DNA from: Candidatus Bathyarchaeota archaeon
GTDB taxonomy: Archaea > Thermoproteota > Bathyarchaeia > Bathyarchaeales > Bathycorpusculaceae
Direction of reading: 5' to 3'
DNA: 64,000 nucleotides
Assembly (NCBI GenBank): GCA_026014725.1
Contig: JAOZHV010000059.1
Coordinates: 1 to 64,000 of the forward strand
The position numbers and the translations under genes are program-made. Under the pieces are notes generated by a model. That model saw only the letters and a program-made list of their open reading frames with translations. It was not told the origin of the DNA and did no database searches. The stretch's first letter is position 1. Every line of letters begins with the position of its first letter. Positions 1 to 64,000 of the stretch are shown here, piece after piece.

Positions 1-225
1 AATCCGCTGACCATTAGTGCAGTGAAAAGCGTACTTTGCGTAAACGCCTGCGCCTGCATCAGTATCAAAGATCAGACTGTTTGTGCCATCGTAGACCTCT
101 ATGGTCACGTCGTATTCGTGGTAGATGTTGTGGATTACCCATTCCGCGGTACCTGAAGGCTGAATGTCAAGGTAAGCGCCTGCCGCAATACTCTGCAAGC
201 CCTTAGCTACGTCACCAACCGCCAT
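1..225 (-). CDS. Small provirus virion protein, truncated by the window edge
   Basis: The frame is open to the left edge, so only the first 75 residues are visible. I chose the ATG at 225 because a GGTGA Shine-Dalgarno-like motif lies six bases upstream; a second in-frame ATG at 231 is too close to that motif. The visible part has phrases such as EWVIHNIYHE and YDGTNSLIFDTDAGAG, a beta-rich pattern without signal peptide or membrane segment. It is last in the visible minus-strand virion operon, downstream of portal. I infer a tail, head-completion or decoration protein; no exact family was recognised. Confidence 0.6.
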   Translation of the reverse strand, partial: MAVGDVAKGLQSIAAGAYLDIQPSGTAEWVIHNIYHEYDVTIEVYDGTNSLIFDTDAGAGVYAKYAFHCTNGQRI

Positions 226-304
226 AAGCATCACCTAACTGTTCTGTAAATTTTTTCACCTGTGTTCCTCCGTTTTTTGGTTTCTCGCCAGCCGCACAAG
301 TCAG

Positions 305-538
305 CTATGTTCGAGCCACCTCGCTTAGTGTACCTTCACCAGTCCAAGTGAACGAGAGCGTAAAGAGTAGGTCTGTGCCGTCATAAGCCTTCAGCGCCAT
401 CAGTGTTCCGTCAGGGTTCCATGTGAAGCCGATTTTTGTGATTTTGCGTCCAGGTGGAGGGCAAGTTATGTCCATTAGAGCGCTGTGAATTGCCCTGTAG
501 GCTTCTTCATATCTGCCGTATGGAATTTCAGTCATCAA
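305..538 (-). CDS. Small provirus structural-module protein
   Basis: A 77-residue protein whose ATG overlaps the portal stop codon by four bases (ATGA), so it is translationally coupled to portal. Its C-terminal half contains KAYDGTDLLFTLSFTW, close in style to the YDGTN segment of the next gene, so both may belong to one small beta-rich virion family. No catalytic motif, signal peptide or membrane helix is visible. The family is not recognised; a head-tail joining or tail role is inferred only from position. Confidence 0.6.
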   Translation of the reverse strand: MMTEIPYGRYEEAYRAIHSALMDITCPPPGRKITKIGFTWNPDGTLMALKAYDGTDLLFTLSFTWTGEGTLSEVART

Positions 539-1746
539 TCATTCCTCTCTGGTTGAGGGTTGGCTTCCCAGAGTTGCCACCCGAATTTGGCAACGTTCTT
601 GCGGAACTCATCTTGGCGGATTAGGCCTTGTTCCGCGGCTTTAAGCAAATCGGCAACTGTGGGTTGCTGGGTTTTGTAGGGACTCCAGTGTAGGCGTACC
701 TTCGCTTTTGTGGGGTTTAGTCCTGCCTGAAGAAGAACCGTGTCGAAGAGTTCGCGTTCTACATGTCGTTTGATGTAGCGTTGAATAGGTTGTATAAGCA
801 TGTTTTGCAGTTCCAGTGCTGCGTTGGCTGATGCCTCAGTGAAGCCTGGCGTGCTGAAAAGCCGCGGCAGAGGCGTTTCGCATCCAAGGTAGAACTGGTT
901 GATTAAGTGGTCAACGTAGTACTCAAAACGTGCTCTTGGGTCGATGGTTACGGGTCTTATGTCGCCTTTGCCGTTGTAAAAGAGCCAAGCGCCTTCTTCG
1001 CCACGGTTTTTTATGGCTTGCTCAAACTTTTCAATCGTGCCTTCATCTGCATGTTCCAGCAGGGCTAATACGTCTGGTCCAGCGTATTTCTCAAAGATGC
1101 TGGGCATAATCTTCTCTATTTTGGCTTTCATGGCAGCATATGCAGGTCTTTTCTCAGATTGGAACGCCAGTGAATGTAACAAAACCTGCAAAACACCCGT
1201 GCCATAACCTGAATAGTCAAGGCAGTTTATGCGCCAGTGAATTACTGCTTCTGCGGCAAGGTTTTCTCCGCCGAAAGTTTGGCGTAGTTTGTAGCTTTCG
1301 GTTTTATAGGGGATTTTAAGATTTTTTTCTTCAATAAAGCTTTGATGAATGCGCTCTACCGCGTCAACAGGCAACCTGTGAAGTGCTTTCGTGTTTTGCG
1401 GTGTTAATTTAAGCCAAAAATCGTTTCCGCACGCAATAAGCATCCTTGCCATGCCGTATAGCATCTCGTCTAAATTCACGTTTTCGTTAAAATTGTCCAC
1501 TATGCTTTTTGCCTCAGTTGCTTTTTCATAATCGTCGTTTGTGGTAGTGTAGAAGCCAGAGCCAACTGCTGAAGCAGCCAGCAAGTCCACGCTTGCCTTG
1601 CATGTGGGGTCGCGCTCATAGAGTTTTATTACATCTGAGAGGGGAATCGTTGGTGTTTCATACACTAATCTTCCTTGAGGAGCGGCGTATCCGCTCTTTG
1701 CTTTGTAGGTGAAAGCTTCTAATAAGCGGCGAAGAGTTCTGCTCAT
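535..1746 (-). CDS. Phage portal protein
   Basis: A 403-residue protein of the size expected for HK97/SPP1-type portals, which form the dodecameric DNA channel at one capsid vertex. The N-terminal third has the typical layout of such proteins: an early stretch on capturing several conserved positions (YERDPTCKASVDLLAASAVG), then a segment describing the wing domain (CGNDFWLKL), and later a clip/stem-like region with ETPLPRLF followed by a helical C-terminus. The start overlaps the end of the winged-helix gene (ATGA). It lies downstream of the major capsid gene, opposite to the usual portal-protease-capsid order. Family assignment rests on sequence pattern and context. Confidence 0.8.
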   Translation of the reverse strand: MSRTLRRLLEAFTYKAKSGYAAPQGRLVYETPTIPLSDVIKLYERDPTCKASVDLLAASAVGSGFYTTTNDDYEKATEAKSIVDNFNENVNLDEMLYGMARMLIACGNDFWLKLTPQNTKALHRLPVDAVERIHQSFIEEKNLKIPYKTESYKLRQTFGGENLAAEAVIHWRINCLDYSGYGTGVLQVLLHSLAFQSEKRPAYAAMKAKIEKIMPSIFEKYAGPDVLALLEHADEGTIEKFEQAIKNRGEEGAWLFYNGKGDIRPVTIDPRARFEYYVDHLINQFYLGCETPLPRLFSTPGFTEASANAALELQNMLIQPIQRYIKRHVERELFDTVLLQAGLNPTKAKVRLHWSPYKTQQPTVADLLKAAEQGLIRQDEFRKNVAKFGWQLWEANPQPERND

Positions 1747-1985
1747 TCGATAGCCTCCAAAAGTTTAGCGCCCTTCTCGGTTATCTCGTAGTTGGCTCGG
1801 TGTTTCTGCTCGATTTTTCGAACGTAACCATCCTGAACCAAGTAACGGAAGATGCTCTCGAAAGTGGCGTGTGTTCCTGCTTTTCTAACGGTTCGCTGTT
1901 CAATTTCAGTTCGGCAAAGCGGTTGCCTACTGAGTTCTCTTAGCACAGTCTTTGCTAGGTTCATTCTTTCAGTTAAACGTCTCAT
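1743..1985 (-). CDS. Winged-helix DNA-binding protein inside the virion operon
   Basis: An 80-residue protein with a full winged-helix layout: helix 1 (MNLAKTVLRELS), a helix-turn-helix around residues 25-52 and a wing ending in YEITEKGAKLLEAIE, typical of archaeal MarR/PhiH-like small regulators. It sits between major capsid and portal and overlaps portal by four bases, so it is co-expressed with structural genes. It might autoregulate late transcription; alternatively it is a small adaptor with the same fold. DNA binding is inferred. Confidence 0.75.
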   Translation of the reverse strand: MRRLTERMNLAKTVLRELSRQPLCRTEIEQRTVRKAGTHATFESIFRYLVQDGYVRKIEQKHRANYEITEKGAKLLEAIE

Positions 1986-2056
1986 CTACAAACAACCTCC
2001 TGTTTTTCTGCAAAAAATATGGGAGATAATGGAGAGCAACCATGCGTTTTCACCAT

Positions 2057-3013
2057 TTAGGTTAGTGTTGTTGCTATGTTGGTCATTTTGGCGATGGCAT
2101 TGCTGCGAAGGACACCGATGCCAAAGCGGGTTGTTGCTCTGACGCCGTATTTGCCGTTTTTGATGTCTTCCCAGTCTTCTACAACTATGTCTCGGCGTAG
2201 AAGCATCACTGAAGCCACACGGGTGTCAATGGCGTATGCGGTGCCGTTGGGTACCAATGTGCTTGCTTGAACTCTCATGCCTAAAACGCTTGTAATCGTT
2301 CCGTCTTCAAGGTCGGTTTGTCCTGATGGCAAGTATTGGGCGTGTATGAATTTGTCGTCGCTTAGTAGTTGGTGCAGTTGGACTTCGTTAACAGCTAAAA
2401 CAGTAGGTTTCCAATTTTCGGCTCGCAGTGCATTATGAAGTTTAACAAGTCCAGCCCAGTTCAAGGCGGCATTTGATTGGTTTATTGGTTGGCCACCTGC
2501 TAAATCTGCGTCTGCAACTGAACCGTAGAGTGCGATTATGCGGTTTGTTTCTTCCTCGCCAAGTGCTCGTCCGACTCTGTCAACCATCGTATTCATTACG
2601 TTCCATGTTGCGTCTTCGAGAAATTCGCGTGTCCATTCTTCTGATGATTCGGCAAGTATGTTTGTGTAGACGTCTGCTGTGCCGTTTTTGCGTCCGCTTA
2701 GGCGTGTCGCTGAGCCTTCTGCATACCTGTAAGCTACTGCCTTTTCATCGAGGGGGAAGCGTTCCATGGGTTCCGTGGTTGGCATCACAGTTATGATGTC
2801 GCGTCCAATCATTTCTGGATAAGCTGCCTGCACTAGCGTATCATGTAGGCGTCCAAGTGCAGCGGTGGAATCGCTGAATAGTCCTTCGCGTATGCCGAGT
2901 TCGCAGTAGCGTTTTAGGAATGGGTGTGCGTTGATTTTGTGTTTTTGGTTTTCTATGTGTTCTTTGAACTCGTTATTCTGCTGAATTAAAGATTCAAAAA
3001 GTCGGGGTTTCAT
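2057..3013 (-). CDS. HK97-fold major capsid protein
   Basis: A 318-residue protein with the features of an HK97-fold capsid subunit: an N-terminal helical arm (LIQQNNEFKEHIENQKHKIN), an E-loop-like stretch after PTTEPMERFPLDEKAVAY, an acidic spine-helix region (ESSEEWTREFLEDATWNVMN) and a beta-rich C-terminal A/P domain ending with YGVRATTRFGIGVL. It follows the cement protein by six bases and precedes the winged-helix gene. In virions it forms the icosahedral shell. The assignment is by pattern plus the adjacent protease, cement and portal genes. Confidence 0.85.
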   Translation of the reverse strand: MKPRLFESLIQQNNEFKEHIENQKHKINAHPFLKRYCELGIREGLFSDSTAALGRLHDTLVQAAYPEMIGRDIITVMPTTEPMERFPLDEKAVAYRYAEGSATRLSGRKNGTADVYTNILAESSEEWTREFLEDATWNVMNTMVDRVGRALGEEETNRIIALYGSVADADLAGGQPINQSNAALNWAGLVKLHNALRAENWKPTVLAVNEVQLHQLLSDDKFIHAQYLPSGQTDLEDGTITSVLGMRVQASTLVPNGTAYAIDTRVASVMLLRRDIVVEDWEDIKNGKYGVRATTRFGIGVLRSNAIAKMTNIATTLT

Positions 3014-3019
3014 GTTTTT

Positions 3020-3460
3020 TCACCTTTGCACTTGTATAAAGAGCAAATCTCCTGCTGTGGTCGTAGTCTGCAATGCAGTGCCGAATTTGCGGTTATAATA
3101 AATCGTATATGTTCCTGAACCGCTTTCGTTTACGGCTTGGTCGGTTAATTCTAAAACACGTTTTTGTGCGTCTGCTCCGTAAACGGCTTTGCCTCGTGTT
3201 ATTGCTCCGCCAGCTTTGACTTTGACTCTGCCACGAATCAAAACGGGACATTGCGCCGTGGCTATAGCACTTTTGACGGCGATGCCTATGCAGTCTTGAG
3301 CTTCGGTAGCTGGGGAAACCTTGTGGTTTGAGCTCAAGTACACTGGGTCGCCTTTGGTTACTTCGGCTTCGGCTTCGAAGGTTTCGATGATTGCGTTGGG
3401 GTCGTCGGTTTCGCCTATGTCCATCCAGCTTTTGTCAGTTAAATCGGTCATTTCAATCAT
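3020..3460 (-). CDS. Capsid cement/decoration protein (DUF2190-like)
   Basis: A 146-residue protein that resembles the DUF2190 cement proteins found next to phage capsid genes: EAEVTKGDPVYLSSNHKVSP, then GIAVKSAIATAQCPVLIRGR, then GGAITRGKAVYGAD. That succession (an introduced value, a 'context' switch, then a beta barrel) is the family pattern. It is encoded six bases upstream of the capsid gene on the same strand. The expected role is to stabilise the expanded capsid by binding between capsomers. Confidence 0.75.
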   Translation of the reverse strand: MIEMTDLTDKSWMDIGETDDPNAIIETFEAEAEVTKGDPVYLSSNHKVSPATEAQDCIGIAVKSAIATAQCPVLIRGRVKVKAGGAITRGKAVYGADAQKRVLELTDQAVNESGSGTYTIYYNRKFGTALQTTTTAGDLLFIQVQR

Positions 3461-3497
3461 TTCTCCATTTATTCGTTTTCTCCGAGTTCATCCTCAG

Positions 3498-4682
3498 TTA
3501 CTTGCGGTCAATTGAGTGACTGTCCTGTATTTTGTGGAGCTTTAGAAGAACACGGTTTAATTCTTGGCACATTCGTTGAGGACCAAGGCTCCAACTGCGC
3601 TGTACCAGATAGCTGGGCATTACTTCCTGAATGAGCCGTATGGCTTGGCTTACTGGAATGGTGGGTTCAGAGGTTTTTTTGATTAAACTTTCAGCGAGTT
3701 CACTGTTGCTTGGAGTTGCGGAACTTGAGATGGGAGTTAGGTAGTTTGGATGAAGTGAGAGCCAATCTTTGATTTTGGCTTGATCCCACAGCTTCTGATT
3801 TGAAAAGAATATAGCTTGGGTTCGCTGGAGCTCAGGCTGGTCTTTGGTTTTCCCCATTATTGCCAAGATGCCGTTTTCTCGGTCAAGCCACATGGTGCTG
3901 AAGTGTTGAGGCATAAAAGCCGAAGTTTCTTGGTAGAAGCCTAGCGTGTATTCACCAGTTAGGATGGGCTCGAACTCTTGCTCTTTAAGTTGGAGCTTTT
4001 CTAAGATTTTGATGTTGGTTTCCGCTATGCCTGGAACTGCGACCAAGCTCATCTCTGCATTGTTTAATCCGTGGGGTACTTTGCCGCTGACTATGTCAAT
4101 TGTTTCGTAATCTGCTCCAACACTCACATGCCTGATTAAGCCCTTACGGATTTTTGCCGCTGTTTCCTCATCGTAGATTTCTGCTTCATAGAGAAGGTTT
4201 TGGCCGTCCCAATGGGTTTTTGTGACTTTGCCTACTGCATCTTGGGCTGTTATGTGTTCCATGTAAACAGGAGCATTAACAAGTTTGTTGGCAAAAGATG
4301 CCAGTTCTTGAGGGGTATAGATGTTAAAGTTTCTGCTCATCCCTATTGTCATGGCTAAACCTTGTATCTTAAGCGGCTTGTCAACGATTCTTTCTGCTAC
4401 ACTGAAAGGCAGAACAGCGCAAACATGTTCTTTGGTTTGGGTTTGGTGTTTACTAGCCCAGTCTTTTGCGCGCTCAAGCGTCCAGCCTTTGTCTTTTGAG
4501 AAAAGATAGCTTTGAATTTCCATGGTATGCTTGCCTTTCGGCTTGCCTATTATGGCTTGGATTCCTTCTTTCTCGTTTAGCGTAACGGTTTTTAGGGTTT
4601 CTTGCTGAAACTCTGCGGGGTCACGATGCCAACTTCGAATGTATTTTTCTGTTTCTTCCCATGGCATTTTATTTTTCCTCAC
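3498..4682 (-). CDS. Prohead maturation protease with duplicated flanking domain
   Basis: A 394-residue protein. The central part (about 90-225) matches an HK97 gp4-like serine protease: a catalytic-type His in PVYMEH (His143) and Ser in RHVSVGAD (Ser187), followed by the conserved MSLVAVPG stretch. Such proteases cleave scaffold and capsid arms during maturation. Unusually, residues 31-80 and 261-312 look like two copies of one small domain (GIQAIIGKPK...AKDWASKH and GILAIMGKTK...IKDWLSLHP), one before and one after the protease. It is the first structural gene of the minus-strand operon. The C-terminal 70 residues are helical and could act as scaffold. Confidence 0.78.
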   Translation of the reverse strand: MRKNKMPWEETEKYIRSWHRDPAEFQQETLKTVTLNEKEGIQAIIGKPKGKHTMEIQSYLFSKDKGWTLERAKDWASKHQTQTKEHVCAVLPFSVAERIVDKPLKIQGLAMTIGMSRNFNIYTPQELASFANKLVNAPVYMEHITAQDAVGKVTKTHWDGQNLLYEAEIYDEETAAKIRKGLIRHVSVGADYETIDIVSGKVPHGLNNAEMSLVAVPGIAETNIKILEKLQLKEQEFEPILTGEYTLGFYQETSAFMPQHFSTMWLDRENGILAIMGKTKDQPELQRTQAIFFSNQKLWDQAKIKDWLSLHPNYLTPISSSATPSNSELAESLIKKTSEPTIPVSQAIRLIQEVMPSYLVQRSWSLGPQRMCQELNRVLLKLHKIQDSHSIDRK

Positions 4683-4795
4683 ACAACTGATAACAAGCTA
4701 ATATACTCTCAAAGTGAAAAGGCGAATTGTACACTCAGTTGGTCTCCGTGGGCGGTAATCCGAGACCATCCTGATGGGTAATTGAGGCGGAAAAT

Positions 4796-4999
4796 ATGGT
4801 TAGGAAATGTGTGGTTAAGGTTGTGTTAAGCAAAGAACAAAGAGAAATACTAACTGAGTTGTGTAGCCGACTGGGAACAAGTGAAAGTGAAACAATGCGG
4901 ATGGCTTTGATGGATTATGTTAAGGAGTTAAGTCTGATGAAAGAGACGATTCACCGCCATAAACGTCCATTTATGAGCGGGCAATCTCAAGAGGACTAG
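4796..4999 (+). CDS. Ribbon-helix-helix DNA-binding protein
   Basis: A 67-residue basic protein with a CopG/Arc-type layout: a beta strand (CVVKVVLS) then helix A (KEQREILTELCSRLG), a turn, and helix B (SESETMRMALMDYVKEL). It is divergent from the protease gene, across a 113-bp gap, so it could control the structural operon promoter. RHH dimers bind palindromic operators with the strand in the major groove. The short basic tail (HRHKRPFMSG) is not part of the fold. Confidence 0.75.
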   Translation: MVRKCVVKVVLSKEQREILTELCSRLGTSESETMRMALMDYVKELSLMKETIHRHKRPFMSGQSQED

Positions 5000-5040
5000 C
5001 GCCTAAGATGCAGCATGGAGATACTTGGTAAAGTGTGTTA

Positions 5041-5697
5041 TTATCTGATGGGCGGTGTTGCTACATGTTGTTTGATGCCTTCAGATGAGCCGCGAAGCTT
5101 GGTGAGAACACCGTTTTTCCCAAGACGGAGCTGTCTTTCGCCTCTAAAAACGCAAACTTGAGCATTCTTCAGTTCAATTTTGTCGCCTACAGCGATGGTG
5201 CCGATTTGTCCTTCCCAGAGGCACAATTTGACTTTTCCAGTCTCGTCTTCTACTAAAGCGTTAACGACCGTGACTGTATTGCCAAATTGTGTATGAACTT
5301 GAGCGGGCTTAGGAAGGTCTATAACCTTAGCCTTTACATTAATGCGCTTCATGCCTGCGCGCAAATCAGTTATGGGTGTGTAAATTGACTCCGTGTTTTG
5401 TTTGGCGATTTTCCTTCGTATTTTGTCGGTGCTCATCCAGCTTTCAAACGGGTTATCCTTCCTTAAAAGAAAACTATCGTCTACGCGGAATTGTGCGACT
5501 ACATTGTCGTCTTTTGTTATTAGAAAAATTGTTTCCTTTTTAACTTTACCTCGGTATTCAACCGTCAAGTTGCCGCACACTGCTTTTTCATTGTTTTTTG
5601 CTGAAATTAAAGCTTGAAAAACTTCCGTGGGGTAAATATTGTATTTTACGGAAAGAAGAGCAATATGTTCCCCTAATGTTGATTTTTTCTGTCGCAA
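5041..5697 (-). CDS. OB-fold single-stranded DNA-binding (RPA-like) protein
   Basis: A 218-residue protein. Residues about 105-195 form one OB fold of the archaeal RPA type: YTPITDLRAGMKRINVKAKV, then the VNALVEDETGKVKLCLWEGQ strand-turn-strand, then GDKIELKNAQVCVFRGERQL. The N-terminal half (1-100) is alpha/beta and not recognised. It probably binds single-stranded nucleic acid. It converges on the RHH gene. It could be the host's SSB paralogue or a provirus early gene; the window does not settle which, so the provirus boundary is uncertain here. Confidence 0.7.
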   Translation of the reverse strand: MRQKKSTLGEHIALLSVKYNIYPTEVFQALISAKNNEKAVCGNLTVEYRGKVKKETIFLITKDDNVVAQFRVDDSFLLRKDNPFESWMSTDKIRRKIAKQNTESIYTPITDLRAGMKRINVKAKVIDLPKPAQVHTQFGNTVTVVNALVEDETGKVKLCLWEGQIGTIAVGDKIELKNAQVCVFRGERQLRLGKNGVLTKLRGSSEGIKQHVATPPIR

Positions 5698-6021
5698 ATT
5701 CCTTCTCTCAATTTGTTTGGTCAGAGAAAAAGCAATGCCCTTGGTTGCTGTTTGGCCTTTTTCTCAATTATTCTGTGCCGTATCAATATAGCGGTAATCC
5801 TATATTAGGTTGACTATGAACGGCTTTTTTCTTGCTTATTTTTTGGTGCCAAGACCTGTTTTGCTTTTCGCTATGGGAAATTCGCTTTAGGAACTGCCTT
5901 TATGATTACCTGATGTGTCAGTTGGAGGCATCTACTTTATAAGCATGGAATGCACGTTAAGGTGGTAATGTGTGAAAAAGAGATTTTTTGCACAGCAATT
6001 AGTAGGAGTTGAAAATAGAGA

Positions 6022-6165
6022 ATGTCATACGGTAACAGAGAGATGCACAAGGCAACCTGCGCTGACTGCGGAAAAGAATGCGAAGTTCCTTTCAAGCCAG
6101 ACGGCACAAGGCCAGTTTACTGCCGAGAGTGCTACTCAAAACGCAGACCACCACGAAGATACTAA
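6022..6165 (+). CDS. CxxC-x17-CxxC zinc-ribbon mini-protein
   Basis: A 47-residue gene read in a different frame from the longer open frame around it. It encodes Cys13, Cys16, Cys34 and Cys37, with exactly 17 residues between the two CxxC pairs, plus the family phrase EVPFKPDGTRPVYCREC. This is the 'CxxC-x17-CxxC' domain found as short proteins in archaea and bacteria. The tail KRRPPRRY is very basic, fitting nucleic-acid or ribosome binding, but the function is unknown. A TATA-like TTTATAAG lies near 5937 and a T-rich stretch follows the stop. Confidence 0.85.
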   Translation: MSYGNREMHKATCADCGKECEVPFKPDGTRPVYCRECYSKRRPPRRY

Positions 6166-6196
6166 GCGCGAGCTTGAGCATCTTTCTATAATCTAG

Positions 6197-6220
6197 ATTT
6201 TTCTTTTTTTATTTTTTGTT
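6197..6220 (+). terminator. T-rich archaeal-type terminator
   Basis: About thirty bases after the zinc-ribbon gene stop come three T runs (5, 7 and 6 T) within 24 bases, the usual archaeal intrinsic termination signal. No stem is needed or seen. Confidence 0.5.
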
Positions 6221-6242
6221 GCTTCTTTTCGAGTATTGTGTT

Positions 6243-6523
6243 CTACTATTAGAAATGGAATTTAGGTCTTTTTGGGCTATTTACGACGTTTTGGGACTAA
6301 CATGTGTTTTTTTATCGTCGTTGTTCAATTGGACTTTGTTTTAGCTATGCATAATCGTGTAATTGTGCTCTTGCGGTTTTTTCTATAGCCCCCCTCATTT
6401 ATACTATGAATAAGCGCAAGTTTGTTGCTCTGCCAGCTACCCCTATCCCCCTATTTAAAGCACTGATTTCAACATGATTTTGGCGCTGGAAAAGCGTCAA
6501 TGGCACCTACCCCTATAGGTTTG
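6243..6523 (-). repeat. Composite dispersed repeat, copy A (longest copy)
   Basis: Read on the minus strand this copy runs from ACCTATAGGGGTAGGTGCC, through TTTTCCAGCGCCAAAA, CAGTGCTTTAAATAGG and GGCAGAGCAACAAACTTG, to AGTATAAATGAGGGG, and ends with AAAAAGACCTAAATTCCATT. The first 110 bases match copies at 48.5 and 59.1 kb, the middle matches 48.6 kb and the last part matches 33.5 kb. It contains two TATA-like boxes. No open frame is seen. It occupies most of the interval between the zinc-ribbon gene and metG. Confidence 0.8.
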
Positions 6524-6623
6524 TGCATAGAACTGCTATTTGCATCCAAATACGCTGGATTAAGTTAAAACGGTTGAGAAAGCTTTTTTAAGTTCGCGAA
6601 TTGCCTCTCTTTGCCCTAGCAAT

Positions 6624-6632
6624 TTTTAATAA
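6624..6632 (+). promoter_or_regulatory. TATA box of the metG-PHP operon
   Basis: The sequence TTTTTAATA is 23-31 bases upstream of the chosen metG ATG at 6655, which would make the transcript leaderless or nearly so, a common archaeal arrangement. It supports 6655 over the upstream TTG at 6601. Confidence 0.55.
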
Positions 6633-6654
6633 GGGAAACACTAAACGATTGTTG

Positions 6655-8361
6655 ATGATTACTTTGCCTGAAAAAGTTCTAGTAACATCCGCTTGGCCCT
6701 ACATCAACGTCACGCCACACCTTGGCAACCTCGTCGGTTCAGTCTTGTCTGCTGACGTTGCAGCCCGATACTATAGACTAAAGGGTGACGACGTGTTGAT
6801 GGTGAGCGGTTCAGATGAGCATGGCACGCCAATTGAAGTGGAAGCCATAAAACAAGGTATCACGCCTAAAGAGTTGACTGACCGTAACCACGCCAAAGTT
6901 GCTGAACTCTTCCGCCGCTGGGATGCTTCTTTTGACAATTACACAAGTACCGAGAGCCCAGTGCACAAAGAGTTTGTCCAGAAAACTCTCCTTGAGATTC
7001 AAAAGAACGGCTACATCTTTGAGCAGGAAACACAGATGCTCTATTGTGAGCATGACCAGCGGTTCTTGCCAGACCGTTTTGTAGAGGGCAAGTGTCCGTA
7101 CTGTGGTTGTGAGAAAGCCCGTGGCGACCAATGCGACCTATGTGGCAGGCTTTTGGAGCCGACTTCGCTGGTTGATCCTTACTGTGCCATCTGCAAAAAC
7201 AAGCCCACGATAAAAACGACTCTGCACTGGTATATTGACCTCTCCAAACTCGCCGACCCTCTTACTGAGTACTTGAAGAGTAATCAGCAGTTACCAACTA
7301 ACGTTAAGAACTTTAGCTTAAACTGGATAAAAGAAGGCTTAAAACCGCGCGCAGTCACCCGTGACATAGAATGGGGTATTCCCGCGCCTTTCAAAGGTGC
7401 AGAGGGCAAAACCATCTACGTTTGGGTAGACGCCGTCTTAGGCTACGTTTCTGCAACAATCGAACAGTGCCAACGAATGGGGCAACCTGAGAAGTGGCGC
7501 GAGTTCTGGTTTGGCAATCAAGCTAAAACTCTCTATTTTGTCGGTAAAGACAACATACCCTTCCACACGATAATTCTGCCAGCGTTGCTTTTGGCTTCGG
7601 GTCAGGGCTATAATCTGCCTTGGCATGTCTCTGCTACTGAGTTTCTGCAGTTTCGCGGTCAAAAAGCCTCTAAGAGCCAGCGCGTAGGCATCTGGATAGA
7701 TGAAGCTTTAGAAATGTTCCCAGTGGACTATTGGCGTTTTTTCCTCATCACAACGCGCCCCGAAAGCAAAGATACCAACTTCACGTGGGCGGCATTCATC
7801 GACAAGATTAACGCTGACCTAAACGATACCTTCGGTAATTTTATCCATCGCACACTCTCATTCATCAACAGCAAATTCAACGCTCAAATCCCAGCGCCGA
7901 CCAAGCTTGATAGCGATGACGAAGCAGTGCTGCAAGCCGTAAAGGAAAAAGTGCAACAAGCCGCCAAAGAAATCGAGGATTCATGGCTACAATCTGCCGC
8001 CAACACGCTAATCAGCATTAGTCGCATCGGCAACCAATACTTGAATACCAAAGAGCCATGGAATCTTATGAAAACTGACAGGGAAAAAGCTGGAACAATT
8101 TTTTACGTGGCAGCGCAAGTGGTTAAGGCAATTACAGTAGTTTGTGAGCCCTTCATACCGCAAACGGCTGAACAGCTTTGGCAAATACTTCAGCTTGAGG
8201 GAAGCGTACACAAAAGCAACTGGAAAGAAGCCCTAAAGCCTCTTGAGGCTGGACAAAAAATCGCTAAGCCCAAACCACTATTCCACAAAATCGAAGGTGA
8301 CGAAGAAAAACTCGATGGAATGCTCGCGCAAATAAGAGCCACACAGGGGAGCCAAAAATAG
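6655..8361 (+). CDS. metG: Methionyl-tRNA synthetase
   Basis: A 568-residue class Ia synthetase that charges tRNA-Met. Visible motifs: TSAWPYINVTPHLGN with the HIGH-type HLGN signature, two zinc knuckles (CPYCGC...CDLCG and YCAICKN, about residues 142-180), and KASKS in place of KMSKS before the helical anticodon-binding domain. It ends at the helical domain and lacks a C-terminal EMAP/Trbp-like tRNA-binding extension. An upstream TTG at 6601 would add 18 residues unlike the family; the ATG at 6655 begins where homologues start and fits the TATA distance. The PHP gene follows by ten bases. Confidence 0.95.
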   Translation: MITLPEKVLVTSAWPYINVTPHLGNLVGSVLSADVAARYYRLKGDDVLMVSGSDEHGTPIEVEAIKQGITPKELTDRNHAKVAELFRRWDASFDNYTSTESPVHKEFVQKTLLEIQKNGYIFEQETQMLYCEHDQRFLPDRFVEGKCPYCGCEKARGDQCDLCGRLLEPTSLVDPYCAICKNKPTIKTTLHWYIDLSKLADPLTEYLKSNQQLPTNVKNFSLNWIKEGLKPRAVTRDIEWGIPAPFKGAEGKTIYVWVDAVLGYVSATIEQCQRMGQPEKWREFWFGNQAKTLYFVGKDNIPFHTIILPALLLASGQGYNLPWHVSATEFLQFRGQKASKSQRVGIWIDEALEMFPVDYWRFFLITTRPESKDTNFTWAAFIDKINADLNDTFGNFIHRTLSFINSKFNAQIPAPTKLDSDDEAVLQAVKEKVQQAAKEIEDSWLQSAANTLISISRIGNQYLNTKEPWNLMKTDREKAGTIFYVAAQVVKAITVVCEPFIPQTAEQLWQILQLEGSVHKSNWKEALKPLEAGQKIAKPKPLFHKIEGDEEKLDGMLAQIRATQGSQK

Positions 8362-8371
8362 AGGCTATCAA

Positions 8372-9034
8372 ATGCAAATAAAAGCTGACCTGCATGTTCA
8401 TACCACTTTTTCTAAGGATTCACTGATAACCCCAAAAGACCTCGTCTACTACGCAAAAAAACGCGGGTTGAACGCTGTCGCTGTCACCGACCACGACCAG
8501 CTTGAAGGCGCTTATAAAATCGCCAAAGAAACCGACTTTCTAATCATTCCTGGCATGGAAGTTTCAAGCAGTGACGGGCATATCGTTGCCTTAAACGTGC
8601 AAGAACTCATCCCTAAAGGTTTTAGTGCTGTAGAGACCGTGGAGCGAATTCATCAAGCAGGCGGAGTCGCAATTGCATGTCATCCTTATGTTTATTTTAA
8701 GGGTTGCTTACGAGAGAAGGTTTGTGCAAGTTTTGACGCTATAGAAGTCATAAACGCCAGGGCTTTCCCATTCAAAAATAGTGTGAAAAAAGCGCAGATA
8801 TCGGCGGAACGATTTGGGCTTTCGCGAGTTGCAGGAACCGATGCACATTATGGTCCACAAATTGGTTATGCTTACACGGAGATTGAGGCGGCTGAACCAA
8901 GCGTTGAAGCCATAGTGGCGGCTATAGTTAAAGGTGATTGCCAACCGTTTGGTAGACCCGTGCCAGCTATCGTGGACTTGCAACAACAGGTTCAAAGGTT
9001 TAAGCGAATGATCAAAAAACTGGGCAATGCTTGA
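8372..9034 (+). CDS. PHP-domain metal-dependent phosphoesterase
   Basis: A 220-residue PHP protein with the metal-binding signatures KADLHVHTTFS, AVTDHD, CHPYVYF and GTDAHYG spread in the family order. Relatives such as bacterial TrpH/RNase AM hydrolyse 3',5'-bisphosphates or RNA ends using three metals. It is co-transcribed with metG. A paralogue with the same motifs is at 40720. The true substrate cannot be read from sequence. Confidence 0.85.
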   Translation: MQIKADLHVHTTFSKDSLITPKDLVYYAKKRGLNAVAVTDHDQLEGAYKIAKETDFLIIPGMEVSSSDGHIVALNVQELIPKGFSAVETVERIHQAGGVAIACHPYVYFKGCLREKVCASFDAIEVINARAFPFKNSVKKAQISAERFGLSRVAGTDAHYGPQIGYAYTEIEAAEPSVEAIVAAIVKGDCQPFGRPVPAIVDLQQQVQRFKRMIKKLGNA

Positions 9035-9054
9035 GCCACTTTTCGGTTTACTGT

Positions 9055-9825
9055 TTATTTTTCTTTTGAAAACCTGAAGGCTAACATGTCTAAACCAATT
9101 TTTTTGGCGTCTTGAACAGGGTTGACTTTTGAGCGCCCATTATGCCTCTCTCTCCAGGTCACGGCTACTTCCGCTACTGGATAACCAAGTTTTTTGCAGC
9201 GGATAATCATTTCTGTATCGAAGAAATAGCCGTCTGCCTTGCAACTGCTCAAAACTGCCTCTGCGACATCGCGACTCATTATTTTGAAGCCGCATTGATG
9301 ATCACGAATCCCATCGAGAAACAGCAACCTAACGAACAGGTTGTATGTTAAGCTAAACACGGTTCTGGAGAGTTTGCGTTCAACACGTGCACCACGTACA
9401 TGCCTCGACCCTATTGCCATTCCACCATTTTGTTTAACTATGCTTAGAAGTTTGGGTAAACATGCCAAGTCGGTGGCTAAATCCACATCCATGAATGTTA
9501 CGTATTTGCCTTTGGAATTGGACAGCGCTTTTCTGATTGCTTTCCCTTTTCCCAGCCTATTGGGCGAGTGTAGCAATAGAAGGTTTGGGTTGGACTCTGC
9601 CATTTTTGCTACGATAACGTCTGTGCCATCGGTACTTCCGTCCTCCGACACGATTATTTCATAGGATTCTGTGAATGAGCGGACAGCTGCCTCAACATTC
9701 TGCACGCATTTTCCAATCTGCGACGCTTCGTTGTATGCTGGAAGCAGGATTGAAATTTCTTTTTGTGGCTGTCTACTCAAGTGTTTCGACCTTGTAGGCT
9801 TAAAAGAAAAATGATTCTTAGCCAT
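9055..9825 (-). CDS. Family 2 glycosyltransferase (dolichyl-phosphate sugar synthase type)
   Basis: A 256-residue GT-A enzyme. It begins with a basic 20-residue tail, then EISILLPAYNEASQIGKCV, the EDGSTDGT motif, the metal-binding FMDVDLATD and the GSRHVRGARVER and HQCGFKIM motifs found in ALG5/DPM1-like enzymes, which move glucose or mannose from a nucleotide sugar to dolichyl phosphate. No C-terminal membrane helices are present, so it is a soluble or peripheral form. Its start is two bases from the start of a divergent GT-C transferase that would use the lipid-linked sugar it makes. Confidence 0.88.
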   Translation of the reverse strand: MAKNHFSFKPTRSKHLSRQPQKEISILLPAYNEASQIGKCVQNVEAAVRSFTESYEIIVSEDGSTDGTDVIVAKMAESNPNLLLLHSPNRLGKGKAIRKALSNSKGKYVTFMDVDLATDLACLPKLLSIVKQNGGMAIGSRHVRGARVERKLSRTVFSLTYNLFVRLLFLDGIRDHQCGFKIMSRDVAEAVLSSCKADGYFFDTEMIIRCKKLGYPVAEVAVTWRERHNGRSKVNPVQDAKKIGLDMLAFRFSKEK

Positions 9826-9827
9826 AA

Positions 9828-11591
9828 ATGACTTTTGTATTCAACCAAAAAATCAGTGCGGTTGAGGACTATCGCAAACTCTTTTTAGAAGCAACCCTAA
9901 TTCTCATTCTAAAAAAGGGGTCGCTAAACATTAAACCAGCAACCTACAGTAGCGGTCAGCCTTCATACGTGCAAACAAGGTTAGGTGAGCGGCTCAAGAA
10001 AAAGCTTGTTGAGCAAAAGTTTAGGCTTGCATTGTTGTTTTTCTTGATTGTGTTTGCTTGTGCTGCCACGTACCAGTTGGATTACATGTCAGTGCAATGG
10101 GATGAAATGCCTCACCTCTACGGCGGAGTGCTTCTATCGCGCGGCCAAATTTGGGAGTACATGACAACTTACGCATATTACCCGCCTATCTTTGACCTTG
10201 TTACAACAGGGTTTTTCCAGATTTTTGGGGCAAACGAGTTTGCAGGTCGCATGGTAGCGGTCACCTTCTCTTTACTTGCTATTTGGCTCGTATTCGAATT
10301 ATCCAAGAAAACGTATGGACAAAAACATGCATTTTTGGCAAGTGTTCTGTTGGGTACGATGCCGGGAGTTTTTTGGCTTTCACGAGTAACTATGCTAGAA
10401 ACCATGCTTATCTTCTTTTTCACACTAGTTATGTTTGCGTTCTACTCGTGGCTGAGCAACTCTAGCAGTTACCGTGCGCTGGTGTTTAGCGGTTTAGCAT
10501 TAGGCATCGGCGTTTTGGCGAAGTACCAGATTGTTGTTGCAACACTCGCCATGCTACTTTGCATTTTGTTTCTTGCCAGAAAAAAACTGAAGCTTAACTC
10601 AGCCAAGTTTGCTCTAATCATCGTGGTCGCAGTACTGGTTGTGGCGCCGTGGTTTGTTGCAATTTATCACTACAACGGCATGACAAAGTTCGAAACCATC
10701 CAGTACGTTATGAGCGAGGGGGGGCAGGACCGACCTGCGTATAGCAACCGTTTCCAACCTGTTCCCGTATTTTATCTTGTTGAAATGACTTGGCCTTTCA
10801 ATGATATTGCTGTGCACCCGATTTCGTTGCCGATTTTCATTTTGGGTTTATGTGGACTTGGCTTGTTTGCGTATCGTCGAAGTAAGCAGGACATTTTCTT
10901 TTTGACTTGGTTTGTGGTGGTTTACGTTTTTTTCACGGTGATTCCTAATAGGCAGTGGCGTTATGTGACTCCTCTTTTTCCAATTATCGCCATTGCAGCG
11001 GCGTGTTTTATCATGTTTCTCTATGGTAAAGTGCAAGGGTGGAAGCCCCAGCAGGTCGGCATCAAAGCTGAGCGGTTAAAGAAGTTGGCGGCAGCAGCTT
11101 TTATCGCAATTATCGCTTGTACAGTGTTTTATAGCGGGTATAACGCATACGAAATGACGGTTCGAGACCAGATTCACATTCCAGTCAAAGAAGCCACAGC
11201 CTACCTCGCAAGCCACTTAGACCAGAATCAGTCGGCGGTGCTTGTTTGCGCCTTTAACCTGCTAAATCAAGACATGTTCCGCTTTTACTTGCCCCAAAAC
11301 ATGAAAAGCGAGCAGATATGGCAGTATCCAGCTTTAGCCGTTGACGCTTTTACACCGAACTTTAACATCACAGAGTTTGTTGACCTGTGTGTCGAGCGGA
11401 ATGTGAAGTACATTATACTTTTTGACTATGGAATCCACGCGCAATTCTTTAACACTACGCTGACTTACACTGATATTGAAACTATGCTATTTAACACTGG
11501 AAGGTTCGGCGACCCGCTAGACCAACCATTTTGGGGAGAGTTCTACGGTAATTATGGCTACAGAATTTTTCTTGTGCGCTTCTTAGGCTAA
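9828..11591 (+). CDS. GT-C membrane glycosyltransferase (ArnT/PMT family)
   Basis: A 587-residue polytopic protein. After a polar N-terminus of about 65 residues, it has roughly ten membrane helices and a C-terminal extracellular domain (from about 440). The first external loop carries YMSVQWDEMPHLYGG, the catalytic Asp-Glu pair of PMT/ArnT-type enzymes that transfer sugars from polyprenyl phosphate to protein or lipid. The ATG at 9828 is only two bases from the divergent gene start; an in-frame GTG at 9969 is an alternative that would drop 47 poorly conserved residues. It pairs functionally with the adjacent dolichyl-phosphate sugar synthase. Confidence 0.82.
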   Translation: MTFVFNQKISAVEDYRKLFLEATLILILKKGSLNIKPATYSSGQPSYVQTRLGERLKKKLVEQKFRLALLFFLIVFACAATYQLDYMSVQWDEMPHLYGGVLLSRGQIWEYMTTYAYYPPIFDLVTTGFFQIFGANEFAGRMVAVTFSLLAIWLVFELSKKTYGQKHAFLASVLLGTMPGVFWLSRVTMLETMLIFFFTLVMFAFYSWLSNSSSYRALVFSGLALGIGVLAKYQIVVATLAMLLCILFLARKKLKLNSAKFALIIVVAVLVVAPWFVAIYHYNGMTKFETIQYVMSEGGQDRPAYSNRFQPVPVFYLVEMTWPFNDIAVHPISLPIFILGLCGLGLFAYRRSKQDIFFLTWFVVVYVFFTVIPNRQWRYVTPLFPIIAIAAACFIMFLYGKVQGWKPQQVGIKAERLKKLAAAAFIAIIACTVFYSGYNAYEMTVRDQIHIPVKEATAYLASHLDQNQSAVLVCAFNLLNQDMFRFYLPQNMKSEQIWQYPALAVDAFTPNFNITEFVDLCVERNVKYIILFDYGIHAQFFNTTLTYTDIETMLFNTGRFGDPLDQPFWGEFYGNYGYRIFLVRFLG

Positions 11592-12031
11592 CATTCAAGG
11601 AACTCAAAGCCTGTTTGTTTGTTTTTGGCGCGTTTCGCTGTACCGCCTGCCAACTCAAGAATCACGACTTCACCTATTTGCCAAACATCTACACCCATGC
11701 GCACGCAACCCGTGACGGTGTTGTCGTTTCTGCCAAAACTAGCATGCATGTGCAGTTTAGGTTTTCCCGCCTCATCAGTGAAGATTGTGCCTACTCCGCA
11801 GCCTTCGTGTACGCCTTGTAGGAGTGTTATCATGGGCTCTGGAGGCATGGCTTTGCCGTCTTTTGGTCCAACCACGACTTTGCTTTTGTCTTCTGCGCCG
11901 CCTAAAAAAAAGCACAGGGCGCTTTTGATTTGTTTTTTGGCTGCAAAGTTTTCAATGACTTCGTGTAGTCGTTCGTTTTGGTGGAGCCTCAAAATGAAGG
12001 CTCTTGCGGGTTTTGCTTCCGTGTAGTCCAA
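11588..12031 (-). CDS. PPC-domain (DUF296) DNA-binding-like protein
   Basis: A 147-residue protein matching the PPC/DUF296 fold found alone in archaea and fused to AT-hooks in plants. Diagnostic elements are FLGGAEDKSKVVVGP, TIFTDEAGKPKLHMHASFGR (the H-x-H metal-like motif) and the C-terminal VDVWQIGEVVILEL. Members form trimers; a metal or ligand may sit at the HMH site. It overlaps the end of the GT-C gene by four bases, convergently. Function in archaea is unknown. Confidence 0.85.
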   Translation of the reverse strand: MDYTEAKPARAFILRLHQNERLHEVIENFAAKKQIKSALCFFLGGAEDKSKVVVGPKDGKAMPPEPMITLLQGVHEGCGVGTIFTDEAGKPKLHMHASFGRNDNTVTGCVRMGVDVWQIGEVVILELAGGTAKRAKNKQTGFEFLEC

Positions 12032-12140
12032 GGCTAAATCGTCTCTTTGTTAGAAACGGATGAGGGACTGGTATAAAAGAGTTCAAGAGATAAACGGTGG
12101 TTTGTGACGAGTCCCTGCTTGGTTTTACGTCTTTGAGCAC

Positions 12141-12187
12141 GAGAAAGCGTCAATAGCACCTACCCCCTGTAGGTTTCAACATAGAAT
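12141..12187 (-). repeat. Fragment of the composite dispersed repeat, copy D
   Basis: On the minus strand it reads GAAACCTACAGGGGGTAGG then TGCTATTGACGCTTTC, matching the first 45 bases of copy A at 6.5 kb with few changes. The rest of the repeat is absent. It lies in the divergent interval between the PPC gene and the radical SAM gene. Confidence 0.6.
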
Positions 12188-12297
12188 CACTAATAGGCGG
12201 CAAATATGATAAGACGCTGTTGAACCTGAATCAAAAAATGTATGCGTTATCCTATTAAGCTAGGCAATGAATTTCTAAGAACTGAACCACGTTGACT

Positions 12298-13281
12298 ATG
12301 CTCTCGCCTAAAGCTGTTTGGAGTGCAAACGATAGAGAACTCTTACGCCTGCTCGAATCAGGCACCCTCAAGTCAAGAAGCAAAACTATCCGCTTCTACG
12401 CGCCCAGCTTCACCTACTACAAAATAAAACATTACTGCTCCTCAACCAAAGCCTTCCCAACAATATCCGTCACAGGCAACTCGTGCGCTTTGAATTGCAA
12501 GCATTGTGGAGGAAAAGTTCTTCAGACAATGCACTCTGCTGCCTCACCTATTGAACTTTTTGAATTGTGCAAAAAACTCAAAGGCGATGGCGCAAAAGGT
12601 TGCCTTGTCAGCGGCGGATGCTTGCCCGATGGCTCAGTGCCTTTGGATGGCTTTTTATCTGCGCTTAAGAGGGTAAAGCGTGAGCTTAGTTTAACAGTTT
12701 TTGTGCACACAGGCATTATAACATCTCAGACAGCTCGCGCGCTCAAAGAAGCCGGTGTTGATGCGGCGTTAATCGATGTTATTGGTTCTGCTCAAACGGT
12801 GCAAAGAGTCTACAACCTTAAAGTTTCAATTCAGGATTACGCAGATTCGCTCAAATCCCTCAACGAAGCGAAACTCAATCTTGTACCGCATGTTATCGTT
12901 GGATTAAACGAGGGCAAACTTGACGGCGAATTAAAAGCGCTTCAGATGATTCGGCAAGTTCACCCCTCTGCGTTGGTGATAATTGCGTTTATGCCTATAC
13001 CAAACACGGCAATGGCAAAGGTGCCGCCGCCAAAGCCAGTAGACATAGCAAAAGTCACAGCAACTGCAAGGTTGATGTTTCCAGATACACCGTTAATTTT
13101 AGGTTGCATGCGCCCCAAAGGTGCGACCCGCCGTGAAACAGATGTTTTAGCGCTGAAGGCAGGTGCAGACGGGATTGCTTTTCCAAGTGAAGAGGCAGTG
13201 GAATACGCTAAAAACAAGGGGTACACGACTGCTTTCTCATCGTATTGTTGCGCCCAGATGTATCTGGATTTCGGCTTGTAA
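12298..13281 (+). CDS. BioB/LipS-like radical SAM protein (COG1856-type)
   Basis: A 327-residue radical SAM enzyme with the cluster motif CALNCKHCGG (Cys63, Cys67, Cys70). The motif is CxxxCxxC; the protein then has GCLVSGGCLPDG, the SAM-binding GGE-equivalent, and a TIM-barrel of normal length. Additional cysteines occur before the motif (KHYCSS) and near the C-terminus (SYCCAQMY), which could hold a second cluster as in sulphur-inserting enzymes. It resembles the archaeal biotin-synthase-like group that includes lipoate synthase subunit candidates; that functional link is my inference. ATG 12298 is preferred to TTG 12292. Confidence 0.75.
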   Translation: MLSPKAVWSANDRELLRLLESGTLKSRSKTIRFYAPSFTYYKIKHYCSSTKAFPTISVTGNSCALNCKHCGGKVLQTMHSAASPIELFELCKKLKGDGAKGCLVSGGCLPDGSVPLDGFLSALKRVKRELSLTVFVHTGIITSQTARALKEAGVDAALIDVIGSAQTVQRVYNLKVSIQDYADSLKSLNEAKLNLVPHVIVGLNEGKLDGELKALQMIRQVHPSALVIIAFMPIPNTAMAKVPPPKPVDIAKVTATARLMFPDTPLILGCMRPKGATRRETDVLALKAGADGIAFPSEEAVEYAKNKGYTTAFSSYCCAQMYLDFGL

Positions 13282-13322
13282 ACGGTTGAACCAGAGCTTT
13301 TTAAATTTTCAAAAAACAAACA

Positions 13323-13552
13323 GTGCTTGTTGACAAAACTGAGAAAAACAACCACTCTATAGCCGTTTTCATTTGCATGTCAACGTTATTTCTCACGGTT
13401 AATGCAGAAACTACCCGTACTCCAAGCGCGAGCCAACAAGTTCAAATTTAATTGGCGAAATAATCGGCGTAGTTGCTATAATCATAATTTTTTCAGTGAT
13501 AGCCTATGCTGGCTATAAAGTAATTAAGAAATGGAGCTCTCGGTCAGACTAG
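13323..13552 (+). pseudogene. Small secreted, membrane-anchored protein broken by a frameshift
   Basis: From GTG 13323 one frame encodes a basic N-terminus and hydrophobic signal-like segment (IAVFICMSTLFLTVNA) followed by TTRTPSASQQVQ, then stops at 13449-13451. The next frame continues without a break as LIGEIIGVVAIIIIFSVIAY plus a basic tail KVIKKWSSRSD to the TAG at 13550. One extra T in the TTT run near 13446 would join them into a 76-residue protein with an N-terminal signal and C-terminal anchor. A TATA-like TTTTTAAATTTTC ends about a dozen bases before the GTG. Loss of one base in nature or a sequencing error are both possible. Confidence 0.55.
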
Positions 13553-14153
13553 CTGTTTTTGCTTTTAGCATTTTTTGTGCAAGCACAATCGTCCACACTG
13601 AAACTGCCAGCGCCGACACTGCTTCAGGAATGGCAACGTTAGGCACGTAGTTGATTGCGAACTGTAGAATCCATGGTAGTGCTGCGGCAATCCCTATTGC
13701 AACAGTGAACACTGCCATCCTATGGTTACGGTTGAGGTAAAAGGCGCATGTTAGAATGAATAATGCTATGGGTACCAAAGTGAAGAACGCTACTGATACC
13801 CAGTAATGTGTCGGCGTAAAGCTTTCGTTAAAAAAGCCAATCGCCATCAACGCCAAAGTTGCCGCCGCAAAAGCTCCTGTGCCAATTTTGCCAATTATGC
13901 TTTTTCCAAAATAGGTGAACAAGCCAAATATGGCAAAGCCAAATCCGAGCAATCCGCTGGTGTACAGCCCAAAGTTAAAGGTTGTTTCTGTGATGCCTGA
14001 TACTACGCCTAAGTCGCTTAGGGCGTTGTTTGTCCAACTGAAGGCTGGGTAAAATGCGATAGCTATTAGGATGCTGGTGAATGCAACAATGGGCGAGATT
14101 AGACCTGCGGCTGCGCCTATCCGCTGATATATGACGCGTTTTTCTTGGAACAT
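13524..14153 (-). CDS. DUF998 family membrane protein
   Basis: A 209-residue protein with six predicted membrane helices. Helix 1 begins at AAAGLISPIVAFTSILIAI and is followed by the family hallmark FSWTNNALSDLGV in the first outer loop, then alternate helices ending in ALAVSVWTIVLAQ. DUF998 proteins are widespread in archaea; the substrate or role is unknown. The last 29 bases overlap the end of the frameshifted small gene on the other strand. Confidence 0.85.
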   Translation of the reverse strand: MFQEKRVIYQRIGAAAGLISPIVAFTSILIAIAFYPAFSWTNNALSDLGVVSGITETTFNFGLYTSGLLGFGFAIFGLFTYFGKSIIGKIGTGAFAAATLALMAIGFFNESFTPTHYWVSVAFFTLVPIALFILTCAFYLNRNHRMAVFTVAIGIAAALPWILQFAINYVPNVAIPEAVSALAVSVWTIVLAQKMLKAKTASLTESSIS

Positions 14154-14185
14154 ACTTATCGCTTGAATACTTTGTTGTTCTTGCT

Positions 14186-15319
14186 TTAAGAATTTGCGTT
14201 CGCAGGAACAAACTGCCGAAGTCTCTGCAGGGAACGCAGTTTATCTTTCTCTCCAATCTTTGCGGCTTCAACTGATTTTTTGAGAATTTCGATTGATTCA
14301 TCCATTGCTCTGCGCTCTACTGGAAAAGGCACACCATCTTTGCCGCCGTACGCGAAACTGAATTTAACTGGGTCTTCCCAGCTTGGCTCTTCACCGTAAA
14401 CGAGCTCTGCAACAAGGGCTAATCCGCGCACGGTTGCTGGCCCGACTCCTTTGATGCTTAGGAGTTCTTCGTAGTTGCTGGGTTGGAAATCGTAGACTCT
14501 GCTTAGCGTGTCCCAGCTGATGTTGCGCGGCATATCCAGCGTGTTTAGGGTTTGCTGCCAGGGGTCAGAAGTTTTGGGTAGCCACTTCTGCAGTGATGTC
14601 TGATTTTGCGGTTTTGTTGTCGATTGGATTAAGTTCATGAGTTTGCGGGGTGGCTCTTTTGCTAAATCCACTGACGCTTTTCTTGAGCCTTCACTGGCTT
14701 TTGCCACCATGTTTAGGGCTTTCTCGCGTTTGGTGTTGCCGACTATTGCGTTGTGTGGTTCAATTACAAAGTTTTTTGTGTTGTCGGAGAGCCAGTGGTA
14801 GCGTCGTGCTGTGCGGTCTTCTTCACTCATGCCCTGCTGAATTACAGCCCACTTTTCATCTTTAGTTACTAGAAATGCGTGGTGGTAGAGTTGATACCCA
14901 GCTTGAATCGCAGTGTTGTCAACTTTAGCCGCCATCTTACTGGTGTAAGCCAGCGACTTAATCGTTTGCTCAGAGAAACCAAATTTTTCACCAACAGTTG
15001 CAATATCGCTTGGTGTTTTGCGTGAGGTTTTGCCTTTTCCGCCGCAAACTGCAACACCGTGCTCTTGAGGTGACAGCGCACTTTTGAGGACTCCTGTGAC
15101 CACTGTGGTTACGCCGCTACTGTGCCAATCGTAAGCTAAGACGCATCCGAACGCTTGAAACCAGTAAGGGTCAGATAGGCGCGCGATAAATTTGGCGGTG
15201 CCGTACTCTTCGATGATTATGCTGGCGATTTCGCGGGCTAGTCCCCGCATGCGCCCAGTTAACCATGAAGGCGCTTTGCCGCCGTGAAGAGGCAAGTTTG
15301 CAGTGCCAGTGCGAAACAT
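14186..15319 (-). CDS. DUF763 protein with helix-hairpin-helix
   Basis: A 377-residue protein of the archaeal/bacterial DUF763 family: it begins MFRTGTANLPLHGGKAPSWL, contains CVLAYDWHSSGVTT, GGKGKTSRKTP and the HHALVTKDEKW-like HHAFLVTKDEKW stretch, and a helix-hairpin-helix motif near 300 (LLSIKGVGPATVRGLAL). The HhH suggests DNA binding and the conserved polar residues suggest a nuclease-like enzyme, but no activity is established to my knowledge. A start further upstream at 15388 would add 23 residues that do not fit the family, so I use ATG 15319. Confidence 0.85.
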   Translation of the reverse strand: MFRTGTANLPLHGGKAPSWLTGRMRGLAREIASIIIEEYGTAKFIARLSDPYWFQAFGCVLAYDWHSSGVTTVVTGVLKSALSPQEHGVAVCGGKGKTSRKTPSDIATVGEKFGFSEQTIKSLAYTSKMAAKVDNTAIQAGYQLYHHAFLVTKDEKWAVIQQGMSEEDRTARRYHWLSDNTKNFVIEPHNAIVGNTKREKALNMVAKASEGSRKASVDLAKEPPRKLMNLIQSTTKPQNQTSLQKWLPKTSDPWQQTLNTLDMPRNISWDTLSRVYDFQPSNYEELLSIKGVGPATVRGLALVAELVYGEEPSWEDPVKFSFAYGGKDGVPFPVERRAMDESIEILKKSVEAAKIGEKDKLRSLQRLRQFVPANANS

Positions 15320-15415
15320 TTTTTTCTCAATGGGTGATGCGGTTTGTTTGGATATAATGTTTATTGCAATGAAAATGTATTCTTCCAAATTGGAAAAAAA
15401 TGAAAGCTCTAAAAA

Positions 15416-16111
15416 TCATTCTAGTATTATTCTTGCGTCTACTGTTTTTGCGCCCTTCTCATACGCCATAATTGGGTTTAAGTCTAACTCTTTAATTTCA
15501 GGATTTTCCAAAACCAGCCGCGACGTGTTGCACAAAATTTTTGTGAGCGCATCGATGTCTGCGGGCGGCGTGTTGCGGTAACCGCACAGAAGCGGATAAG
15601 CTTTAAGCCGTGTTATCATTTCTTTGGCATCCTCATCGGTTAGGGGCGCAACTCGGAAACTTACATCTTTTAGAAGTTCAACAAAAATTCCGCCTAACCC
15701 AAACATAACCGTTTGCCCAAACTGCGGGTCCTTGATTGCGCCAACAATTACTTCAGTTGACTGAGGAGCCATCTCCTGAACCAAAACACCCGCAACCTTT
15801 GCGTCAGCTTTGTAATTTTTCGCGTTCGCAATAATTTTCGCATAACCGCTAGCGACCTCACTTTTGTTTTTCAAATTAACCAGTACACCACCCGCTTCTG
15901 TCTTGTGCACAATGTCTGGTGAAACAATTTTCAAAACCACAGGAAAGCCTATCTGCTCAGCTTGAGCCGCTGCTTCCTGCTCACTGCTTACAAGGCTAAA
16001 CTTGGTTACTGGGATGCCGTACTCGGTGCAGATAGTTTTGGCTTCGGTTTCAAGAAGTGTTTTTCTGCCTTCGCTTTTTGCTTTGTTGATGATTTTTTTG
16101 GTTTGGTTCAA
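15416..16111 (-). CDS. acdB: ADP-forming acyl-CoA synthetase, beta (ATP-grasp) subunit
   Basis: A 231-residue ATP-grasp subunit of NDP-forming acetate/acyl-CoA ligase, which makes ATP from acyl-CoA during peptide or sugar fermentation. Motifs: GFPVVLKIVSPDIVHKTEAG with the nucleotide-binding lysine and the active-site His-Lys-Thr, VQEMAPQSTEVIVGAIKDPQ, MFGLGGIFVELLKDVSFR and ELDLNPIMAY. The length equals that of separate beta subunits; the alpha subunit gene is not in this window. It lies upstream of DUF763 on the same strand. Confidence 0.9.
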   Translation of the reverse strand: MNQTKKIINKAKSEGRKTLLETEAKTICTEYGIPVTKFSLVSSEQEAAAQAEQIGFPVVLKIVSPDIVHKTEAGGVLVNLKNKSEVASGYAKIIANAKNYKADAKVAGVLVQEMAPQSTEVIVGAIKDPQFGQTVMFGLGGIFVELLKDVSFRVAPLTDEDAKEMITRLKAYPLLCGYRNTPPADIDALTKILCNTSRLVLENPEIKELDLNPIMAYEKGAKTVDARIILE

Positions 16112-16243
16112 AGATTTTTTTCTCCACTATCGCGTTTGATTATGTGATGGCTTGTTGGGTTTAAAATTGTTTTGTTGGGTCTGTCGTTTTTTGCGTGTTT
16201 TGTAGTTCTGTTGAACACAAATAAATATGCTATAGTGAGACAT

Positions 16244-16254
16244 AATATTTAATA
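16244..16254 (+). promoter_or_regulatory. TATA box of the pilus operon
   Basis: AATATTTAATA lies 36-46 bases before the ATG of the secretion ATPase at 16290 and is the only strong TATA-like sequence in the 180-bp gap that separates the divergent acdB gene. Confidence 0.5.
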
Positions 16255-16289
16255 ACTTTCCTCACGCGGAATTCATTTACAGATCCACA

Positions 16290-18038
16290 ATGCCAGAAGA
16301 ACGCAAAAGCATCAAACAATCCATCAAAGATGCCTTTTCAAGAGCAAATTCCAAGCTACGCTCAGCTGGAAACTCTATCAAAACACGTTTAGCCGCGATA
16401 AAAACACGTGTAAAAAATTCAACTGCATCGTTCTCGGCAAAAGTAAAAAGCATAAAATTACCGCAAATAAAAACAAGCTTTAAGAAAAAGCGTCCTGAAC
16501 CTCCATTAGTTCGTTCCACAAAACCCTTGCCAAAGGGAGTAAAAGTAGTCGAAAAGTATCCTCTATACGAGCCGTTCTCACAAGTAGTAATTGTTCAGGA
16601 CCCAAAAACAGGCGAGCACAAATACATTCTAGACGAGTTACAACTCGACCCAATGGAACGCGCAATATACAACCGAATTCTAGAAATTTTGCTCGCAGAA
16701 ATTGAATCACCTAAAGAGGAAATAGAAGACCCAAGAAAGTTTTTTGCCGAAGAAGCAAAAAAAATTGTCGACAAGTACCGAATTACTTTAGGATGGCTTC
16801 CAGACGTTTCTTGGTACAAAATTCTCTACCACGCAGAACGCGACTTAGTCGGCTTTGGCAAAATCGACCCGCTGATGCGTGACCCAAACATCGAAGACAT
16901 TTCCTGCGACGGAGTCAACAAACCAGTCTACATTTGGCACCGCACATTCGAAAGCATAGAAACCAACTTACAGTTTGAAACTGACGAAGACCTCGACAAC
17001 TTGGTAGTAAAACTAGTCCACATGGCAGGCAAGCACGTCAGCAGTGCCTTCCCAATTGTCGACGCTTCACTCCCAGGAAAACACAGACTCGCCGTTGCGT
17101 ACCGACGAGAAATCACACCCTTTGGAACTGCATTCACAATTCGAAAGTTCCGCGAAGACCCCTACTCAATAATCGACCTAATCAACATCGGCACCTTCAC
17201 TGAGGAAATGGCAGCGTACCTCTGGATATGTCTAGAAAACCGCGCTTCAGTAATGGTTCTCGGCGGAACAGCTGCAGGAAAAACCACAGCACTAAACGCC
17301 CTAGCTTGCCTAGTTAAACCCGGTAGCAAAATAATGACAATCGAAGAAACCGCAGAGTTAAACCTCTCACACGAAAACTGGGTTTCACTTATCGCACGAC
17401 AAAGCTACGGCTTAGGCGGCAGCAGCGTCGGCGAAGTTGCACTCTTCGACCTAGTGAAAACTTGCATGCGGCACCGACCAGACCTGATGATTGTCGGAGA
17501 AGTCAGAGGCCAAGAAGCATACGTTCTATTCCAAGCTCTAGCAACAGGCCACGGTGGCATGTGTACAATGCACGCTGAAAATGTTCAGTCAGCCGTCCGC
17601 CGTCTAACACAAAAACCAATGGACATTTCACCCGCCTATATCCCGCTGATGAATATCGTTATGTCAGTGCAGCGTGTGCACTTGGTCAAGAATGGTGAAA
17701 AGAAAGCCTACCGCCGTGTCCTATCAGTTAACGAAATAGTTGACCATGACAAATTCCAAAACCCCTTCAAGTGGGACCCAGTCAAAGATGAACAGATAAT
17801 TGATTTAGATTCAAGTTTCCTTCTCACTAACATCGCTGAGCGCCTTGGAAAATCACGCAGACAAATACTTTTAGAAATGAAGCGTAGAAGCGAAGTTTTG
17901 CGTTGGATGCGACAACAGAAAATTAGAAGCTACAAAGAAGTTGCAGCCATAATCGCAGAGTACTACGCAAGACCAAAAGAAATCTACAAGAAAGTTCATG
18001 CAAGTGAGGAGGTAAAACCAGTTGCCGCTACTAGATAA
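16290..18038 (+). CDS. Type II/IV secretion ATPase of an archaeal pilus (FlaI/TadA-like)
   Basis: A 582-residue hexameric motor ATPase. The first 85 residues are very basic and may contact membrane or platform; residues about 120-260 are the N2-like domain (FGKIDPLMRDPNIEDISCDG); Walker A is GGTAAGKTTALNA near 325; the Asp box and Walker B are PDLMIVGEVRGQEA; and GHGGMCTMHAE is the His box. It powers pilus assembly at the cytoplasmic face. It heads the operon and overlaps the platform gene by 17 bases. The overall pattern fits archaeal type IV pili more than archaella, because no archaellum genes are near. Confidence 0.93.
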   Translation: MPEERKSIKQSIKDAFSRANSKLRSAGNSIKTRLAAIKTRVKNSTASFSAKVKSIKLPQIKTSFKKKRPEPPLVRSTKPLPKGVKVVEKYPLYEPFSQVVIVQDPKTGEHKYILDELQLDPMERAIYNRILEILLAEIESPKEEIEDPRKFFAEEAKKIVDKYRITLGWLPDVSWYKILYHAERDLVGFGKIDPLMRDPNIEDISCDGVNKPVYIWHRTFESIETNLQFETDEDLDNLVVKLVHMAGKHVSSAFPIVDASLPGKHRLAVAYRREITPFGTAFTIRKFREDPYSIIDLINIGTFTEEMAAYLWICLENRASVMVLGGTAAGKTTALNALACLVKPGSKIMTIEETAELNLSHENWVSLIARQSYGLGGSSVGEVALFDLVKTCMRHRPDLMIVGEVRGQEAYVLFQALATGHGGMCTMHAENVQSAVRRLTQKPMDISPAYIPLMNIVMSVQRVHLVKNGEKKAYRRVLSVNEIVDHDKFQNPFKWDPVKDEQIIDLDSSFLLTNIAERLGKSRRQILLEMKRRSEVLRWMRQQKIRSYKEVAAIIAEYYARPKEIYKKVHASEEVKPVAATR

Positions 18039-19746
18039 ATTCGAAGCCTGGTCATTTCGCCTCTTCGGACGCGTGGCACCATATTTACTCAAAAAAGTTT
18101 TTCCATCAACAAAAACTGCCCTAGAAAAAGGACGCGTCAAGATTTATCCAGAAACGTACATTTCACTAATGCTATTTGTTTCAATATTAACCATACCAAT
18201 CGCAATTATCGCTGGCTACTTAGCCATATCCCTTGGAATTTTGCCGCTTCTAATCTTGGTATTTCTTCCATTATTCGTGGTTGCAGGTTTCATAGTACTT
18301 CCAAGAAACAACGCAAGTGACAGAGCAATTGGCTTAGAGCGCGAGATGCCTTTTGCAGCCGCATACATCAGCGTCATGTCCTCCGGAGGCATAGCACCCT
18401 ACAGTAGCTTCAAACGATTAAGCGATGTTAACCTGATGCCCGCAATGAAAAAAGAAGCAAAAGACATAGTCAAAGACGTAGAAATCTTTGGCACAGACCC
18501 ACTTACAGCACTAGAAGTAGCGGCAAAGAAAACACCGCTAGACCTCTTCAAAGATTTCTTAGGAGGCTACGCATCAACCGTCATCATAGGCGGCGACATC
18601 GGTCACTTCCTTGAACGCAAAGCAGAAGACATCTTTAAAGCACGAGCACTCCGCGTTAAAGCAGCCGCAGAACGCCTAGGCATGCTCCTTGAAACTTTCA
18701 TCATAGTAGAAGTCATGATGTCACTGTGCTTCTACATACTATTTGCAGTAAATAACCTTCAAACAACAGGAGGTTCAGCCGCAACTTCTGACCTCTCATC
18801 ATATTCAGGCATGTTGCTCTACACGTTCATCTTTACTCCGATGCTCTCTATGATGTTTATCTACCTTGCCCATAGCATGCAGACCAAGACACCGCAGACG
18901 GAAATGCGTCCCTACAAGGTGTTAGCTGTTTCCTCTGTCATGGCCATAGTTGTCTTCTTGTTACTCACAAACTTTATGGGCGCAACTCAACTGCCATTCT
19001 TCACTCAGTTACAAGCTATTGGTGTAGACTTGCCCGTCGCCGTAGCCCTTTCACTGTTCATCTGCGCCGCACCGCCTGCAATTATCCATATGAAATTGTC
19101 AGCAACAAGAACCAGCATGGAACAAGGCGTAGCAAGCTTCCTCCGAGACCTAACAGAAGTCCGAAAAACTGGCTTATCGCCTGAAAAATGCATCGAAAGC
19201 CTCTCTAAACGTGATTACGGCAAATTTACCAAGGAACTGCGAAAAATAAGCTCAGATATTTCTTGGGGTATCCCAATCAAAAAGGTCATGACTGACTTTC
19301 TGCACAGGACCAAGAGCTGGATGGTTCAAATCGTCATGTTCCTGTTGGTCGAAACCATCGATGTGGGCGGAGGCACGATAGCGATGATTGATTCATTGGC
19401 GCGGTTTAACAACATGACTCAAGAAGTGGAAAAAGAGAAGAAGATGAGCGTTCGCCCCTATGTTATGATGCCGTATTTGGCTTCAATTTTGCTTGTTGCG
19501 ACCACGGTGATGATGATGGGTTTAACCACAGGCATCGTTGTACCTGGCACAGAAGCACCGCCACCTGACACGTTAATGCAGACCATATTTATCACATCAG
19601 TAATTTTCCACAGTTTCCTAATCGGTATTGTTGCAGGAAAAATCAGTGACGATTCTATCGCTTCAGGACTCAAGCACGCAGCTGTCCTTGTGATAATCGC
19701 TGTTATAGCTGCCAAGCTTATTCCGCAGTTCATAAAGTTGGTGTAG
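18022..19746 (+). CDS. Pilus assembly platform membrane protein (FlaJ/TadC-like)
   Basis: A 574-residue membrane protein with two T2SF domains in tandem (about residues 100-235 and 365-485), each with the EREMPFAAAYISVMSSGG / LTEVRKTGLSPEKC start and a helical bundle, separated by groups of membrane helices. FlaJ-type platforms anchor the ATPase and rotate or transfer pilins. TTG at 18022 is the start: a GAGGAGGT Shine-Dalgarno lies eight bases upstream, inside the ATPase gene. Confidence 0.9.
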   Translation: MPLLDKFEAWSFRLFGRVAPYLLKKVFPSTKTALEKGRVKIYPETYISLMLFVSILTIPIAIIAGYLAISLGILPLLILVFLPLFVVAGFIVLPRNNASDRAIGLEREMPFAAAYISVMSSGGIAPYSSFKRLSDVNLMPAMKKEAKDIVKDVEIFGTDPLTALEVAAKKTPLDLFKDFLGGYASTVIIGGDIGHFLERKAEDIFKARALRVKAAAERLGMLLETFIIVEVMMSLCFYILFAVNNLQTTGGSAATSDLSSYSGMLLYTFIFTPMLSMMFIYLAHSMQTKTPQTEMRPYKVLAVSSVMAIVVFLLLTNFMGATQLPFFTQLQAIGVDLPVAVALSLFICAAPPAIIHMKLSATRTSMEQGVASFLRDLTEVRKTGLSPEKCIESLSKRDYGKFTKELRKISSDISWGIPIKKVMTDFLHRTKSWMVQIVMFLLVETIDVGGGTIAMIDSLARFNNMTQEVEKEKKMSVRPYVMMPYLASILLVATTVMMMGLTTGIVVPGTEAPPPDTLMQTIFITSVIFHSFLIGIVAGKISDDSIASGLKHAAVLVIIAVIAAKLIPQFIKLV

Positions 19747-19771
19747 GAGGGGCGCAAAAACGAAGTTTAAG

Positions 19772-20596
19772 ATGAGTTTGCGTAAGGACCAAAGAGCAGC
19801 TAGCCCCGCTTTTTCAACCATGATTCTGACCGCTGCCGCGATAATCATGATTTTGGTTACCGTGACGTTTAGTAATAATCTTTTAAACACGCGCATGGCT
19901 GAAAACGAATTTAGCACTAACAAGCAATTCATGCGCACCATTGGATTGCAAATTGATGATGTGGCGTGGACTATTGGCAGAACACAGACTGTTAGCTACA
20001 CGTGCAGGTTTGGGTACATAAACTTCCAAGAAGCAGCCTTAAGCTACAGGGTTGAAGTCTATTACGATTCAGCATGGCATACTCTGGATTTACCCAGCGA
20101 AACCGGTATAATAATGTACAACGTGCCTGTAAGCTCTTATTCTGCGGGTGAAAATTATTTCGAGCCCATCCTCTACACTGGCTATTTTGTTCAGAACGGT
20201 TCATTGGCACCCGTGAGCCAAGTGTACGGTATAGAAAAATTATCAATGACTAATGGCACCTGCGCTAGAGTTGTCGTAGTCCCAACGATAAGAATGCTAA
20301 ATTCCACCATAGTTGGCTATGGAGACCTGAAGTACAAGTTTTACTTGCCCATACTTGAAACTGGGCAAAATCGTTATGGTTCAAACTCGATATCATTAAC
20401 TGGAAGCGGCATTTACAAGCAAACTCAAAGTGGCGTGGATTCTGTTAGAGTAACTGTTGATTTCCTCAAAGAGGCTTGGGGTTTTGATTCTTCGTTTTTC
20501 AAGTTTGATAGTGAAACCATAACCATAGACCTTAACAATGCTGAAGTTGAATTTTATGCTGGTAAGGTAGCGGTTGGAGTTGCTTATGGAGGGTAG
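19772..20596 (+). CDS. Pilin-like surface protein 1
   Basis: A 274-residue protein with a short basic leader (RKDQRAASPAFS), then a hydrophobic helix (TMILTAAAIIMILVTVTFSN), resembling the archaeal pilin N-terminus RxxSPxxxxxL that prepilin peptidase processes. The rest is predicted beta-rich and extracellular. It is third in the pilus operon, 25 bases after the platform gene. Family unknown; role as pilin or minor pilin inferred from N-terminus and operon. Confidence 0.75.
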   Translation: MSLRKDQRAASPAFSTMILTAAAIIMILVTVTFSNNLLNTRMAENEFSTNKQFMRTIGLQIDDVAWTIGRTQTVSYTCRFGYINFQEAALSYRVEVYYDSAWHTLDLPSETGIIMYNVPVSSYSAGENYFEPILYTGYFVQNGSLAPVSQVYGIEKLSMTNGTCARVVVVPTIRMLNSTIVGYGDLKYKFYLPILETGQNRYGSNSISLTGSGIYKQTQSGVDSVRVTVDFLKEAWGFDSSFFKFDSETITIDLNNAEVEFYAGKVAVGVAYGG

Positions 20597-20599
20597 ATT

Positions 20600-21106
20600 T
20601 TGGCGCATGTAACTATTGAATACATGATTATGGTGCCTGTGCTGATTTTGCAGATTTTCCTTTTCCCATACGTAGCAAATGTTATCATGGGTGCTTGGGA
20701 GAATGACCGTGTAGACCTTCAGCTTGAGGAAATTGCGGCTAATTTGGGGAGTTCAGTGCAGCAATTATATTACACGATGAATCGCGAGTTGATTTCTAGT
20801 GGTTCTCTTACTATCCAGCTTTACACGCCGTCTAGGATACTTTGTTCTTGGGGGGAATATAGAGGGGACTATAGTTATACGATAACTATACGTAACGTGA
20901 CTGTTGATGCTGATTTTCCGCGTGCTCAGATTATGAATATTACTGTGTCCTTGTTTGTGGGAGAGAAACAGAGAACAGCGTTCACACTTGTTACTTTGGG
21001 CGAAATTGCTGATTGGGATGATGCTTCCTATATTAGTGATTATGTTTCGGTAGTTAAGGCTGCTAGAACGCCAGATTCGATTTGGTTGTCTTTTGAGGAG
21101 GGCTAA
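20600..21106 (+). CDS. Pilin-like protein 2 (TadE-like N-terminus)
   Basis: A 168-residue protein beginning AHVTIEYMIMVPVLILQIFL: a Glu followed by a hydrophobic helix, as in TadE/pseudopilin type N-termini. The start is TTG at 20600; GGAGGG seven bases upstream overlaps the preceding stop. The remainder is beta-rich (TIRNVTVDADFPRAQIMNIT). Three bases separate it from gene 1 and two from gene 3, so it is clearly co-translated. Role as minor pilin is inferred. Confidence 0.75.
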   Translation: MAHVTIEYMIMVPVLILQIFLFPYVANVIMGAWENDRVDLQLEEIAANLGSSVQQLYYTMNRELISSGSLTIQLYTPSRILCSWGEYRGDYSYTITIRNVTVDADFPRAQIMNITVSLFVGEKQRTAFTLVTLGEIADWDDASYISDYVSVVKAARTPDSIWLSFEEG

Positions 21107-21108
21107 AC

Positions 21109-22317
21109 GTGGCGGGCGCGGCGATTGACCACATGTTTTCTCTTATAGTTTTCATGGTTGCCATAGTGCTTTTCATCGGCATTTTTAACCAAAGCATGGG
21201 TGCCGCTGTTGCTTACCAACAGCACAAAGCGTGCGCGACAAAAACTAGCGACATTTTGGATGCCATTTTGCTGAATCCGGGGTTTCCTTCTAATTGGGGC
21301 CAAAGCAATGGGGAAATTACTTCGTTTGGGTTGCATAATCCAGAGTCTCCGCAGTATAAGCTTAGTCCATTTTCTTTGTTGCGATTAACCTCCAATGTGA
21401 ATTCTCCTGTTTATTGTGATAAAAATGGAGTATACTACAATGATTTGTCCAGCGGTTTTGGCAGTCGCTTGCTAACCCCCATCGATTATGGCGACGTTAA
21501 AAGTGTTAATTATTCACGGGCAGCTGAACTGCTGGGCATAAACGGCACTTACGGCTTCCAGCTTACATTAACGCCTACAGTAAAAGTTTCAATAAATCCA
21601 ACGTTCAGCTCGCCGCTTGAGTTTCTTGTCCGTGTTGATGGTTCAGGCGCTCCGCTTGCCTACGCCAACGTCAGTTATAGCCTGCTGTTGGTGAATCAAG
21701 AGGGCGAGTATCCATCGTTCAATGTGGCAAGCGGTAAAAGTAACACTGATTCGACGGGTTCAGTGTCGCTGCCTTTTGCTGAAGTTGATGGTGAAAGCGA
21801 GTCTTATGCGCTTCTTGTTTATGTTCATCTTTATGGTCTAAAGGGCATGGGCTACTACGTCCATGTTCCCGTAGGCTTTTCTGATAGTGTGGTTCCCTTA
21901 GTCGAGAGTTTTGCGGGTGGAACTGTAAATATTGCACACAGCGGTGCCGTTGGTGGTCCAGCGTCATCTTACTCTTTAAGCTATAATGCTTCGTATGTGA
22001 TTTTAACTAAAGATTACACTTTGCGGCCAGTGGCGTTGAATGATGCTGTTGGGGTGGTTGATTCACAGTCTGACTTTCCTTCTGTAACCTTGCCCGTTGA
22101 TGAAGGCATATTGGTTTTAACTTACAAAAATGAATTTGGCAATTGCGGAATCGCTTTGGCGCCTTGGGGTTTGAGCGCGCTTGCTTATCCAGTAACGTTT
22201 GGAGGCAACCCTGCAGGTTACGATTGGGTTACGACTGATTTTCGCCAAGTAACCATCGGTGAAATTTCGTATATGGCTAAACTGGCTTTGTGGCGGCTTG
22301 GGGGGGTGGCGCGCTGA
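21109..22317 (+). CDS. Pilin-like protein 3
   Basis: A 402-residue protein with a hydrophobic helix directly at the N-terminus (DHMFSLIVFMVAIVLFIGIF) and a long extracellular part with an Ig-like or carboxypeptidase-regulatory-like segment around 165-255 (FLVRVDGSGAPLAYANVSYS ... NTDSTGSVSLPF). GTG start at 21109, with GAGGAGGG seven bases upstream. Fourth gene of ATPase-platform operon's pilin set; its stop overlaps the next start (ATGA). Probably a minor pilin or adhesin. Confidence 0.72.
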   Translation: MAGAAIDHMFSLIVFMVAIVLFIGIFNQSMGAAVAYQQHKACATKTSDILDAILLNPGFPSNWGQSNGEITSFGLHNPESPQYKLSPFSLLRLTSNVNSPVYCDKNGVYYNDLSSGFGSRLLTPIDYGDVKSVNYSRAAELLGINGTYGFQLTLTPTVKVSINPTFSSPLEFLVRVDGSGAPLAYANVSYSLLLVNQEGEYPSFNVASGKSNTDSTGSVSLPFAEVDGESESYALLVYVHLYGLKGMGYYVHVPVGFSDSVVPLVESFAGGTVNIAHSGAVGGPASSYSLSYNASYVILTKDYTLRPVALNDAVGVVDSQSDFPSVTLPVDEGILVLTYKNEFGNCGIALAPWGLSALAYPVTFGGNPAGYDWVTTDFRQVTIGEISYMAKLALWRLGGVAR

Positions 22318-23660
22318 TGATGCGCACAATCGAAGTGCTGCTAGTAATCATAATTATCGCTGGCGCATACGTCTCTGTTTCTTACCTTACCAAATTGCCT
22401 GATCCACGGGAAGTTGCACCAGTGAATCTTAGGCGTTTGTCTTTGGCGACTTTGCAGATGCTTGACTCTGATTATGATTTAGGCACGGCAGTTTTTGATA
22501 ATGACCCTGCGGTTTGGGGGAGACTGCAGGTTGCGCTTTCGGCTTCGCTGCCGCCTAACGTTGTTTACAACTTAACAGTGTATAATGTAAATAGTGATGG
22601 AGAACTTTATAGTTATGTTAATTCAATATCGAATGCTGAAAGCTTGGGCACAAACCCAGATGTTTCGGTGTACATGGTAGCCTCATCCAACGTAACATAC
22701 AATGTGGTTGCTGAGAAAATCGGTGAGGGCAACGGTGGCACACTCTATATTCTGAACTGTAGTGACGCGAACGGCTGGTGGATTACAGGATACACGGCAC
22801 AAAACTTAGCTCAAGATCTGTACGACTTGTTGTCACCGTATTTTAATAATACAGTATTAGTTCAAAGTACGACTCAACTTGGACAAATTCTAAATGGAAC
22901 AGCAATTGGAGGAGAGTCTCTTGAAAAGGCAGTTGTTATCAACACTTTTGGGGAAGCAGTGCCCATCCCATCCGGTTATTATGCTAGTTCAGGGGTTGGA
23001 TATGACCCTGGCAGTAGGTCTTACGCTAGGTATGCTCACACTTTAGGTCAACGTGTTTTACAGTATAATTGGACCTGGGTAAGTATAGTAGGATATCCCC
23101 TCTATTACGTCTCTAATACTGAGATGTTCTCTACAAGCCAAAATGGACGGGGTATATACGGCATGAGAGAGATAGGTACGGATGGGGCAACAAATACTGG
23201 TCCTGCAGGGCTTACTTCTTTTCTGCGAGGGTTAGATAATCAGACTTTTTCTTACAATGCAAGTAGTATTACGGGCAGTCCCGGTGTTGTATATCTATCA
23301 AGTCAAGCTTTGGTCAAGAGTAATTATTATGGTATTTACCCGTCAACTTATCAAACGTCTACAAGAGCGTTGCCCGCTTCAATTACTAGTACCTATAACT
23401 TGAATGTAACAACCTATGTCTTCAATACTGTAAGCACTTGGAACCCGGCTGCTGTATACAGACACATTATCTCTTCTGGTGGAACAAGTCAATATAAAGG
23501 CGCATTTTACGCCATTGGTTTAACAAGAACGCCTGATATAAGAATCACTGCACTAGGGATTTTAACCGAATACAAACCAAGATTATTCCCTTTAAAGTAC
23601 ACAGCTTCGGATGCTTCTCGGATGGTAGTTTTGCAACTTGGTTTAATAGGAGGCTCCTAA
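22317..23660 (+). CDS. Pilin-like protein 4
   Basis: A 447-residue protein with an N-terminal membrane helix (RTIEVLLVIIIIAGAYVSVS) and an extracellular domain with many Asn-x-Ser/Thr sites (for example YNLTVYNVN, SSNVTYNVV), which may be N-glycosylated. The ATG at 22317 shares its A with the preceding TGA; the upstream start at 22290 would add nine residues inside the preceding gene and is unlikely. No family recognised. The central part (YILNCSDANGWW ... QDLYDLLSPYFNNTVLV) looks alpha/beta, distinct from the other pilin-like proteins. Confidence 0.7.
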   Translation: MMRTIEVLLVIIIIAGAYVSVSYLTKLPDPREVAPVNLRRLSLATLQMLDSDYDLGTAVFDNDPAVWGRLQVALSASLPPNVVYNLTVYNVNSDGELYSYVNSISNAESLGTNPDVSVYMVASSNVTYNVVAEKIGEGNGGTLYILNCSDANGWWITGYTAQNLAQDLYDLLSPYFNNTVLVQSTTQLGQILNGTAIGGESLEKAVVINTFGEAVPIPSGYYASSGVGYDPGSRSYARYAHTLGQRVLQYNWTWVSIVGYPLYYVSNTEMFSTSQNGRGIYGMREIGTDGATNTGPAGLTSFLRGLDNQTFSYNASSITGSPGVVYLSSQALVKSNYYGIYPSTYQTSTRALPASITSTYNLNVTTYVFNTVSTWNPAAVYRHIISSGGTSQYKGAFYAIGLTRTPDIRITALGILTEYKPRLFPLKYTASDASRMVVLQLGLIGGS

Positions 23661-23662
23661 AA

Positions 23663-26600
23663 ATGAATAGTAAGGGTCAGTTTTCTATTATTGCTGCTCT
23701 GCTGGTAGCTTTGGTGTTGGTTGGTGCTGTTGTTTCTACTTATTCTGCAATACGTTACAGTGTCGTCCAAGAGCAACCTCAAATTTTAAGCGTGTCTGAC
23801 GAAACGAATCTGGCTGTTAAAGAAATGTTGGGTTTCACTGTTGGCTATTATGGTTCAGTGTTAAAAGTCACTGGAAACCAGACGTACGCTCAAGAATTAG
23901 CCACCGACTACCTTAAGAGCGGGCTAATAAACATGGACGCAGTCAATCCAGAATGGGGCTTAACAATTAATGTTACCGATTTGGCACTGGCGGCAAACTG
24001 GTTTACAAACCGAAGTTACAGCCAGGGCAACGCAACCGTTACCTATGACTTGAAGGGATTAGGCATGACGGGCGTTAGTTACTCGGCTTCAATACGGTTA
24101 GACGTTCAGATATTAGAGGAAGAATCTAACGATAAGGCGCGGTTAACTATTCTCACGGATGATGGTAAACCGCTAATTAACCTTGGGAAGAGCAATTTTA
24201 ACTTTTACCGTTATGATAATGAAACTTCGACTTGGGGTTTAGTTCAGCCAGATAGAGTATTGTCTTACGCTGATGGAACATACTTGATTGATCTCCCCGA
24301 TGGGGTGCGTGGAAGCAGCTATGACGTTGAGATTAAGGATAACCGTGGACTAATGGTCATTGCCTCATCCTACAACAAAATTACTTCTACAGTAACATGG
24401 AACGCCACAGGGTTTAGCCAAGAACACAACTACGTAGATAGTGCTAGCGACGGTATAGGCACTCATAGTGATTTTACTGCTCAACAAGCAGACCCAAACA
24501 ACATTTATGACCGTTTAACCGAAGCCTATACTGGAACAGTAACAGTTGATAATTATCCGAGTGGTTGGAACCCTCTAGGCTCAACAACTAATGTCTCGGG
24601 CTCCCTTGCAGATTTACAGAGTGATAATGGTGTTTACATGCAACTGAGAAGCCACCCTGCCGCATACAATACAATAAATTTTGACAGCCAAAACAGTGAA
24701 GTTTCAACGAGTGGCAATTCAATTTCATGGACTCATACGACGAGCGCAGGTAGCGATAGAATTTTGCTGGTGGCAATAGATATATTTCGAGCTTCTGGCG
24801 GAAGCCCTACAACGATTACCAGTATCACTTATGGCGGGACAGCTTTAACTCCGTTAGCAACCGCTGTGTATGATAGTAATCCACGGGTTCGCAGCTATGT
24901 TTACTACCTGTTGAATCCAGCTTCAGGAACAAGGACAATTAGTGTTAACTTTGCAAGCTCAACTTATGCAGTTGGCGGCTCCATAACGTATACAAATGTT
25001 GATCAGACGACACCTTTTCTTACAAGCAATACTAACACTGGGTCAGGAACAAGCCAATCAGTTACCGTAACAGCTGTAGGCGAACACACCAAGGTTCTTT
25101 TTGGCCACTTAGCCTCTTATAGAACATCAAGTCCAAGCGCATATACTGTTACTGATGGACAACCACCCACTCGTTGGTCAGAAACTGATCAACTATACAA
25201 GGGGTTTGGAAGTGACAAAACAGTAACAAGCGGTTTAGTATCTACAACATGGAGCACCAGCAGAGAGGCAAGTTGGGTTGCTATAGCGGTGCTTCTACAA
25301 CCAACCGCATTGGCTGGGGCTTCTTATATTTGCGATGCAGAATTTACTGGTTCATCAAACACAGAAACTTGGAACAATCTGGTTTGGACTATAGATGCGG
25401 CAGCAACAACAAGTGATGCAAGTGCAACTTATCAATTATACAATTACAGAACAGGACAATACGTGACAGTTGGAGATGGCTACTTAACAGACACTTTAGG
25501 AACAGAGGATACTACTAAAACTCAAACCATAACCTCAAGCTTAACCGATTTTAGAGATGCTTCGGGAAATTGGAAACTAAAAGTTTCTACAAACGCAACA
25601 ACTCAATTTGACTTAAAACTTGACTTGATGAAATACAGCATCAACCAAGATAATTACCAACTAAACCTTGAAGAGCACTGGGTAAATATCAATGCAACGA
25701 ATCTTCGCCAAGATTTATGCATAAAAACAGGCGCAATGGGTTCAGAGCCCCTGATAGTACAAGTGTGGGGTGGGGGGTCTTGGCATAATCTGATGACTCT
25801 TATTCCTAATCACTTCAACAATGTTTCTCTTGTACCGTACATTGAATCATCGAGTCTTACCATCCGTTTTGTAGGAGGCAATGATGAAGCCGACTCCACA
25901 TCTGACAACTGGGACATTGATTCTGTTTTTATTAAGGATCAACCTGATGTCAATTTTCTTATTAACCTGCAAGAATCAACTTTTACACTTGAGGTTCTCC
26001 AGAACGGCACCATGCGCTGGCTAGGGCAAAACATGGAATCAACAACTGAAACAGTGCCTATTCCTCCTGTTCCAGTCAAAGCAATCCACGTTAACCAGAC
26101 CTTCGTGAACGGCACAAACAAGGAAGTGCCTTTTCAAGTGGAAGATTGGGCTTCACAATATCAAATCCCGCTGGGCTTAACCAGTAACACCACGGTTTTC
26201 AGCAACAGGCAAATGATTGTTTTCCTCTTAGACTATACAGTTACAAGCTTTACGATTTGGTGGGACGGCAGCGACTCAGCTGTACAAACTCCACTAGCTT
26301 ACACTAACAATTATTTCACCTATAATGAGAATTCAAAGACCTTAAATAATGGTAGACTCAGTCTCGTGTTTTCGTCAACTGGTTTTGTCTTAAACTCAAC
26401 AGTTGGCAGTGTGACAAGTACTTCAACATTAATGCGAATAAATACCAAATTAGACACCACAGACCCTGAATTGTCTTTTCCGATAGCATATGGTATAGTT
26501 AGGGACATCGTGCTTGGAGAAGCTGAATACTCAGGCGGCATAACCAATTGCCCAAACACTTATACCAACATTGTTATCACGTTGCCAGCCCGCGTTACCT

Positions 26601-27130
26601 ATTACACCTATCAGTTGCGGGTTATGTTCCTAAGCGCATCGTCAAGAACCATCTCAGATTTATGCCCAGTTAAACTAACAACAAACCTAAGCCCCGTCCA
26701 AACACAAACTGAGAACGGTACTCTTGCTGACTTTCCAATCGTTCAAAATGGTACTGGCTTATTCTCTGACTATGCGAGTGGGGGACATACTGCTCATCAT
26801 TGGAGCCAATTCATCACAGACACAGGTCAAGGCACAGGCATTATGTTTACAAATAAATATAGAGAGAAACTCTACGCATTCGATACTATAGCTGGAAGCC
26901 CTACAGGTGCACTGAACGTAAATTCTGGTAGTCGTCTAATTGAATTGCTCCCTGTAAGCAGTTTAAAGCCCGCTTCTTTTACGTACGCATACGATATTAC
27001 TTGGCATGGTGCTGTGGCAACTTTTGATGGCACAACACCCATCTGCAGCATGTACGATGGAACCACGCCGACTGGTCTTTGGCTATTAGTCGAGTATCCG
27101 CCTACGTTGACAGTTACCGCCGCAAAGTAG
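23663..27130 (+). CDS. Giant pilin-like surface protein (1155 residues)
   Basis: It begins KGQFSIIAALLVALVLVGAV, an archaeal prepilin-type N-terminus, preceded by a GGAGG ribosome site. The outer part is beta-rich: residues 100-250 with an Ig-like fold; about 300-700 with a jelly-roll domain (SGSLADLQSDNGVYMQL ... LYNYRTGQYVTVGDG) interrupted at about 338-553 by a second, self-contained domain (SISWTHTTSAGSDRILLVAI ... WVAIAVLLQPT) of a type seen in many surface proteins; 640-790 and 830-1140 are further beta domains. It ends the operon. It may be a tip adhesin or a filament subunit; the size is far above usual pilins. Confidence 0.78.
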   Translation: MNSKGQFSIIAALLVALVLVGAVVSTYSAIRYSVVQEQPQILSVSDETNLAVKEMLGFTVGYYGSVLKVTGNQTYAQELATDYLKSGLINMDAVNPEWGLTINVTDLALAANWFTNRSYSQGNATVTYDLKGLGMTGVSYSASIRLDVQILEEESNDKARLTILTDDGKPLINLGKSNFNFYRYDNETSTWGLVQPDRVLSYADGTYLIDLPDGVRGSSYDVEIKDNRGLMVIASSYNKITSTVTWNATGFSQEHNYVDSASDGIGTHSDFTAQQADPNNIYDRLTEAYTGTVTVDNYPSGWNPLGSTTNVSGSLADLQSDNGVYMQLRSHPAAYNTINFDSQNSEVSTSGNSISWTHTTSAGSDRILLVAIDIFRASGGSPTTITSITYGGTALTPLATAVYDSNPRVRSYVYYLLNPASGTRTISVNFASSTYAVGGSITYTNVDQTTPFLTSNTNTGSGTSQSVTVTAVGEHTKVLFGHLASYRTSSPSAYTVTDGQPPTRWSETDQLYKGFGSDKTVTSGLVSTTWSTSREASWVAIAVLLQPTALAGASYICDAEFTGSSNTETWNNLVWTIDAAATTSDASATYQLYNYRTGQYVTVGDGYLTDTLGTEDTTKTQTITSSLTDFRDASGNWKLKVSTNATTQFDLKLDLMKYSINQDNYQLNLEEHWVNINATNLRQDLCIKTGAMGSEPLIVQVWGGGSWHNLMTLIPNHFNNVSLVPYIESSSLTIRFVGGNDEADSTSDNWDIDSVFIKDQPDVNFLINLQESTFTLEVLQNGTMRWLGQNMESTTETVPIPPVPVKAIHVNQTFVNGTNKEVPFQVEDWASQYQIPLGLTSNTTVFSNRQMIVFLLDYTVTSFTIWWDGSDSAVQTPLAYTNNYFTYNENSKTLNNGRLSLVFSSTGFVLNSTVGSVTSTSTLMRINTKLDTTDPELSFPIAYGIVRDIVLGEAEYSGGITNCPNTYTNIVITLPARVTYYTYQLRVMFLSASSRTISDLCPVKLTTNLSPVQTQTENGTLADFPIVQNGTGLFSDYASGGHTAHHWSQFITDTGQGTGIMFTNKYREKLYAFDTIAGSPTGALNVNSGSRLIELLPVSSLKPASFTYAYDITWHGAVATFDGTTPICSMYDGTTPTGLWLLVEYPPTLTVTAAK

Positions 27131-27138
27131 ACTCATAA

Positions 27139-27330
27139 AGTAAATCAAAAAAAGAGTTGTTTTGTTTGTTCTGCTTGCAGTTTGCTCTACAACCAGCCTC
27201 CAACGTATCCCAGACGCAGCATCAAAAAATCAACGCACAGCAAAGCCTGATAGAAGATGATGAATAAGGGCACTACTTTCTTCTTCTAACACTAAAAAAC
27301 AAAGCCGCCCGCTCAAAAATTTGATCTACT
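27139..27330 (-). mobile_element. MITE-like element with terminal inverted repeats, copy 1
   Basis: A 192-bp non-coding element bounded by AGTAAATCAAAA on the left and TTTGATCTACT on the right, which are inverted copies. Read on the minus strand it aligns along its whole length with 45046-45227: shared blocks include AGAAGAAGAAA, GCCCTTATTC, TCATCTTCT and GGAGGCTGGTTGT versus GCAGGCTGGTTGT. It lies between the pilus operon and prepilin peptidase gene. No transposase is in the window; a relationship to a DNA transposon is inferred from the termini. Confidence 0.65.
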
Positions 27331-27421
27331 GCATAGTGCTTAAGCGTTTGTATTATCTAATAGTTACCGACAAATTCTTATTAGCCCAAACCGCAAAGCT
27401 TTCTTAGCGCAGAGTAGAAAC

Positions 27422-28258
27422 GTGGAGGCACAAAAAATCGAAGCAACACAAACAGTCCTGATTGCAGCAAGCATCGCAGTTTCCTTAGGCGTACTGTGCT
27501 ACGCTTCATGGAGAGACTACAAAAGCCGCGAAGTCAGCAACAAAGTCTGGATAATCTACGCACCCATAGCACTCGCGCTGTCCTTGGCACAAATGGTTTT
27601 TGACCCTTCACAGTTACCCTACTTTGCCCTAAGCTTCGGCGTAACCTCAGGCTTAGCGCTATTGCTGTTTTACGCGGGCGGCTTCGGCGGCGCCGACTCA
27701 AAAGCACTCATGTGCATCGCCCTTGCTTTGCCCTTTGCCCCCATAGCGTTGGTCACACCCATTTTTGCCTTCGGCGTCTCACCGATTTCCCAAATCATCT
27801 ACCCCATCACAATCTTCGGCAACGCTGTGCTGTTCGCAGCGGCAAGCGGCATATACATGATAGCACGCAATATAGTGTGGCACAGAAAGCACGGCGTAAA
27901 AATGTTCGCAGGCACCCTCGCGTCTGAGTCAATCGGAAAAAAACTGCTTATACTAATCACGGGATATAAAACCACGGTTACAAAGCTAAAGGAAACATGG
28001 CACATTTTCCCCATGGAAGACATCCAAGAAGACGGCAACACCAACGAATTAAAACGCAAACTATTGGTTGTCCCGCATGACGAAGGGCGCGAAAAAATCG
28101 TTGAACGACTATCCAACGCCATTGAATCTGGAAAAATTGACGCATACGTGTGGGCAACACCAGGGTTACCCATGCTTATCTTTGTAACCTTAGGCCTAAT
28201 CGTTGCACTGCTTTTCGGAGATTTAGTTTGGCTTTTCGTCCGCTTTATTTTTAGCTAA
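27422..28258 (+). CDS. Prepilin peptidase (A24 aspartic membrane protease)
   Basis: A 278-residue membrane protein of the FlaK/TadV/PibD type. Catalytic aspartates are in the family contexts WRDYKSREVSN (near residue 32) and GGFGGADSKAL (near 98). Helices surround these, and a cytoplasmic stretch (about 165-255) precedes a final helix. It cuts class III signal peptides at the cytoplasmic face. It starts with GTG at 27422 and lies 290 bp after the pilin-like genes, so it likely processes them. Its end overlaps a small convergent membrane gene. Confidence 0.88.
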   Translation: MEAQKIEATQTVLIAASIAVSLGVLCYASWRDYKSREVSNKVWIIYAPIALALSLAQMVFDPSQLPYFALSFGVTSGLALLLFYAGGFGGADSKALMCIALALPFAPIALVTPIFAFGVSPISQIIYPITIFGNAVLFAAASGIYMIARNIVWHRKHGVKMFAGTLASESIGKKLLILITGYKTTVTKLKETWHIFPMEDIQEDGNTNELKRKLLVVPHDEGREKIVERLSNAIESGKIDAYVWATPGLPMLIFVTLGLIVALLFGDLVWLFVRFIFS

Positions 28259-28510
28259 AACAAAAAGATTTTCAAAGCCATTTTCGCTACGTTTTGAATA
28301 CGAGATTGCAGCAGTAGTCATGAAAACTGCACCAAAAGCCACTGAGGCAAGACCGTAACCACGGTACGGGTAAGAGGCTGCATCTAAACTGGCAACCACT
28401 TGGCTCTCTGCCGCCACTAAATCTTGAGTGGCATATGAATAGAAGAACGCACTTACAACAAACAAACAAATCGCAACTAGCAAAGTACAGACTTCTGCTT
28501 TATATTTCAA
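28223..28510 (-). CDS. Small membrane protein
   Basis: A 95-residue protein with two hydrophobic segments (VCTLLVAICLFVVSAFFYSY and GLASVAFGAVFMTTAAISY) joined by a 25-residue external loop, ending in a charged tail. It overlaps the last 36 bases of the prepilin peptidase gene on the other strand. Related two-helix proteins are common in archaea but I do not recognise a named family. Confidence 0.5.
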   Translation of the reverse strand: MKYKAEVCTLLVAICLFVVSAFFYSYATQDLVAAESQVVASLDAASYPYRGYGLASVAFGAVFMTTAAISYSKRSENGFENLFVLAKNKADEKPN

Positions 28511-28607
28511 ACCCTTCTTGCCCCTCTCTTCAGACTGCCTGTTAGCTTACATTTAAAATCAAAAGGTTATTTTAGCTTTTTGGAAATAACAGTTACCGGA
28601 GCCCCTC

Positions 28608-29693
28608 ATGTCCATGCGCCCATGCAAAAAAGAGCTTGAAAACTTTCTAGAGAACAGAAAACCTAAAGAATGCAGAGTCGTGGTTATGCCTGACTTTTTT
28701 TTGGACAGGTTCATCAGCTTACCGTGGGGCACCGCCGAATTCACAACATTAATAAATCAAGTAGTTAAGCGCAAGGGCGGCAGCATCGACGGCATTTCCC
28801 AAGTCGACATGCAGGGAGGAAACTCCATCAATGTCGCCTCAGCCATCGCCAACTTAGGCGCGAAGGTTATACCGATAATTTGTACAAGCGAATACGGTTC
28901 ACAGCAAATAAAACACCACCTAAAAACCGCCCAAGTTGATACATCGCACATAAAAATCTTCGATAAGGCGTCAGTGACGACTGCGCTTGAGTTCCAAACG
29001 CAAGACATGAAGACGAACGTTATGTTGCGGGATGTGGGGTCGCTGGCAGATTTTGGTCCAGCAAACCTTGACCATGACGATTATAAGCTGATTGAAGAGG
29101 CAGATTATGTTTGTCTCTTTAACTGGGCTGGAACATTAAAATTTGGTACAGCGCTGGCACAGGCGGTTTTTGGCAGGGTAAAACAGCGCGGCAGAGGCAA
29201 GACTTACTATGCTACGGCAGACCCTACGCCTAACGCTGATGGTATTAGTGGTTTGATGGAGAATGTTCTAAAGACTGATATCGTAGACATTTTGAGTGTC
29301 AACGAGAATGAAGCTGTTACCTACGCAGCTCTGCTTGATGAAGGCTTGAACGAGAAAAAGCGACATGTAGGTTTTGCGGAGTTAGCGCTGGAGGCAGCTC
29401 GCGTTTTGGCTAAGCGTTTGTCTGCGCGAATCGATTTGCACACTACCGCTTTCTCTGCCACGCTCCATGGGGAAAAGGAGGCGGTGGTGCCAACGTTCAA
29501 GGTTGAACCTTTGCGTGCGACAGGTGCTGGTGATGCTTGGGATGCTGGAAACATCACAGGCGATTGGAATGCTCTTTCGGACGAGTGCCGTTTGATGTTG
29601 GCGAATGCTGTTTCTGCCTGTTACCTCTTAGATTCAGAAGGCAAGCATCCGAACAAAAACAAACTTTTGAGTTTCCTTAGGAGTACCGCTTGA
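28608..29693 (+). CDS. PfkB-family carbohydrate kinase
   Basis: A 361-residue kinase with the PfkB layout: GGNSINVASAIANLGAKV near 66 (signature 1 region), sugar-contacting residues in the N-terminal half, and signature 2 RATGAGDAWDAGN near 305, whose Asp is the catalytic base. The N-terminal 40 residues (MSMRPCKKELENFLENRKPK) are longer than usual. It is 70 bp upstream of the GlmM-like gene; a sugar related to amino-sugar metabolism is a guess from position, and ribokinase-like nucleoside or sugar kinases are alternatives. Confidence 0.82.
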   Translation: MSMRPCKKELENFLENRKPKECRVVVMPDFFLDRFISLPWGTAEFTTLINQVVKRKGGSIDGISQVDMQGGNSINVASAIANLGAKVIPIICTSEYGSQQIKHHLKTAQVDTSHIKIFDKASVTTALEFQTQDMKTNVMLRDVGSLADFGPANLDHDDYKLIEEADYVCLFNWAGTLKFGTALAQAVFGRVKQRGRGKTYYATADPTPNADGISGLMENVLKTDIVDILSVNENEAVTYAALLDEGLNEKKRHVGFAELALEAARVLAKRLSARIDLHTTAFSATLHGEKEAVVPTFKVEPLRATGAGDAWDAGNITGDWNALSDECRLMLANAVSACYLLDSEGKHPNKNKLLSFLRSTA

Positions 29694-29760
29694 GGTTTAT
29701 GCAAATTATTTTAAGTCGCTAACACTCTACCATGCAAATAATACAGTAAAGGCGGTGTGG

Positions 29761-31119
29761 ATGGCTAAACTGTTTGGAAGTTCAGGCGTTAGAGGCCTAG
29801 CAAACGTTGATTTAACTCCTAATCTCGCTTACAGGGTTGCTTCAGCCGTAGCAACGCATGCCAAAGCAAAAAGAGCGGTGGTTGCCCGAGACACGCGGGT
29901 TTCAGGATGCATGATTGAGGGTGCGCTAGTTTCAGGTTTGCTTTCTTGCGGCGTGGATGTTTTGCTTGCGGGTATGGTACCAACGCCTGTTTTAGCTTAC
30001 ACGACTAAAGCAGTGTCGGCTGATGTGGGTTTTATGCTTACGGCGTCTCATAATCCGCCTCAGTACAACGGCATTAAAGTGTTTAAGAGCGACAGTCTAT
30101 CTTACACTGACGAAGACCAAGATGCCGTGGAAAAAATTGTAGCTGAAGGGCGCTTTGCGTTGGCTGATTGGCGGTGTCTCGGTAAAACCGTGCCTGTAGA
30201 TGCTGCACAAATTTATTTGGATATGGCAAAGAGAGCGGTTGCCCTAAAGCGTCAGTGGAACGTGGTTGTTGACGCGGGGTGTGGTGCCACTTTTAGTGTT
30301 GCTCCAAAACTGCTCAAAGCCTTAGGGTGCAAAGTAACTGCTCTTAACTCTCAACCAGACGGGCACTTTCCAGCCAGAAAATCCGAACCGACAGCTGAAT
30401 CGCTCAAGGACTTGGCGAATGTCGTTAAAACGCTTGGTGCTGACATAGGCGTTGCCTTTGACGGTGATGGCGACCGCGTTGCCTTCGTTGATGAATGCGG
30501 GGTTTTTGTTGATTTTGACCGCTCGCTTGCTGCTTACGTCGCTTTTGCTCTTAAGCGGGCTGGTGGCGGGATGATTGTGACTAATGTTGAGGCGTCAATG
30601 TGTGTGGAAACGATGGCACAAAAATACGGCGGAAAAGTTGTGAGGACACGGGTCGGCGACATCTACATCTCAGAGGCCATAAAGCGTGATGGAGCGATGT
30701 TTGGTGGCGAGCCTTGTGGCGCTTGGGTGCATCCGAAGCTTCACTTTTGTCCTGATGGACCGCTTTCTGCAGCGCTGTTTTTGGCGGCTTTGGAAGATGA
30801 GGATAAGAATGTTTCTGAGTTTGTGGGTGAAGTCCCAGAGTACAGTACGTTGCGAAAAAACATTGCTTGTAGGAATGACCGTAAATATAGGGTGGTAGAT
30901 GAACTCGGCGGGGTTCTCAAGGCTGAATTTCCCGATTACACCGATTTCTCCACTGTTGATGGTGCGCGTTTAGCTCTCAAAAATGGTTGGTTACTTCTTA
31001 GGGCTTCAGGCACCGAACCACTTATTCGTTTGACGGTTGAGGGTGAATCTTTGAGTGCGGCAAAGGATATAACTCAAAAGGCAACAGCACTAATACAAAG
31101 ACAAGTCGAGGCACAATAA
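29761..31119 (+). CDS. glmM: Phosphoglucosamine/phosphohexose mutase
   Basis: A 452-residue alpha-D-phosphohexomutase that converts sugar 6-phosphate to 1-phosphate. It has the start KLFGSSGVRG, the phosphoserine loop TASHNPPQYNGIK, the metal loop DGDGDR, the sugar loop GGEPCGAW and the phosphate-binding end RASGTEPLIR. The ATG at 29761 is preferred to GTG 29755 because it matches family starts and is at proper distance from GGCGGTG. The next gene, a GlmU-like enzyme, starts two bases after its stop, so together they probably make UDP-GlcNAc or a related nucleotide sugar. Confidence 0.9.
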   Translation: MAKLFGSSGVRGLANVDLTPNLAYRVASAVATHAKAKRAVVARDTRVSGCMIEGALVSGLLSCGVDVLLAGMVPTPVLAYTTKAVSADVGFMLTASHNPPQYNGIKVFKSDSLSYTDEDQDAVEKIVAEGRFALADWRCLGKTVPVDAAQIYLDMAKRAVALKRQWNVVVDAGCGATFSVAPKLLKALGCKVTALNSQPDGHFPARKSEPTAESLKDLANVVKTLGADIGVAFDGDGDRVAFVDECGVFVDFDRSLAAYVAFALKRAGGGMIVTNVEASMCVETMAQKYGGKVVRTRVGDIYISEAIKRDGAMFGGEPCGAWVHPKLHFCPDGPLSAALFLAALEDEDKNVSEFVGEVPEYSTLRKNIACRNDRKYRVVDELGGVLKAEFPDYTDFSTVDGARLALKNGWLLLRASGTEPLIRLTVEGESLSAAKDITQKATALIQRQVEAQ

Positions 31120-31120
31120 A

Positions 31121-32398
31121 ATGAAGGCTGTATTATTAGCGGCTGGCGCGGGTGAAAGGCTGATGCCGATAACGGCAACTCGCCCCAAGCACCTCATTAA
31201 GGTCGGGGGAAAACCGATCTTGCAGTTTTGCCTTGAAGCAGTAAAGAAGGCAGGAATAGACGAGGCTATAATCGTTACTCACTACATGGGTGAGGCTATC
31301 CGCAAATATTTTGGTGACGGCAAAGCGCTTGGTTTGCGCTTGAGTTATGTGGAGCAGAAAGCTATTTTGGGTACGGGTAACGCCGCAAGCGTGGCTGAAC
31401 CGCATATTGAGGGAGATTTTGTTCTGGTTTATGGTGATTTGCTTTTCGGTCAAGACGCCGTTAAGGATGTGCTCTCAAAGTTCAAGGGCGGAAAAACCGT
31501 TGCCGTGATGGGCGTAGTACTAGTTGATAAGCCAGAAAACTACGGCATAATCGAGCTGGATACAGATAAGAAGGTTAAGTGCATTGTAGAGAAGCCACCT
31601 GCTGGAAAAGAGCCGTCGAATTTGGCTAACGCAGGAGTCTATGTTTTCTCGAAAGAAATTTTTGATGTGTTAAGGAAGACTAAAGCTTCAGTTCGTGGAG
31701 AATGGGAACTCACTGATGCCATAACTATGCTTGCAAGCGAAGGCAAAACGGTTCTTGCAACGCAACTCTCCAAGGATGACTGGTTTGATGTAGGTAGACC
31801 GTGGGACTTGCTGGACGCTAACGTTTGGGCACTAAAACGCATGGAGCACCGCGTGTTGGGCACTGTGGAGCAGGGTGCGCATTTGATTGGTCCTGTTTCA
31901 GTGGCGGAGTCTGCGCGGATTCGTTCAGGCGCTTACATCGAAGGTCCAGCATTCATAGATGAAGAAGCTGATGTTGGACCAAACTGCTACATCCGACCGT
32001 GTACAAGTTTAGGCAGAAAAGTTCGTGTTGGCAACGCTTGCGAAGTGAAGAATAGCATCATAATGGACGGCACCCATGTCGGGCATCTCTCTTATGTCGG
32101 CGACAGTATCCTTGGCGAAAAATGCAACCTTGGTGCAGGAACCATAACAGCGAATTTGCGTTTGGATGATGGCCACGTTAAAATGATAATCAAGGACAAA
32201 CTTGTTGACACTGGAAGGCGCAAATTAGGTGCAATTTTTGGCGATAATGTTAAAACAGGCATCAAATCGCTTTTTATGCCAGGCGTAAAGGTGGGCGAGA
32301 ACAGTTTGGTTGGAGCCAACTTTATGGTTGAGAGAGATTTGCCAGCAAACTCGAGGGCGTTTCTAAAACAGAGCGGCGAAATAAAGCAAAAGAAATAA
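31121..32398 (+). CDS. glmU: Bifunctional sugar-1-phosphate nucleotidylyltransferase/acetyltransferase
   Basis: A 425-residue protein with an N-terminal nucleotidyltransferase (AVLLAAGAGERLMPIT, RPKHLIKVGGKPIL, GTGNAASVAE, YGDLLF) and, from about 255, a left-handed beta-helix of hexapeptide repeats (RIRSGAYIEGPAFI, VGPNCYIRPC). This domain order is that of archaeal GlmU-like enzymes that acetylate glucosamine-1-phosphate and couple it to UTP. It is directly downstream of glmM. Products would feed N-glycan and lipid-linked sugars used by the glycosyltransferases elsewhere in the window. Confidence 0.9.
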   Translation: MKAVLLAAGAGERLMPITATRPKHLIKVGGKPILQFCLEAVKKAGIDEAIIVTHYMGEAIRKYFGDGKALGLRLSYVEQKAILGTGNAASVAEPHIEGDFVLVYGDLLFGQDAVKDVLSKFKGGKTVAVMGVVLVDKPENYGIIELDTDKKVKCIVEKPPAGKEPSNLANAGVYVFSKEIFDVLRKTKASVRGEWELTDAITMLASEGKTVLATQLSKDDWFDVGRPWDLLDANVWALKRMEHRVLGTVEQGAHLIGPVSVAESARIRSGAYIEGPAFIDEEADVGPNCYIRPCTSLGRKVRVGNACEVKNSIIMDGTHVGHLSYVGDSILGEKCNLGAGTITANLRLDDGHVKMIIKDKLVDTGRRKLGAIFGDNVKTGIKSLFMPGVKVGENSLVGANFMVERDLPANSRAFLKQSGEIKQKK

Positions 32399-32429
32399 TC
32401 AAGATAGCCCTCACAGTGGGTGAGTTCTA

Positions 32430-33335
32430 ATGTCTGAAAAAACGCCTGAAGAATTATTGCGTGAATTTGTTAAGAAATACTATGCCTTCTTTCAGGGCAT
32501 GTATACTGACGAAAATAAAATGCTTGATTATGGTTTCAAATTCATTGATGCATACAATTCCTTTTAAAGGGCATTTGACGATTTTGTCAGCATCTCAGAA
32601 TATTACAGACTCCTTAAACGACTAACGCCAGAATCTAATACTACGCCTAATGTCTTGGAAGACTTGTTTAAGCCCAAACCCAACTTCGATTGCATCAAGT
32701 TAGTAATGATAATATCGCTCATTGAGAAACTCAGTTCAGGTAAAGATTACATTGATTTCTCAACATGGGTTAAGAACAATCATCTCACTGACAAGAAGAT
32801 ACTGAAAGCTTGGGCTGACTACAACAAAGAATATGGATGTAGTCAAAAGTTCAGAAACTTTTTCTTGAACGAAACTTATATTACTAAAGCTGAGCAGATA
32901 TCACTCCTAAAATCAGTGACTTATTTTATAATGGATGATAACGGAACTCTCTGCAATGTGGCGCTCTTTTGCTATGACAAAGAGCGGTGTAAGGCAGAGC
33001 GCTTCGGATGCACTTTTACTTCGTCTGAGGACTGCGAAGCTTATAAAGATGACAACATCCGAAAGAAAGGCATGAAAGAATTCGCAACCTTTCTTTATTC
33101 GATGCGTAATGGGTTTGTCCACGATGCTAATCTTATCCGCCTATCCGAAGAATCAATGGGTACAACAGCTCTCCTTTGGGATTTTGTTCCATACAAGTTT
33201 CACTACATCAGCAGAAACGACTACAAGGGACATGTACTTATGACATTGAGCGTCACAAGTCTTGAGAAGATAATGGATCGAAATTTAAAGAAACTTCTAG
33301 ATAATTATCTCCTCATGAGGAAAAGCTCGCGTTAA
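32430..33335 (+). pseudogene. Unknown gene with in-frame stop codon
   Basis: ATG 32430 follows GGGTGAG at five bases and opens a frame of 45 codons (start SEKTPEELLREFVKKYYAFF), stopped by TAA at 32565-32567. The same frame continues without another stop to 33335, with a sensible helix right after the stop (RAFDDFVSISEYYRLLKRL). Without the stop the protein would be 301 residues and mostly helical, with a Cys-rich stretch (CYDKERCKAERFGC) and MRNGFVHDANLIR, like the catalytic patch of some HEPN-type proteins. Family not recognised. A TTG at 32655 could restart translation of the last 226 residues. Confidence 0.6.
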
Positions 33336-33422
33336 ATCCTTGCTCTGAATTAATGGTTTTTCTCTTTTTATAGAGCTCTAATTTTTCATTTAAAAGTAGT
33401 GATTTTAATGGCTTCTAAGTCG

Positions 33423-33548
33423 TTGTAAATATAAATAAGGGGCTGTAGACTGCGCAAGGTAGATTACTATCGGTATTCAGTGCGTAAAAAATCCAAAAAG
33501 GGCTAGAATAAACCAAAAAAGACCTAAATTGCATTTCCAATAGAAGCG
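33423..33548 (+). repeat. Composite dispersed repeat, 3' part, copy F
   Basis: It begins GTTGTAAATATAAATAAGG and GGCTGTAGA, matching 48.6 kb, and ends with CCAAAAAAGACCTAAATTGC followed by ATTTCCAATAGAAG, matching the end of copy A (6.24-6.28 kb). The middle is shorter than in copy A and not alike. It fills the interval ahead of the Lsm gene; nothing else is seen in that 308-bp gap apart from a TATA-like TTTATATTAAAG near 33584. Confidence 0.7.
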
Positions 33549-33643
33549 AAACCTTCTCTGCGCTATCTTTTTTGCATTCTATTTATATTAAAGATAAATA
33601 GTTGTAGTGCAATCTCATAAAACAATTAAGGAGAAAAAGAAAA

Positions 33644-34066
33644 TTGTCTGTAGCGCAAAGAAAATACTTCACTGAAGTAGCAGCATTGGCAGAAAAAACT
33701 GTAGCTGTAACCACAACAACAGGAAAAACCTTCAACGGCACCCTCGTAGGCATAAACCCTGACAATTTAAGCCTCACACTAGCTGACGTTAAAGACGAAA
33801 CAGGAAAACTCCTCAACCGACTAGTCCTAAACGGCTCCATCGTCATGTCTATTTCCAGCGCAGAAAAACCCTTCGACCTCAAAGCCCTCGCACAACGACT
33901 AGAAAAAGTCTTCCCAACAATGGTTAAACTCTACGAAGACAAGGGCTTCATCTGGGTCATGGATAAAGTCAAACTTACAGAAAAAGGCGTCACGGAAGGC
34001 TCAGGACCTGCCGCTGACCGCGTACAAAGAGTTTACGAGCAATTCATGAGCGAAGTCAAAGCCTAA
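33644..34066 (+). CDS. Sm-like (Lsm) RNA-binding protein with C-terminal extension
   Basis: A 140-residue protein. Residues 12-78 form the Sm fold: VAVTTTTGKTFNGTLVGINPDNLSLTLADV and LVLNGSIVMSIS correspond to Sm1 and Sm2. The C-terminal 60 residues (QRLEKVFPTMVKLYEDKGFI...) form an added helical/beta domain, as in the longer archaeal Lsm proteins. It likely forms a heptameric RNA-binding ring. TTG start at 33644 after AAGGAGAAA. Transcribed from its own TATA box just downstream of a dispersed repeat. Confidence 0.85.
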   Translation: MSVAQRKYFTEVAALAEKTVAVTTTTGKTFNGTLVGINPDNLSLTLADVKDETGKLLNRLVLNGSIVMSISSAEKPFDLKALAQRLEKVFPTMVKLYEDKGFIWVMDKVKLTEKGVTEGSGPAADRVQRVYEQFMSEVKA

Positions 34067-34815
34067 ATAAACCAGCGCAGTTGCTGCTCCTCTTTCTTCT
34101 TTTCTTCTGTGATACTTCGAATAATACCAAACGACTCAAGCATCAATTTAATCTCGTTACCCGTAGCTTCTAACTCAGACAAATCAACATCCAACTTCAG
34201 GTATTTGCCAACTAAATCTAGTGCGTACTTCGCAGCGTTCACATCAGGGTCCATCCCAGGAGTATCCACCAAAAGCGAGAAACCCTTCATATCCCTAATT
34301 TTAGCCAGCCCAACCGATAAACCAGCAATACCAAACACATGACCAACCATAACCTTCGTGCCCAAATCCAATGCTTCCTGCATAGTCTCCAAATCCGTCG
34401 CCGTACTGTAAACACCTGGCACAGCCTGCGCCTCATCCTTCTTGAAGCCACCAATAGAAATTACAAAGCGGCAACCTAACTCCTGCGCAATGTCGAGCAC
34501 TTTACCCACTAACTCGTACTGACCAACCGTCGTCAACGCCTGCGTGTTACCATACCAAATGATCAAATCACGCTTGCCTTCGCCTCGTTTAGCATAATAG
34601 AGTTCGTTTATAGGTGAACGTGCACTGCCATCTCCAGTAGTAACAGCGAAATCTTGAAATGCAGATGAAAATAATTGTGCAAACTTTTTCGCTTTTAGTT
34701 GTTTAATTAAGTGTAAAGCTGCAATGTTAGCCACAAACCCGATGCCAGGCAACCCTTCAATGAGAATTGGGTCGTTTAGTTCTGGTTTTTCACTTATGTC
34801 AATTGAGCAGACCAC
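34063..34815 (-). CDS. PAC2-family protein (proteasome assembly chaperone-like)
   Basis: A 250-residue protein with the PAC2 pattern: PILIEGLPGIGFVANIAALHLI, DLIIWYGNTQ, GCRFVISIGGF, and the long helix near GLAKIRDMKGFSLLVDTPGM. PAC2 proteins are known in eukaryotes as proteasome alpha-ring chaperones; archaeal relatives have unclear roles. It converges with the Lsm gene, overlapping it by four bases. The surface protein gene starts divergently upstream. Confidence 0.88.
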   Translation of the reverse strand: MVCSIDISEKPELNDPILIEGLPGIGFVANIAALHLIKQLKAKKFAQLFSSAFQDFAVTTGDGSARSPINELYYAKRGEGKRDLIIWYGNTQALTTVGQYELVGKVLDIAQELGCRFVISIGGFKKDEAQAVPGVYSTATDLETMQEALDLGTKVMVGHVFGIAGLSVGLAKIRDMKGFSLLVDTPGMDPDVNAAKYALDLVGKYLKLDVDLSELEATGNEIKLMLESFGIIRSITEEKKKEEQQLRWFI

Positions 34816-34931
34816 GGTTATGCCTCTCTTGCGTATTTAGATATTGCATAATGATATAAGGATGCCTAATCCGAAGGAAACTGGGACAAAATAAGAGGCT
34901 CACCCAAACTTCGGGCTTAATTTTGGCAAAA

Positions 34932-34939
34932 TTATAAAT
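34932..34939 (+). promoter_or_regulatory. TATA box of the beta-helix surface protein gene
   Basis: TTATAAAT is 32 bases before ATG 34971, giving a very short leader. It is the best TATA match in the divergent gap with the PAC2 gene. Confidence 0.55.
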
Positions 34940-34970
34940 CCACCAAGAAAGCCACAAGTTAGCGGTGTAA

Positions 34971-36335
34971 ATGGTGCGAAAGCTAGCATATACAATTCTC
35001 ATGATTATTCTTGTCGGGTCGTTCCTGTTTTTAGGCTTTGGACGCGCAAGTACTCCTATCAGCGGAGTAGTTACCTCAAACACGGTTTGGACATGGGAAA
35101 GCAGTCCTTATGTGCTTACAGGCGACCTAACTGTTAACAGCGGGGTAACTTTAACCATAGAACCAGGGGTCATTGTCGATTTTAGCTCATACAAGCTACA
35201 GGTAAACGGAGCCTTAAACGCGCAAGGAACCAGTGCTAACAAGGTACTTTTCTCAAGCAACGGCTATTCAAATCAAAAAATTGAGTTGAGAGGCTCTGGC
35301 AGCATAATCGATAACGTAATCATATCATCAGTACCACTGATAATTAGCGATTCTTCACCTATAATAAGCAACAGTTACATCACAAGCAACTCCGCAGAAC
35401 CCATCACAGTGAACGGTGGCGCTCCAACAATAAGCAACAATGTGATAAAATTCAGCGCCACAGCTGACGGAATCCACGTGAATTCAGGCTCACCAACAAT
35501 CATCGACAATATAATTGCTGGTCAGGGGCACTACTGCGGAATCTACACCCAAGGCACGGCATACATCTCAAACAACAAAATCACCAATTGCTGGACAGGT
35601 ATTCATGCAGTAGGACAAACAAACATACAGCAAAACATCATCATGAATAATGTGAATGATGGAATAAAAAGCGAGAACTCAGCCTCATTCATTGAAAGAA
35701 ACGCCCTTGCCAACAACAAGTGCGGCATAGGCGGGACAGGAACCATCCAATACAACACCATAACAGGCAACGAAGTGGGAATTTGGGGGCCACTCTCTAC
35801 AGCCGTAATCACTAACAACAACATCTACAGCAATTTCAACGCAACATCAGGTATAACCCAGAACGTTCACCTCACAGAAACATACGACATCACAGTTACA
35901 AACAACTGGTGGGGGACGACAGTCGCATCAGCGATTAGTCAAACACTTTGGGATTACAAAAACGACTCAATCAATTTGGGCAACGCAATTTACCAACCAT
36001 ACCTAACCCAACCCAACCCCCAAGCACCTTCAGTTCCAACAGGAATCGCTGTGCCAACATCTCCACCGACGCCACCGCCATACTCGCCAACATCATCACC
36101 CAGCGAAACACCTACATACACACCAACAGAAGAACCAACACAGACACCTTACCAATACACTCCAAACCCTGAACAAACACCCATGATAGTAGGGACCCCA
36201 GACCCAATTATCGGTCAACCGGACACTGATTTGCTGGGCGTAATCGTTATTCTCTCAGCCGTAATAGCTTCGGTTACCATTATCCTGCTGATTAATAGAA
36301 AATTCACAAGAAGCAAAAAAGCTACGGTAAACTAA
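34971..36335 (+). CDS. Secreted right-handed beta-helix protein with C-terminal anchor
   Basis: A 454-residue surface protein: N-terminal signal (KLAYTILMIILVGSFLFL), a beta-helix of short Asn/Ile/Gly-rich turns from about 55 to 315 (repeated ISNN, IIDN, ITNN and so on, as in NosD/pectate-lyase-like folds), a Pro/Thr-rich linker (about 345-400), and a C-terminal membrane helix (LLGVIVILSAVIASVTIILL) with a basic tail. It is likely displayed on the cell surface, glycosylated along the linker. Whether it binds or cuts polysaccharides cannot be told. Confidence 0.8.
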   Translation: MVRKLAYTILMIILVGSFLFLGFGRASTPISGVVTSNTVWTWESSPYVLTGDLTVNSGVTLTIEPGVIVDFSSYKLQVNGALNAQGTSANKVLFSSNGYSNQKIELRGSGSIIDNVIISSVPLIISDSSPIISNSYITSNSAEPITVNGGAPTISNNVIKFSATADGIHVNSGSPTIIDNIIAGQGHYCGIYTQGTAYISNNKITNCWTGIHAVGQTNIQQNIIMNNVNDGIKSENSASFIERNALANNKCGIGGTGTIQYNTITGNEVGIWGPLSTAVITNNNIYSNFNATSGITQNVHLTETYDITVTNNWWGTTVASAISQTLWDYKNDSINLGNAIYQPYLTQPNPQAPSVPTGIAVPTSPPTPPPYSPTSSPSETPTYTPTEEPTQTPYQYTPNPEQTPMIVGTPDPIIGQPDTDLLGVIVILSAVIASVTIILLINRKFTRSKKATVN

Positions 36336-36344
36336 GCCTAAATT

Positions 36345-36353
36345 TTTTATAAG
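36345..36353 (+). promoter_or_regulatory. TATA box of tgtA
   Basis: TTTTTATAA lies 30-38 bases before the TTG start at 36383, consistent with a leaderless or short-leader transcript and with the use of TTG there. Confidence 0.55.
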
Positions 36354-36382
36354 CGAGCAATGCTTCTTGTGTAGGTTTCACC

Positions 36383-38002
36383 TTGAGCTTTGAAATAAAA
36401 GAAAAAGACCTCCTAGGCAGAATCGGCAAACTAAAAACCAAAAGCGGAACAGTGGAAACGCCCCTGCTTTTTCCAGTAATCAACCCCAGCATACAGCCGA
36501 TTCCGCCTAAAAGACTCAAGGAAACATTCGGTTTCCAAGCAATCATAACGAACGCTTACATCCTAAAAAAACGCTACCAAAACAAGCCCATAGATGTAGG
36601 CTTGCATAAATTCCTTGACTTTGACGGGGCAGTGATGACTGATTCAGGAGCCTACCAAATCCTCGTTTACGGCGAAGTAGAAGTTACCCAGAAAGAAATA
36701 GTGGCTTACCAAGAAGGCATCGGCAGCGACATCGCCACTATTCTTGACATCCCAACAGGCTGGAAAGTAACCAAGGAACAGGCAAAAGTTACGGTGGCAG
36801 AAACCCTGAGACGAGCCAAAGCGTTCTTTAAAACTAAAAGTCGAGATGACATTCTTTGGGTTGGACCAGTGCAAGGTGGACGGCATTTGGATTTGGTGGC
36901 GAATTCAGCGGTAGAAATGGGAAAGCTACCTTTTCAAATTCACGCTTTAGGCAGCCCAACTGAAGTCATGGAAAGCTATCGCTATGACGTGTTAGCGGAT
37001 ATGATTTTAACTGCCAAGAAAGGCATACCCATAGAGCGACCGCTGCACTTGTTTGGTGCTGGTCACCCCTCAATGTTCGCTTTAGCTGTGGCGTTGGGCT
37101 GTGACCTCTTTGACTCAGCCGCTTATGCATTATACGCTCGAGAAAACCGTTACATGACGGAAAACGGCACATGGCGAGTGGAAGAACTTGACTATTTTCC
37201 CTGCAGTTGCCCCCAATGCTCCACAGAAACGCCAAGAGGCTTAGAGCACAAAACACCCAAGGAAAGGCAAGTCTTCTTAGCCGAACACAACCTTCACGTA
37301 TGCGTAGCTGAATTAAAGCGTATCAAACAAGCTATCCGAGAAGGCAGACTCTGGGAACACACAGAAATGCGAGTTCACGCTCACCCCGCATTGCTCTCAG
37401 CCCTAAAACGTCTACGCAACCACGAAGACTTCCTTGAAAAAATCAGCCCCACCGTGAAGGGAAGCGGATTCTTCTACTTTGACTCGGTTGGACTTGCAAG
37501 ACCAGAAATCACCCGTTATCGCAAACGCTTAAGCGAACGCTACACGCCTCCTGAAGGCGCAAAAGTGCTTCTGCTTGTGCCGCAGACCAGAAATAAGCCC
37601 TTCCATAAAGCTCCAGAATTCAAAAAAATCAGGCAACTCTTTAGGAACTTGGGCGAACTTGCCACAAAGGTTCACGTTTGCGTTTATGCTGCACCATTTG
37701 GCGTTGTACCATTGGAGCTGGATGAGGTTTATCCGCTTTCTCAGCATGATACCGCGTTGCCTCTCGACTTGGAAACTATCGGTTATGTGGCAGACCAAAC
37801 TGTGGAGTACATCAAGCGCAGTAGCTATCGAAGAGTCGTGTTGCTAAACGATAGAAAACTCTGGGGCGACAGCGTTAAGGAGGCGTGCAGTTCAGCGTGC
37901 AAGACGAAGCTGTTGATGTTTGATAGTGTCGAGGAAAATGTTGAATCGCCCAAAGAACTCTTGACTAATCTGGAGCGTAGCTTGCGTAAGCAACTACCAT
38001 AG
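36383..38002 (+). CDS. tgtA: Archaeosine tRNA-guanine transglycosylase
   Basis: A 539-residue enzyme that exchanges guanine-15 in the tRNA D-loop for preQ0. The catalytic domain (1-350) has MTDSGAYQ, the QGGRHLDL substrate loop, DLFDSAAYALYAR with the nucleophilic Asp and the zinc site CSCPQC. The C-terminal 190 residues (from about KVLLLVPQTRNKPF) form the DUF5591/C1-like domain seen in archaeal TgtA/ArcS; no PUA domain is visible in this protein, so it is a shorter archaeal form. Start TTG, encoded alone. Confidence 0.92.
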   Translation: MSFEIKEKDLLGRIGKLKTKSGTVETPLLFPVINPSIQPIPPKRLKETFGFQAIITNAYILKKRYQNKPIDVGLHKFLDFDGAVMTDSGAYQILVYGEVEVTQKEIVAYQEGIGSDIATILDIPTGWKVTKEQAKVTVAETLRRAKAFFKTKSRDDILWVGPVQGGRHLDLVANSAVEMGKLPFQIHALGSPTEVMESYRYDVLADMILTAKKGIPIERPLHLFGAGHPSMFALAVALGCDLFDSAAYALYARENRYMTENGTWRVEELDYFPCSCPQCSTETPRGLEHKTPKERQVFLAEHNLHVCVAELKRIKQAIREGRLWEHTEMRVHAHPALLSALKRLRNHEDFLEKISPTVKGSGFFYFDSVGLARPEITRYRKRLSERYTPPEGAKVLLLVPQTRNKPFHKAPEFKKIRQLFRNLGELATKVHVCVYAAPFGVVPLELDEVYPLSQHDTALPLDLETIGYVADQTVEYIKRSSYRRVVLLNDRKLWGDSVKEACSSACKTKLLMFDSVEENVESPKELLTNLERSLRKQLP

Positions 38003-38399
38003 ATTTGCCGCTTAGATCTAAAGTTATCGAAAGGAAAAAGAAAAGAATAAATGAGGTTATTAGTGGGGTAAGTTAAAGCCCAGATACTCCTACAGCTTTG
38101 GATTGAATTTGCAATTTATTGGCAGTCATCGCTATTTAGCATTAAAACTTGAGGATCCTAACTAAGAAACAAAAAAAAGGGACTCAAACCGCCTTTATAG
38201 CAGGCAAACAGTCGCCTTTAAAAAGAGGTAGCAAGTAGCCGGCATGACCCTATGGAAAAACGTTCGACTACCCAACATATGTGCAAACTGCTGAGAACTA
38301 AGAACAGTGAACTGATTAAAATCCTCCCGATACTATCCAAAACAAAAGTCTATCTCGTTTAGAAAACAATTAACGCTGAACTCTTCAAGTTATTAAAAA
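38003..38399. other. Intergenic stretch without recognised gene
   Basis: The 397 bases between tgtA and the padR-like gene hold no gene I can support. One 36-codon frame (38252-38362, plus) has a TATA-like TTTAAAAAG about 30 bases upstream, but no homology is recognised. Base composition becomes AT-rich from here to about 40.7 kb. Confidence 0.4.
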
Positions 38400-38819
38400 T
38401 TAACTAATCAATTCGCACAGATATGATTTTAATTCATCAGAATTTATTCTAATATTCTCGAGTGTTTTTTTCCCTTTTACAGTTATTGCGAACATCCGCG
38501 TGGCTCTATTTGGTAACTTCTCAATATAACCTATTTTTTCTAGTCTTTCAAAAACTGGGTAGATAGTTCCAGCACTGATATAAACCAAGTGTTTTTTAAC
38601 CAAAACCTCGGTAATAAATGGCACGCTCGCTACACGTATACTATCAATCTCTTTTAATACGGCAAACTCTAGAAAAGCTTTCAGCAATTTCGATTTTGCA
38701 ACCTGTAATGGAATAATCTTATTTTTAGTTAGGGATTGTGAAGAATCCGAGTTAGAATCTATGACTTTCATGTTCATGCCAGACCACTGGATTACTTTCC
38801 CGCTATCTGTTTGAAGCAC
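38400..38819 (-). CDS. PadR-family transcription regulator
   Basis: A 139-residue protein. The winged helix fits PadR: SKLLKAFLEFAVLKEIDSI, then ISAGTIYPVFERLEKIGYIE (recognition helix with the GTIYP signature) and RMFAITVKGKKTLE (wing). The C-terminal dimerisation helix is short. The N-terminal 35 residues are not part of the fold; the GTG at 38819 or an ATG at 38777 may be the true start. A perfect palindrome overlaps the TATA region upstream, suggesting autoregulation. PadR proteins often control membrane or transporter genes nearby. Confidence 0.75.
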   Translation of the reverse strand: MLQTDSGKVIQWSGMNMKVIDSNSDSSQSLTKNKIIPLQVAKSKLLKAFLEFAVLKEIDSIRVASVPFITEVLVKKHLVYISAGTIYPVFERLEKIGYIEKLPNRATRMFAITVKGKKTLENIRINSDELKSYLCELIS

Positions 38820-38860
38820 GGTCTATTAAGTCATTTATCATAAATAGCGACAAATTAGAT

Positions 38861-38876
38861 TTATAGTTTACTATAA
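38861..38876. promoter_or_regulatory. Palindromic operator candidate of the PadR-like gene
   Basis: TTATAGTTTACTATAA is a perfect inverted repeat (6-bp arms, 4-bp centre) centred 50 bases upstream of the regulator's GTG start and overlapping its TATA-like ACTATAAAT on the minus strand. A dimeric winged-helix repressor bound here would block TBP, so this is a plausible autoregulatory operator. Confidence 0.5.
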
Positions 38877-39117
38877 TTACGCTTTCACATATATACGCCT
38901 TAAAAATAATGAGTATTTTTAAGAAAAATGTTAACTCAAGTTTCCATTGAGAGGAATTTAGACTTTATCCACAACTTTGAAATCATCCGTTGGCACTGAT
39001 CGGTTATGCGCTCTACAATAGCATTACTTAGGTAGTCCTGCACAACAGATTATCGCTAATTAATAGCGCTTCTATGTAATGCAGACGTTTTTTAATAATA
39101 AAGGAAAAAGGAAAAGC

Positions 39118-40063
39118 TCAATCGAACCGGCCGGCATTCCGTTCGAGTTGAGTGTTGCAGCCTGTACAATATCCTCTGTATTGGAATGTGTATCTATAAT
39201 TCATAATACAATAAGTATAGTCCCAAAGATGGTCAGAGCAGTCAAATAGGTGCGACGCTTCGTGCTGGAAAAGATTTTCTACCGGATAGTAAAATGGCCA
39301 ACTGCCGATGGTTACATCCATCACGAAATGGCGTCCCATCTGATTTGCAAGCCCGAGGATTTGACTATTACCACTAGAACCTCCATATTGACCTGACATT
39401 AGCACCATTACGTCACAGCCGACGCCGGTCGGGTCAACTCCATCTATTAGATCCAACAACCCATAATAATCCATATAATCCGGTGAATCCCAATAACAAA
39501 TGTAATTCCATTCTGTTTGAAAATCAATTCCATATGGCACCTCCAAATAATCGTCACCGCCCTCTAGGATATTATCTGCCCAAATGCAACAGTGGAGCCA
39601 CGTAACATGCCAAGGATCAAAGCTTACATAGTAAGCTACTGCTTCTTCATCAAGGATTATTATTGTTTTTACGGGCTGTGGGTCTGAATCCAATTGCATT
39701 TGTTCGCTATTCTTGGATACGACTTGAACTGAAATCTGATTAGGAGTAAAGTATCCAGGGAAACTCGACAATCTAAGTATATCTTCTCTAGTCATCTGTT
39801 CCTTGTTCGCAGCAGGCATTTCCCAAGCATCAGCTATCTGAACGAATGCGTCATTCTCGTCACTAGCACTCTCGAGTGTTGATGCTATTGGAAATAACTC
39901 CTCGAATTTCGGCGCATTGGACACGATTGTTTCTGTTATTTTTTCGATGTTCGGAGTTAGGGTTGATGCTTGGACAAGTGGAAAGATTGCCAGCGTAACA
40001 AAAAAAAAGAGTTATAAGGGCAAGAAATTTTTTGAATTTTAATTTTATTCCCAAAGTTTTCAC
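39118..40063 (-). pseudogene. Secreted metzincin-like metalloprotease with frameshifted signal peptide
   Basis: The main frame (39118-39924, 268 residues) has a zinc-binding motif HEASHLFDCSD (His221, His225, Asp231), where Asp takes the third-ligand place of the metzincin HExxHxxGxxH motif, followed by YCIMNY, a Met-turn-like sequence. The N-terminal signal is in another frame: GTG 40063 opens MKTLGIKLKFKKFLALITL, and a run of nine A (40000-40008, T on the coding strand) shifts the frame. With eight T, the coding continues ALITLFFVTLAIFPLVQAS into the protease, giving about 315 residues. It is AT-rich, alone on its strand; the substrate is unknown. Confidence 0.65.
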
Positions 40064-40373
40064 CTTTTTTACACTTTTTTATGCTTCTGATATATAAAAT
40101 ATTGAGATGAATTCGAAATCCGACTCCTCTCTTGAATCGGTTGTAATCTGTGCGCTTAAATACTCTCTCGACTTAGCGACCAATTTTCCACCGGTTTTCA
40201 AGCAAACCCATGTTTTGTACATGTACTCAAAATTATGGCTAAAAGTATACAAGGGCTAAAGTTGATAATATGCCTAAACATGCTAACCGCTTAGGCAACC
40301 ATTAATCATTAACAATTATTTTGGATATATTAAATAGTAAATTATTTATAGCTAAAATCTCAAATATTGATTT

Positions 40374-40679
40374 ATGCTCAAGGAAGCAAGTGTAATCATA
40401 TTTGTAATTTGTTGTGTGTTCTCAATTATTCCACTGACTTGGATATCGTATCCTAGTCCTATTGGTCTCCTCTTGTCTATTGCTCTACTTTTCACTGTTT
40501 TGTTTTATGCTGTATATGACGTTAAGAAACTGTATTACAATAAGGAATATCACTTAGCTAAGAATTTTATTCTTTTTCTGATTCTTTCAATCACGCTTTC
40601 TTTTATCATACTAATAATGGTATGGCGATACTTTATACCTCCAACCGTACAATTTATTTTTATATCAATAGGGTTTTGA
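40374..40679 (+). CDS. Small three-helix membrane protein
   Basis: A 101-residue protein with hydrophobic segments IIFVICCVFSIIPLTWI, GLLLSIALLFTVLFYAV and FILFLILSITLSFIILIMVW. The start ATG is preceded by AT-rich sequence with TTATTTATAG about 35 bases upstream. No family recognised. It sits at the right edge of the AT-rich stretch with the PadR and metalloprotease genes, so it may be part of the same acquired region. Reality depends on codon pattern only. Confidence 0.45.
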   Translation: MLKEASVIIFVICCVFSIIPLTWISYPSPIGLLLSIALLFTVLFYAVYDVKKLYYNKEYHLAKNFILFLILSITLSFIILIMVWRYFIPPTVQFIFISIGF

Positions 40680-40719
40680 GAAACTATTTCTACTTCAATC
40701 ACCATAACTGTGACATAAC

Positions 40720-41364
40720 TTGCACCAAACTCATGGTTATGGAGATGGAAAAATCGAACCATTAGGCGCCGACTTACATATACATACAGTCTACTCTGCC
40801 GATTCACTTATCCAACCAAAAATGCTCGTTGACATGCTGGTTGCCCACAACTTCATCAAAGTTGCAGCCGTAACAGACCACGACAGTGTACGCGGTTGCC
40901 GACCTACAATGCAGTTAGCATCAGCTTATCCTGACATCTTGGTGATTCCAGGCGTTGAAATCAGCACATTGTACGGTGATGTTGTGGTTTTGGGTACCGA
41001 AGAGTTGCCGCCTAAGCCATGGACACCTGAAGCTGTGGTTGATTTCGCCAAGTCAGTCGGCGGGGTTTCAATTGTTGCTCATCCTTACCGAGAGTATGGC
41101 ATGGGTGATAGAGCCAGAAACTACAAAGTTGACGCCATTGAGGTTCTTAACGGTGGCTCCACCCAAGCGGCGAATCATCAGGCTAAAGAACTTGCCAAAA
41201 GCATGGGCTTGCCCGGCACAGCTGGCAGCGATGCGCATCAAGTTTCCGAGTTGTTTAGTGTCTGCTCAAAAATTGAGGCATCCCTTAATGTTGATGATAT
41301 TTTAAAGGCAATTCGGAAAGGTTCAGTTTCAGCGCAGCCGTCAAAAGGGTCAATACATTTTTAA
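40720..41364 (+). CDS. PHP-domain phosphoesterase, paralogue
   Basis: A 214-residue PHP protein with LGADLHIHTVYSADSL, AVTDHDSV, AHPYREYG and GSDAHQ. It has the same motif order as the protein at 8372 and is of the same TrpH/RNase AM-like type. The only start near is TTG 40720 directly after a stop, so the first 14 residues (HQTHGYGDGKIEP) are uncertain. It is followed by the beta-CASP RNase gene 47 bases downstream; a shared RNA-processing theme is possible. Confidence 0.85.
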   Translation: MHQTHGYGDGKIEPLGADLHIHTVYSADSLIQPKMLVDMLVAHNFIKVAAVTDHDSVRGCRPTMQLASAYPDILVIPGVEISTLYGDVVVLGTEELPPKPWTPEAVVDFAKSVGGVSIVAHPYREYGMGDRARNYKVDAIEVLNGGSTQAANHQAKELAKSMGLPGTAGSDAHQVSELFSVCSKIEASLNVDDILKAIRKGSVSAQPSKGSIHF

Positions 41365-41410
41365 AAGGGCATAGTTAATTTTAAACTGTTAAATGTAAGG
41401 ATTGGTTTAA

Positions 41411-42667
41411 TTGCAAGTTTCGTTTTTAGGCGGAGCAAGAGAAGTTGGCAGAATTGGCATAGCTGTAAAGTCAGCGAAGACCCAAGTGGTGCTTGACTAC
41501 GGCGTAATGCTTGATAATGAACCTGGGTTTCCTATGCATGTGCCGCCTAAAGATGTTGACGCGTTGATTCTGACTCATAGTCACCTTGACCATTCAGGCG
41601 CCATCCCCATCTTCTACATCAACGACAAAAAACCACTCTACACTAACAAGCTCAATCTGGAACTGTCTCAACTTCTTATTCAAGACTTTATTCACCTGTC
41701 AAGTTACTATTTGCCATTCGAATATCTGGAACTAAAAACAATGATGCGCAGCAACAAGCACCTTGACTTTGGCGTCGCAGAAACCCTTGGCGATATGAAG
41801 TTTAAGCTCATGAATGCTGGGCACACTCCAGGAAGCGCTTCAGTCCTCATTGAAGCTGACGGCAAAAAAATCCTCTACACAGGCGACTTCAATATGGAGG
41901 AAAGTAAACTTTTGGCTGGTGCAACCATGGATTATGGCGATTTGGATGCAGTCATCATCGAGAGCACATATGCTGATTCTGACCACACAGAGCGGTTGGA
42001 GCTTGAGCGACAGTTTGTGGAAGCATGCACTGACGTAGTTGAGATGGGTGGAACGGTTTTGGTACCCTCGTTTGGCGTTGGGCGCTCGCAAGAGATGGCA
42101 TGCATTTTAGCAGCACATCACTTTGAATATCCAGTTATTCTAGACGGCATGACGCGTGAAGCAAGTCGCATAATAATGAATTACAAGGAATTTTTGAAAG
42201 ACCCGCGGTTATTCATGAATGCTATGCACTCACTGGATTGGGTTGAAGGCTGGCGCGACCGACGCAAAGCAGCTAAAAATCCGGGCGTGATTATTTCAAC
42301 TGCTGGTATGTTAAAGGGTGGTCCCGCAGCCTTTTATCTCTCAAAACTGGGTAAAAAAGCAACTAACGCGGTCTTTTTGGTTAGTTATCAGATTCCGGGT
42401 ACACCTGGACGTGAATTAATGGAGAAGGGCGTCTGCACAATTGATGGAAAAGTGCGGAAGATTAAGGCGCAGTATCGGCACTTTGATTTCAGTTCCCATT
42501 GTGGTGCCAGTATGTTAAAGGAGGCGTTGCGACGTTTGGGCGGTAAGCCTAAAGTATTTGCTGTTCATGGTGCCGAGGGCAACTGTGAATTGCTTGCGAA
42601 CTGGGCTCATAACGAGTTGGGTTTGGACGCTGTTGCACCCCGAACAGGTGAAACCTACCAAATTTAG
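41411..42667 (+). CDS. Metallo-beta-lactamase/beta-CASP RNase (aCPSF2-like)
   Basis: A 418-residue protein without N-terminal KH domains, as in archaeal aCPSF2. MBL motifs: THSHLDHSG, GHTPGSAS and TGDFN bind two zinc ions; beta-CASP motifs include IIESTYAD, ISTAGML and AVHGAEGN. Relatives cleave RNA endo- or exonucleolytically and act in 3' end formation. TTG at 41411 is the start after a purine-rich leader with a GGA. The next gene, archaemetzincin, begins nine bases after its stop, so the two are co-transcribed. Confidence 0.9.
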   Translation: MQVSFLGGAREVGRIGIAVKSAKTQVVLDYGVMLDNEPGFPMHVPPKDVDALILTHSHLDHSGAIPIFYINDKKPLYTNKLNLELSQLLIQDFIHLSSYYLPFEYLELKTMMRSNKHLDFGVAETLGDMKFKLMNAGHTPGSASVLIEADGKKILYTGDFNMEESKLLAGATMDYGDLDAVIIESTYADSDHTERLELERQFVEACTDVVEMGGTVLVPSFGVGRSQEMACILAAHHFEYPVILDGMTREASRIIMNYKEFLKDPRLFMNAMHSLDWVEGWRDRRKAAKNPGVIISTAGMLKGGPAAFYLSKLGKKATNAVFLVSYQIPGTPGRELMEKGVCTIDGKVRKIKAQYRHFDFSSHCGASMLKEALRRLGGKPKVFAVHGAEGNCELLANWAHNELGLDAVAPRTGETYQI

Positions 42668-42676
42668 GCAAACGCT

Positions 42677-43228
42677 ATGAAAATTGGTATTTTGCGTTTT
42701 GGGCAGGTCGTGCCCGAGGTTTTAAGTGGTGTAGCACAAGGTTTAGTTAGAACTTTTCCTGACACCTCTTGCGAAATTGTTGGGAAAGTTTTGCCTGTAC
42801 CTCAACAAGCGTTTGATACAAAGCGTAATCAATACCGTTCAGGCATGCTTCTCGAATTGACAAGGGCTTTTGCGGCTGGCCAAGCTCAGTTTGACTGTGT
42901 TTTAGGTGTAGTTAATGCAGATATTTTTGTCGCTGGACTGAACTATGTTTTTGGTGAAGCATACACTCCTGGACACGCAGCAGTGATTTCTCTCTGGCGG
43001 TTGCGCCCTGAATTTTATGGCGAACAACCTAATCCGGCGCTATATGTTTTGCGCGCACTTAAGGAGGCAGTACATGAAGTTGGGCATACGTTGGGTTTAC
43101 AGCACTGCACCCGTTCCTTGTGTGTTATGCATTTTTCTAATTCTATTTTTGACACGGATAAAAAGCAAAGCTTCTTTTGTGACCGATGCTATTTGCATGC
43201 ATCAATAGCGATAAATAATGTCGGGTAA
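42677..43228 (+). CDS. amzA: Archaemetzincin
   Basis: A 183-residue zinc protease. The active site is HEVGHTLGLQHC (133-144) with the extended metzincin pattern, and the following Cys motif CVMHFSNS and CDRC belong to the archaemetzincin-specific structural zinc site. It is cytosolic, with no signal. It is nine bases after the beta-CASP gene and five before the presenilin-like protease gene, so the three form one operon. Physiological substrates are unknown. Confidence 0.93.
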   Translation: MKIGILRFGQVVPEVLSGVAQGLVRTFPDTSCEIVGKVLPVPQQAFDTKRNQYRSGMLLELTRAFAAGQAQFDCVLGVVNADIFVAGLNYVFGEAYTPGHAAVISLWRLRPEFYGEQPNPALYVLRALKEAVHEVGHTLGLQHCTRSLCVMHFSNSIFDTDKKQSFFCDRCYLHASIAINNVG

Positions 43229-43233
43229 TCGGT

Positions 43234-44106
43234 GTGACTGAGCAAGTTAAACCTGAGCAGACAGCTAAAGAGCACGATAAATTCAAGTTTGAAATAATCT
43301 ATCTCATGCCCATACTGGCAAGCATGCTCTTTGGATTAGTGTGTGCTTATATTTTGTTGCCTCAGCAGTCATCAGCTATTCCTGTGACGCCGATTCCTGA
43401 GGATACGCCTGGTGCACCTTTAGGTAACGCTATTTACTTCGTTATTCTCATTGCCATTAGTGCGACTGTGTTTTACATTTTGCTTCAGCGTCGTAGTAAA
43501 CGCATTATTAAGGGGTTAATTGTGATGGCAATGTCAGCCGCCTCTTTGCTGCTGTCACTAGTTTACTTATCAGCAATTTTCGCTCACTTCCCAAAAATTG
43601 GTATAAGTTGGGACTACGTGATAATTCCTCTTTCAATCGTAGTTATGGTTCTCTTTAATGTTGCTATCTTCCGCTTTGGCAGCGTGGCACGTAACGTAGC
43701 AGTAGTTGGTTTAGGTGGGGCTCTGGGGGTTTTCTTTGGCTTTTCAGTTCCATTATGGAGTGCCATTTTAATTTTGGCTTTCTTAGCAGTTTACGATGTG
43801 TTTGCGGTCTATAGGGGTCCAGTAGGCAAGATTGCAGAGCATGGGCTTGACCAGCTTCAGGGTTTAAGCTTCGCGTTTAAAGATATTCAGATGGGATTAG
43901 GCGACTTAGTGTTCTACTCGATGCTACTTGGTGCAGTATTTTTCAATTTTTCAGGAATCCTGCCAACCATTTTGGCAATAGTCGGTATACTAATAGGGTC
44001 AATTCTAACCTTTTTCATGCTTGAGAAGAAGGGGATTTTCCCAGGGTTGCCTTTTCCAATTATGCTGGGGTTAGCTTTGGGTTTAATCACTGGCTTCTTG
44101 CTGTAA
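43234..44106 (+). CDS. Presenilin/signal-peptide-peptidase-like aspartic protease
   Basis: A 290-residue intramembrane protease of family A22. Catalytic aspartates are Asp188 in AVYDVFAVY and Asp224 in GLGDLVFY; the PALP-equivalent is PGLPFP near the C-terminus. About nine membrane helices are present, as in archaeal presenilin homologues. It starts with GTG five bases after amzA. The enzyme cuts within membrane helices, including signal peptides after release. Pairing with archaemetzincin suggests coupled membrane and soluble peptide breakdown; this is inferred. Confidence 0.88.
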   Translation: MTEQVKPEQTAKEHDKFKFEIIYLMPILASMLFGLVCAYILLPQQSSAIPVTPIPEDTPGAPLGNAIYFVILIAISATVFYILLQRRSKRIIKGLIVMAMSAASLLLSLVYLSAIFAHFPKIGISWDYVIIPLSIVVMVLFNVAIFRFGSVARNVAVVGLGGALGVFFGFSVPLWSAILILAFLAVYDVFAVYRGPVGKIAEHGLDQLQGLSFAFKDIQMGLGDLVFYSMLLGAVFFNFSGILPTILAIVGILIGSILTFFMLEKKGIFPGLPFPIMLGLALGLITGFLL

Positions 44107-44148
44107 GTTGAAAGTCCTTAATCTACTGTTCAAAATAATAGGAGAGTG

Positions 44149-44988
44149 ATGTCTTTGCTGGAAAAATCGACTGTGGCTATCGTTCAGGGCAAGAGGGGGC
44201 ATGAACCCGTTTTCAAAGCGCTGGATCTAATTGATTACGAGACGGCACTGAAGGGTTACAGTAGGGTTCTCATAAAAGTTAACTTTATCACGACCAAGAC
44301 ATGGGACACGGGTGCAACAACTGACCCCATTGTTGTTGAAGCCATAATTCAAAAACTCAAGCACTTGCCCGTAGAGGTTATCGTTGTTGAATCTGATGCC
44401 ACCATTACTGACGCTAACAAGGCTTTCGAAGCTACAGGAATGGCTATGATGTGCAAAACTAACGGCGTTGAATTCCTCAACTTGCGATACGTTAAGGATA
44501 AAGTAAAAATCGCCGTACTCAACGGCGAATGCCTAAAAGACATCACGGTACCCCGAATCGTCAAAGAATCCGCCATAATCAGCGCTGCCAAACTAAAAAC
44601 CCACAACTCCACAAAGGTGACCTTGGGAATGAAAAACATGTTCGGCTTGCTTCCAGAAAAGTTCAAAGCCAAATATCATGCTAAAGGCATAAGCAAAGTT
44701 GTAGCAGACATAAACACAGTCTTAAAACCCACCCTAACTGTTATCGACGGTTTCGTCGGCATGGAAGGCGACGGACCAGTCAACGGCACCCCCGTCAAGA
44801 TGAACCTAATTATCGCAGGCAAAGACCCAGTCGCCACCGATGCCACAGCAGCAAGAGTTATGGGGTTTGACCCACATGAAATCCGCCACATAAGAACAGC
44901 CCATCAAAAAGCGCTCGGTAATATTGACAATATAGAAGTCGTCGGTGCAAAACTGGAAGACATCACACGATTGTTCAAGAGAAAATAA
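44149..44988 (+). CDS. DUF362 domain protein
   Basis: A 279-residue protein with the DUF362 pattern: VLIKVNFITTKTWDTGATTDP, VVESDATITDANKAFE, LKTHNSTKVTLGMKNMFGLLP and DGFVGMEGDGPVNG. Unlike many members it has no ferredoxin domain at either end. Function is unknown; related proteins bind iron-sulphur clusters or act near electron-transfer enzymes. The ATG at 44149 is chosen over GTG 44146 because it follows GGAGAG by the right distance. Confidence 0.85.
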   Translation: MSLLEKSTVAIVQGKRGHEPVFKALDLIDYETALKGYSRVLIKVNFITTKTWDTGATTDPIVVEAIIQKLKHLPVEVIVVESDATITDANKAFEATGMAMMCKTNGVEFLNLRYVKDKVKIAVLNGECLKDITVPRIVKESAIISAAKLKTHNSTKVTLGMKNMFGLLPEKFKAKYHAKGISKVVADINTVLKPTLTVIDGFVGMEGDGPVNGTPVKMNLIIAGKDPVATDATAARVMGFDPHEIRHIRTAHQKALGNIDNIEVVGAKLEDITRLFKRK

Positions 44989-45045
44989 AAGAAAAAATGT
45001 TGACGCTATAGAACAGCAAAATACACGTTTTAATTGTGCTTTATC

Positions 45046-45227
45046 AGTAGATCAAGATTTTTGTTTGGTTTTGTTTTTTTGGTAGTAGAAGAAGAAACGC
45101 TTGCCCTTATTCTTCATCTTCTCTGGGGCTTGGCGGTGTAGCGTGTTCTTGTTTTAGCGTTTGTTTCGGGTTGCAGGCTGGTTGTGGCAAATTGTACAAA
45201 AGCAGAGCAACTGTTTTTTGATCTACT
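45046..45227 (+). mobile_element. MITE-like element with terminal inverted repeats, copy 2
   Basis: A 182-bp element bounded by AGTAGATCAAGA and TTTTTGATCTACT, inverted copies of each other. It aligns end to end with 27139-27330 read on the opposite strand, sharing TAGAAGAAGAAA, GCCCTTATTC, TCATCTTCTC and CAGGCTGGTTGT. It has no open frame of note and no transposase. Immediately to its right (45225-45268) a fragment of the composite dispersed repeat begins, so the element may have inserted in that repeat. Confidence 0.65.
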
Positions 45228-45268
45228 ATATATAGGAGGATAGGGGGTAGGTGCAGAGCAGCAAAAGG
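45225..45268 (+). repeat. Fragment of the composite dispersed repeat, copy E
   Basis: TATATAGGAGGATAGGGGG then TAGGTGCAGAGCAGCAAA matches the TTTAAATAGGAGGATAGGG plus TAGCTGGCAGAGCAACAAA block of copy C at 59.2 kb. Only this central 40 bases is present; the left part is replaced by the MITE-like element. Confidence 0.55.
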
Positions 45269-45373
45269 TCAGCAACATCTCATTACTCACAGTTACTCAA
45301 AACAAAGCATCTAAAAAGCCCTAAAGGTTTAAGTGCAACATCCATACTTATTCTGCCAAGGTGAAATAAAGAA

Positions 45374-45535
45374 ATGCCAACTCACGGTTCATTATCGAAA
45401 GCTGGAAAAGTCCGTTCGCAAACACCAAAAATCCAAGCTCAAGAGCGAACAGCCCCAAATCCTAAGGCCCGAAGCAGACGCAACTATGAAAAACGCGTAA
45501 TTCTGCAACGAAAACCAGGACAAAACTGGATGTAA
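45374..45535 (+). CDS. rps30E: 30S ribosomal protein S30e
   Basis: A 53-residue very basic protein that begins [19 protein letters not shown] and continues with NYEKRV near residue 37, the hallmarks of archaeal and eukaryotic S30e. It belongs to the small ribosomal subunit near the A-site side of the head/shoulder. AAGGTGA lies nine bases before the ATG. It is a lone gene downstream of MITE-like and repeat sequences. Confidence 0.95.
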
Positions 45536-45639
45536 ACCAACACAAATAAGCTTCTTAACCCTAACTTAAAATTTTACAGCACAACCCACTCGCTGAAGAA
45601 CTAGCAACAAAAACCAAAAATAAATAAAAAAATGTTTAT

Positions 45640-46170
45640 TTAAGTACTCTCAGCAGGCTTCTCGGCAGTTTTTTCCTCAGATGGTTGAGTTGGAGTAGCG
45701 GCTGGTTCGTTGGAAGATGCAGAAGCAGCGGGAGTAGCCTCAGTGGGGGTATTAGTTTGCGTAGGCGCATTTGCGGTTGGCGGTGGCGCTTCAGGTTTTT
45801 GCTCTGCTGGTGGCTGGTTTTCAGGCGTGCTCGATAAAATCTGGATTTTTTCTGCCATCGGATGTAAAAGGTCGGGTGGAGGGTATGGTGTGTTTAGGTT
45901 TGAGGATAGTATGTAGATTGAGTTGAAAACATGCTGGTAGATGGTGAAGAGTATTTGCGGAATCTTCGTGTTTGGGTTAACTTCGAGCTTTTTCCGTATA
46001 TCATCAGGTTTACCACCGAGCGTCACCGAACCAGTGATTGAATATTTAACAACGTTTGGTTTTGTAGAGATTGAAAGAGCAAAGTTTAGCATTACTTGGT
46101 TGGTCTCTTTTTTCTGCTCTTCTATTTTTGCGTTAACATCAAAAAACAGTTCTTCTTTCGTGGAGTACAC
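45640..46170 (-). CDS. Unknown protein with Pro/Thr/Ala-rich tail
   Basis: From GTG 46170 it encodes 176 residues. The first 105 are alpha/beta (FDVNAKIEEQKKETNQVMLN ... PQILFTIYQHVFNSIYILSS), without signal peptide; the last 70 are low-complexity Pro, Thr, Ala and Glu. The true start is unclear: the frame stays open back to a TGA at 46261-46263, right after ATGATG at 46264-46269, and the extra 30 residues (SAVNPQYSVSGVTVSITLNS) look like real protein. An original start at 46269 with a later TGA is likely. No family recognised. Confidence 0.6.
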   Translation of the reverse strand: MYSTKEELFFDVNAKIEEQKKETNQVMLNFALSISTKPNVVKYSITGSVTLGGKPDDIRKKLEVNPNTKIPQILFTIYQHVFNSIYILSSNLNTPYPPPDLLHPMAEKIQILSSTPENQPPAEQKPEAPPPTANAPTQTNTPTEATPAASASSNEPAATPTQPSEEKTAEKPAEST

Positions 46171-46348
46171 ACCTGTGCGTTCGCCCTGTAGACTATTTAG
46201 GGTTATGGAAACGGTAACTCCCGAGACAGAATACTGTGGGTTAACGGCGGATTCCTCTCTTCACATCATTTCTGTTATTTTAATATTTAACTTTTGTATA
46301 AAGCTAACACGTTAACCTACCATGAAAATGGTCGATTTCGTGTGGATG

Positions 46349-46918
46349 TCAGCTGCCACTGTAATATGCTGGTATGGAAAGCTCTGTCATAAATTTGAAT
46401 GCTTCATCTCCTTTAGTATTGGCTTTTTGTTTGAGCACTATTTTCTTGGGAATATTCTCTTCGAGATAAACAATGTAATCAACTGTTGTTCCTAAACCCA
46501 GACGAGCCAGTTGCTGAATGGTGACTTTGAACTTATCGTACTCCTGAATCTTTGCTTTTATTTTTTCGATTGCCTCAAAAAGTATCTCTGTTTGCCCCTG
46601 CTCGGTAAATGATATCGCTACGTCTCCTGCTTGCACCCAATGTGAAGGCTCTTCTTGTCCCTTGGCGCCTTTGCCGCCTTTCTTTTTTTCAGGTTCTGGC
46701 GGCTTCTTTGATTGGGAGCGGAGAGTTTTTTGCAGGGCCATTGATTTTTGGTACCATTCTTCGTTTTTGTGGGCACTCTCGCAATCTCTCAGTACTGTTC
46801 CTAGCCATTGGCTGTAATCGTCAAACAGTGATTTGTACTGATTTGTTTGGTTTATGATAAACTCTGTTATGTCTTTTAGTGAACTAAATGTGTGGATTTC
46901 GGTTCCCAAGCGTTTCAA
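46349..46918 (-). CDS. Unknown helical protein
   Basis: A 189-residue cytosolic protein with predicted helices in its first 70 residues (FIINQTNQYKSLFDDYSQWL), a charged Lys/Glu/Gly linker (KKPPEPEKKKGGKGAKG) and a C-terminal alpha/beta part (ILFEAIEKIKAKIQEYDKFK ... YLEENIPKKIVLKQ). No motif or named family recognised. It is on the same strand as the preceding unknown gene and 179 bp away from that gene's GTG. Confidence 0.6.
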   Translation of the reverse strand: MKRLGTEIHTFSSLKDITEFIINQTNQYKSLFDDYSQWLGTVLRDCESAHKNEEWYQKSMALQKTLRSQSKKPPEPEKKKGGKGAKGQEEPSHWVQAGDVAISFTEQGQTEILFEAIEKIKAKIQEYDKFKVTIQQLARLGLGTTVDYIVYLEENIPKKIVLKQKANTKGDEAFKFMTELSIPAYYSGS

Positions 46919-47055
46919 CTCTCAATGAATACGGTTAGCTTTAGTTGTTAGATAAAGGTCAGTTTTGGGCATAATAGGGTTTGTCCATTGCAGAAATTAC
47001 ATACTGTTTTATTCAAAGGCACTGCAAAAGTACCGTTCTATATTATGCAACGATT

Positions 47056-47209
47056 TTGGAAGAGACCCACAACGGCTGAGGCGTATCAATTGCACCAATT
47101 TGAGTTACCCCCTCGCGCCTTTTCATGAATCGATTGGTGATTTCTCAAGCGATTCAACGTACTTGCTCAATTGTTGCTTGCCACGACTGTGCCTGTGGGT
47201 CTCTTCCAA
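47056..47209. repeat. Inverted repeat: 16-bp perfect arms around 122 bp
   Basis: TTGGAAGAGACCCACA at 47056-47071 is the exact reverse complement of 47194-47209. A GGC/GCC pair continues the stem inside after small bulges. The 385-bp gap between the unknown helical gene and site-2 protease has no gene I can support. A TATA-like CTATATTATG is at 47038. It could be a folded RNA, a small insertion with inverted ends, or a terminator pair; it has no direct flanking repeats that I can see. Confidence 0.6.
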
Positions 47210-47302
47210 GTTTGGAGTTGTGTATGACTATTCCCTAATCATCATGCAACATATTAAAGTATTGTGTAGCAATACATCAGATTCTAAATATTGGCGCAGT
47301 TT

Positions 47303-48370
47303 TTAACGGTTCCTCGCTTTTTCATAAGCGGCGGCTATAGCTTCGCTTGTCAAAACCCCAATCACTCTTGTCGGCGCCTCTCTATCAACAACTGGGATTA
47401 AGCGGATTTTTTCTTTTGCCATTATTTTGTTTGCTTCAAGGATTGATTCATCCTCAAAAATTGATACTTTTCTGAGTGGCATTTGCTCAATTCTAAGGGT
47501 GGTTCGTTGCTGGGGCTCAACTTTCATCAACTCGTCCCATGAGATAACGCCTTCTAGCATGCCGTCTTTAATCACCAAGACATCATTGTATCGATTTTTA
47601 AACATTATTTCTAAGGATTCAGAGAGGCTTTGTTCGGGGTTAACTGAACCTACCTCAGGTTGCATAACATCTTTGACTCTGACGCTTGCCAGAGTCGTGG
47701 AAATTATAGTTTGTTCTGTTTCTTCGCTGGCTCCTATATAAACAAAAATTCCAACTAAAATAAGTAAGAAGTAGTTTGGAAAAAGAAAACCCGCAATAAC
47801 CATGCCTATGCCAAATACTTTGCCTATAGTAGCAGCATATCTTGTAGCGTCAGAATAATTCATTCTTTCAGCTAGTACTGCTCTGAAAACTCTGCCGCCG
47901 TCCATGGGAAAAGCTGGAATCAAATTGAAAAAGCCTAATAACAAATTTAATACACCAAGGTCGAAAAGGAAGTTTTGTGCAAAAGCCAACGATGTTATGG
48001 ATTGAATGAAAGCTTGCGGTGAAATCAACAAGTTAACCCCGAGAAGTGTGGCACCTAAAAGAAGACTGATTACAGGACCAGCAATCGCCATACGCCATTC
48101 TTGGGACGGCCTCTCTGGCAACTCCTCAATTTCTGAAACCCCACCAATCGGATACAAAATTATTTTTCGAACTCTAATCCCATAATGTCTTGCTACAACA
48201 GAATGCGCAAGTTCATGGAAAACTACAAAAACAAAAAGGGATAGCACCATAAAAAACGGATAAAACCGTGGATAAGACAACACAAAAACTGCCGCTATCA
48301 AGAGAACAAAAGTTATGTGCAGTTCAATGGGAATCCCCCACACGGAAGCTATCTTAAAAGAATACTTCAT
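47303..48370 (-). CDS. Site-2 protease (M50) with CBS pair
   Basis: A 355-residue zinc metalloprotease with four to six membrane helices. The active site is HELAH (His52, His56) in helix 2 and the second zinc ligand is Asp157 in FPMDGGRVF. Residues about 230-350 are two CBS domains (VKDVMQPEVGSVNPEQSLSE and PLRKVSIFEDESILEANKIM), which usually bind adenosine nucleotides and adjust activity. It cuts membrane-embedded regulators or signal peptides; substrates unknown. It is read alone on the minus strand. Confidence 0.9.
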   Translation of the reverse strand: MKYSFKIASVWGIPIELHITFVLLIAAVFVLSYPRFYPFFMVLSLFVFVVFHELAHSVVARHYGIRVRKIILYPIGGVSEIEELPERPSQEWRMAIAGPVISLLLGATLLGVNLLISPQAFIQSITSLAFAQNFLFDLGVLNLLLGFFNLIPAFPMDGGRVFRAVLAERMNYSDATRYAATIGKVFGIGMVIAGFLFPNYFLLILVGIFVYIGASEETEQTIISTTLASVRVKDVMQPEVGSVNPEQSLSESLEIMFKNRYNDVLVIKDGMLEGVISWDELMKVEPQQRTTLRIEQMPLRKVSIFEDESILEANKIMAKEKIRLIPVVDREAPTRVIGVLTSEAIAAAYEKARNR

Positions 48371-48491
48371 ACATAAAGGATGAGAGGTTTACTTTTTTAA
48401 ATTTTCGATACCCCAAATAGCATTGCATATAAACCTAGATATAACAGTTGTTTAGCCCAAAACTGGATATGATTCCAGAGTTCCATGTTTA

Positions 48492-48645
48492 AACTATAGG
48501 GGGTCTATCGTATTGGCGATAAACCGCACCAAAGGATTTGAATCGGTGCTTTATGTAAGGGGACGTGGTAGTTCAGAGCAACAAAACTGCGCCTATTTGT
48601 AGTATAAATAAGGGGCTATAGAAAATCACAGGTTATAGTTTTCAG
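48492..48645 (+). repeat. Composite dispersed repeat, copy B
   Basis: From AACTATAGGGGGTC and CGTATTGGCG through AATCGGTGCTTTATG, TCAGAGCAACAAAACTGCGC and GTAGTATAAATAAGGGGC to TATAGAAAATCACAGG, this copy follows copy C (59.1 kb) in its first 110 bases and copies A/F in the next 50. It therefore proves that the two repeat blocks belong to one unit in a fixed order. It fills the gap between the site-2 protease and the AfpA gene. Confidence 0.8.
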
Positions 48646-48648
48646 TGC

Positions 48649-49233
48649 TCAGGTTTTTATTGTTTTTAGCCATTCTTCAAAGATTTCGCGCAGTTTTTGT
48701 GGGCTTTCCAATACATGCATGTCTTCCATACGTTCTAGCTTTCGCACGAGGTCTGCTTCTTCTTTGCGTATTCTTAACTTCATTTCTTTTCCGTTCGGAA
48801 GTTTCGTGTAAACAGTGCTTTCTTTATAGTCTGTCGGCAAGATGTAAACAGGTACGAAAGCCTTCAAACTCATAATAGCCGCATTCGTAAGTAACGTGTC
48901 GCTTATGCTGTTGGCGATTTTTGCAACGGTGTTGGATGTTGCAGGAGCAATCAATAGAAACTCGTACTTGCGCATCTGCATCCATGCGGCAAGAAAAGGC
49001 GAATTAGAATTCACCTCAACCATAACTTTTGGGAAACCCTGTTTTAGTTTTTCCTCAAGCCTGTAGAACTTTAGCACTGTATCCGCAGCTTTGGAAACAA
49101 AAACTTCTATTTCAACAAGGTTCTCTGACTGGCGTTTCAAATCAAGCATAACGTTAAGAATTTCTTCAATCTTGTCGCCTGCACCAGTTATGCCCCAAGC
49201 AACCTTTCGTTTTTTTATTTTATTTTCAGTCAT
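48649..49233 (-). CDS. afpA: Archaeoflavoprotein AfpA
   Basis: A 194-residue flavoprotein of the UbiX/PPC-decarboxylase-like fold known as archaeoflavoprotein. It has VAWGITGAGDKIEEIL at the start (the FMN-binding loop), APATSNTVAKIANSISDTL and the MRKYEFLLIAP segment. AfpA accepts electrons from ferredoxin and is the partner of iron-sulphur flavoproteins. The next gene upstream, an NADPH-type/iron-sulphur flavoprotein, begins 14 bases before its start, so both are co-transcribed. Confidence 0.88.
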   Translation of the reverse strand: MTENKIKKRKVAWGITGAGDKIEEILNVMLDLKRQSENLVEIEVFVSKAADTVLKFYRLEEKLKQGFPKVMVEVNSNSPFLAAWMQMRKYEFLLIAPATSNTVAKIANSISDTLLTNAAIMSLKAFVPVYILPTDYKESTVYTKLPNGKEMKLRIRKEEADLVRKLERMEDMHVLESPQKLREIFEEWLKTIKT

Positions 49234-49247
49234 GTTTACCCACTGGA

Positions 49248-49844
49248 TTATTTTTCGCCGTACCGTTCAAGGAAATCAGCAAATCGTTTGACGGTCTTCC
49301 GTAAGCTTCTAAATCCTTCCTCGTCCAATTTTACTGCTTCCAGCGTATCTTTAGACCAGAAGGTTGCACCCAAATTTGCGCCGAAGAATCCGCCGCCTAC
49401 CGGTATCACCCCGTTAATGATAAAAAACGCGTGGATTTGCATAAGTGCAAATTCCTGTCCACCTGCCCTGTCTCCGCCAACAGCAATGCCCATGCCGATT
49501 TTGCCCCTAAAAAAATTCTTATCAGAAGCAACCGCTGCACGCATTCTATCCATCACAGCTTTAATTTGTGCACTTACACCACCGTTATAAACAGGCGTAG
49601 CCAAGATTATGCCCTTTGCCTCGCCCAGCATGGCATAAAGCTCCTGCAAATCATCTTGGATAACGCATTCTTTGTTTGTAAGGCAAAAATCGCAATGTGT
49701 ACACGGCTCTACCCAATTACCCCGAATAGTCCAAAATCTTGTTTCTAACCCCCTATCATTGAGCATTTTTAGGGCTTCTTTTAGAACATACTCGGTTGCT
49801 TGTTCGCGAGGGCTTCCGCAAATTCCTACAATCATAAACTTCAA
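49248..49844 (-). CDS. Iron-sulphur flavoprotein (flavodoxin-fold FMN reductase)
   Basis: A 198-residue protein with a flavodoxin fold: IVGICGSPREQATEYVL, then the compact Cys motif CTHCDFCLTNKEC, which binds a 4Fe-4S cluster in Isf proteins, then ATPVYNGGVSAQIKAVMDRM and GGDRAGGQE for FMN. Such enzymes pass electrons from ferredoxin to oxygen, peroxide or a partner. It is directly upstream of AfpA, a known electron partner in archaea. Confidence 0.88.
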   Translation of the reverse strand: MKFMIVGICGSPREQATEYVLKEALKMLNDRGLETRFWTIRGNWVEPCTHCDFCLTNKECVIQDDLQELYAMLGEAKGIILATPVYNGGVSAQIKAVMDRMRAAVASDKNFFRGKIGMGIAVGGDRAGGQEFALMQIHAFFIINGVIPVGGGFFGANLGATFWSKDTLEAVKLDEEGFRSLRKTVKRFADFLERYGEK

Positions 49845-49962
49845 CTAAAGGTAACTATTGATTGACATTAAAGCCTTACCCCGAAAAGTTGTGCACAGAA
49901 GAGTCTAAGGAACTAGAGAATTTCTTTATAAACAAAGATAGAGGGAAAAGCGGTTGTTCCGC

Positions 49963-52179
49963 TTACTCGTTCTCGAAGTATTCTTCTGGCTTCGGTGGAA
50001 CTGGAGGTAATCCTCTTCGTTCACGAATCTTCTTTATGGTTTCAGCCTGCATCTGTTCTGGAACTGGTGCCCAACGGCTAAATTGTGTAGCCCAGAAAGC
50101 TCTGCCTTGAGTGCTGCTACGAAGTTCATCGGCGATGCCGAAGCTCTCTGAAACTGGCATTTCAGCTTTAACAGTAATCATGTCTTCTTCAGAGGGCATG
50201 TCTAAGATTTTGCCGCGACGCTTATTTAGCAGTGTAATTACGGAGCTAACGAATTCGCTTGGCACTTTGCATTCAAAACTCAAAAGCGGCTCAAGCAGTT
50301 TCGGGTTGCTAAGCAGTATGGCACAGTAAATTGGTCGCCAAGTCATCGGGATAGCTTGTGCTGGGCCTCTGTGCACTGGGTCTTCGTGAAGCGTGATATC
50401 TTCGAGGTTGACTTTCAAGCCGTAAGCGGGTTCTTTTGCCAGCGGTGAAGTGTGGACAGCTTCGCGGAACCCAGTCTTTATGTGGTCAATGATTTCGTCT
50501 ACGTATTGTCTTCCTTTAATGCGGTTAACCAAGATGTTGCTTTCTTCAACGGCTACTGCACCTTTGGCGTCGTCTGGTGCCCAACCTAAACTTCTTAAGA
50601 TTTTGGTTCGCTCATCTTTACTTTGCATGTCAGTGATTTTTTCAGATTTTATTGCTTCAATTACCTCATCTGATAATTTCTCAATGGTTATCCAGAGTTT
50701 GTTGTGTTTGTTGGGGCTTTTACCCATGATTGCTGGACCACGGTAATCGTGGCTTATGGTTTCTCTGTAAATTACGATTGGCTTGCTGAGTTTCACCTTT
50801 AAGCCTGCTTCTTGCATGCGGTAGGCGGTAATTTCAAGGTGAAGTTCACCCATGCCTGAGAGGAGGAATTCTCCGCTTTCCTTGTTCATTACAAAGTGCA
50901 GGTTAGGGTCTTCGGTGGTGAGTTTGTGCATGACTTTGTCAAACAATGGCAAATCTTTCACGTCTTCAGGTTCGACGGCAACTGTGACGACTGGGTCAGA
51001 AACGTATCTTAGGCCTTCAAATGAGTGTACTTCGATTCCGTCTTCGGCTATGGTTTCACCGACATGCAGAGACGGTAAACCTGAGATTGCGCCGATGTTG
51101 CCTGCTGGAACACGGTCGATGATAACTCGGTCAGTAGCCATACTCATAAACACCTGCTGAATTGTGCCTTTCTGTTTACTGCTGACCAACTGCACAGTTT
51201 TCCCTTTGCTGATTGCACCGCTGAAAATTCTGCCAATAGCGACTGTTCCGCTATGGGGGTCAACTTCAATTGTTGAAATGCACATGAGCAATGGGGCGTT
51301 AGGGTCAACTTTTGCCATGCCAACACCCACTGGTGTGGTTGGGTCACCGGGCCAAATCTGCGGTTGCCTGTAGGGTTGAGCCTGCACAGGATTTGGTAGG
51401 TGTTCACAGAACATGTCTAGAATTGGTTCTGGTAAGGGTGCTTTTTTGCTCAGTTCATCAACTTTTCTACCGACATCTGCTGGGTCACCAGTGTATGCGT
51501 CGATGATGTCTTGGAAGGTGACTTTTTTCATCTTCATGTGTTTGAGGTTTAAGCCCCATTTGTGAAGGGCTGAACCGAATGCTACACGGCTGTCTTCAAT
51601 TTTTACTTGCCAATCTTGTTTGTGTTCAGCAGGTGCATATTTCTCGATTAGGCTGTTGACTCGCAACAAAATCTTTGCGAATTTCTTTTGTATTTCTTGT
51701 GGCGTTAACTTGATTTCTTTGATTAAGCGGTCAACCTTATTGATGAACAATATGGGCTTTACACGTTCTCGCAGAGCCTGCATGAGAACGGTTTCTGTCT
51801 GAGTCATGGGTCCCTCAACGGCATCCACGACTACGAGTGCGCCGTCTACTGCTCTAAGACTTCTTGTAACTGCACCTGAAAAGTCTATGTGTCCTGGTGT
51901 GTCGATGAGGTTGATTAAGTAATCTTGGTTCTCGTAGGTGTGGACTAGACTGACGTTTGATGCGAAAACAGTCATTTGACGTTTCTGCTCTAGGTCCCAT
52001 GAGTCAAGGAACAGTTTTTGACCCGCGGTTTGGGTGCTGATGATGCCTGCAGCGGCTAGAAGACTGTCGGATAATGTGGTTTTTCCGTGGTCTACATGCG
52101 CAATGATGCTTGTGTTGCGTATGATTTGCGGGTTGTTCATCAGTTTAACGATTTCTTCTGTTTGTCTATAACGTGCCAT
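49963..52179 (-). CDS. fusA: Translation elongation factor 2
   Basis: A 738-residue GTPase that moves tRNA and mRNA through the ribosome. G motifs: AHVDHGKTT (G1), DTPGHIDF (G3), NKVD (G4). Domain IV contains the diphthamide context DPVHRGPAQAIP with its His. The order of domains I-V is complete; the archaeal insert pattern is present and length matches other archaeal EF-2s. It is on the minus strand, with a long gap upstream to the divergent P-type ATPase gene. Confidence 0.97.
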   Translation of the reverse strand: MARYRQTEEIVKLMNNPQIIRNTSIIAHVDHGKTTLSDSLLAAAGIISTQTAGQKLFLDSWDLEQKRQMTVFASNVSLVHTYENQDYLINLIDTPGHIDFSGAVTRSLRAVDGALVVVDAVEGPMTQTETVLMQALRERVKPILFINKVDRLIKEIKLTPQEIQKKFAKILLRVNSLIEKYAPAEHKQDWQVKIEDSRVAFGSALHKWGLNLKHMKMKKVTFQDIIDAYTGDPADVGRKVDELSKKAPLPEPILDMFCEHLPNPVQAQPYRQPQIWPGDPTTPVGVGMAKVDPNAPLLMCISTIEVDPHSGTVAIGRIFSGAISKGKTVQLVSSKQKGTIQQVFMSMATDRVIIDRVPAGNIGAISGLPSLHVGETIAEDGIEVHSFEGLRYVSDPVVTVAVEPEDVKDLPLFDKVMHKLTTEDPNLHFVMNKESGEFLLSGMGELHLEITAYRMQEAGLKVKLSKPIVIYRETISHDYRGPAIMGKSPNKHNKLWITIEKLSDEVIEAIKSEKITDMQSKDERTKILRSLGWAPDDAKGAVAVEESNILVNRIKGRQYVDEIIDHIKTGFREAVHTSPLAKEPAYGLKVNLEDITLHEDPVHRGPAQAIPMTWRPIYCAILLSNPKLLEPLLSFECKVPSEFVSSVITLLNKRRGKILDMPSEEDMITVKAEMPVSESFGIADELRSSTQGRAFWATQFSRWAPVPEQMQAETIKKIRERRGLPPVPPKPEEYFENE

Positions 52180-52777
52180 GATTATGCATTCTCCAACTTG
52201 GTTAATTTTACAGCTTGAAAGATTTGTTTTTTAAATGTTGGAACCATTACTTTTAATCTCACTAAACTGGTAAGCTACAGGGAAATTGAGTTTGTGACCT
52301 ATTAACTTTATGGATTAAACCATCAAAACAATTGGGGCTAAGATAGCCTAATTGCTGAAAGGCTGGATTGCCTTTTTATCAGTTAAATTCTCCACTGCCG
52401 ACTAAGCGGTGGCTACTACGCTTTGCAAGTTAGGTAAAATATGGTTTGCAAAAAAGAATAAAAGTACTCATTTTGTTTAGGCGGCAACGGAGGGCACCCA
52501 ATGAGAAGCGTAGCAAATTCATGTAAAACAGGCGTAGCTGGTGGTTTTTTAAGGCTAAAAATTGCTTCGTTTCCGATTACTTTAAATTCAGCCAGCAATA
52601 TTAAGCAAAAAATAACTCAAATAAAGAGTATACTAAACCATGAGGATGCAATGGTGTTTCAATCCATTTCCGCCCGTTCACGGCATTCTTTGAACGATTA
52701 CTTAAAAATACTCTTGTTCTTCTATCGTTGTGGGCGATCATAAACACGTTCTACAGTTAATCATGGCAGGGTAAAGT
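52180..52777. other. Divergent intergenic region between EF-2 and P-type ATPase
   Basis: Nearly 600 bases without a supportable gene. Short frames on both strands (around 52416-52743) have no sensible protein pattern. It must hold promoters for both flanking genes, with AT-rich boxes such as AAATAAAGAGTATACTAAAC near 52620. A weak inverted repeat (CCACTGCCG ... CGGTGG, 52391-52411) is the only fold noticed. Confidence 0.4.
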
Positions 52778-55549
52778 TTGGAGAAAGCTGCTTCTAGGCC
52801 GATTAATGAGGTTTTCGCTGACCTAAAAACATCTGAAGAAGGTTTAACAAGCCAAGAAGCTAAACTTCGCCTAAAAAAATACGGCTACAACAGGCTTTCT
52901 GAGAAGAGACAAATTCCCTTTGTTAAGAAGTTTTTTAGGCATCTTAGAGATTTATTTGGTATTCTGCTACTCGTAGCGGCTGTATTATCTTTTATAAGTA
53001 CACCCGATAATCCGTCACTTGGCATAATTATTCTCGGAGTAGTTTTCGTTAACATTTTCGTCAGTATGTTTCAGGAGTCACGTGCAGAAAAAGCCATGGC
53101 AACCCTGAAAAGCTGGATGCCTGAATACGCCAAAGTCATGCGTGACGGGGAACTAAAGAGGATTTCTGTTCGAGAAATTGTTCCCGGAGACATAATCCTT
53201 TTGGAGGAAGGTGATCGGGTTCCAGCCGATGCGCGGTTAATTGAAGCTTTTGATTTGTGGACTAATAATGTTCCTTTGACTGGCGAGTCTGAGCCTCAGC
53301 CAAGATTTGCTGACACGGTGGAAACAGTTGAAAAAGCGTACCTGTATTCGCCTAACTTGGTTTTCATGAGCACCAGTGTGGCGAAAGGTAAGGGTAAAGT
53401 TGTTGCTTACGCTACTGGCATGGATACCCAGTTTGGAAGAATTGCTAGCTTAACTCAAACAATCCAAGAAGAGGAAAGCCCTCTGCAAAAGGAAATCGGG
53501 TTGATGGCAAAGTTCGACTTTTTTATCGCCCTTGTCGTTGGGGTAGTCTTTTTCATTGCTAGTTTTCTTTTCTTGCACATTCCTCTAGGAACAAGCATAT
53601 TTTTCATGATCGGTGTTATGGTGTGCTGTGTCCCAGAGGGCTTACAGGTTACAGTTTCAAGCGCTCTAGCCATTAATGTGCTCAAAATGGTCAAGCAAAA
53701 CGTTTTGGTCAAACGGTTGTCAGCTGTGCAGACTTTGGGCAGTGTAACTGTGATTTGCACGGACAAAACAGGTACCATAACTAAGGGTGAGATGACTGTT
53801 AACAAATTATGGGTCAAAGACCGTGTAATCGAAGTCTCAGGATTGGGTTATAATCCTGAAGGCGATTTTACCCTACAAGGTAAATCGTTGCGTGCAGCAG
53901 AAACAGCTTCGCTTGAGCAACTTTTGGAGATTGCTGCGCTCTGTAACGGTGCAAAGATTGATCCACCTTCCGATAGAAACAAGCATTGGAGTGTTATTGG
54001 TGATCCTACTGATGGTGCTTTACTGGTTGCTGCTTTAAAGTATGGTTTAAACATCGAGAATGAATTGGCTAGGAAACCCATTGTGGATATTTTGCCGTTT
54101 AGTTTTGAGCGAAAGCGTATGACTACTGTTCATAAAGTGAATGGCGACTTTTATGTTTACACTAAAGGCGCTCCGCGAAATACTCTCGACGTTTGCAACA
54201 GAGTGCTTGTGGATGGCAAAATCGAAACATTAGATGAGGCAAATATGGCCTCGATTGAGTCGAAAATCCGCGATTTTGCTGACGAAGGTTTGCGTGTTAT
54301 TGCCGTAGCTTTCAAGAAAATGCCCAAAGGCAAGTACAAGAAAGGTGTAGAAGTAGAGAAAGATCTGATTTTTGTGGGTTTAGCAGCGATGCGTGATCCC
54401 CCAAGAGAAGAGGTAAAGAGTGCAGTTGCTAAGGCAAAGCAAGCTGGAATCAAAACGGTCATCATTACAGGCGATTACGGACCAACAGCGCAAGTTATTG
54501 CTCAGGAAGTAGGTATTGTTGAAGGTTCATGTTGCCAAGTTGTTCGCGGTGTTGATTTAGAAGAGTTAAGTGATCAAGGAATCATTGATCAAGTTAAGAA
54601 AGGTAACGTAATTTTTGCACGTGTTTCTCCTGAGCAAAAGCTCCGTATCGTCAAGGTTCTAAAGGCAAGCGGTGAAGTGGTTGCGGTTACAGGTGATGGC
54701 GCAAATGATGCTCCTTCGCTTAAGGAAGCGGACATTGGCGTTGCCATGGGTGCTTCTGGAACCGACGTTGCCCGTGAAGCGGCAGATATAGTTTTGCTCA
54801 ACGATAGCTTTGCGTCCATTGTTAAAGCAGTTGAGTCTGGCAGAGCAATCTACGAGAATATCCGCAAATTCATTGTTTACGTGTTTTCGCATAACTGGGC
54901 AGAATTGATTCCATACGTGCTATATGCTGTGTTGGGCATCCCATTGCCGTTGCTGGTGGTGCAGATTTTAGCCATTGACCTTGCCATTGACGTTATCCCA
55001 AGTTTAGCTCTCAGCCGTGAGCCGCCTGAAGCGGGAATCATGCAGGAACCGCCGAGAAGTCTCAAAGAACGGTTGTTCACGGGTAAGGTTTTCTTGCGTT
55101 CTCTCTTCATCGGTGTAATCATAGCTGTGGGTGCAATGTATGGATGCTTGAGTGCTTGGATGGCGGGTGGTTGGCATTGGGGTATGAATTTAGCGCCAAA
55201 TGACCCTGTGTACATTAAGGGGGTTACGTTGACGTTTGCTGGAATTGTGGTTGCTCAAGCAGGAAATGTTTTAGCCAGCAGAACCAGCAAGCAGTCGATT
55301 TTCAAGACAAGCCTTGCAAAGAATAAGTGGATTATCTTTGGCATTATAGCTCAGCTTTCAATTTTGGCTTTCTTAATTTATGTTCCCCTAATGCAGGAGT
55401 TCTTTGGAACAACCGCACTTAATCTTTCAGACTGGGCATTCTTGCTTTCACTTGCCTTAATAGTGATTTTTGCTGAGGAGATTCGCAAGTTTTTCAGTCG
55501 AAGATTTAGCAAAACTGTTGAAGACTTGAGTAGGCATGACCACACTTAG
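52778..55549 (+). CDS. P-type cation-transporting ATPase (P2 type)
   Basis: A 923-residue pump. Order of domains: cation-ATPase N (1-70), helices 1-2, actuator domain with PLTGESEP, helix 4 with CCVPEGLQVT, phosphorylation site Asp329 in CTDKTGT, nucleotide domain with KGAPRNTLDVC, hinge GDGANDAPSLKEAD and helices 5-10 with LAIDLAIDVIPSLAL. The PEGLQ and IDLxxDxxP forms resemble Na,K/H,K- and SERCA-type P2 pumps, so Ca2+, Na+ or K+ are candidates; the sequence alone does not fix the ion. The start is TTG at 52778. Confidence 0.93.
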   Translation: MEKAASRPINEVFADLKTSEEGLTSQEAKLRLKKYGYNRLSEKRQIPFVKKFFRHLRDLFGILLLVAAVLSFISTPDNPSLGIIILGVVFVNIFVSMFQESRAEKAMATLKSWMPEYAKVMRDGELKRISVREIVPGDIILLEEGDRVPADARLIEAFDLWTNNVPLTGESEPQPRFADTVETVEKAYLYSPNLVFMSTSVAKGKGKVVAYATGMDTQFGRIASLTQTIQEEESPLQKEIGLMAKFDFFIALVVGVVFFIASFLFLHIPLGTSIFFMIGVMVCCVPEGLQVTVSSALAINVLKMVKQNVLVKRLSAVQTLGSVTVICTDKTGTITKGEMTVNKLWVKDRVIEVSGLGYNPEGDFTLQGKSLRAAETASLEQLLEIAALCNGAKIDPPSDRNKHWSVIGDPTDGALLVAALKYGLNIENELARKPIVDILPFSFERKRMTTVHKVNGDFYVYTKGAPRNTLDVCNRVLVDGKIETLDEANMASIESKIRDFADEGLRVIAVAFKKMPKGKYKKGVEVEKDLIFVGLAAMRDPPREEVKSAVAKAKQAGIKTVIITGDYGPTAQVIAQEVGIVEGSCCQVVRGVDLEELSDQGIIDQVKKGNVIFARVSPEQKLRIVKVLKASGEVVAVTGDGANDAPSLKEADIGVAMGASGTDVAREAADIVLLNDSFASIVKAVESGRAIYENIRKFIVYVFSHNWAELIPYVLYAVLGIPLPLLVVQILAIDLAIDVIPSLALSREPPEAGIMQEPPRSLKERLFTGKVFLRSLFIGVIIAVGAMYGCLSAWMAGGWHWGMNLAPNDPVYIKGVTLTFAGIVVAQAGNVLASRTSKQSIFKTSLAKNKWIIFGIIAQLSILAFLIYVPLMQEFFGTTALNLSDWAFLLSLALIVIFAEEIRKFFSRRFSKTVEDLSRHDHT

Positions 55550-55620
55550 AGCGTTAATGCTGAGCTTCGGGTTTTTTCTAGGAAAGAATTAATAATGATG
55601 AATGCAAATGTTGGGGGTAT

Positions 55621-55728
55621 ATGATGTATGAGACTTTTAAGTGCCCAATCTGCAAGGCTGAATTTACAACCCCTGAGAAGCTACGAGAGCACCGTATGAG
55701 TGCCCATAAAGGGTCAAGATTGTTTTAG
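55621..55728 (+). CDS. Single C2H2 zinc-finger mini-protein
   Basis: A 35-residue gene encoding one classic finger, CPICKAEFTTPEKLREH...SAH (Cys-x2-Cys-x12-His-x4-5-His), with a few basic residues after it. It begins with ATGATG after GGGGGT. One-finger proteins are common and unstudied in archaea; nucleic-acid binding or a protein-protein role are both possible. It is 72 bp after the cation pump and 58 bp before a candidate RNA gene. Confidence 0.8.
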   Translation: MMYETFKCPICKAEFTTPEKLREHRMSAHKGSRLF

Positions 55729-55765
55729 AATATGCATTTGTTGTTTCACTAGTGTTACCACATTA

Positions 55766-55776
55766 TTTTATATTTT
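55766..55776 (+). promoter_or_regulatory. TATA box of the candidate structured RNA
   Basis: TTTTATATTTT is 11-21 bases upstream of the first paired base (55787), which puts the expected transcription start just inside or at the beginning of the folded segment. It supports independent transcription. Confidence 0.45.
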
Positions 55777-55785
55777 CTGAACGGT

Positions 55786-55926
55786 TAGCTGTTGGTAGGA
55801 ATGCAAGGGATAGCCAACACCGTTGAGCAGGTCAAGCTGCTGAATACCAAAAAAGGCGTCGCCCACCTAACTTTTCTAACGCCTTAACTATTCAGCACAC
55901 GGCTTGACCTCTCAGCTGTCATTTTT
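55786..55926 (+). ncRNA. Candidate structured non-coding RNA
   Basis: About 140 bases with nested pairing and no open frame. The main stem pairs 55829-55837 (AGGTCAAGC) with 55902-55910 and 55838-55846 (TGCTGAATA) with 55889-55897, broken only by a CACG bulge; inside it AAGGCGT (55853-55859) pairs with 55879-55885, leaving a 19-base loop. A separate hairpin TGTTGG...CCAACA (55790-55818) and an outer AGCT/AGCT helix (55787-55790 with 55914-55917) close a multi-branch shape. Six T follow. A TATA box precedes it. No known RNA family is recognised; strand could also be the reverse. Confidence 0.6.
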
Positions 55927-56010
55927 TAAACAATTAACAAAAACAAGTTTGCTTGTTCTGATGGCTCTTCCATCTATTAAAGGCAGAAGCATCTTGTGGT
56001 TCAATATTGC

Positions 56011-56367
56011 TTAAAGTTTTCCGCGTGCCCCTTTCCATTTGTCTGCTCTTTTTAGGTATTCTTCGTAGCCGTTTTGCCTGATGAATTCAAGCTGTTTTTT
56101 GTACTGCTTGTATTTTGTCCCGTCCTTGTTCCAGAAAGTTGTCAGAATTTTGCATGGGTAATCTGGGCAGTCGGCGCATGTTTGGAGTTTTTTGTCCCTA
56201 AAACAGCAGAGCTTGATTTGGCATTTTGCCTTGTTTAGGTCTCGTCCACCGGTATCGTAGCCTAACTTGCAACCATGGCAGTATCGCTCGTTTGGGTACC
56301 TGTCTTTTTGCCATTGTCTGCAGGTCTTGCAGTATGCACCACAGCACCCAATCTCTATAATTGTCAC
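56011..56367 (-). CDS. DUF3795 zinc-binding protein
   Basis: A 118-residue protein rich in Cys: CCGAYCKTCRQWQ, YCHGCKLGYD, CQIKLCCFRDK and TCADCPDYPC. This is the DUF3795 pattern, which begins with GCCGAYC and ends with an YPC motif, found in archaea and anaerobic bacteria. It probably binds zinc or iron-sulphur; the role is unknown. It is co-oriented with another small zinc-type gene 100 bp upstream. Confidence 0.85.
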   Translation of the reverse strand: MTIIEIGCCGAYCKTCRQWQKDRYPNERYCHGCKLGYDTGGRDLNKAKCQIKLCCFRDKKLQTCADCPDYPCKILTTFWNKDGTKYKQYKKQLEFIRQNGYEEYLKRADKWKGARGKL

Positions 56368-56466
56368 AATGCTTCTTTTGAGTTCTCAGAGTTATATTCT
56401 TTACAGTCAGGTGTTGGTTGGTTACAAGTGATGCGTTGTGCTTTCTGTGAAAGTTGGTGCCGCATT

Positions 56467-56637
56467 TTAAATGAAAGACCGCTCGTAGCATTCTTCGTGT
56501 CTAATTGCGGTGCTTTTTCTGGTTGCAACTCGTTGTCCTTCGAGAATGGGTTTGTGGCATATTAGGCATTTAGCCTGCCCTTTTTTTTGGACTCGCAGAA
56601 GGAGTCTGTGAGTTATTACATAATGGTTTGTTGCCAT
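56467..56637 (-). CDS. Zinc-binding mini-protein (CxxC...HxxxC)
   Basis: A 56-residue gene on the minus strand that encodes CLICHKPILEGQRV and, about 15 residues on, RHEECYERSFI. The four ligands Cys24, Cys27, His47 and Cys50 form a treble-clef/zinc-finger-like site, resembling short archaeal proteins where a CxxC knuckle is followed by HxxC. Its N-terminus (THRLLLRVQKKGQAK) is basic. No named family; nucleic-acid related role is inferred. Confidence 0.7.
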   Translation of the reverse strand: MATNHYVITHRLLLRVQKKGQAKCLICHKPILEGQRVATRKSTAIRHEECYERSFI

Positions 56638-56798
56638 ACTGCCCACTTTCTTCTGAAAAATCCTTCACTTTTTTGATGTAAAAGCGTTTTTGTCAAGGTT
56701 TCTTGACTAAGAGTTAGTAAAACTTTCTTGACTAAAAATTTTAGATGAAAGCGAATACTTTTTGTCTGTTTACACCGCATATTACAGTTTAGTGAAAC

Positions 56799-57686
56799 AT
56801 GGTGCCGTTGATTTCAAGCTTTGATCCATGGCGTTCAGGCCTCTGCACATGCCCACCCAAACTAACGTTTAACCCTTACACAGGATGCGACCATCAATGT
56901 GCCTACTGCTATGCATCCAGCTACATCCCAAACTTTAAGGATTGCAGACCCAAAAAAGACCTGTTAGTTTCACTAAAGAAGGAAGCCGCCAAGCTCAAGG
57001 GAGAGACCATCTCGATAGCCAACTCCTCTGATCCTTATCCGCGAACAGAAGCGTCTGCTGGTTTAACACGACGCTGCCTTGAAATCCTCACAGAGAGCAA
57101 CTGCAAAATCCAAATCATAACCAAAAGCAACATTGTAACCCGAGACGACGACCTGCTCAGCAAGGTGCCCGTCACGGTTGCGTTAACCATAACTACAGAT
57201 GACGATAGCTTAGCAAGGCAGATTGAGCCGTTTGCACCTCTGCCTTCTCAGCGCATAAGAGCTGCCCAAGACCTAATCAAAACAGGCATCCCAGTCTCAG
57301 TTCGAATAGACCCCATTATCCCCATGTTAAACGATGAACCACAAAAGCTCATTTCAGAACTAGCAAGCATAGGCGTCAAACACTTAACATGCTCAACTTA
57401 CAAGGCTAAACCAGACAACTGGATGCGCCTAACCAAAACCCTGCCCCAAACAGTAGAGAAGCTCAAGCCGCTCTATTTTCAGCAAGGCGAGCGCGTTGGT
57501 GGAAGCACGTTACTGCCCAAAGAGTTTCGATACAAACTCCTCAAAAGCATACGGGATTTGGCTTTGGCGAACGGAATGCAGTTTGGCGTTTGCAGAGAAG
57601 GCTTAAATCAGCTAAACACGGCGGCATGCGACGGCTCATGGCTCATGCCAAACGATAAGGAGGCTAAACAACGCAGACTCGCGTGA
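56799..57686 (+). CDS. SPL-like radical SAM protein
   Basis: A 295-residue radical SAM protein of the spore-photoproduct-lyase-related (Rv2578c/YplQ) group. It starts with SFDPWRSGLCTCPPKLTFNP, has the cluster motif CDHQCAYCYA (Cys30, Cys34, Cys37), the family phrase SSDPYPRTEA and a SAM-binding SVRIDPIIP strand, and ends CREGLNQLNTAACDGSWLMP. The substrate is unknown. Its stop overlaps the GTG start of DNA polymerase IV (GTGA), so the two are translated together, which suggests a shared role in DNA damage. Confidence 0.88.
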   Translation: MVPLISSFDPWRSGLCTCPPKLTFNPYTGCDHQCAYCYASSYIPNFKDCRPKKDLLVSLKKEAAKLKGETISIANSSDPYPRTEASAGLTRRCLEILTESNCKIQIITKSNIVTRDDDLLSKVPVTVALTITTDDDSLARQIEPFAPLPSQRIRAAQDLIKTGIPVSVRIDPIIPMLNDEPQKLISELASIGVKHLTCSTYKAKPDNWMRLTKTLPQTVEKLKPLYFQQGERVGGSTLLPKEFRYKLLKSIRDLALANGMQFGVCREGLNQLNTAACDGSWLMPNDKEAKQRRLA

Positions 57687-58774
57687 TTATGCTGGCAGAT
57701 TTTGATTACTTCTTTGCGCAATGCGAAGAACTCCGTAACCCAGCCATCAGAGATAAGCCAGTGGTCGTGGGCGTTTACTCAGGACGCACTGAAGACAGCG
57801 GAGCCGTAAGCACAAGCAACTACATTGCACGTAAATACGCGGTCAAGTCAGGCATGCCACTGTTCTTGGCGAAGCGTAAACTCGAAGGCACAGATGCGGT
57901 TTTCTTCCGCGTTGACCATGAGTACTACAACCAAGTAAGCAACCGTATCATGGATATTTTTCGTACTTACGCCACAAGCGTTGAGCAAGTCAGCGTTGAC
58001 GAGGCATACTTAGACGTTACAGAACAAGTCGAGGGTAGCTTCGAAAAAGCAAAAGATTACGCCCAGAAGATAAAAGCCGATGTCAAAACGAAAGTCGGCA
58101 TAACGTTCACAATCGGCGTTGGACCAAACAAACTCATAGCAAAAATAGCCTGCGACGCTCAGAAACCCGACGGTTTAACAATAGTGAAGCCTGAAGAAGC
58201 TCAAGCTTTTCTTGCTCCACTCTCGGTTGACCGACTTTTGGGGGTAGGCAAAAAAACTACTGCACGCATGGAGCAGATGGGCATAAAAACTATCGGCGAC
58301 TTAGCAAAATACGACTGCCAAGTGCTCATCGAAGTTTTCGGCAAGGCACTAGGTATCTACTTTCACAATGCAGCAAACGCTATAGACAACGAACCTGTAC
58401 AAGAGCAGGGTGAAGCAGAATCCATAAGTCGAATCGGCACCTTAAAACAGGACACACGTGACTTAGCGTTTATTTTGCAGAAAACCGCTGAGTTAACAGA
58501 GGACATTTTCAAAGAAGTATCAGACAAAAACTTGAGTTTCAAAACAGTTTCAATTTATGTTGTCATGACAGATTTAAGCAGCAAGAGCAGGTCAATAACG
58601 CTTGAACAACCAGCCAAAGACAAAGAAACCATACTGAGAAACACAAAAATGCTTCTCGAGAAATTTTTGAGCGAAACGACACTTCAAATCCGCAGAGTCG
58701 GCGTAAGAGTCGCAGGTTTTAGCAAAGAAGAACCACAGCAAAAACAAATAACAAGCTTTTTCTCAACAGCCTAA
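57683..58774 (+). CDS. dinB: DNA polymerase IV (Y family, Dpo4-like)
   Basis: A 363-residue translesion polymerase. Catalytic residues: LADFDYFFAQ (first Asp) and SVDEAYLDVT (Asp-Glu pair). After the palm come thumb (LLGVGKKTTARMEQMG, HhH) and little finger, and the C-terminus QKQITSFFSTA is a canonical PIP box (QxxIxxFF) for binding PCNA. Translation starts at GTG 57683 or ATG 57689. It follows the SPL-like gene with an overlap of four bases. Confidence 0.95.
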   Translation: MIMLADFDYFFAQCEELRNPAIRDKPVVVGVYSGRTEDSGAVSTSNYIARKYAVKSGMPLFLAKRKLEGTDAVFFRVDHEYYNQVSNRIMDIFRTYATSVEQVSVDEAYLDVTEQVEGSFEKAKDYAQKIKADVKTKVGITFTIGVGPNKLIAKIACDAQKPDGLTIVKPEEAQAFLAPLSVDRLLGVGKKTTARMEQMGIKTIGDLAKYDCQVLIEVFGKALGIYFHNAANAIDNEPVQEQGEAESISRIGTLKQDTRDLAFILQKTAELTEDIFKEVSDKNLSFKTVSIYVVMTDLSSKSRSITLEQPAKDKETILRNTKMLLEKFLSETTLQIRRVGVRVAGFSKEEPQQKQITSFFSTA

Positions 58775-58927
58775 CTGCGCCACGCTACCGACTACCCCGC
58801 AACCGTTAACAAAGAGAACTACTTTTCAAATGTCTACTTGTTGAGCGTATTACATTGCATCCTAAAAATACATAATCTTTATTAGTCTACAATGAGACTT
58901 CGTTGGACTCTTAAGAGGTCAAATAAC

Positions 58928-59056
58928 ATGTCACAGAAAAACAATGCAAACCAAAAAACACACCAGCACATGACGGCCCAATTGGCTGTCTCGGTTTCGC
59001 CTTCAAAAAAACGAAAAGAACAAGCCCAACCAACACTCTACATCAACAGAATCTAA
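58928..59056 (+). CDS. Small basic hypothetical protein
   Basis: A 42-residue frame with a good ribosome site (AAGAGGTCA, seven bases before ATG) and TATA-like TTTATTAG about 50 bases ahead. It is rich in Gln, Lys and His (QKNNANQKTHQHM), no membrane or zinc motifs. No homology recognised; included because both signals precede it, but it may be spurious. Confidence 0.35.
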   Translation: MSQKNNANQKTHQHMTAQLAVSVSPSKKRKEQAQPTLYINRI

Positions 59057-59139
59057 CATCCTTCCGCAGCTTAGACTTAAGTTGCTTGTGTGATGGATTT
59101 TTCAGGCATATTTGGAGCCTATTAGAAACTCGTTGCAGA

Positions 59140-59250
59140 AACTATAGAGGGGTAGGTCGTATTGGCGGTTTCCAGCGCCAAAAGCCTGCTGGGCAATCGG
59201 TGCTTTAAATAGGAGGATAGGGTAGCTGGCAGAGCAACAAACTTGTTTCG
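59140..59250 (+). repeat. Composite dispersed repeat, copy C
   Basis: AACTATAGAGGGGTAGG, GTCGTATTGGCGG, TTTCCAGCGCCAAAA, AATCGGTGCTTTAAATAGG and AGCTGGCAGAGCAACAAACT follow each other. It matches copy A (6.41-6.52 kb, reversed) for about 110 bases, and copy B (48.5 kb). The downstream block with TATAAATAAGGGG is missing here. The 510 bases between dinB and the GNAT gene otherwise hold only the doubtful small frame at 58928. Confidence 0.8.
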
Positions 59251-59284
59251 CCCATCAATTATCATGGTTAATGAGTAGTTTATG

Positions 59285-60064
59285 CTATGTTTTTATGAGA
59301 ATGTATGATTTGTTAGGTTTGAAGCCGACTTTTAAGTAGACGGTTTTTGCTGCTAAATTATTCTCCGCTACGTAGATTATAGCACTTGGTGCTTTTTTTA
59401 GGCACTCTCCTAATAGTGCTGATACAATCGATGTGGCATAACCTTTATTGCGCCATTGCGGGTGCGTAGCAATCCATGTTACATGACTAATCTTTGCAGT
59501 TAACATTGCGTACCCAAAAGAAACCAGCTTGCCCTGCTGTCGGATTCCAAGCCACAGAGAACCTTCAGAAGGCAGTCTACACTCAACATCTTTTACGGTA
59601 ATATCACTCCACATTTCAGGATAACACTCATTCATAAGCAAAGCAACCGCTTCAGCGTCGGCACTGCTCAGCACTTCCGGCTTCACCACACTGTCAAGAT
59701 GCTCTTCACCCTTCGCAACGTTCATTAGAAGAATCTTTTCCTTAAGCGTAAAATTCGGAAATTTCCTGAGAACAACACTTTCACAGTTTTCGGGTGCTTG
59801 CACAACAATCTTCTCTAAAACCAGATTATGAAGTAAAAACTCAACTGCCGCAGGTTCACCGCGTAACTGAACAACGCTTTCATCATAAATCAACATTAAC
59901 CCCAAAAGGGCATCTTCCTCAAATGCTATTAAAACCTTAGTTTTATCTCTCTGGAGCAACCAATCATAAATAAAAAAATAATAGTCGAAAAAATCCTTTG
60001 TAACTACATTCCAAAACACGTCTTCTAAATCTTTCGTAAGCACCACTGCTCTCATTCGAACCAC
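59285..60064 (-). CDS. GNAT-family acetyltransferase
   Basis: A 259-residue protein with a C-terminal GNAT domain (about 135-255): HVTWIATHPQWRNKGYATSIV contains the acetyl-CoA loop (QWRNKGYA), followed by IIYVAENNLAAKTVYLKVGF. The N-terminal half is another, more divergent GNAT-like half. It is 40 bases after porB on the same strand, so it may be part of the por transcript. The acceptor is unknown. Confidence 0.85.
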   Translation of the reverse strand: MVRMRAVVLTKDLEDVFWNVVTKDFFDYYFFIYDWLLQRDKTKVLIAFEEDALLGLMLIYDESVVQLRGEPAAVEFLLHNLVLEKIVVQAPENCESVVLRKFPNFTLKEKILLMNVAKGEEHLDSVVKPEVLSSADAEAVALLMNECYPEMWSDITVKDVECRLPSEGSLWLGIRQQGKLVSFGYAMLTAKISHVTWIATHPQWRNKGYATSIVSALLGECLKKAPSAIIYVAENNLAAKTVYLKVGFKPNKSYILIKT

Positions 60065-60104
60065 TTAGAGCTAAAAAGCAGAGTGTAAAGAAAAAGGTTT
60101 AGGC

Positions 60105-61082
60105 TTATTCACATTTCTGCAAAAGCCGTATCCAAAGCCTATCAGTTTCGCGTTGAATCTCGTCAAGCAAACTCTTGTTCTGCGGCGTAAACAAATGCCT
60201 AAACCTGCCTTGACCAGCAAGATAATCTGTAACAGGCTTTTTCTTTTGAGGCGCCAAAGCAATCAGCTTACTTGGCGTTGACAATTGCCTCTTGCCATTA
60301 ACTGCCTCCCAAAGCGGAAACACACAAGTCTCAACCGCCAACTTTGAATAAGCCATAGTTTTGTCAGGTTCACTGCGCCAACCTCTTGGACACGGAGCAA
60401 ACAAGTGCAGAAATGCTGGACCCTCAACTTCTAGACCCTTACGAACTTTTGTCAGCATGTCCTTCCAGTAGTAAGGTGTTGCAGTAGCCACGTACTCCAT
60501 GTCATGCGCCAGCATAATCTCCGTAATCGGCTTCTTCTTCTCCAGTTTACCGGGAAGAACCTTCCCTGCAGGGCTTGTTGTTGTAGCTGCACCAGTCGGC
60601 GTGCCACCGCTTCGCTGTATGCCAGTATTCATGTAGCCTTCATTGTCGTAGAGTACAAACAAGAAATCATGGCCGCGCTCAACTGCACCAGACAGCGCCT
60701 GCAAACCGATATCATAAGTTCCGCCGTCACCAGCAATAGCGATAACATCGATGTGCTCCTGCTTCACTTTACCTTTTCTCCGCATCGCCTTCAAAGCAGC
60801 ATCAATACCTGCAGCATTCGCAGCGGCATTCTCAAAAGCAGTATGCAACCACGGCACTGCCCATGACGTATACGGATAAATTGACGAAACAACTTCCATG
60901 CAACCCGTTGCCTGAGTCACAATCGTCGGTCCACGTGTCGCCTTCATAATGAGCCTTAGCGCTGATGCTGGACCGCAACCTGCACATGCTCTGTGACCTG
61001 AAAGGAACAGGTCTGGTTTTAAAGCGATATCTTTGGCTGTGAACTTCCATTCCTGTATTGTTGCCATTGAGTCTGCCTCCAT
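60105..61082 (-). CDS. porB: Pyruvate:ferredoxin oxidoreductase, beta subunit
   Basis: A 325-residue TPP-binding subunit. GHRACAGCGPASAL gives the first cluster Cys; the TPP motif is GDGGTYDIG, followed by FVLYDNEGYMNTGIQRSGG with a Cys later at FAPCPRGW. The enzyme converts pyruvate and CoA to acetyl-CoA and CO2 with ferredoxin reduction, either for fermentation or in reverse for CO2 fixation. It is last of the four por genes and overlaps porA by one base. Confidence 0.94.
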   Translation of the reverse strand: MEADSMATIQEWKFTAKDIALKPDLFLSGHRACAGCGPASALRLIMKATRGPTIVTQATGCMEVVSSIYPYTSWAVPWLHTAFENAAANAAGIDAALKAMRRKGKVKQEHIDVIAIAGDGGTYDIGLQALSGAVERGHDFLFVLYDNEGYMNTGIQRSGGTPTGAATTTSPAGKVLPGKLEKKKPITEIMLAHDMEYVATATPYYWKDMLTKVRKGLEVEGPAFLHLFAPCPRGWRSEPDKTMAYSKLAVETCVFPLWEAVNGKRQLSTPSKLIALAPQKKKPVTDYLAGQGRFRHLFTPQNKSLLDEIQRETDRLWIRLLQKCE

Positions 61083-62314
61083 TACTCCCTCAATCCTAAA
61101 TAATTAATCATATTCTCAACCTGCCCAGTCTTTGCAATACGTATTAGATCTTCATATATGCTTCTAAGTTCAGATGGTCTTGAATCCCTGCCACCTAAAC
61201 CGTAAATGTAGTTCACGATTGGTGGATGAGTCTGCAACCCATACAGCGCATGACGTACTTCATGGAAAACTGCGCCTCCGAAACCGCCAAAACTCATGCT
61301 TTTATCCATAACAGCAATCGCCTTAGCGTTCTTGAGCGCGTTTTGTAACTCTTCGACAGGTAATGGCCTAAATGTCCTTAACCGTAGAAGCCCAGCTTTA
61401 ATGCCCTCTTGCCTTAACTCGTCGACGATGACTTTTAATGTTCCAGCTGTTGAGCCAACACAAACCACACCAACCTCGGCGTCATCAAGTTTGTAAGCAT
61501 CAATTAAACCATTACCGTAGCTTCGGCCGCTGATGCTTGCGTAGCTACTGTTGACTTCTTGGATGCATTTTAGAGCGTTTTTCATTCCCTCTTCCTGTTG
61601 CCGCTTGAACTCGAAATAATAATTTTGAAAAGCAATGGGCCCCATGGTCATTGGATTATCTGGGTCAAGCTTGAACGGTACAGTTTTGCCTTCATGCGTA
61701 AGCACCATTGGAAGCTGCCTCTCACCAACAAACGCTTTGACAATTTCGTCAGGAAGCACGTTAACATTTTCCAGCGAGTGGCTTAACGTGAAACCGTCTA
61801 AACCAACCATAATCGGCAGCGAAACGCCAACATCCTCTGCAATTTTAAAGGCTTGAATAAGGGTGTCATATGCTTCTTGAGCGTTTTCCACATAGATTTG
61901 AATCCACCCGCTGTCACGTTCAGCCATGCTGTCAGAGTGGTCGCCATGAATGTTTAACGGCGAAGATAAAGCCCTGTTAGCAATTGCCATCACAACTGGC
62001 GCTCGAGAGCCAGAAGTCACAAAAAGAATCTCATGCATCAACGCTAATCCTGCAGAAGCACTTGCGGTGAAGGCTCTTGCTCCAGTTACGGAAGCCGCTA
62101 AACAAGCCGTTATAGCGCTATGTTCAGATTCTGTGCAGACGAACTCTGTGTTAACTTCACCGTTTGCTACGTACTCACTGAATTTTTCAACCATGATTGT
62201 TTGTGGTGTAATTGGGTAAGCAGCGACCACGTCAACGTCGCACTGTTTAACTGCGTAAGCAACAGCTTCGTCACCGTTTAAAGCCAATGTTTGTTGTTTA
62301 ACTTGTTGTGTCAT
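61082..62314 (-). CDS. porA: Pyruvate:ferredoxin oxidoreductase, alpha subunit
   Basis: A 410-residue subunit with the family start GDEAVAYAVKQCDVDVVAAY, YPITPQT, the TESEHSAITACLAAS pyrophosphate-contacting region, ALSSPLNIHGDHSD, and the C-terminal FGGFGGAVFHEVRHALYG. The SPLNIHGDHSDSM segment is that of pyruvate-type enzymes. Three bases separate it from porD, so the complex is made from one transcript. Confidence 0.94.
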   Translation of the reverse strand: MTQQVKQQTLALNGDEAVAYAVKQCDVDVVAAYPITPQTIMVEKFSEYVANGEVNTEFVCTESEHSAITACLAASVTGARAFTASASAGLALMHEILFVTSGSRAPVVMAIANRALSSPLNIHGDHSDSMAERDSGWIQIYVENAQEAYDTLIQAFKIAEDVGVSLPIMVGLDGFTLSHSLENVNVLPDEIVKAFVGERQLPMVLTHEGKTVPFKLDPDNPMTMGPIAFQNYYFEFKRQQEEGMKNALKCIQEVNSSYASISGRSYGNGLIDAYKLDDAEVGVVCVGSTAGTLKVIVDELRQEGIKAGLLRLRTFRPLPVEELQNALKNAKAIAVMDKSMSFGGFGGAVFHEVRHALYGLQTHPPIVNYIYGLGGRDSRPSELRSIYEDLIRIAKTGQVENMINYLGLRE

Positions 62315-62317
62315 TTC

Positions 62318-62605
62318 TTATGCCTCTTTTTCAGGTATTTTCATCGTAATTGCTTTAGTTGGACATTCGTTGGCGCATATTCCACAGCCCTTGCAGAAGC
62401 CGAAATCAAATTCCACCTTACCCTTTTCTGGCTGCCAACTAATCGCGCCCTCAGGACACATCATTACGCAAGTTAGGCATTTGGTACATTTTGCCGATTC
62501 ATATACAGGCATGAAAGTTTTCCAGTCACCCGTCATGAAACCAGCACTTGACTTTGAACAAATGCCAGCAATCGAAATTTCCTTCCAACCCTTTTCTTTA
62601 CTCAC
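62318..62605 (-). CDS. porD: Pyruvate:ferredoxin oxidoreductase, delta (ferredoxin) subunit
   Basis: A 95-residue 2[4Fe-4S] protein with CTKCLTCVMMCP and CKGCGICANECP, the full pair of cluster motifs, preceded by a TGDWKTFMPVY segment typical of PorD. It carries electrons from the TPP site to external ferredoxin. The start overlaps porG by eight bases. Confidence 0.93.
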   Translation of the reverse strand: MSKEKGWKEISIAGICSKSSAGFMTGDWKTFMPVYESAKCTKCLTCVMMCPEGAISWQPEKGKVEFDFGFCKGCGICANECPTKAITMKIPEKEA

Positions 62606-63164
62606 TAGCTTTTGCCTCCCTATACGCTTCCTTTATAACAGCAAAGTTCTTTTCGGCAAGGTCTGCTCGGAAACGACCCTGCAAGGTCTTATGTATGCCT
62701 TCTAATGTTATGATGCCTGTGGCTTTAGCAACGGCCCCAAGCAATGCTGTGTTTGTTATTGGAGCTCCCAAGATTTTTAGGGCTATCTCTGTTGCTGGAA
62801 CCGTCCAGACTTTGCCTTTTGTTACTTTAAGTCGCTCTTTTAGGGCAGCTGGCTCCTCTGTGGAATTAATAATTAATATGTTATCATCTTGATTTATCCC
62901 AGCGGTTACTGGCACCGTTTTCAATAATGTATTATCCAACACCACAACAACATCTGGGTCATAGATTGCGCAATGTAACCTTATCGGTTCGGTGCTTATG
63001 CGTGTAAAGGCGGTTACTGGAGCCCCCATGCGCTCAGGTCCAAATTCGGGGAATGATTGAATGTATTTTCCCTCGTCAAGGGCTGTCCTTGCCAACAATT
63101 CACTGGCTGTCCAAGCCCCTTGACCGCCTCTACCGTGCCACCTAAATTCAACAAGCTTTTCCAA
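62598..63164 (-). CDS. porG: Pyruvate:ferredoxin oxidoreductase, gamma subunit
   Basis: A 188-residue subunit beginning EFRWHGRGGQGAWTASELLA and continuing FPEFGPERMGAPVTAFTRI, standard PorG phrases for the CoA-side domain. It is first in the operon G-D-A-B. The start is TTG; a GAGAAGGGACT purine-rich stretch precedes it, and TATA-like sequences are near 63212 on the minus strand. Confidence 0.93.
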   Translation of the reverse strand: MEKLVEFRWHGRGGQGAWTASELLARTALDEGKYIQSFPEFGPERMGAPVTAFTRISTEPIRLHCAIYDPDVVVVLDNTLLKTVPVTAGINQDDNILIINSTEEPAALKERLKVTKGKVWTVPATEIALKILGAPITNTALLGAVAKATGIITLEGIHKTLQGRFRADLAEKNFAVIKEAYREAKASE

Positions 63165-63436
63165 AGCAGAGTCCCTTCTCCAAAGGTATTTCTGAATAAA
63201 TTGTTAAATACCTATATACATTTTTCTAGTAAAGTCAAAAACTACATAAACTTAACGTAAAATCACTAATTTGCTAATAAAGCGGGATATCAGAATTTAA
63301 CCAATCCAAATATTTTCAAGCGTTTCAACGCTCGCTGCTTAAGCATGCAAGCAATACAGTTATATCTTTGTAGAAGTGAATAGATTTTTGCTTCCGAAGT
63401 CATTTTAATGGAAGCGTGGGCTCAGGAGGAAGTTGA

Positions 63437-64000
63437 ATGTCTGAGGTGATTTTAACCGCTGATAGAACGTTAATGAGCAACTATCACAACAACGAGTTCT
63501 TAGGGTTCGGTACATGTGCACCACCGAACTTTTTCCCCGAATGGCTCTATAGTTACCTCTTCTTTCCGCCTCTAAAAACAGCCAAAGGTCATCCATTGGC
63601 AGCGCCATATGGGTTAAGAAAAACTGAGGCTCAACTACTAAAAGAAGGCTTCAAAGTTGACACCGTAAGCCCCCATCACTTAGCAAGTCACCTAAAAGAC
63701 GCAAAAGTCCTTGGCATTCACGCGATGGACCCGTTTGGGTTAGGTCCAGCTTCAACAACTCTTGCCTCAATTTTCAAAAAGGAGCCCTACCTAGCAAAAC
63801 ACTTTCACTACCTGTTGAAATCCCCAGCAGTTGAAAAGGCAAAACAAAACGGATTAAAAGTTATTGTCGGAGGACCTGGCGCGTGGCAGTTTCGTTACCG
63901 AGAAGGCGCGGTTAAGGAGCTAGGTATTGACTGCATTATTGAGGGAGAAGCTGAGAATGTCTTAGGAAAGATTTTTAGAGATGCCCTTGAGGGAAAGGAA
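63437..64000 (+). CDS. B12-binding radical SAM protein, truncated by the window edge
   Basis: The first 188 residues of a gene that continues beyond the window. It starts with ATG eight bases after AGGAGGAAG. The visible part is a B12-binding-like Rossmann domain: HPLAAPYGLRKTEAQLLKEG, VLGIHAMDPFGLGPAST, GLKVIVGGPGAWQFRY and IIEGEAENVLGKIF. In this family the radical SAM domain (CxxxCxxC) follows; it is outside the window and not seen. Divergent to the por operon. Confidence 0.8.
   Translation, partial: MSEVILTADRTLMSNYHNNEFLGFGTCAPPNFFPEWLYSYLFFPPLKTAKGHPLAAPYGLRKTEAQLLKEGFKVDTVSPHHLASHLKDAKVLGIHAMDPFGLGPASTTLASIFKKEPYLAKHFHYLLKSPAVEKAKQNGLKVIVGGPGAWQFRYREGAVKELGIDCIIEGEAENVLGKIFRDALEGKE

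Follow-up and report, generated by a model that had tools for sequence, protein, structure and literature searches.

To our knowledge, the Bathyarchaeia, a large and uncultured group of sediment archaea, have yielded hardly any descriptions of small RNAs, and no paper joining Bathyarchaeota, noncoding RNA and covariance model was found in the collection searched. In Methanosarcina mazei, sRNA162 uses its 5′ end and a single-stranded linker to target mRNAs (PMC3510493). Furthermore, archaeal Lsm binds U-rich RNA (PMC10779274), and archaeal transcripts are terminated by U4-U7 tracts (PMC8716108).

The RNA gene described here is located in a window of 64,000 nucleotides, which is the whole stretch of Bathyarchaeota DNA that was analyzed. 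Like sRNA162, it is predicted to give an independent intergenic small transcript with single-stranded segments beside the structure as proposed target contacts. However, there is no known sequence or structure relation between the two, and the new RNA is multicopy, with a common chassis and promoter element. The U-rich 3′ end and loop as well as a hairpin beside the terminator resemble Lsm/Hfq-associated sRNAs, but the hairpin is much longer than a terminator, and binding to Lsm is a prediction from the U-runs. The archaeal guide RNAs of the H/ACA and C/D types are also small stable stem-loop RNAs, whereas the new RNA has a one-sided bulge, not a guide pocket, and no C box. The new gene is comparable to those of archaeal SRP RNA and RNase P RNA in that it encodes a structured RNA.

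Anatomy and identity of the RNA gene

The segment is almost certainly a conserved structured RNA gene. A preliminary description had placed a candidate RNA gene at 55786-55926, between a zinc-finger gene and a convergent DUF3795 gene, with a TATA box before and a T run after it, and both neighbors as well as both signals were found (Table 1). The neighboring genes are that of a cation-transporting P-type ATPase, that of a 35-residue C2H2 zinc finger, which lies upstream, and the DUF3795 gene downstream. Elsewhere in the window (56799-58774), a radical-SAM gene overlaps by a few bases with a gene for a Y-family (DinB-like) DNA polymerase, which suggests a repair operon.

Judged from the TATA box, the 5′ end of the RNA would lie about 26 nt past the center of this box, near 55795, which falls within the interval given before, and the 3′ end would be at the T-run. 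The main stem of 18 pairs is formed by AGGTCAAGC and TGCTGAATA (55829-55846) with TATTCAGCA (55889-55897) and GCTTGACCT (55902-55910) and is broken by the four-base bulge. The inner stem is AAGGCGT/ACGCCTT (55853-55859/55879-55885) and the closing helix GTTGAG/CTCAGC (55822-55827/55911-55916). All three helices had been described at this place before; the additional side hairpin, at the 5′ end, lacks conservation, and a single-stranded leader is the best reading of the 5′ segment.

Table 1. Features of the RNA gene in the window.
Feature	Position	Strand	Basis
Promoter element TTGTTGTTTCACTAGTGTTACCACAT upstream, specific to the family; imperfect dyad	55738..55763	+	Consensus TTgTTGTtTCAnnnTGtAACAACAT precedes 50 of the 56 copies
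TATA box TTTTATAT	55766..55773	+	Window sequence; conserved across copies
Predicted mature RNA, about 133 nt	55795..55927	+	Covariance model match 55783-55926 (R1 118 bits, R2 103 bits); fold z -4.97; ends predicted
Single-stranded 5′ leader block GGAATGCAAGGGATAGCCAAC, near-invariant	55798..55818	+	Most columns invariant in 10 orthologues; differs in paralogues
5′ arm of long hairpin (closing helix and 9 + 9 pairs)	55822..55846	+	Folding, covariation
Inner stem of 7 pairs; apical loop containing a U-run (TTTT, 55872-55875)	55853..55885	+	U-run kept in 50 of 56 copies
3′ arm of hairpin, including one-sided 4-nt bulge CACG (55898-55901)	55889..55916	+	Bulge mostly CRNG in 56 copies; covariation backs pairing on either side
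T-run, probable terminator or U-tail	55922..55927	+	T-run of 4 or more at most 25 nt past the helix in 46 of 56 copies

The region 55780-55935 has a fold energy of -51.2 kcal/mol, with a mean of -34.8 for shuffled sequences (z -4.84; 0 of 200 shuffles as good). For the opposite strand a z of -2.57 was obtained.

The Rfam 15 search of the window gave no match at the gathering threshold, the two matches at E<=10 being far below it. Neither tRNA nor tmRNA was detected in the window by ARAGORN. SRP RNA and RNase P RNA are represented by genuine genes (RF01857 and RF00373) elsewhere in the same genome, which score above the Rfam threshold. An H/ACA RNA was rejected, as the sequence following the helix of the window copy, TGTCATTTTTT, has no ACA near the 3′ end, and as the internal break of the consensus lies on one side only and forms no two-sided guide pocket. 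A C/D box RNA was likewise rejected, since no RUGAUGA (C box) is present in 55795-55927. The earlier view that the segment belongs to none of the known families, including tRNA, RNase P, SRP and H/ACA, therefore stands.

Copies, covariation and promoter element

Relatives were found by BLASTN in 9 genomes of the same genus. The covariance model search that had been proposed for this candidate was carried out with two models. R1, built from ten sequences, matched 21 of the 257 genomes searched in the class, every one of them in the host genus. R2, built from 56 copies, detected no copy outside the host genus among 398 genomes of the phylum. As both runs used Infernal's stricter filters, very divergent relatives were possibly missed. 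In total, the family comprises 57 copies in 21 of the 32 genomes of the host genus (Bathyarchaeota MAGs), with 1-8 copies per genome, and the other 11 genomes were still empty in a more sensitive run. The host genome itself carries a second copy (C17:33609-33747). Named records with the leader motif are Bathyarchaeota or Crenarchaeota MAGs; a Mesorhizobium record with a 19-base motif (L045) reached only 19.5 bits with the model and is probably a chance match. One copy, L064:5028-5145, which has no recognizable promoter or full 5′ arm and adjoins a gene of the small-protein family described below, is probably decayed. The multicopy family, its dedicated upstream element and the co-occurring small-protein family had all escaped the preliminary description.

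In an alignment of 56 distinct copies with corrected bulge register, standard pairs occupy 89.4% of the pair cells and changes on both sides occur at 19 of the 27 pairs, counts which are leaned by the fitting of this alignment to the model. The covariation score is 0.427, compared to 0.243 for shuffled alignments and at most 0.148 for slid structures. In a MAFFT alignment of ten sequences, which was not fitted to the model, double changes are already present at 13 pairs. Compensatory changes among homologues, on whose presence the proposal of a new RNA had been made to depend, are thus numerous. Several pairs are G-U in most copies, e.g., columns 77-165 in 52 of 56. Read from the opposite strand these would turn into C-A, which identifies the RNA of the + strand as the structured one.

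The bulge is one-sided in the family as a whole, the apical loop has a U-run of 4 or more in 89% of the copies vs. 23% of shuffled loops, and a junction motif with GCC is conserved in most copies. A pseudoknot between leader and apical loop was rejected, as the leaders pair with their own loops no better than with other loops.

Upstream, the copies have in common an element of the form TTGTTGTTTCA-N-TGTAACAACAT in addition to the TATA box. It is recognizable as TTgTTGTtTCAnnnTGtAACAACATTATTTTATATT before 50 of the 56 copies, has imperfect dyad symmetry and adjoins the TATA box. In 12 genomes this pattern has 17 matches, 15 of them directly upstream of an RNA copy, and the reversed pattern has none. 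The upstream element is nearly exclusive to the RNA gene family and behaves almost as its signature. The promoter of its own that had been claimed for the gene is thereby given a concrete form, a dedicated element and a TATA box conserved upstream of the copies, from which transcription is predicted. The remaining two matches precede ORFs for a small zinc-ribbon protein and for a secreted protein (L209 ~1501-1533; L214, reverse strand, ~1501-1536).

Leader and co-occurring small-protein family

Among the 10 orthologues the leader, which probably starts near 55795 and would be about 27 nt long, is kept more strongly than the hairpin. Paralogous lines have other leaders, e.g., TTGTGTGGAAAAGCAGTATGTGCCCGAC or AACTAAGAGCCAAC, most of which end in the GCC-containing junction. 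A short ORF in the leader (beginning ATG CAA GGG) is not coding, because its start is ACG in two orthologues and its frame is shifted by length differences. In 7 genomes, a search with up to 3 mismatches found no conserved near-full complement of the leader, but only scattered matches besides its own gene and the paralogues. Pairing with SRP RNA or RNase P RNA is not notable either, with 27 and 40 of 200 shuffles being as good. Both results count against antisense action.

A gene for a protein of about 80 residues, belonging to an unnamed family, lies no more than 300 bp away from 11 of the 39 RNA copies of 11 genomes, against an expectation of 0.11; this count is inflated by orthologous loci, about six being independent as judged from their contexts. 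The proteins occur in 22 of the 32 genomes of the genus with 1-23 paralogues per genome. Both RNA and protein are present in 21 genomes, neither in 10 and the protein only in 1 (agreement 31 of 32; Fisher 1.7e-7), although descent of a single subclade from a common ancestor could account for this pattern. The protein has no Pfam match and no convincing PDB relative, and its AlphaFold model shows the order helix-strand-strand-helix-strand-strand (pLDDT 81). It is not an obligatory neighbor, as most of its genes are far from any RNA copy. One of them, in the host genome (L012:1110-1348, +), precedes the gene for RNase P RNA (L012:1501-1803) by about 150 bp. The small protein may be a partner of the RNA.

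Proposed function and alternative explanations

The anatomy of the RNA and the precedents from other archaea (PMC3510493, PMC10779274, PMC8716108) lead us to give about an even chance to a trans-acting small RNA, in which the hairpin is the chassis, a U-run binds Lsm and the leader contacts targets. The common upstream element and the TATA box would drive a transcript of about 130 nt ending at the T-run. The long bulged hairpin would serve as common chassis and protect the RNA, its CRNG bulge may dock a protein, and the oligo-U of the apical loop and the 3′ tail may recruit Lsm. The exposed 5′ leader, constant within each orthologous line and different between paralogues, would be the specificity element, most likely through base pairing in trans to target mRNAs. 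Trans action fits the copies, since they sit among unrelated genes in any orientation.

The main rival to this reading is an RNA that works in complex with the ~80-residue protein, or as an antitoxin or sponge for it. The proximity of the genes at about six independent loci, the matching presence and absence, and the protein gene just upstream of RNase P RNA speak for such a pair, and in view of the co-occurrence the RNA could work through the protein. It seems nevertheless rather improbable, as most protein genes have no RNA nearby and most RNA copies, including that of the window, no protein; moreover, the orientation varies, no RNA-binding fold was recognized, and the copy numbers are not significantly correlated within RNA-bearing genomes. 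The near-invariance of the leader over many species and the conserved GCC motif of the junction would also suit a structural RNA with a housekeeping role, in which the partner bound by the leader is a protein or a stable RNA and not an mRNA. This is unlikely in view of copy numbers of 1-8, leaders that differ among paralogues, and the absence of the family from a third of the genus.

Dispersed paralogues and three 89-94% identical copies in one genome (G015) could be taken for a non-autonomous mobile element or transposon end. The sites of these recent copies (L048, L050, and L051) are unrelated, and the region upstream of the copies does not resemble the usual promoter element. However, such an origin is very improbable: recent duplicates share only promoter, RNA and T-run, and on inspection their edges show neither terminal inverted repeats, as in a MITE, nor target-site duplication. 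Orthologous sites are conserved in several species, eight loci being beside a flavoprotein gene, which we take to be AfpA-like, and three others beside the same four genes. The covarying changes keep the structure, no relatives were found in the phage and plasmid collections, and viral contigs gave no exact motif match in two scans. With orthologous positions kept and duplicates free of terminal repeats, there is no sign of the transposon-end inverted repeat that had been named as the counter-explanation. The terminator-like T-run might finally point to a cis-regulatory leader or terminator hairpin of a neighboring gene. This is hardly credible, since the RNA has its own promoter element upstream, the next gene in the window is convergent, and the neighbors vary between copies, which bears out the earlier statement that the segment is not a leader.

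The family might represent an RNA-based system of regulation that is specific to this clade and has no known counterpart in other archaea, in which one hairpin chassis and one promoter element are combined with paralogue-specific 5′ specificity segments and work with an equally expanded small-protein family, although we regard this as doubtful. Due to the strong covariation, the promoter signature and the clear orthologous lines, the family can be searched directly in existing metatranscriptomes. With the chassis retained and the leader changed from one to the next, the paralogues form a natural series for learning what the leader recognizes, and the neighboring small-protein family is a concrete candidate partner.
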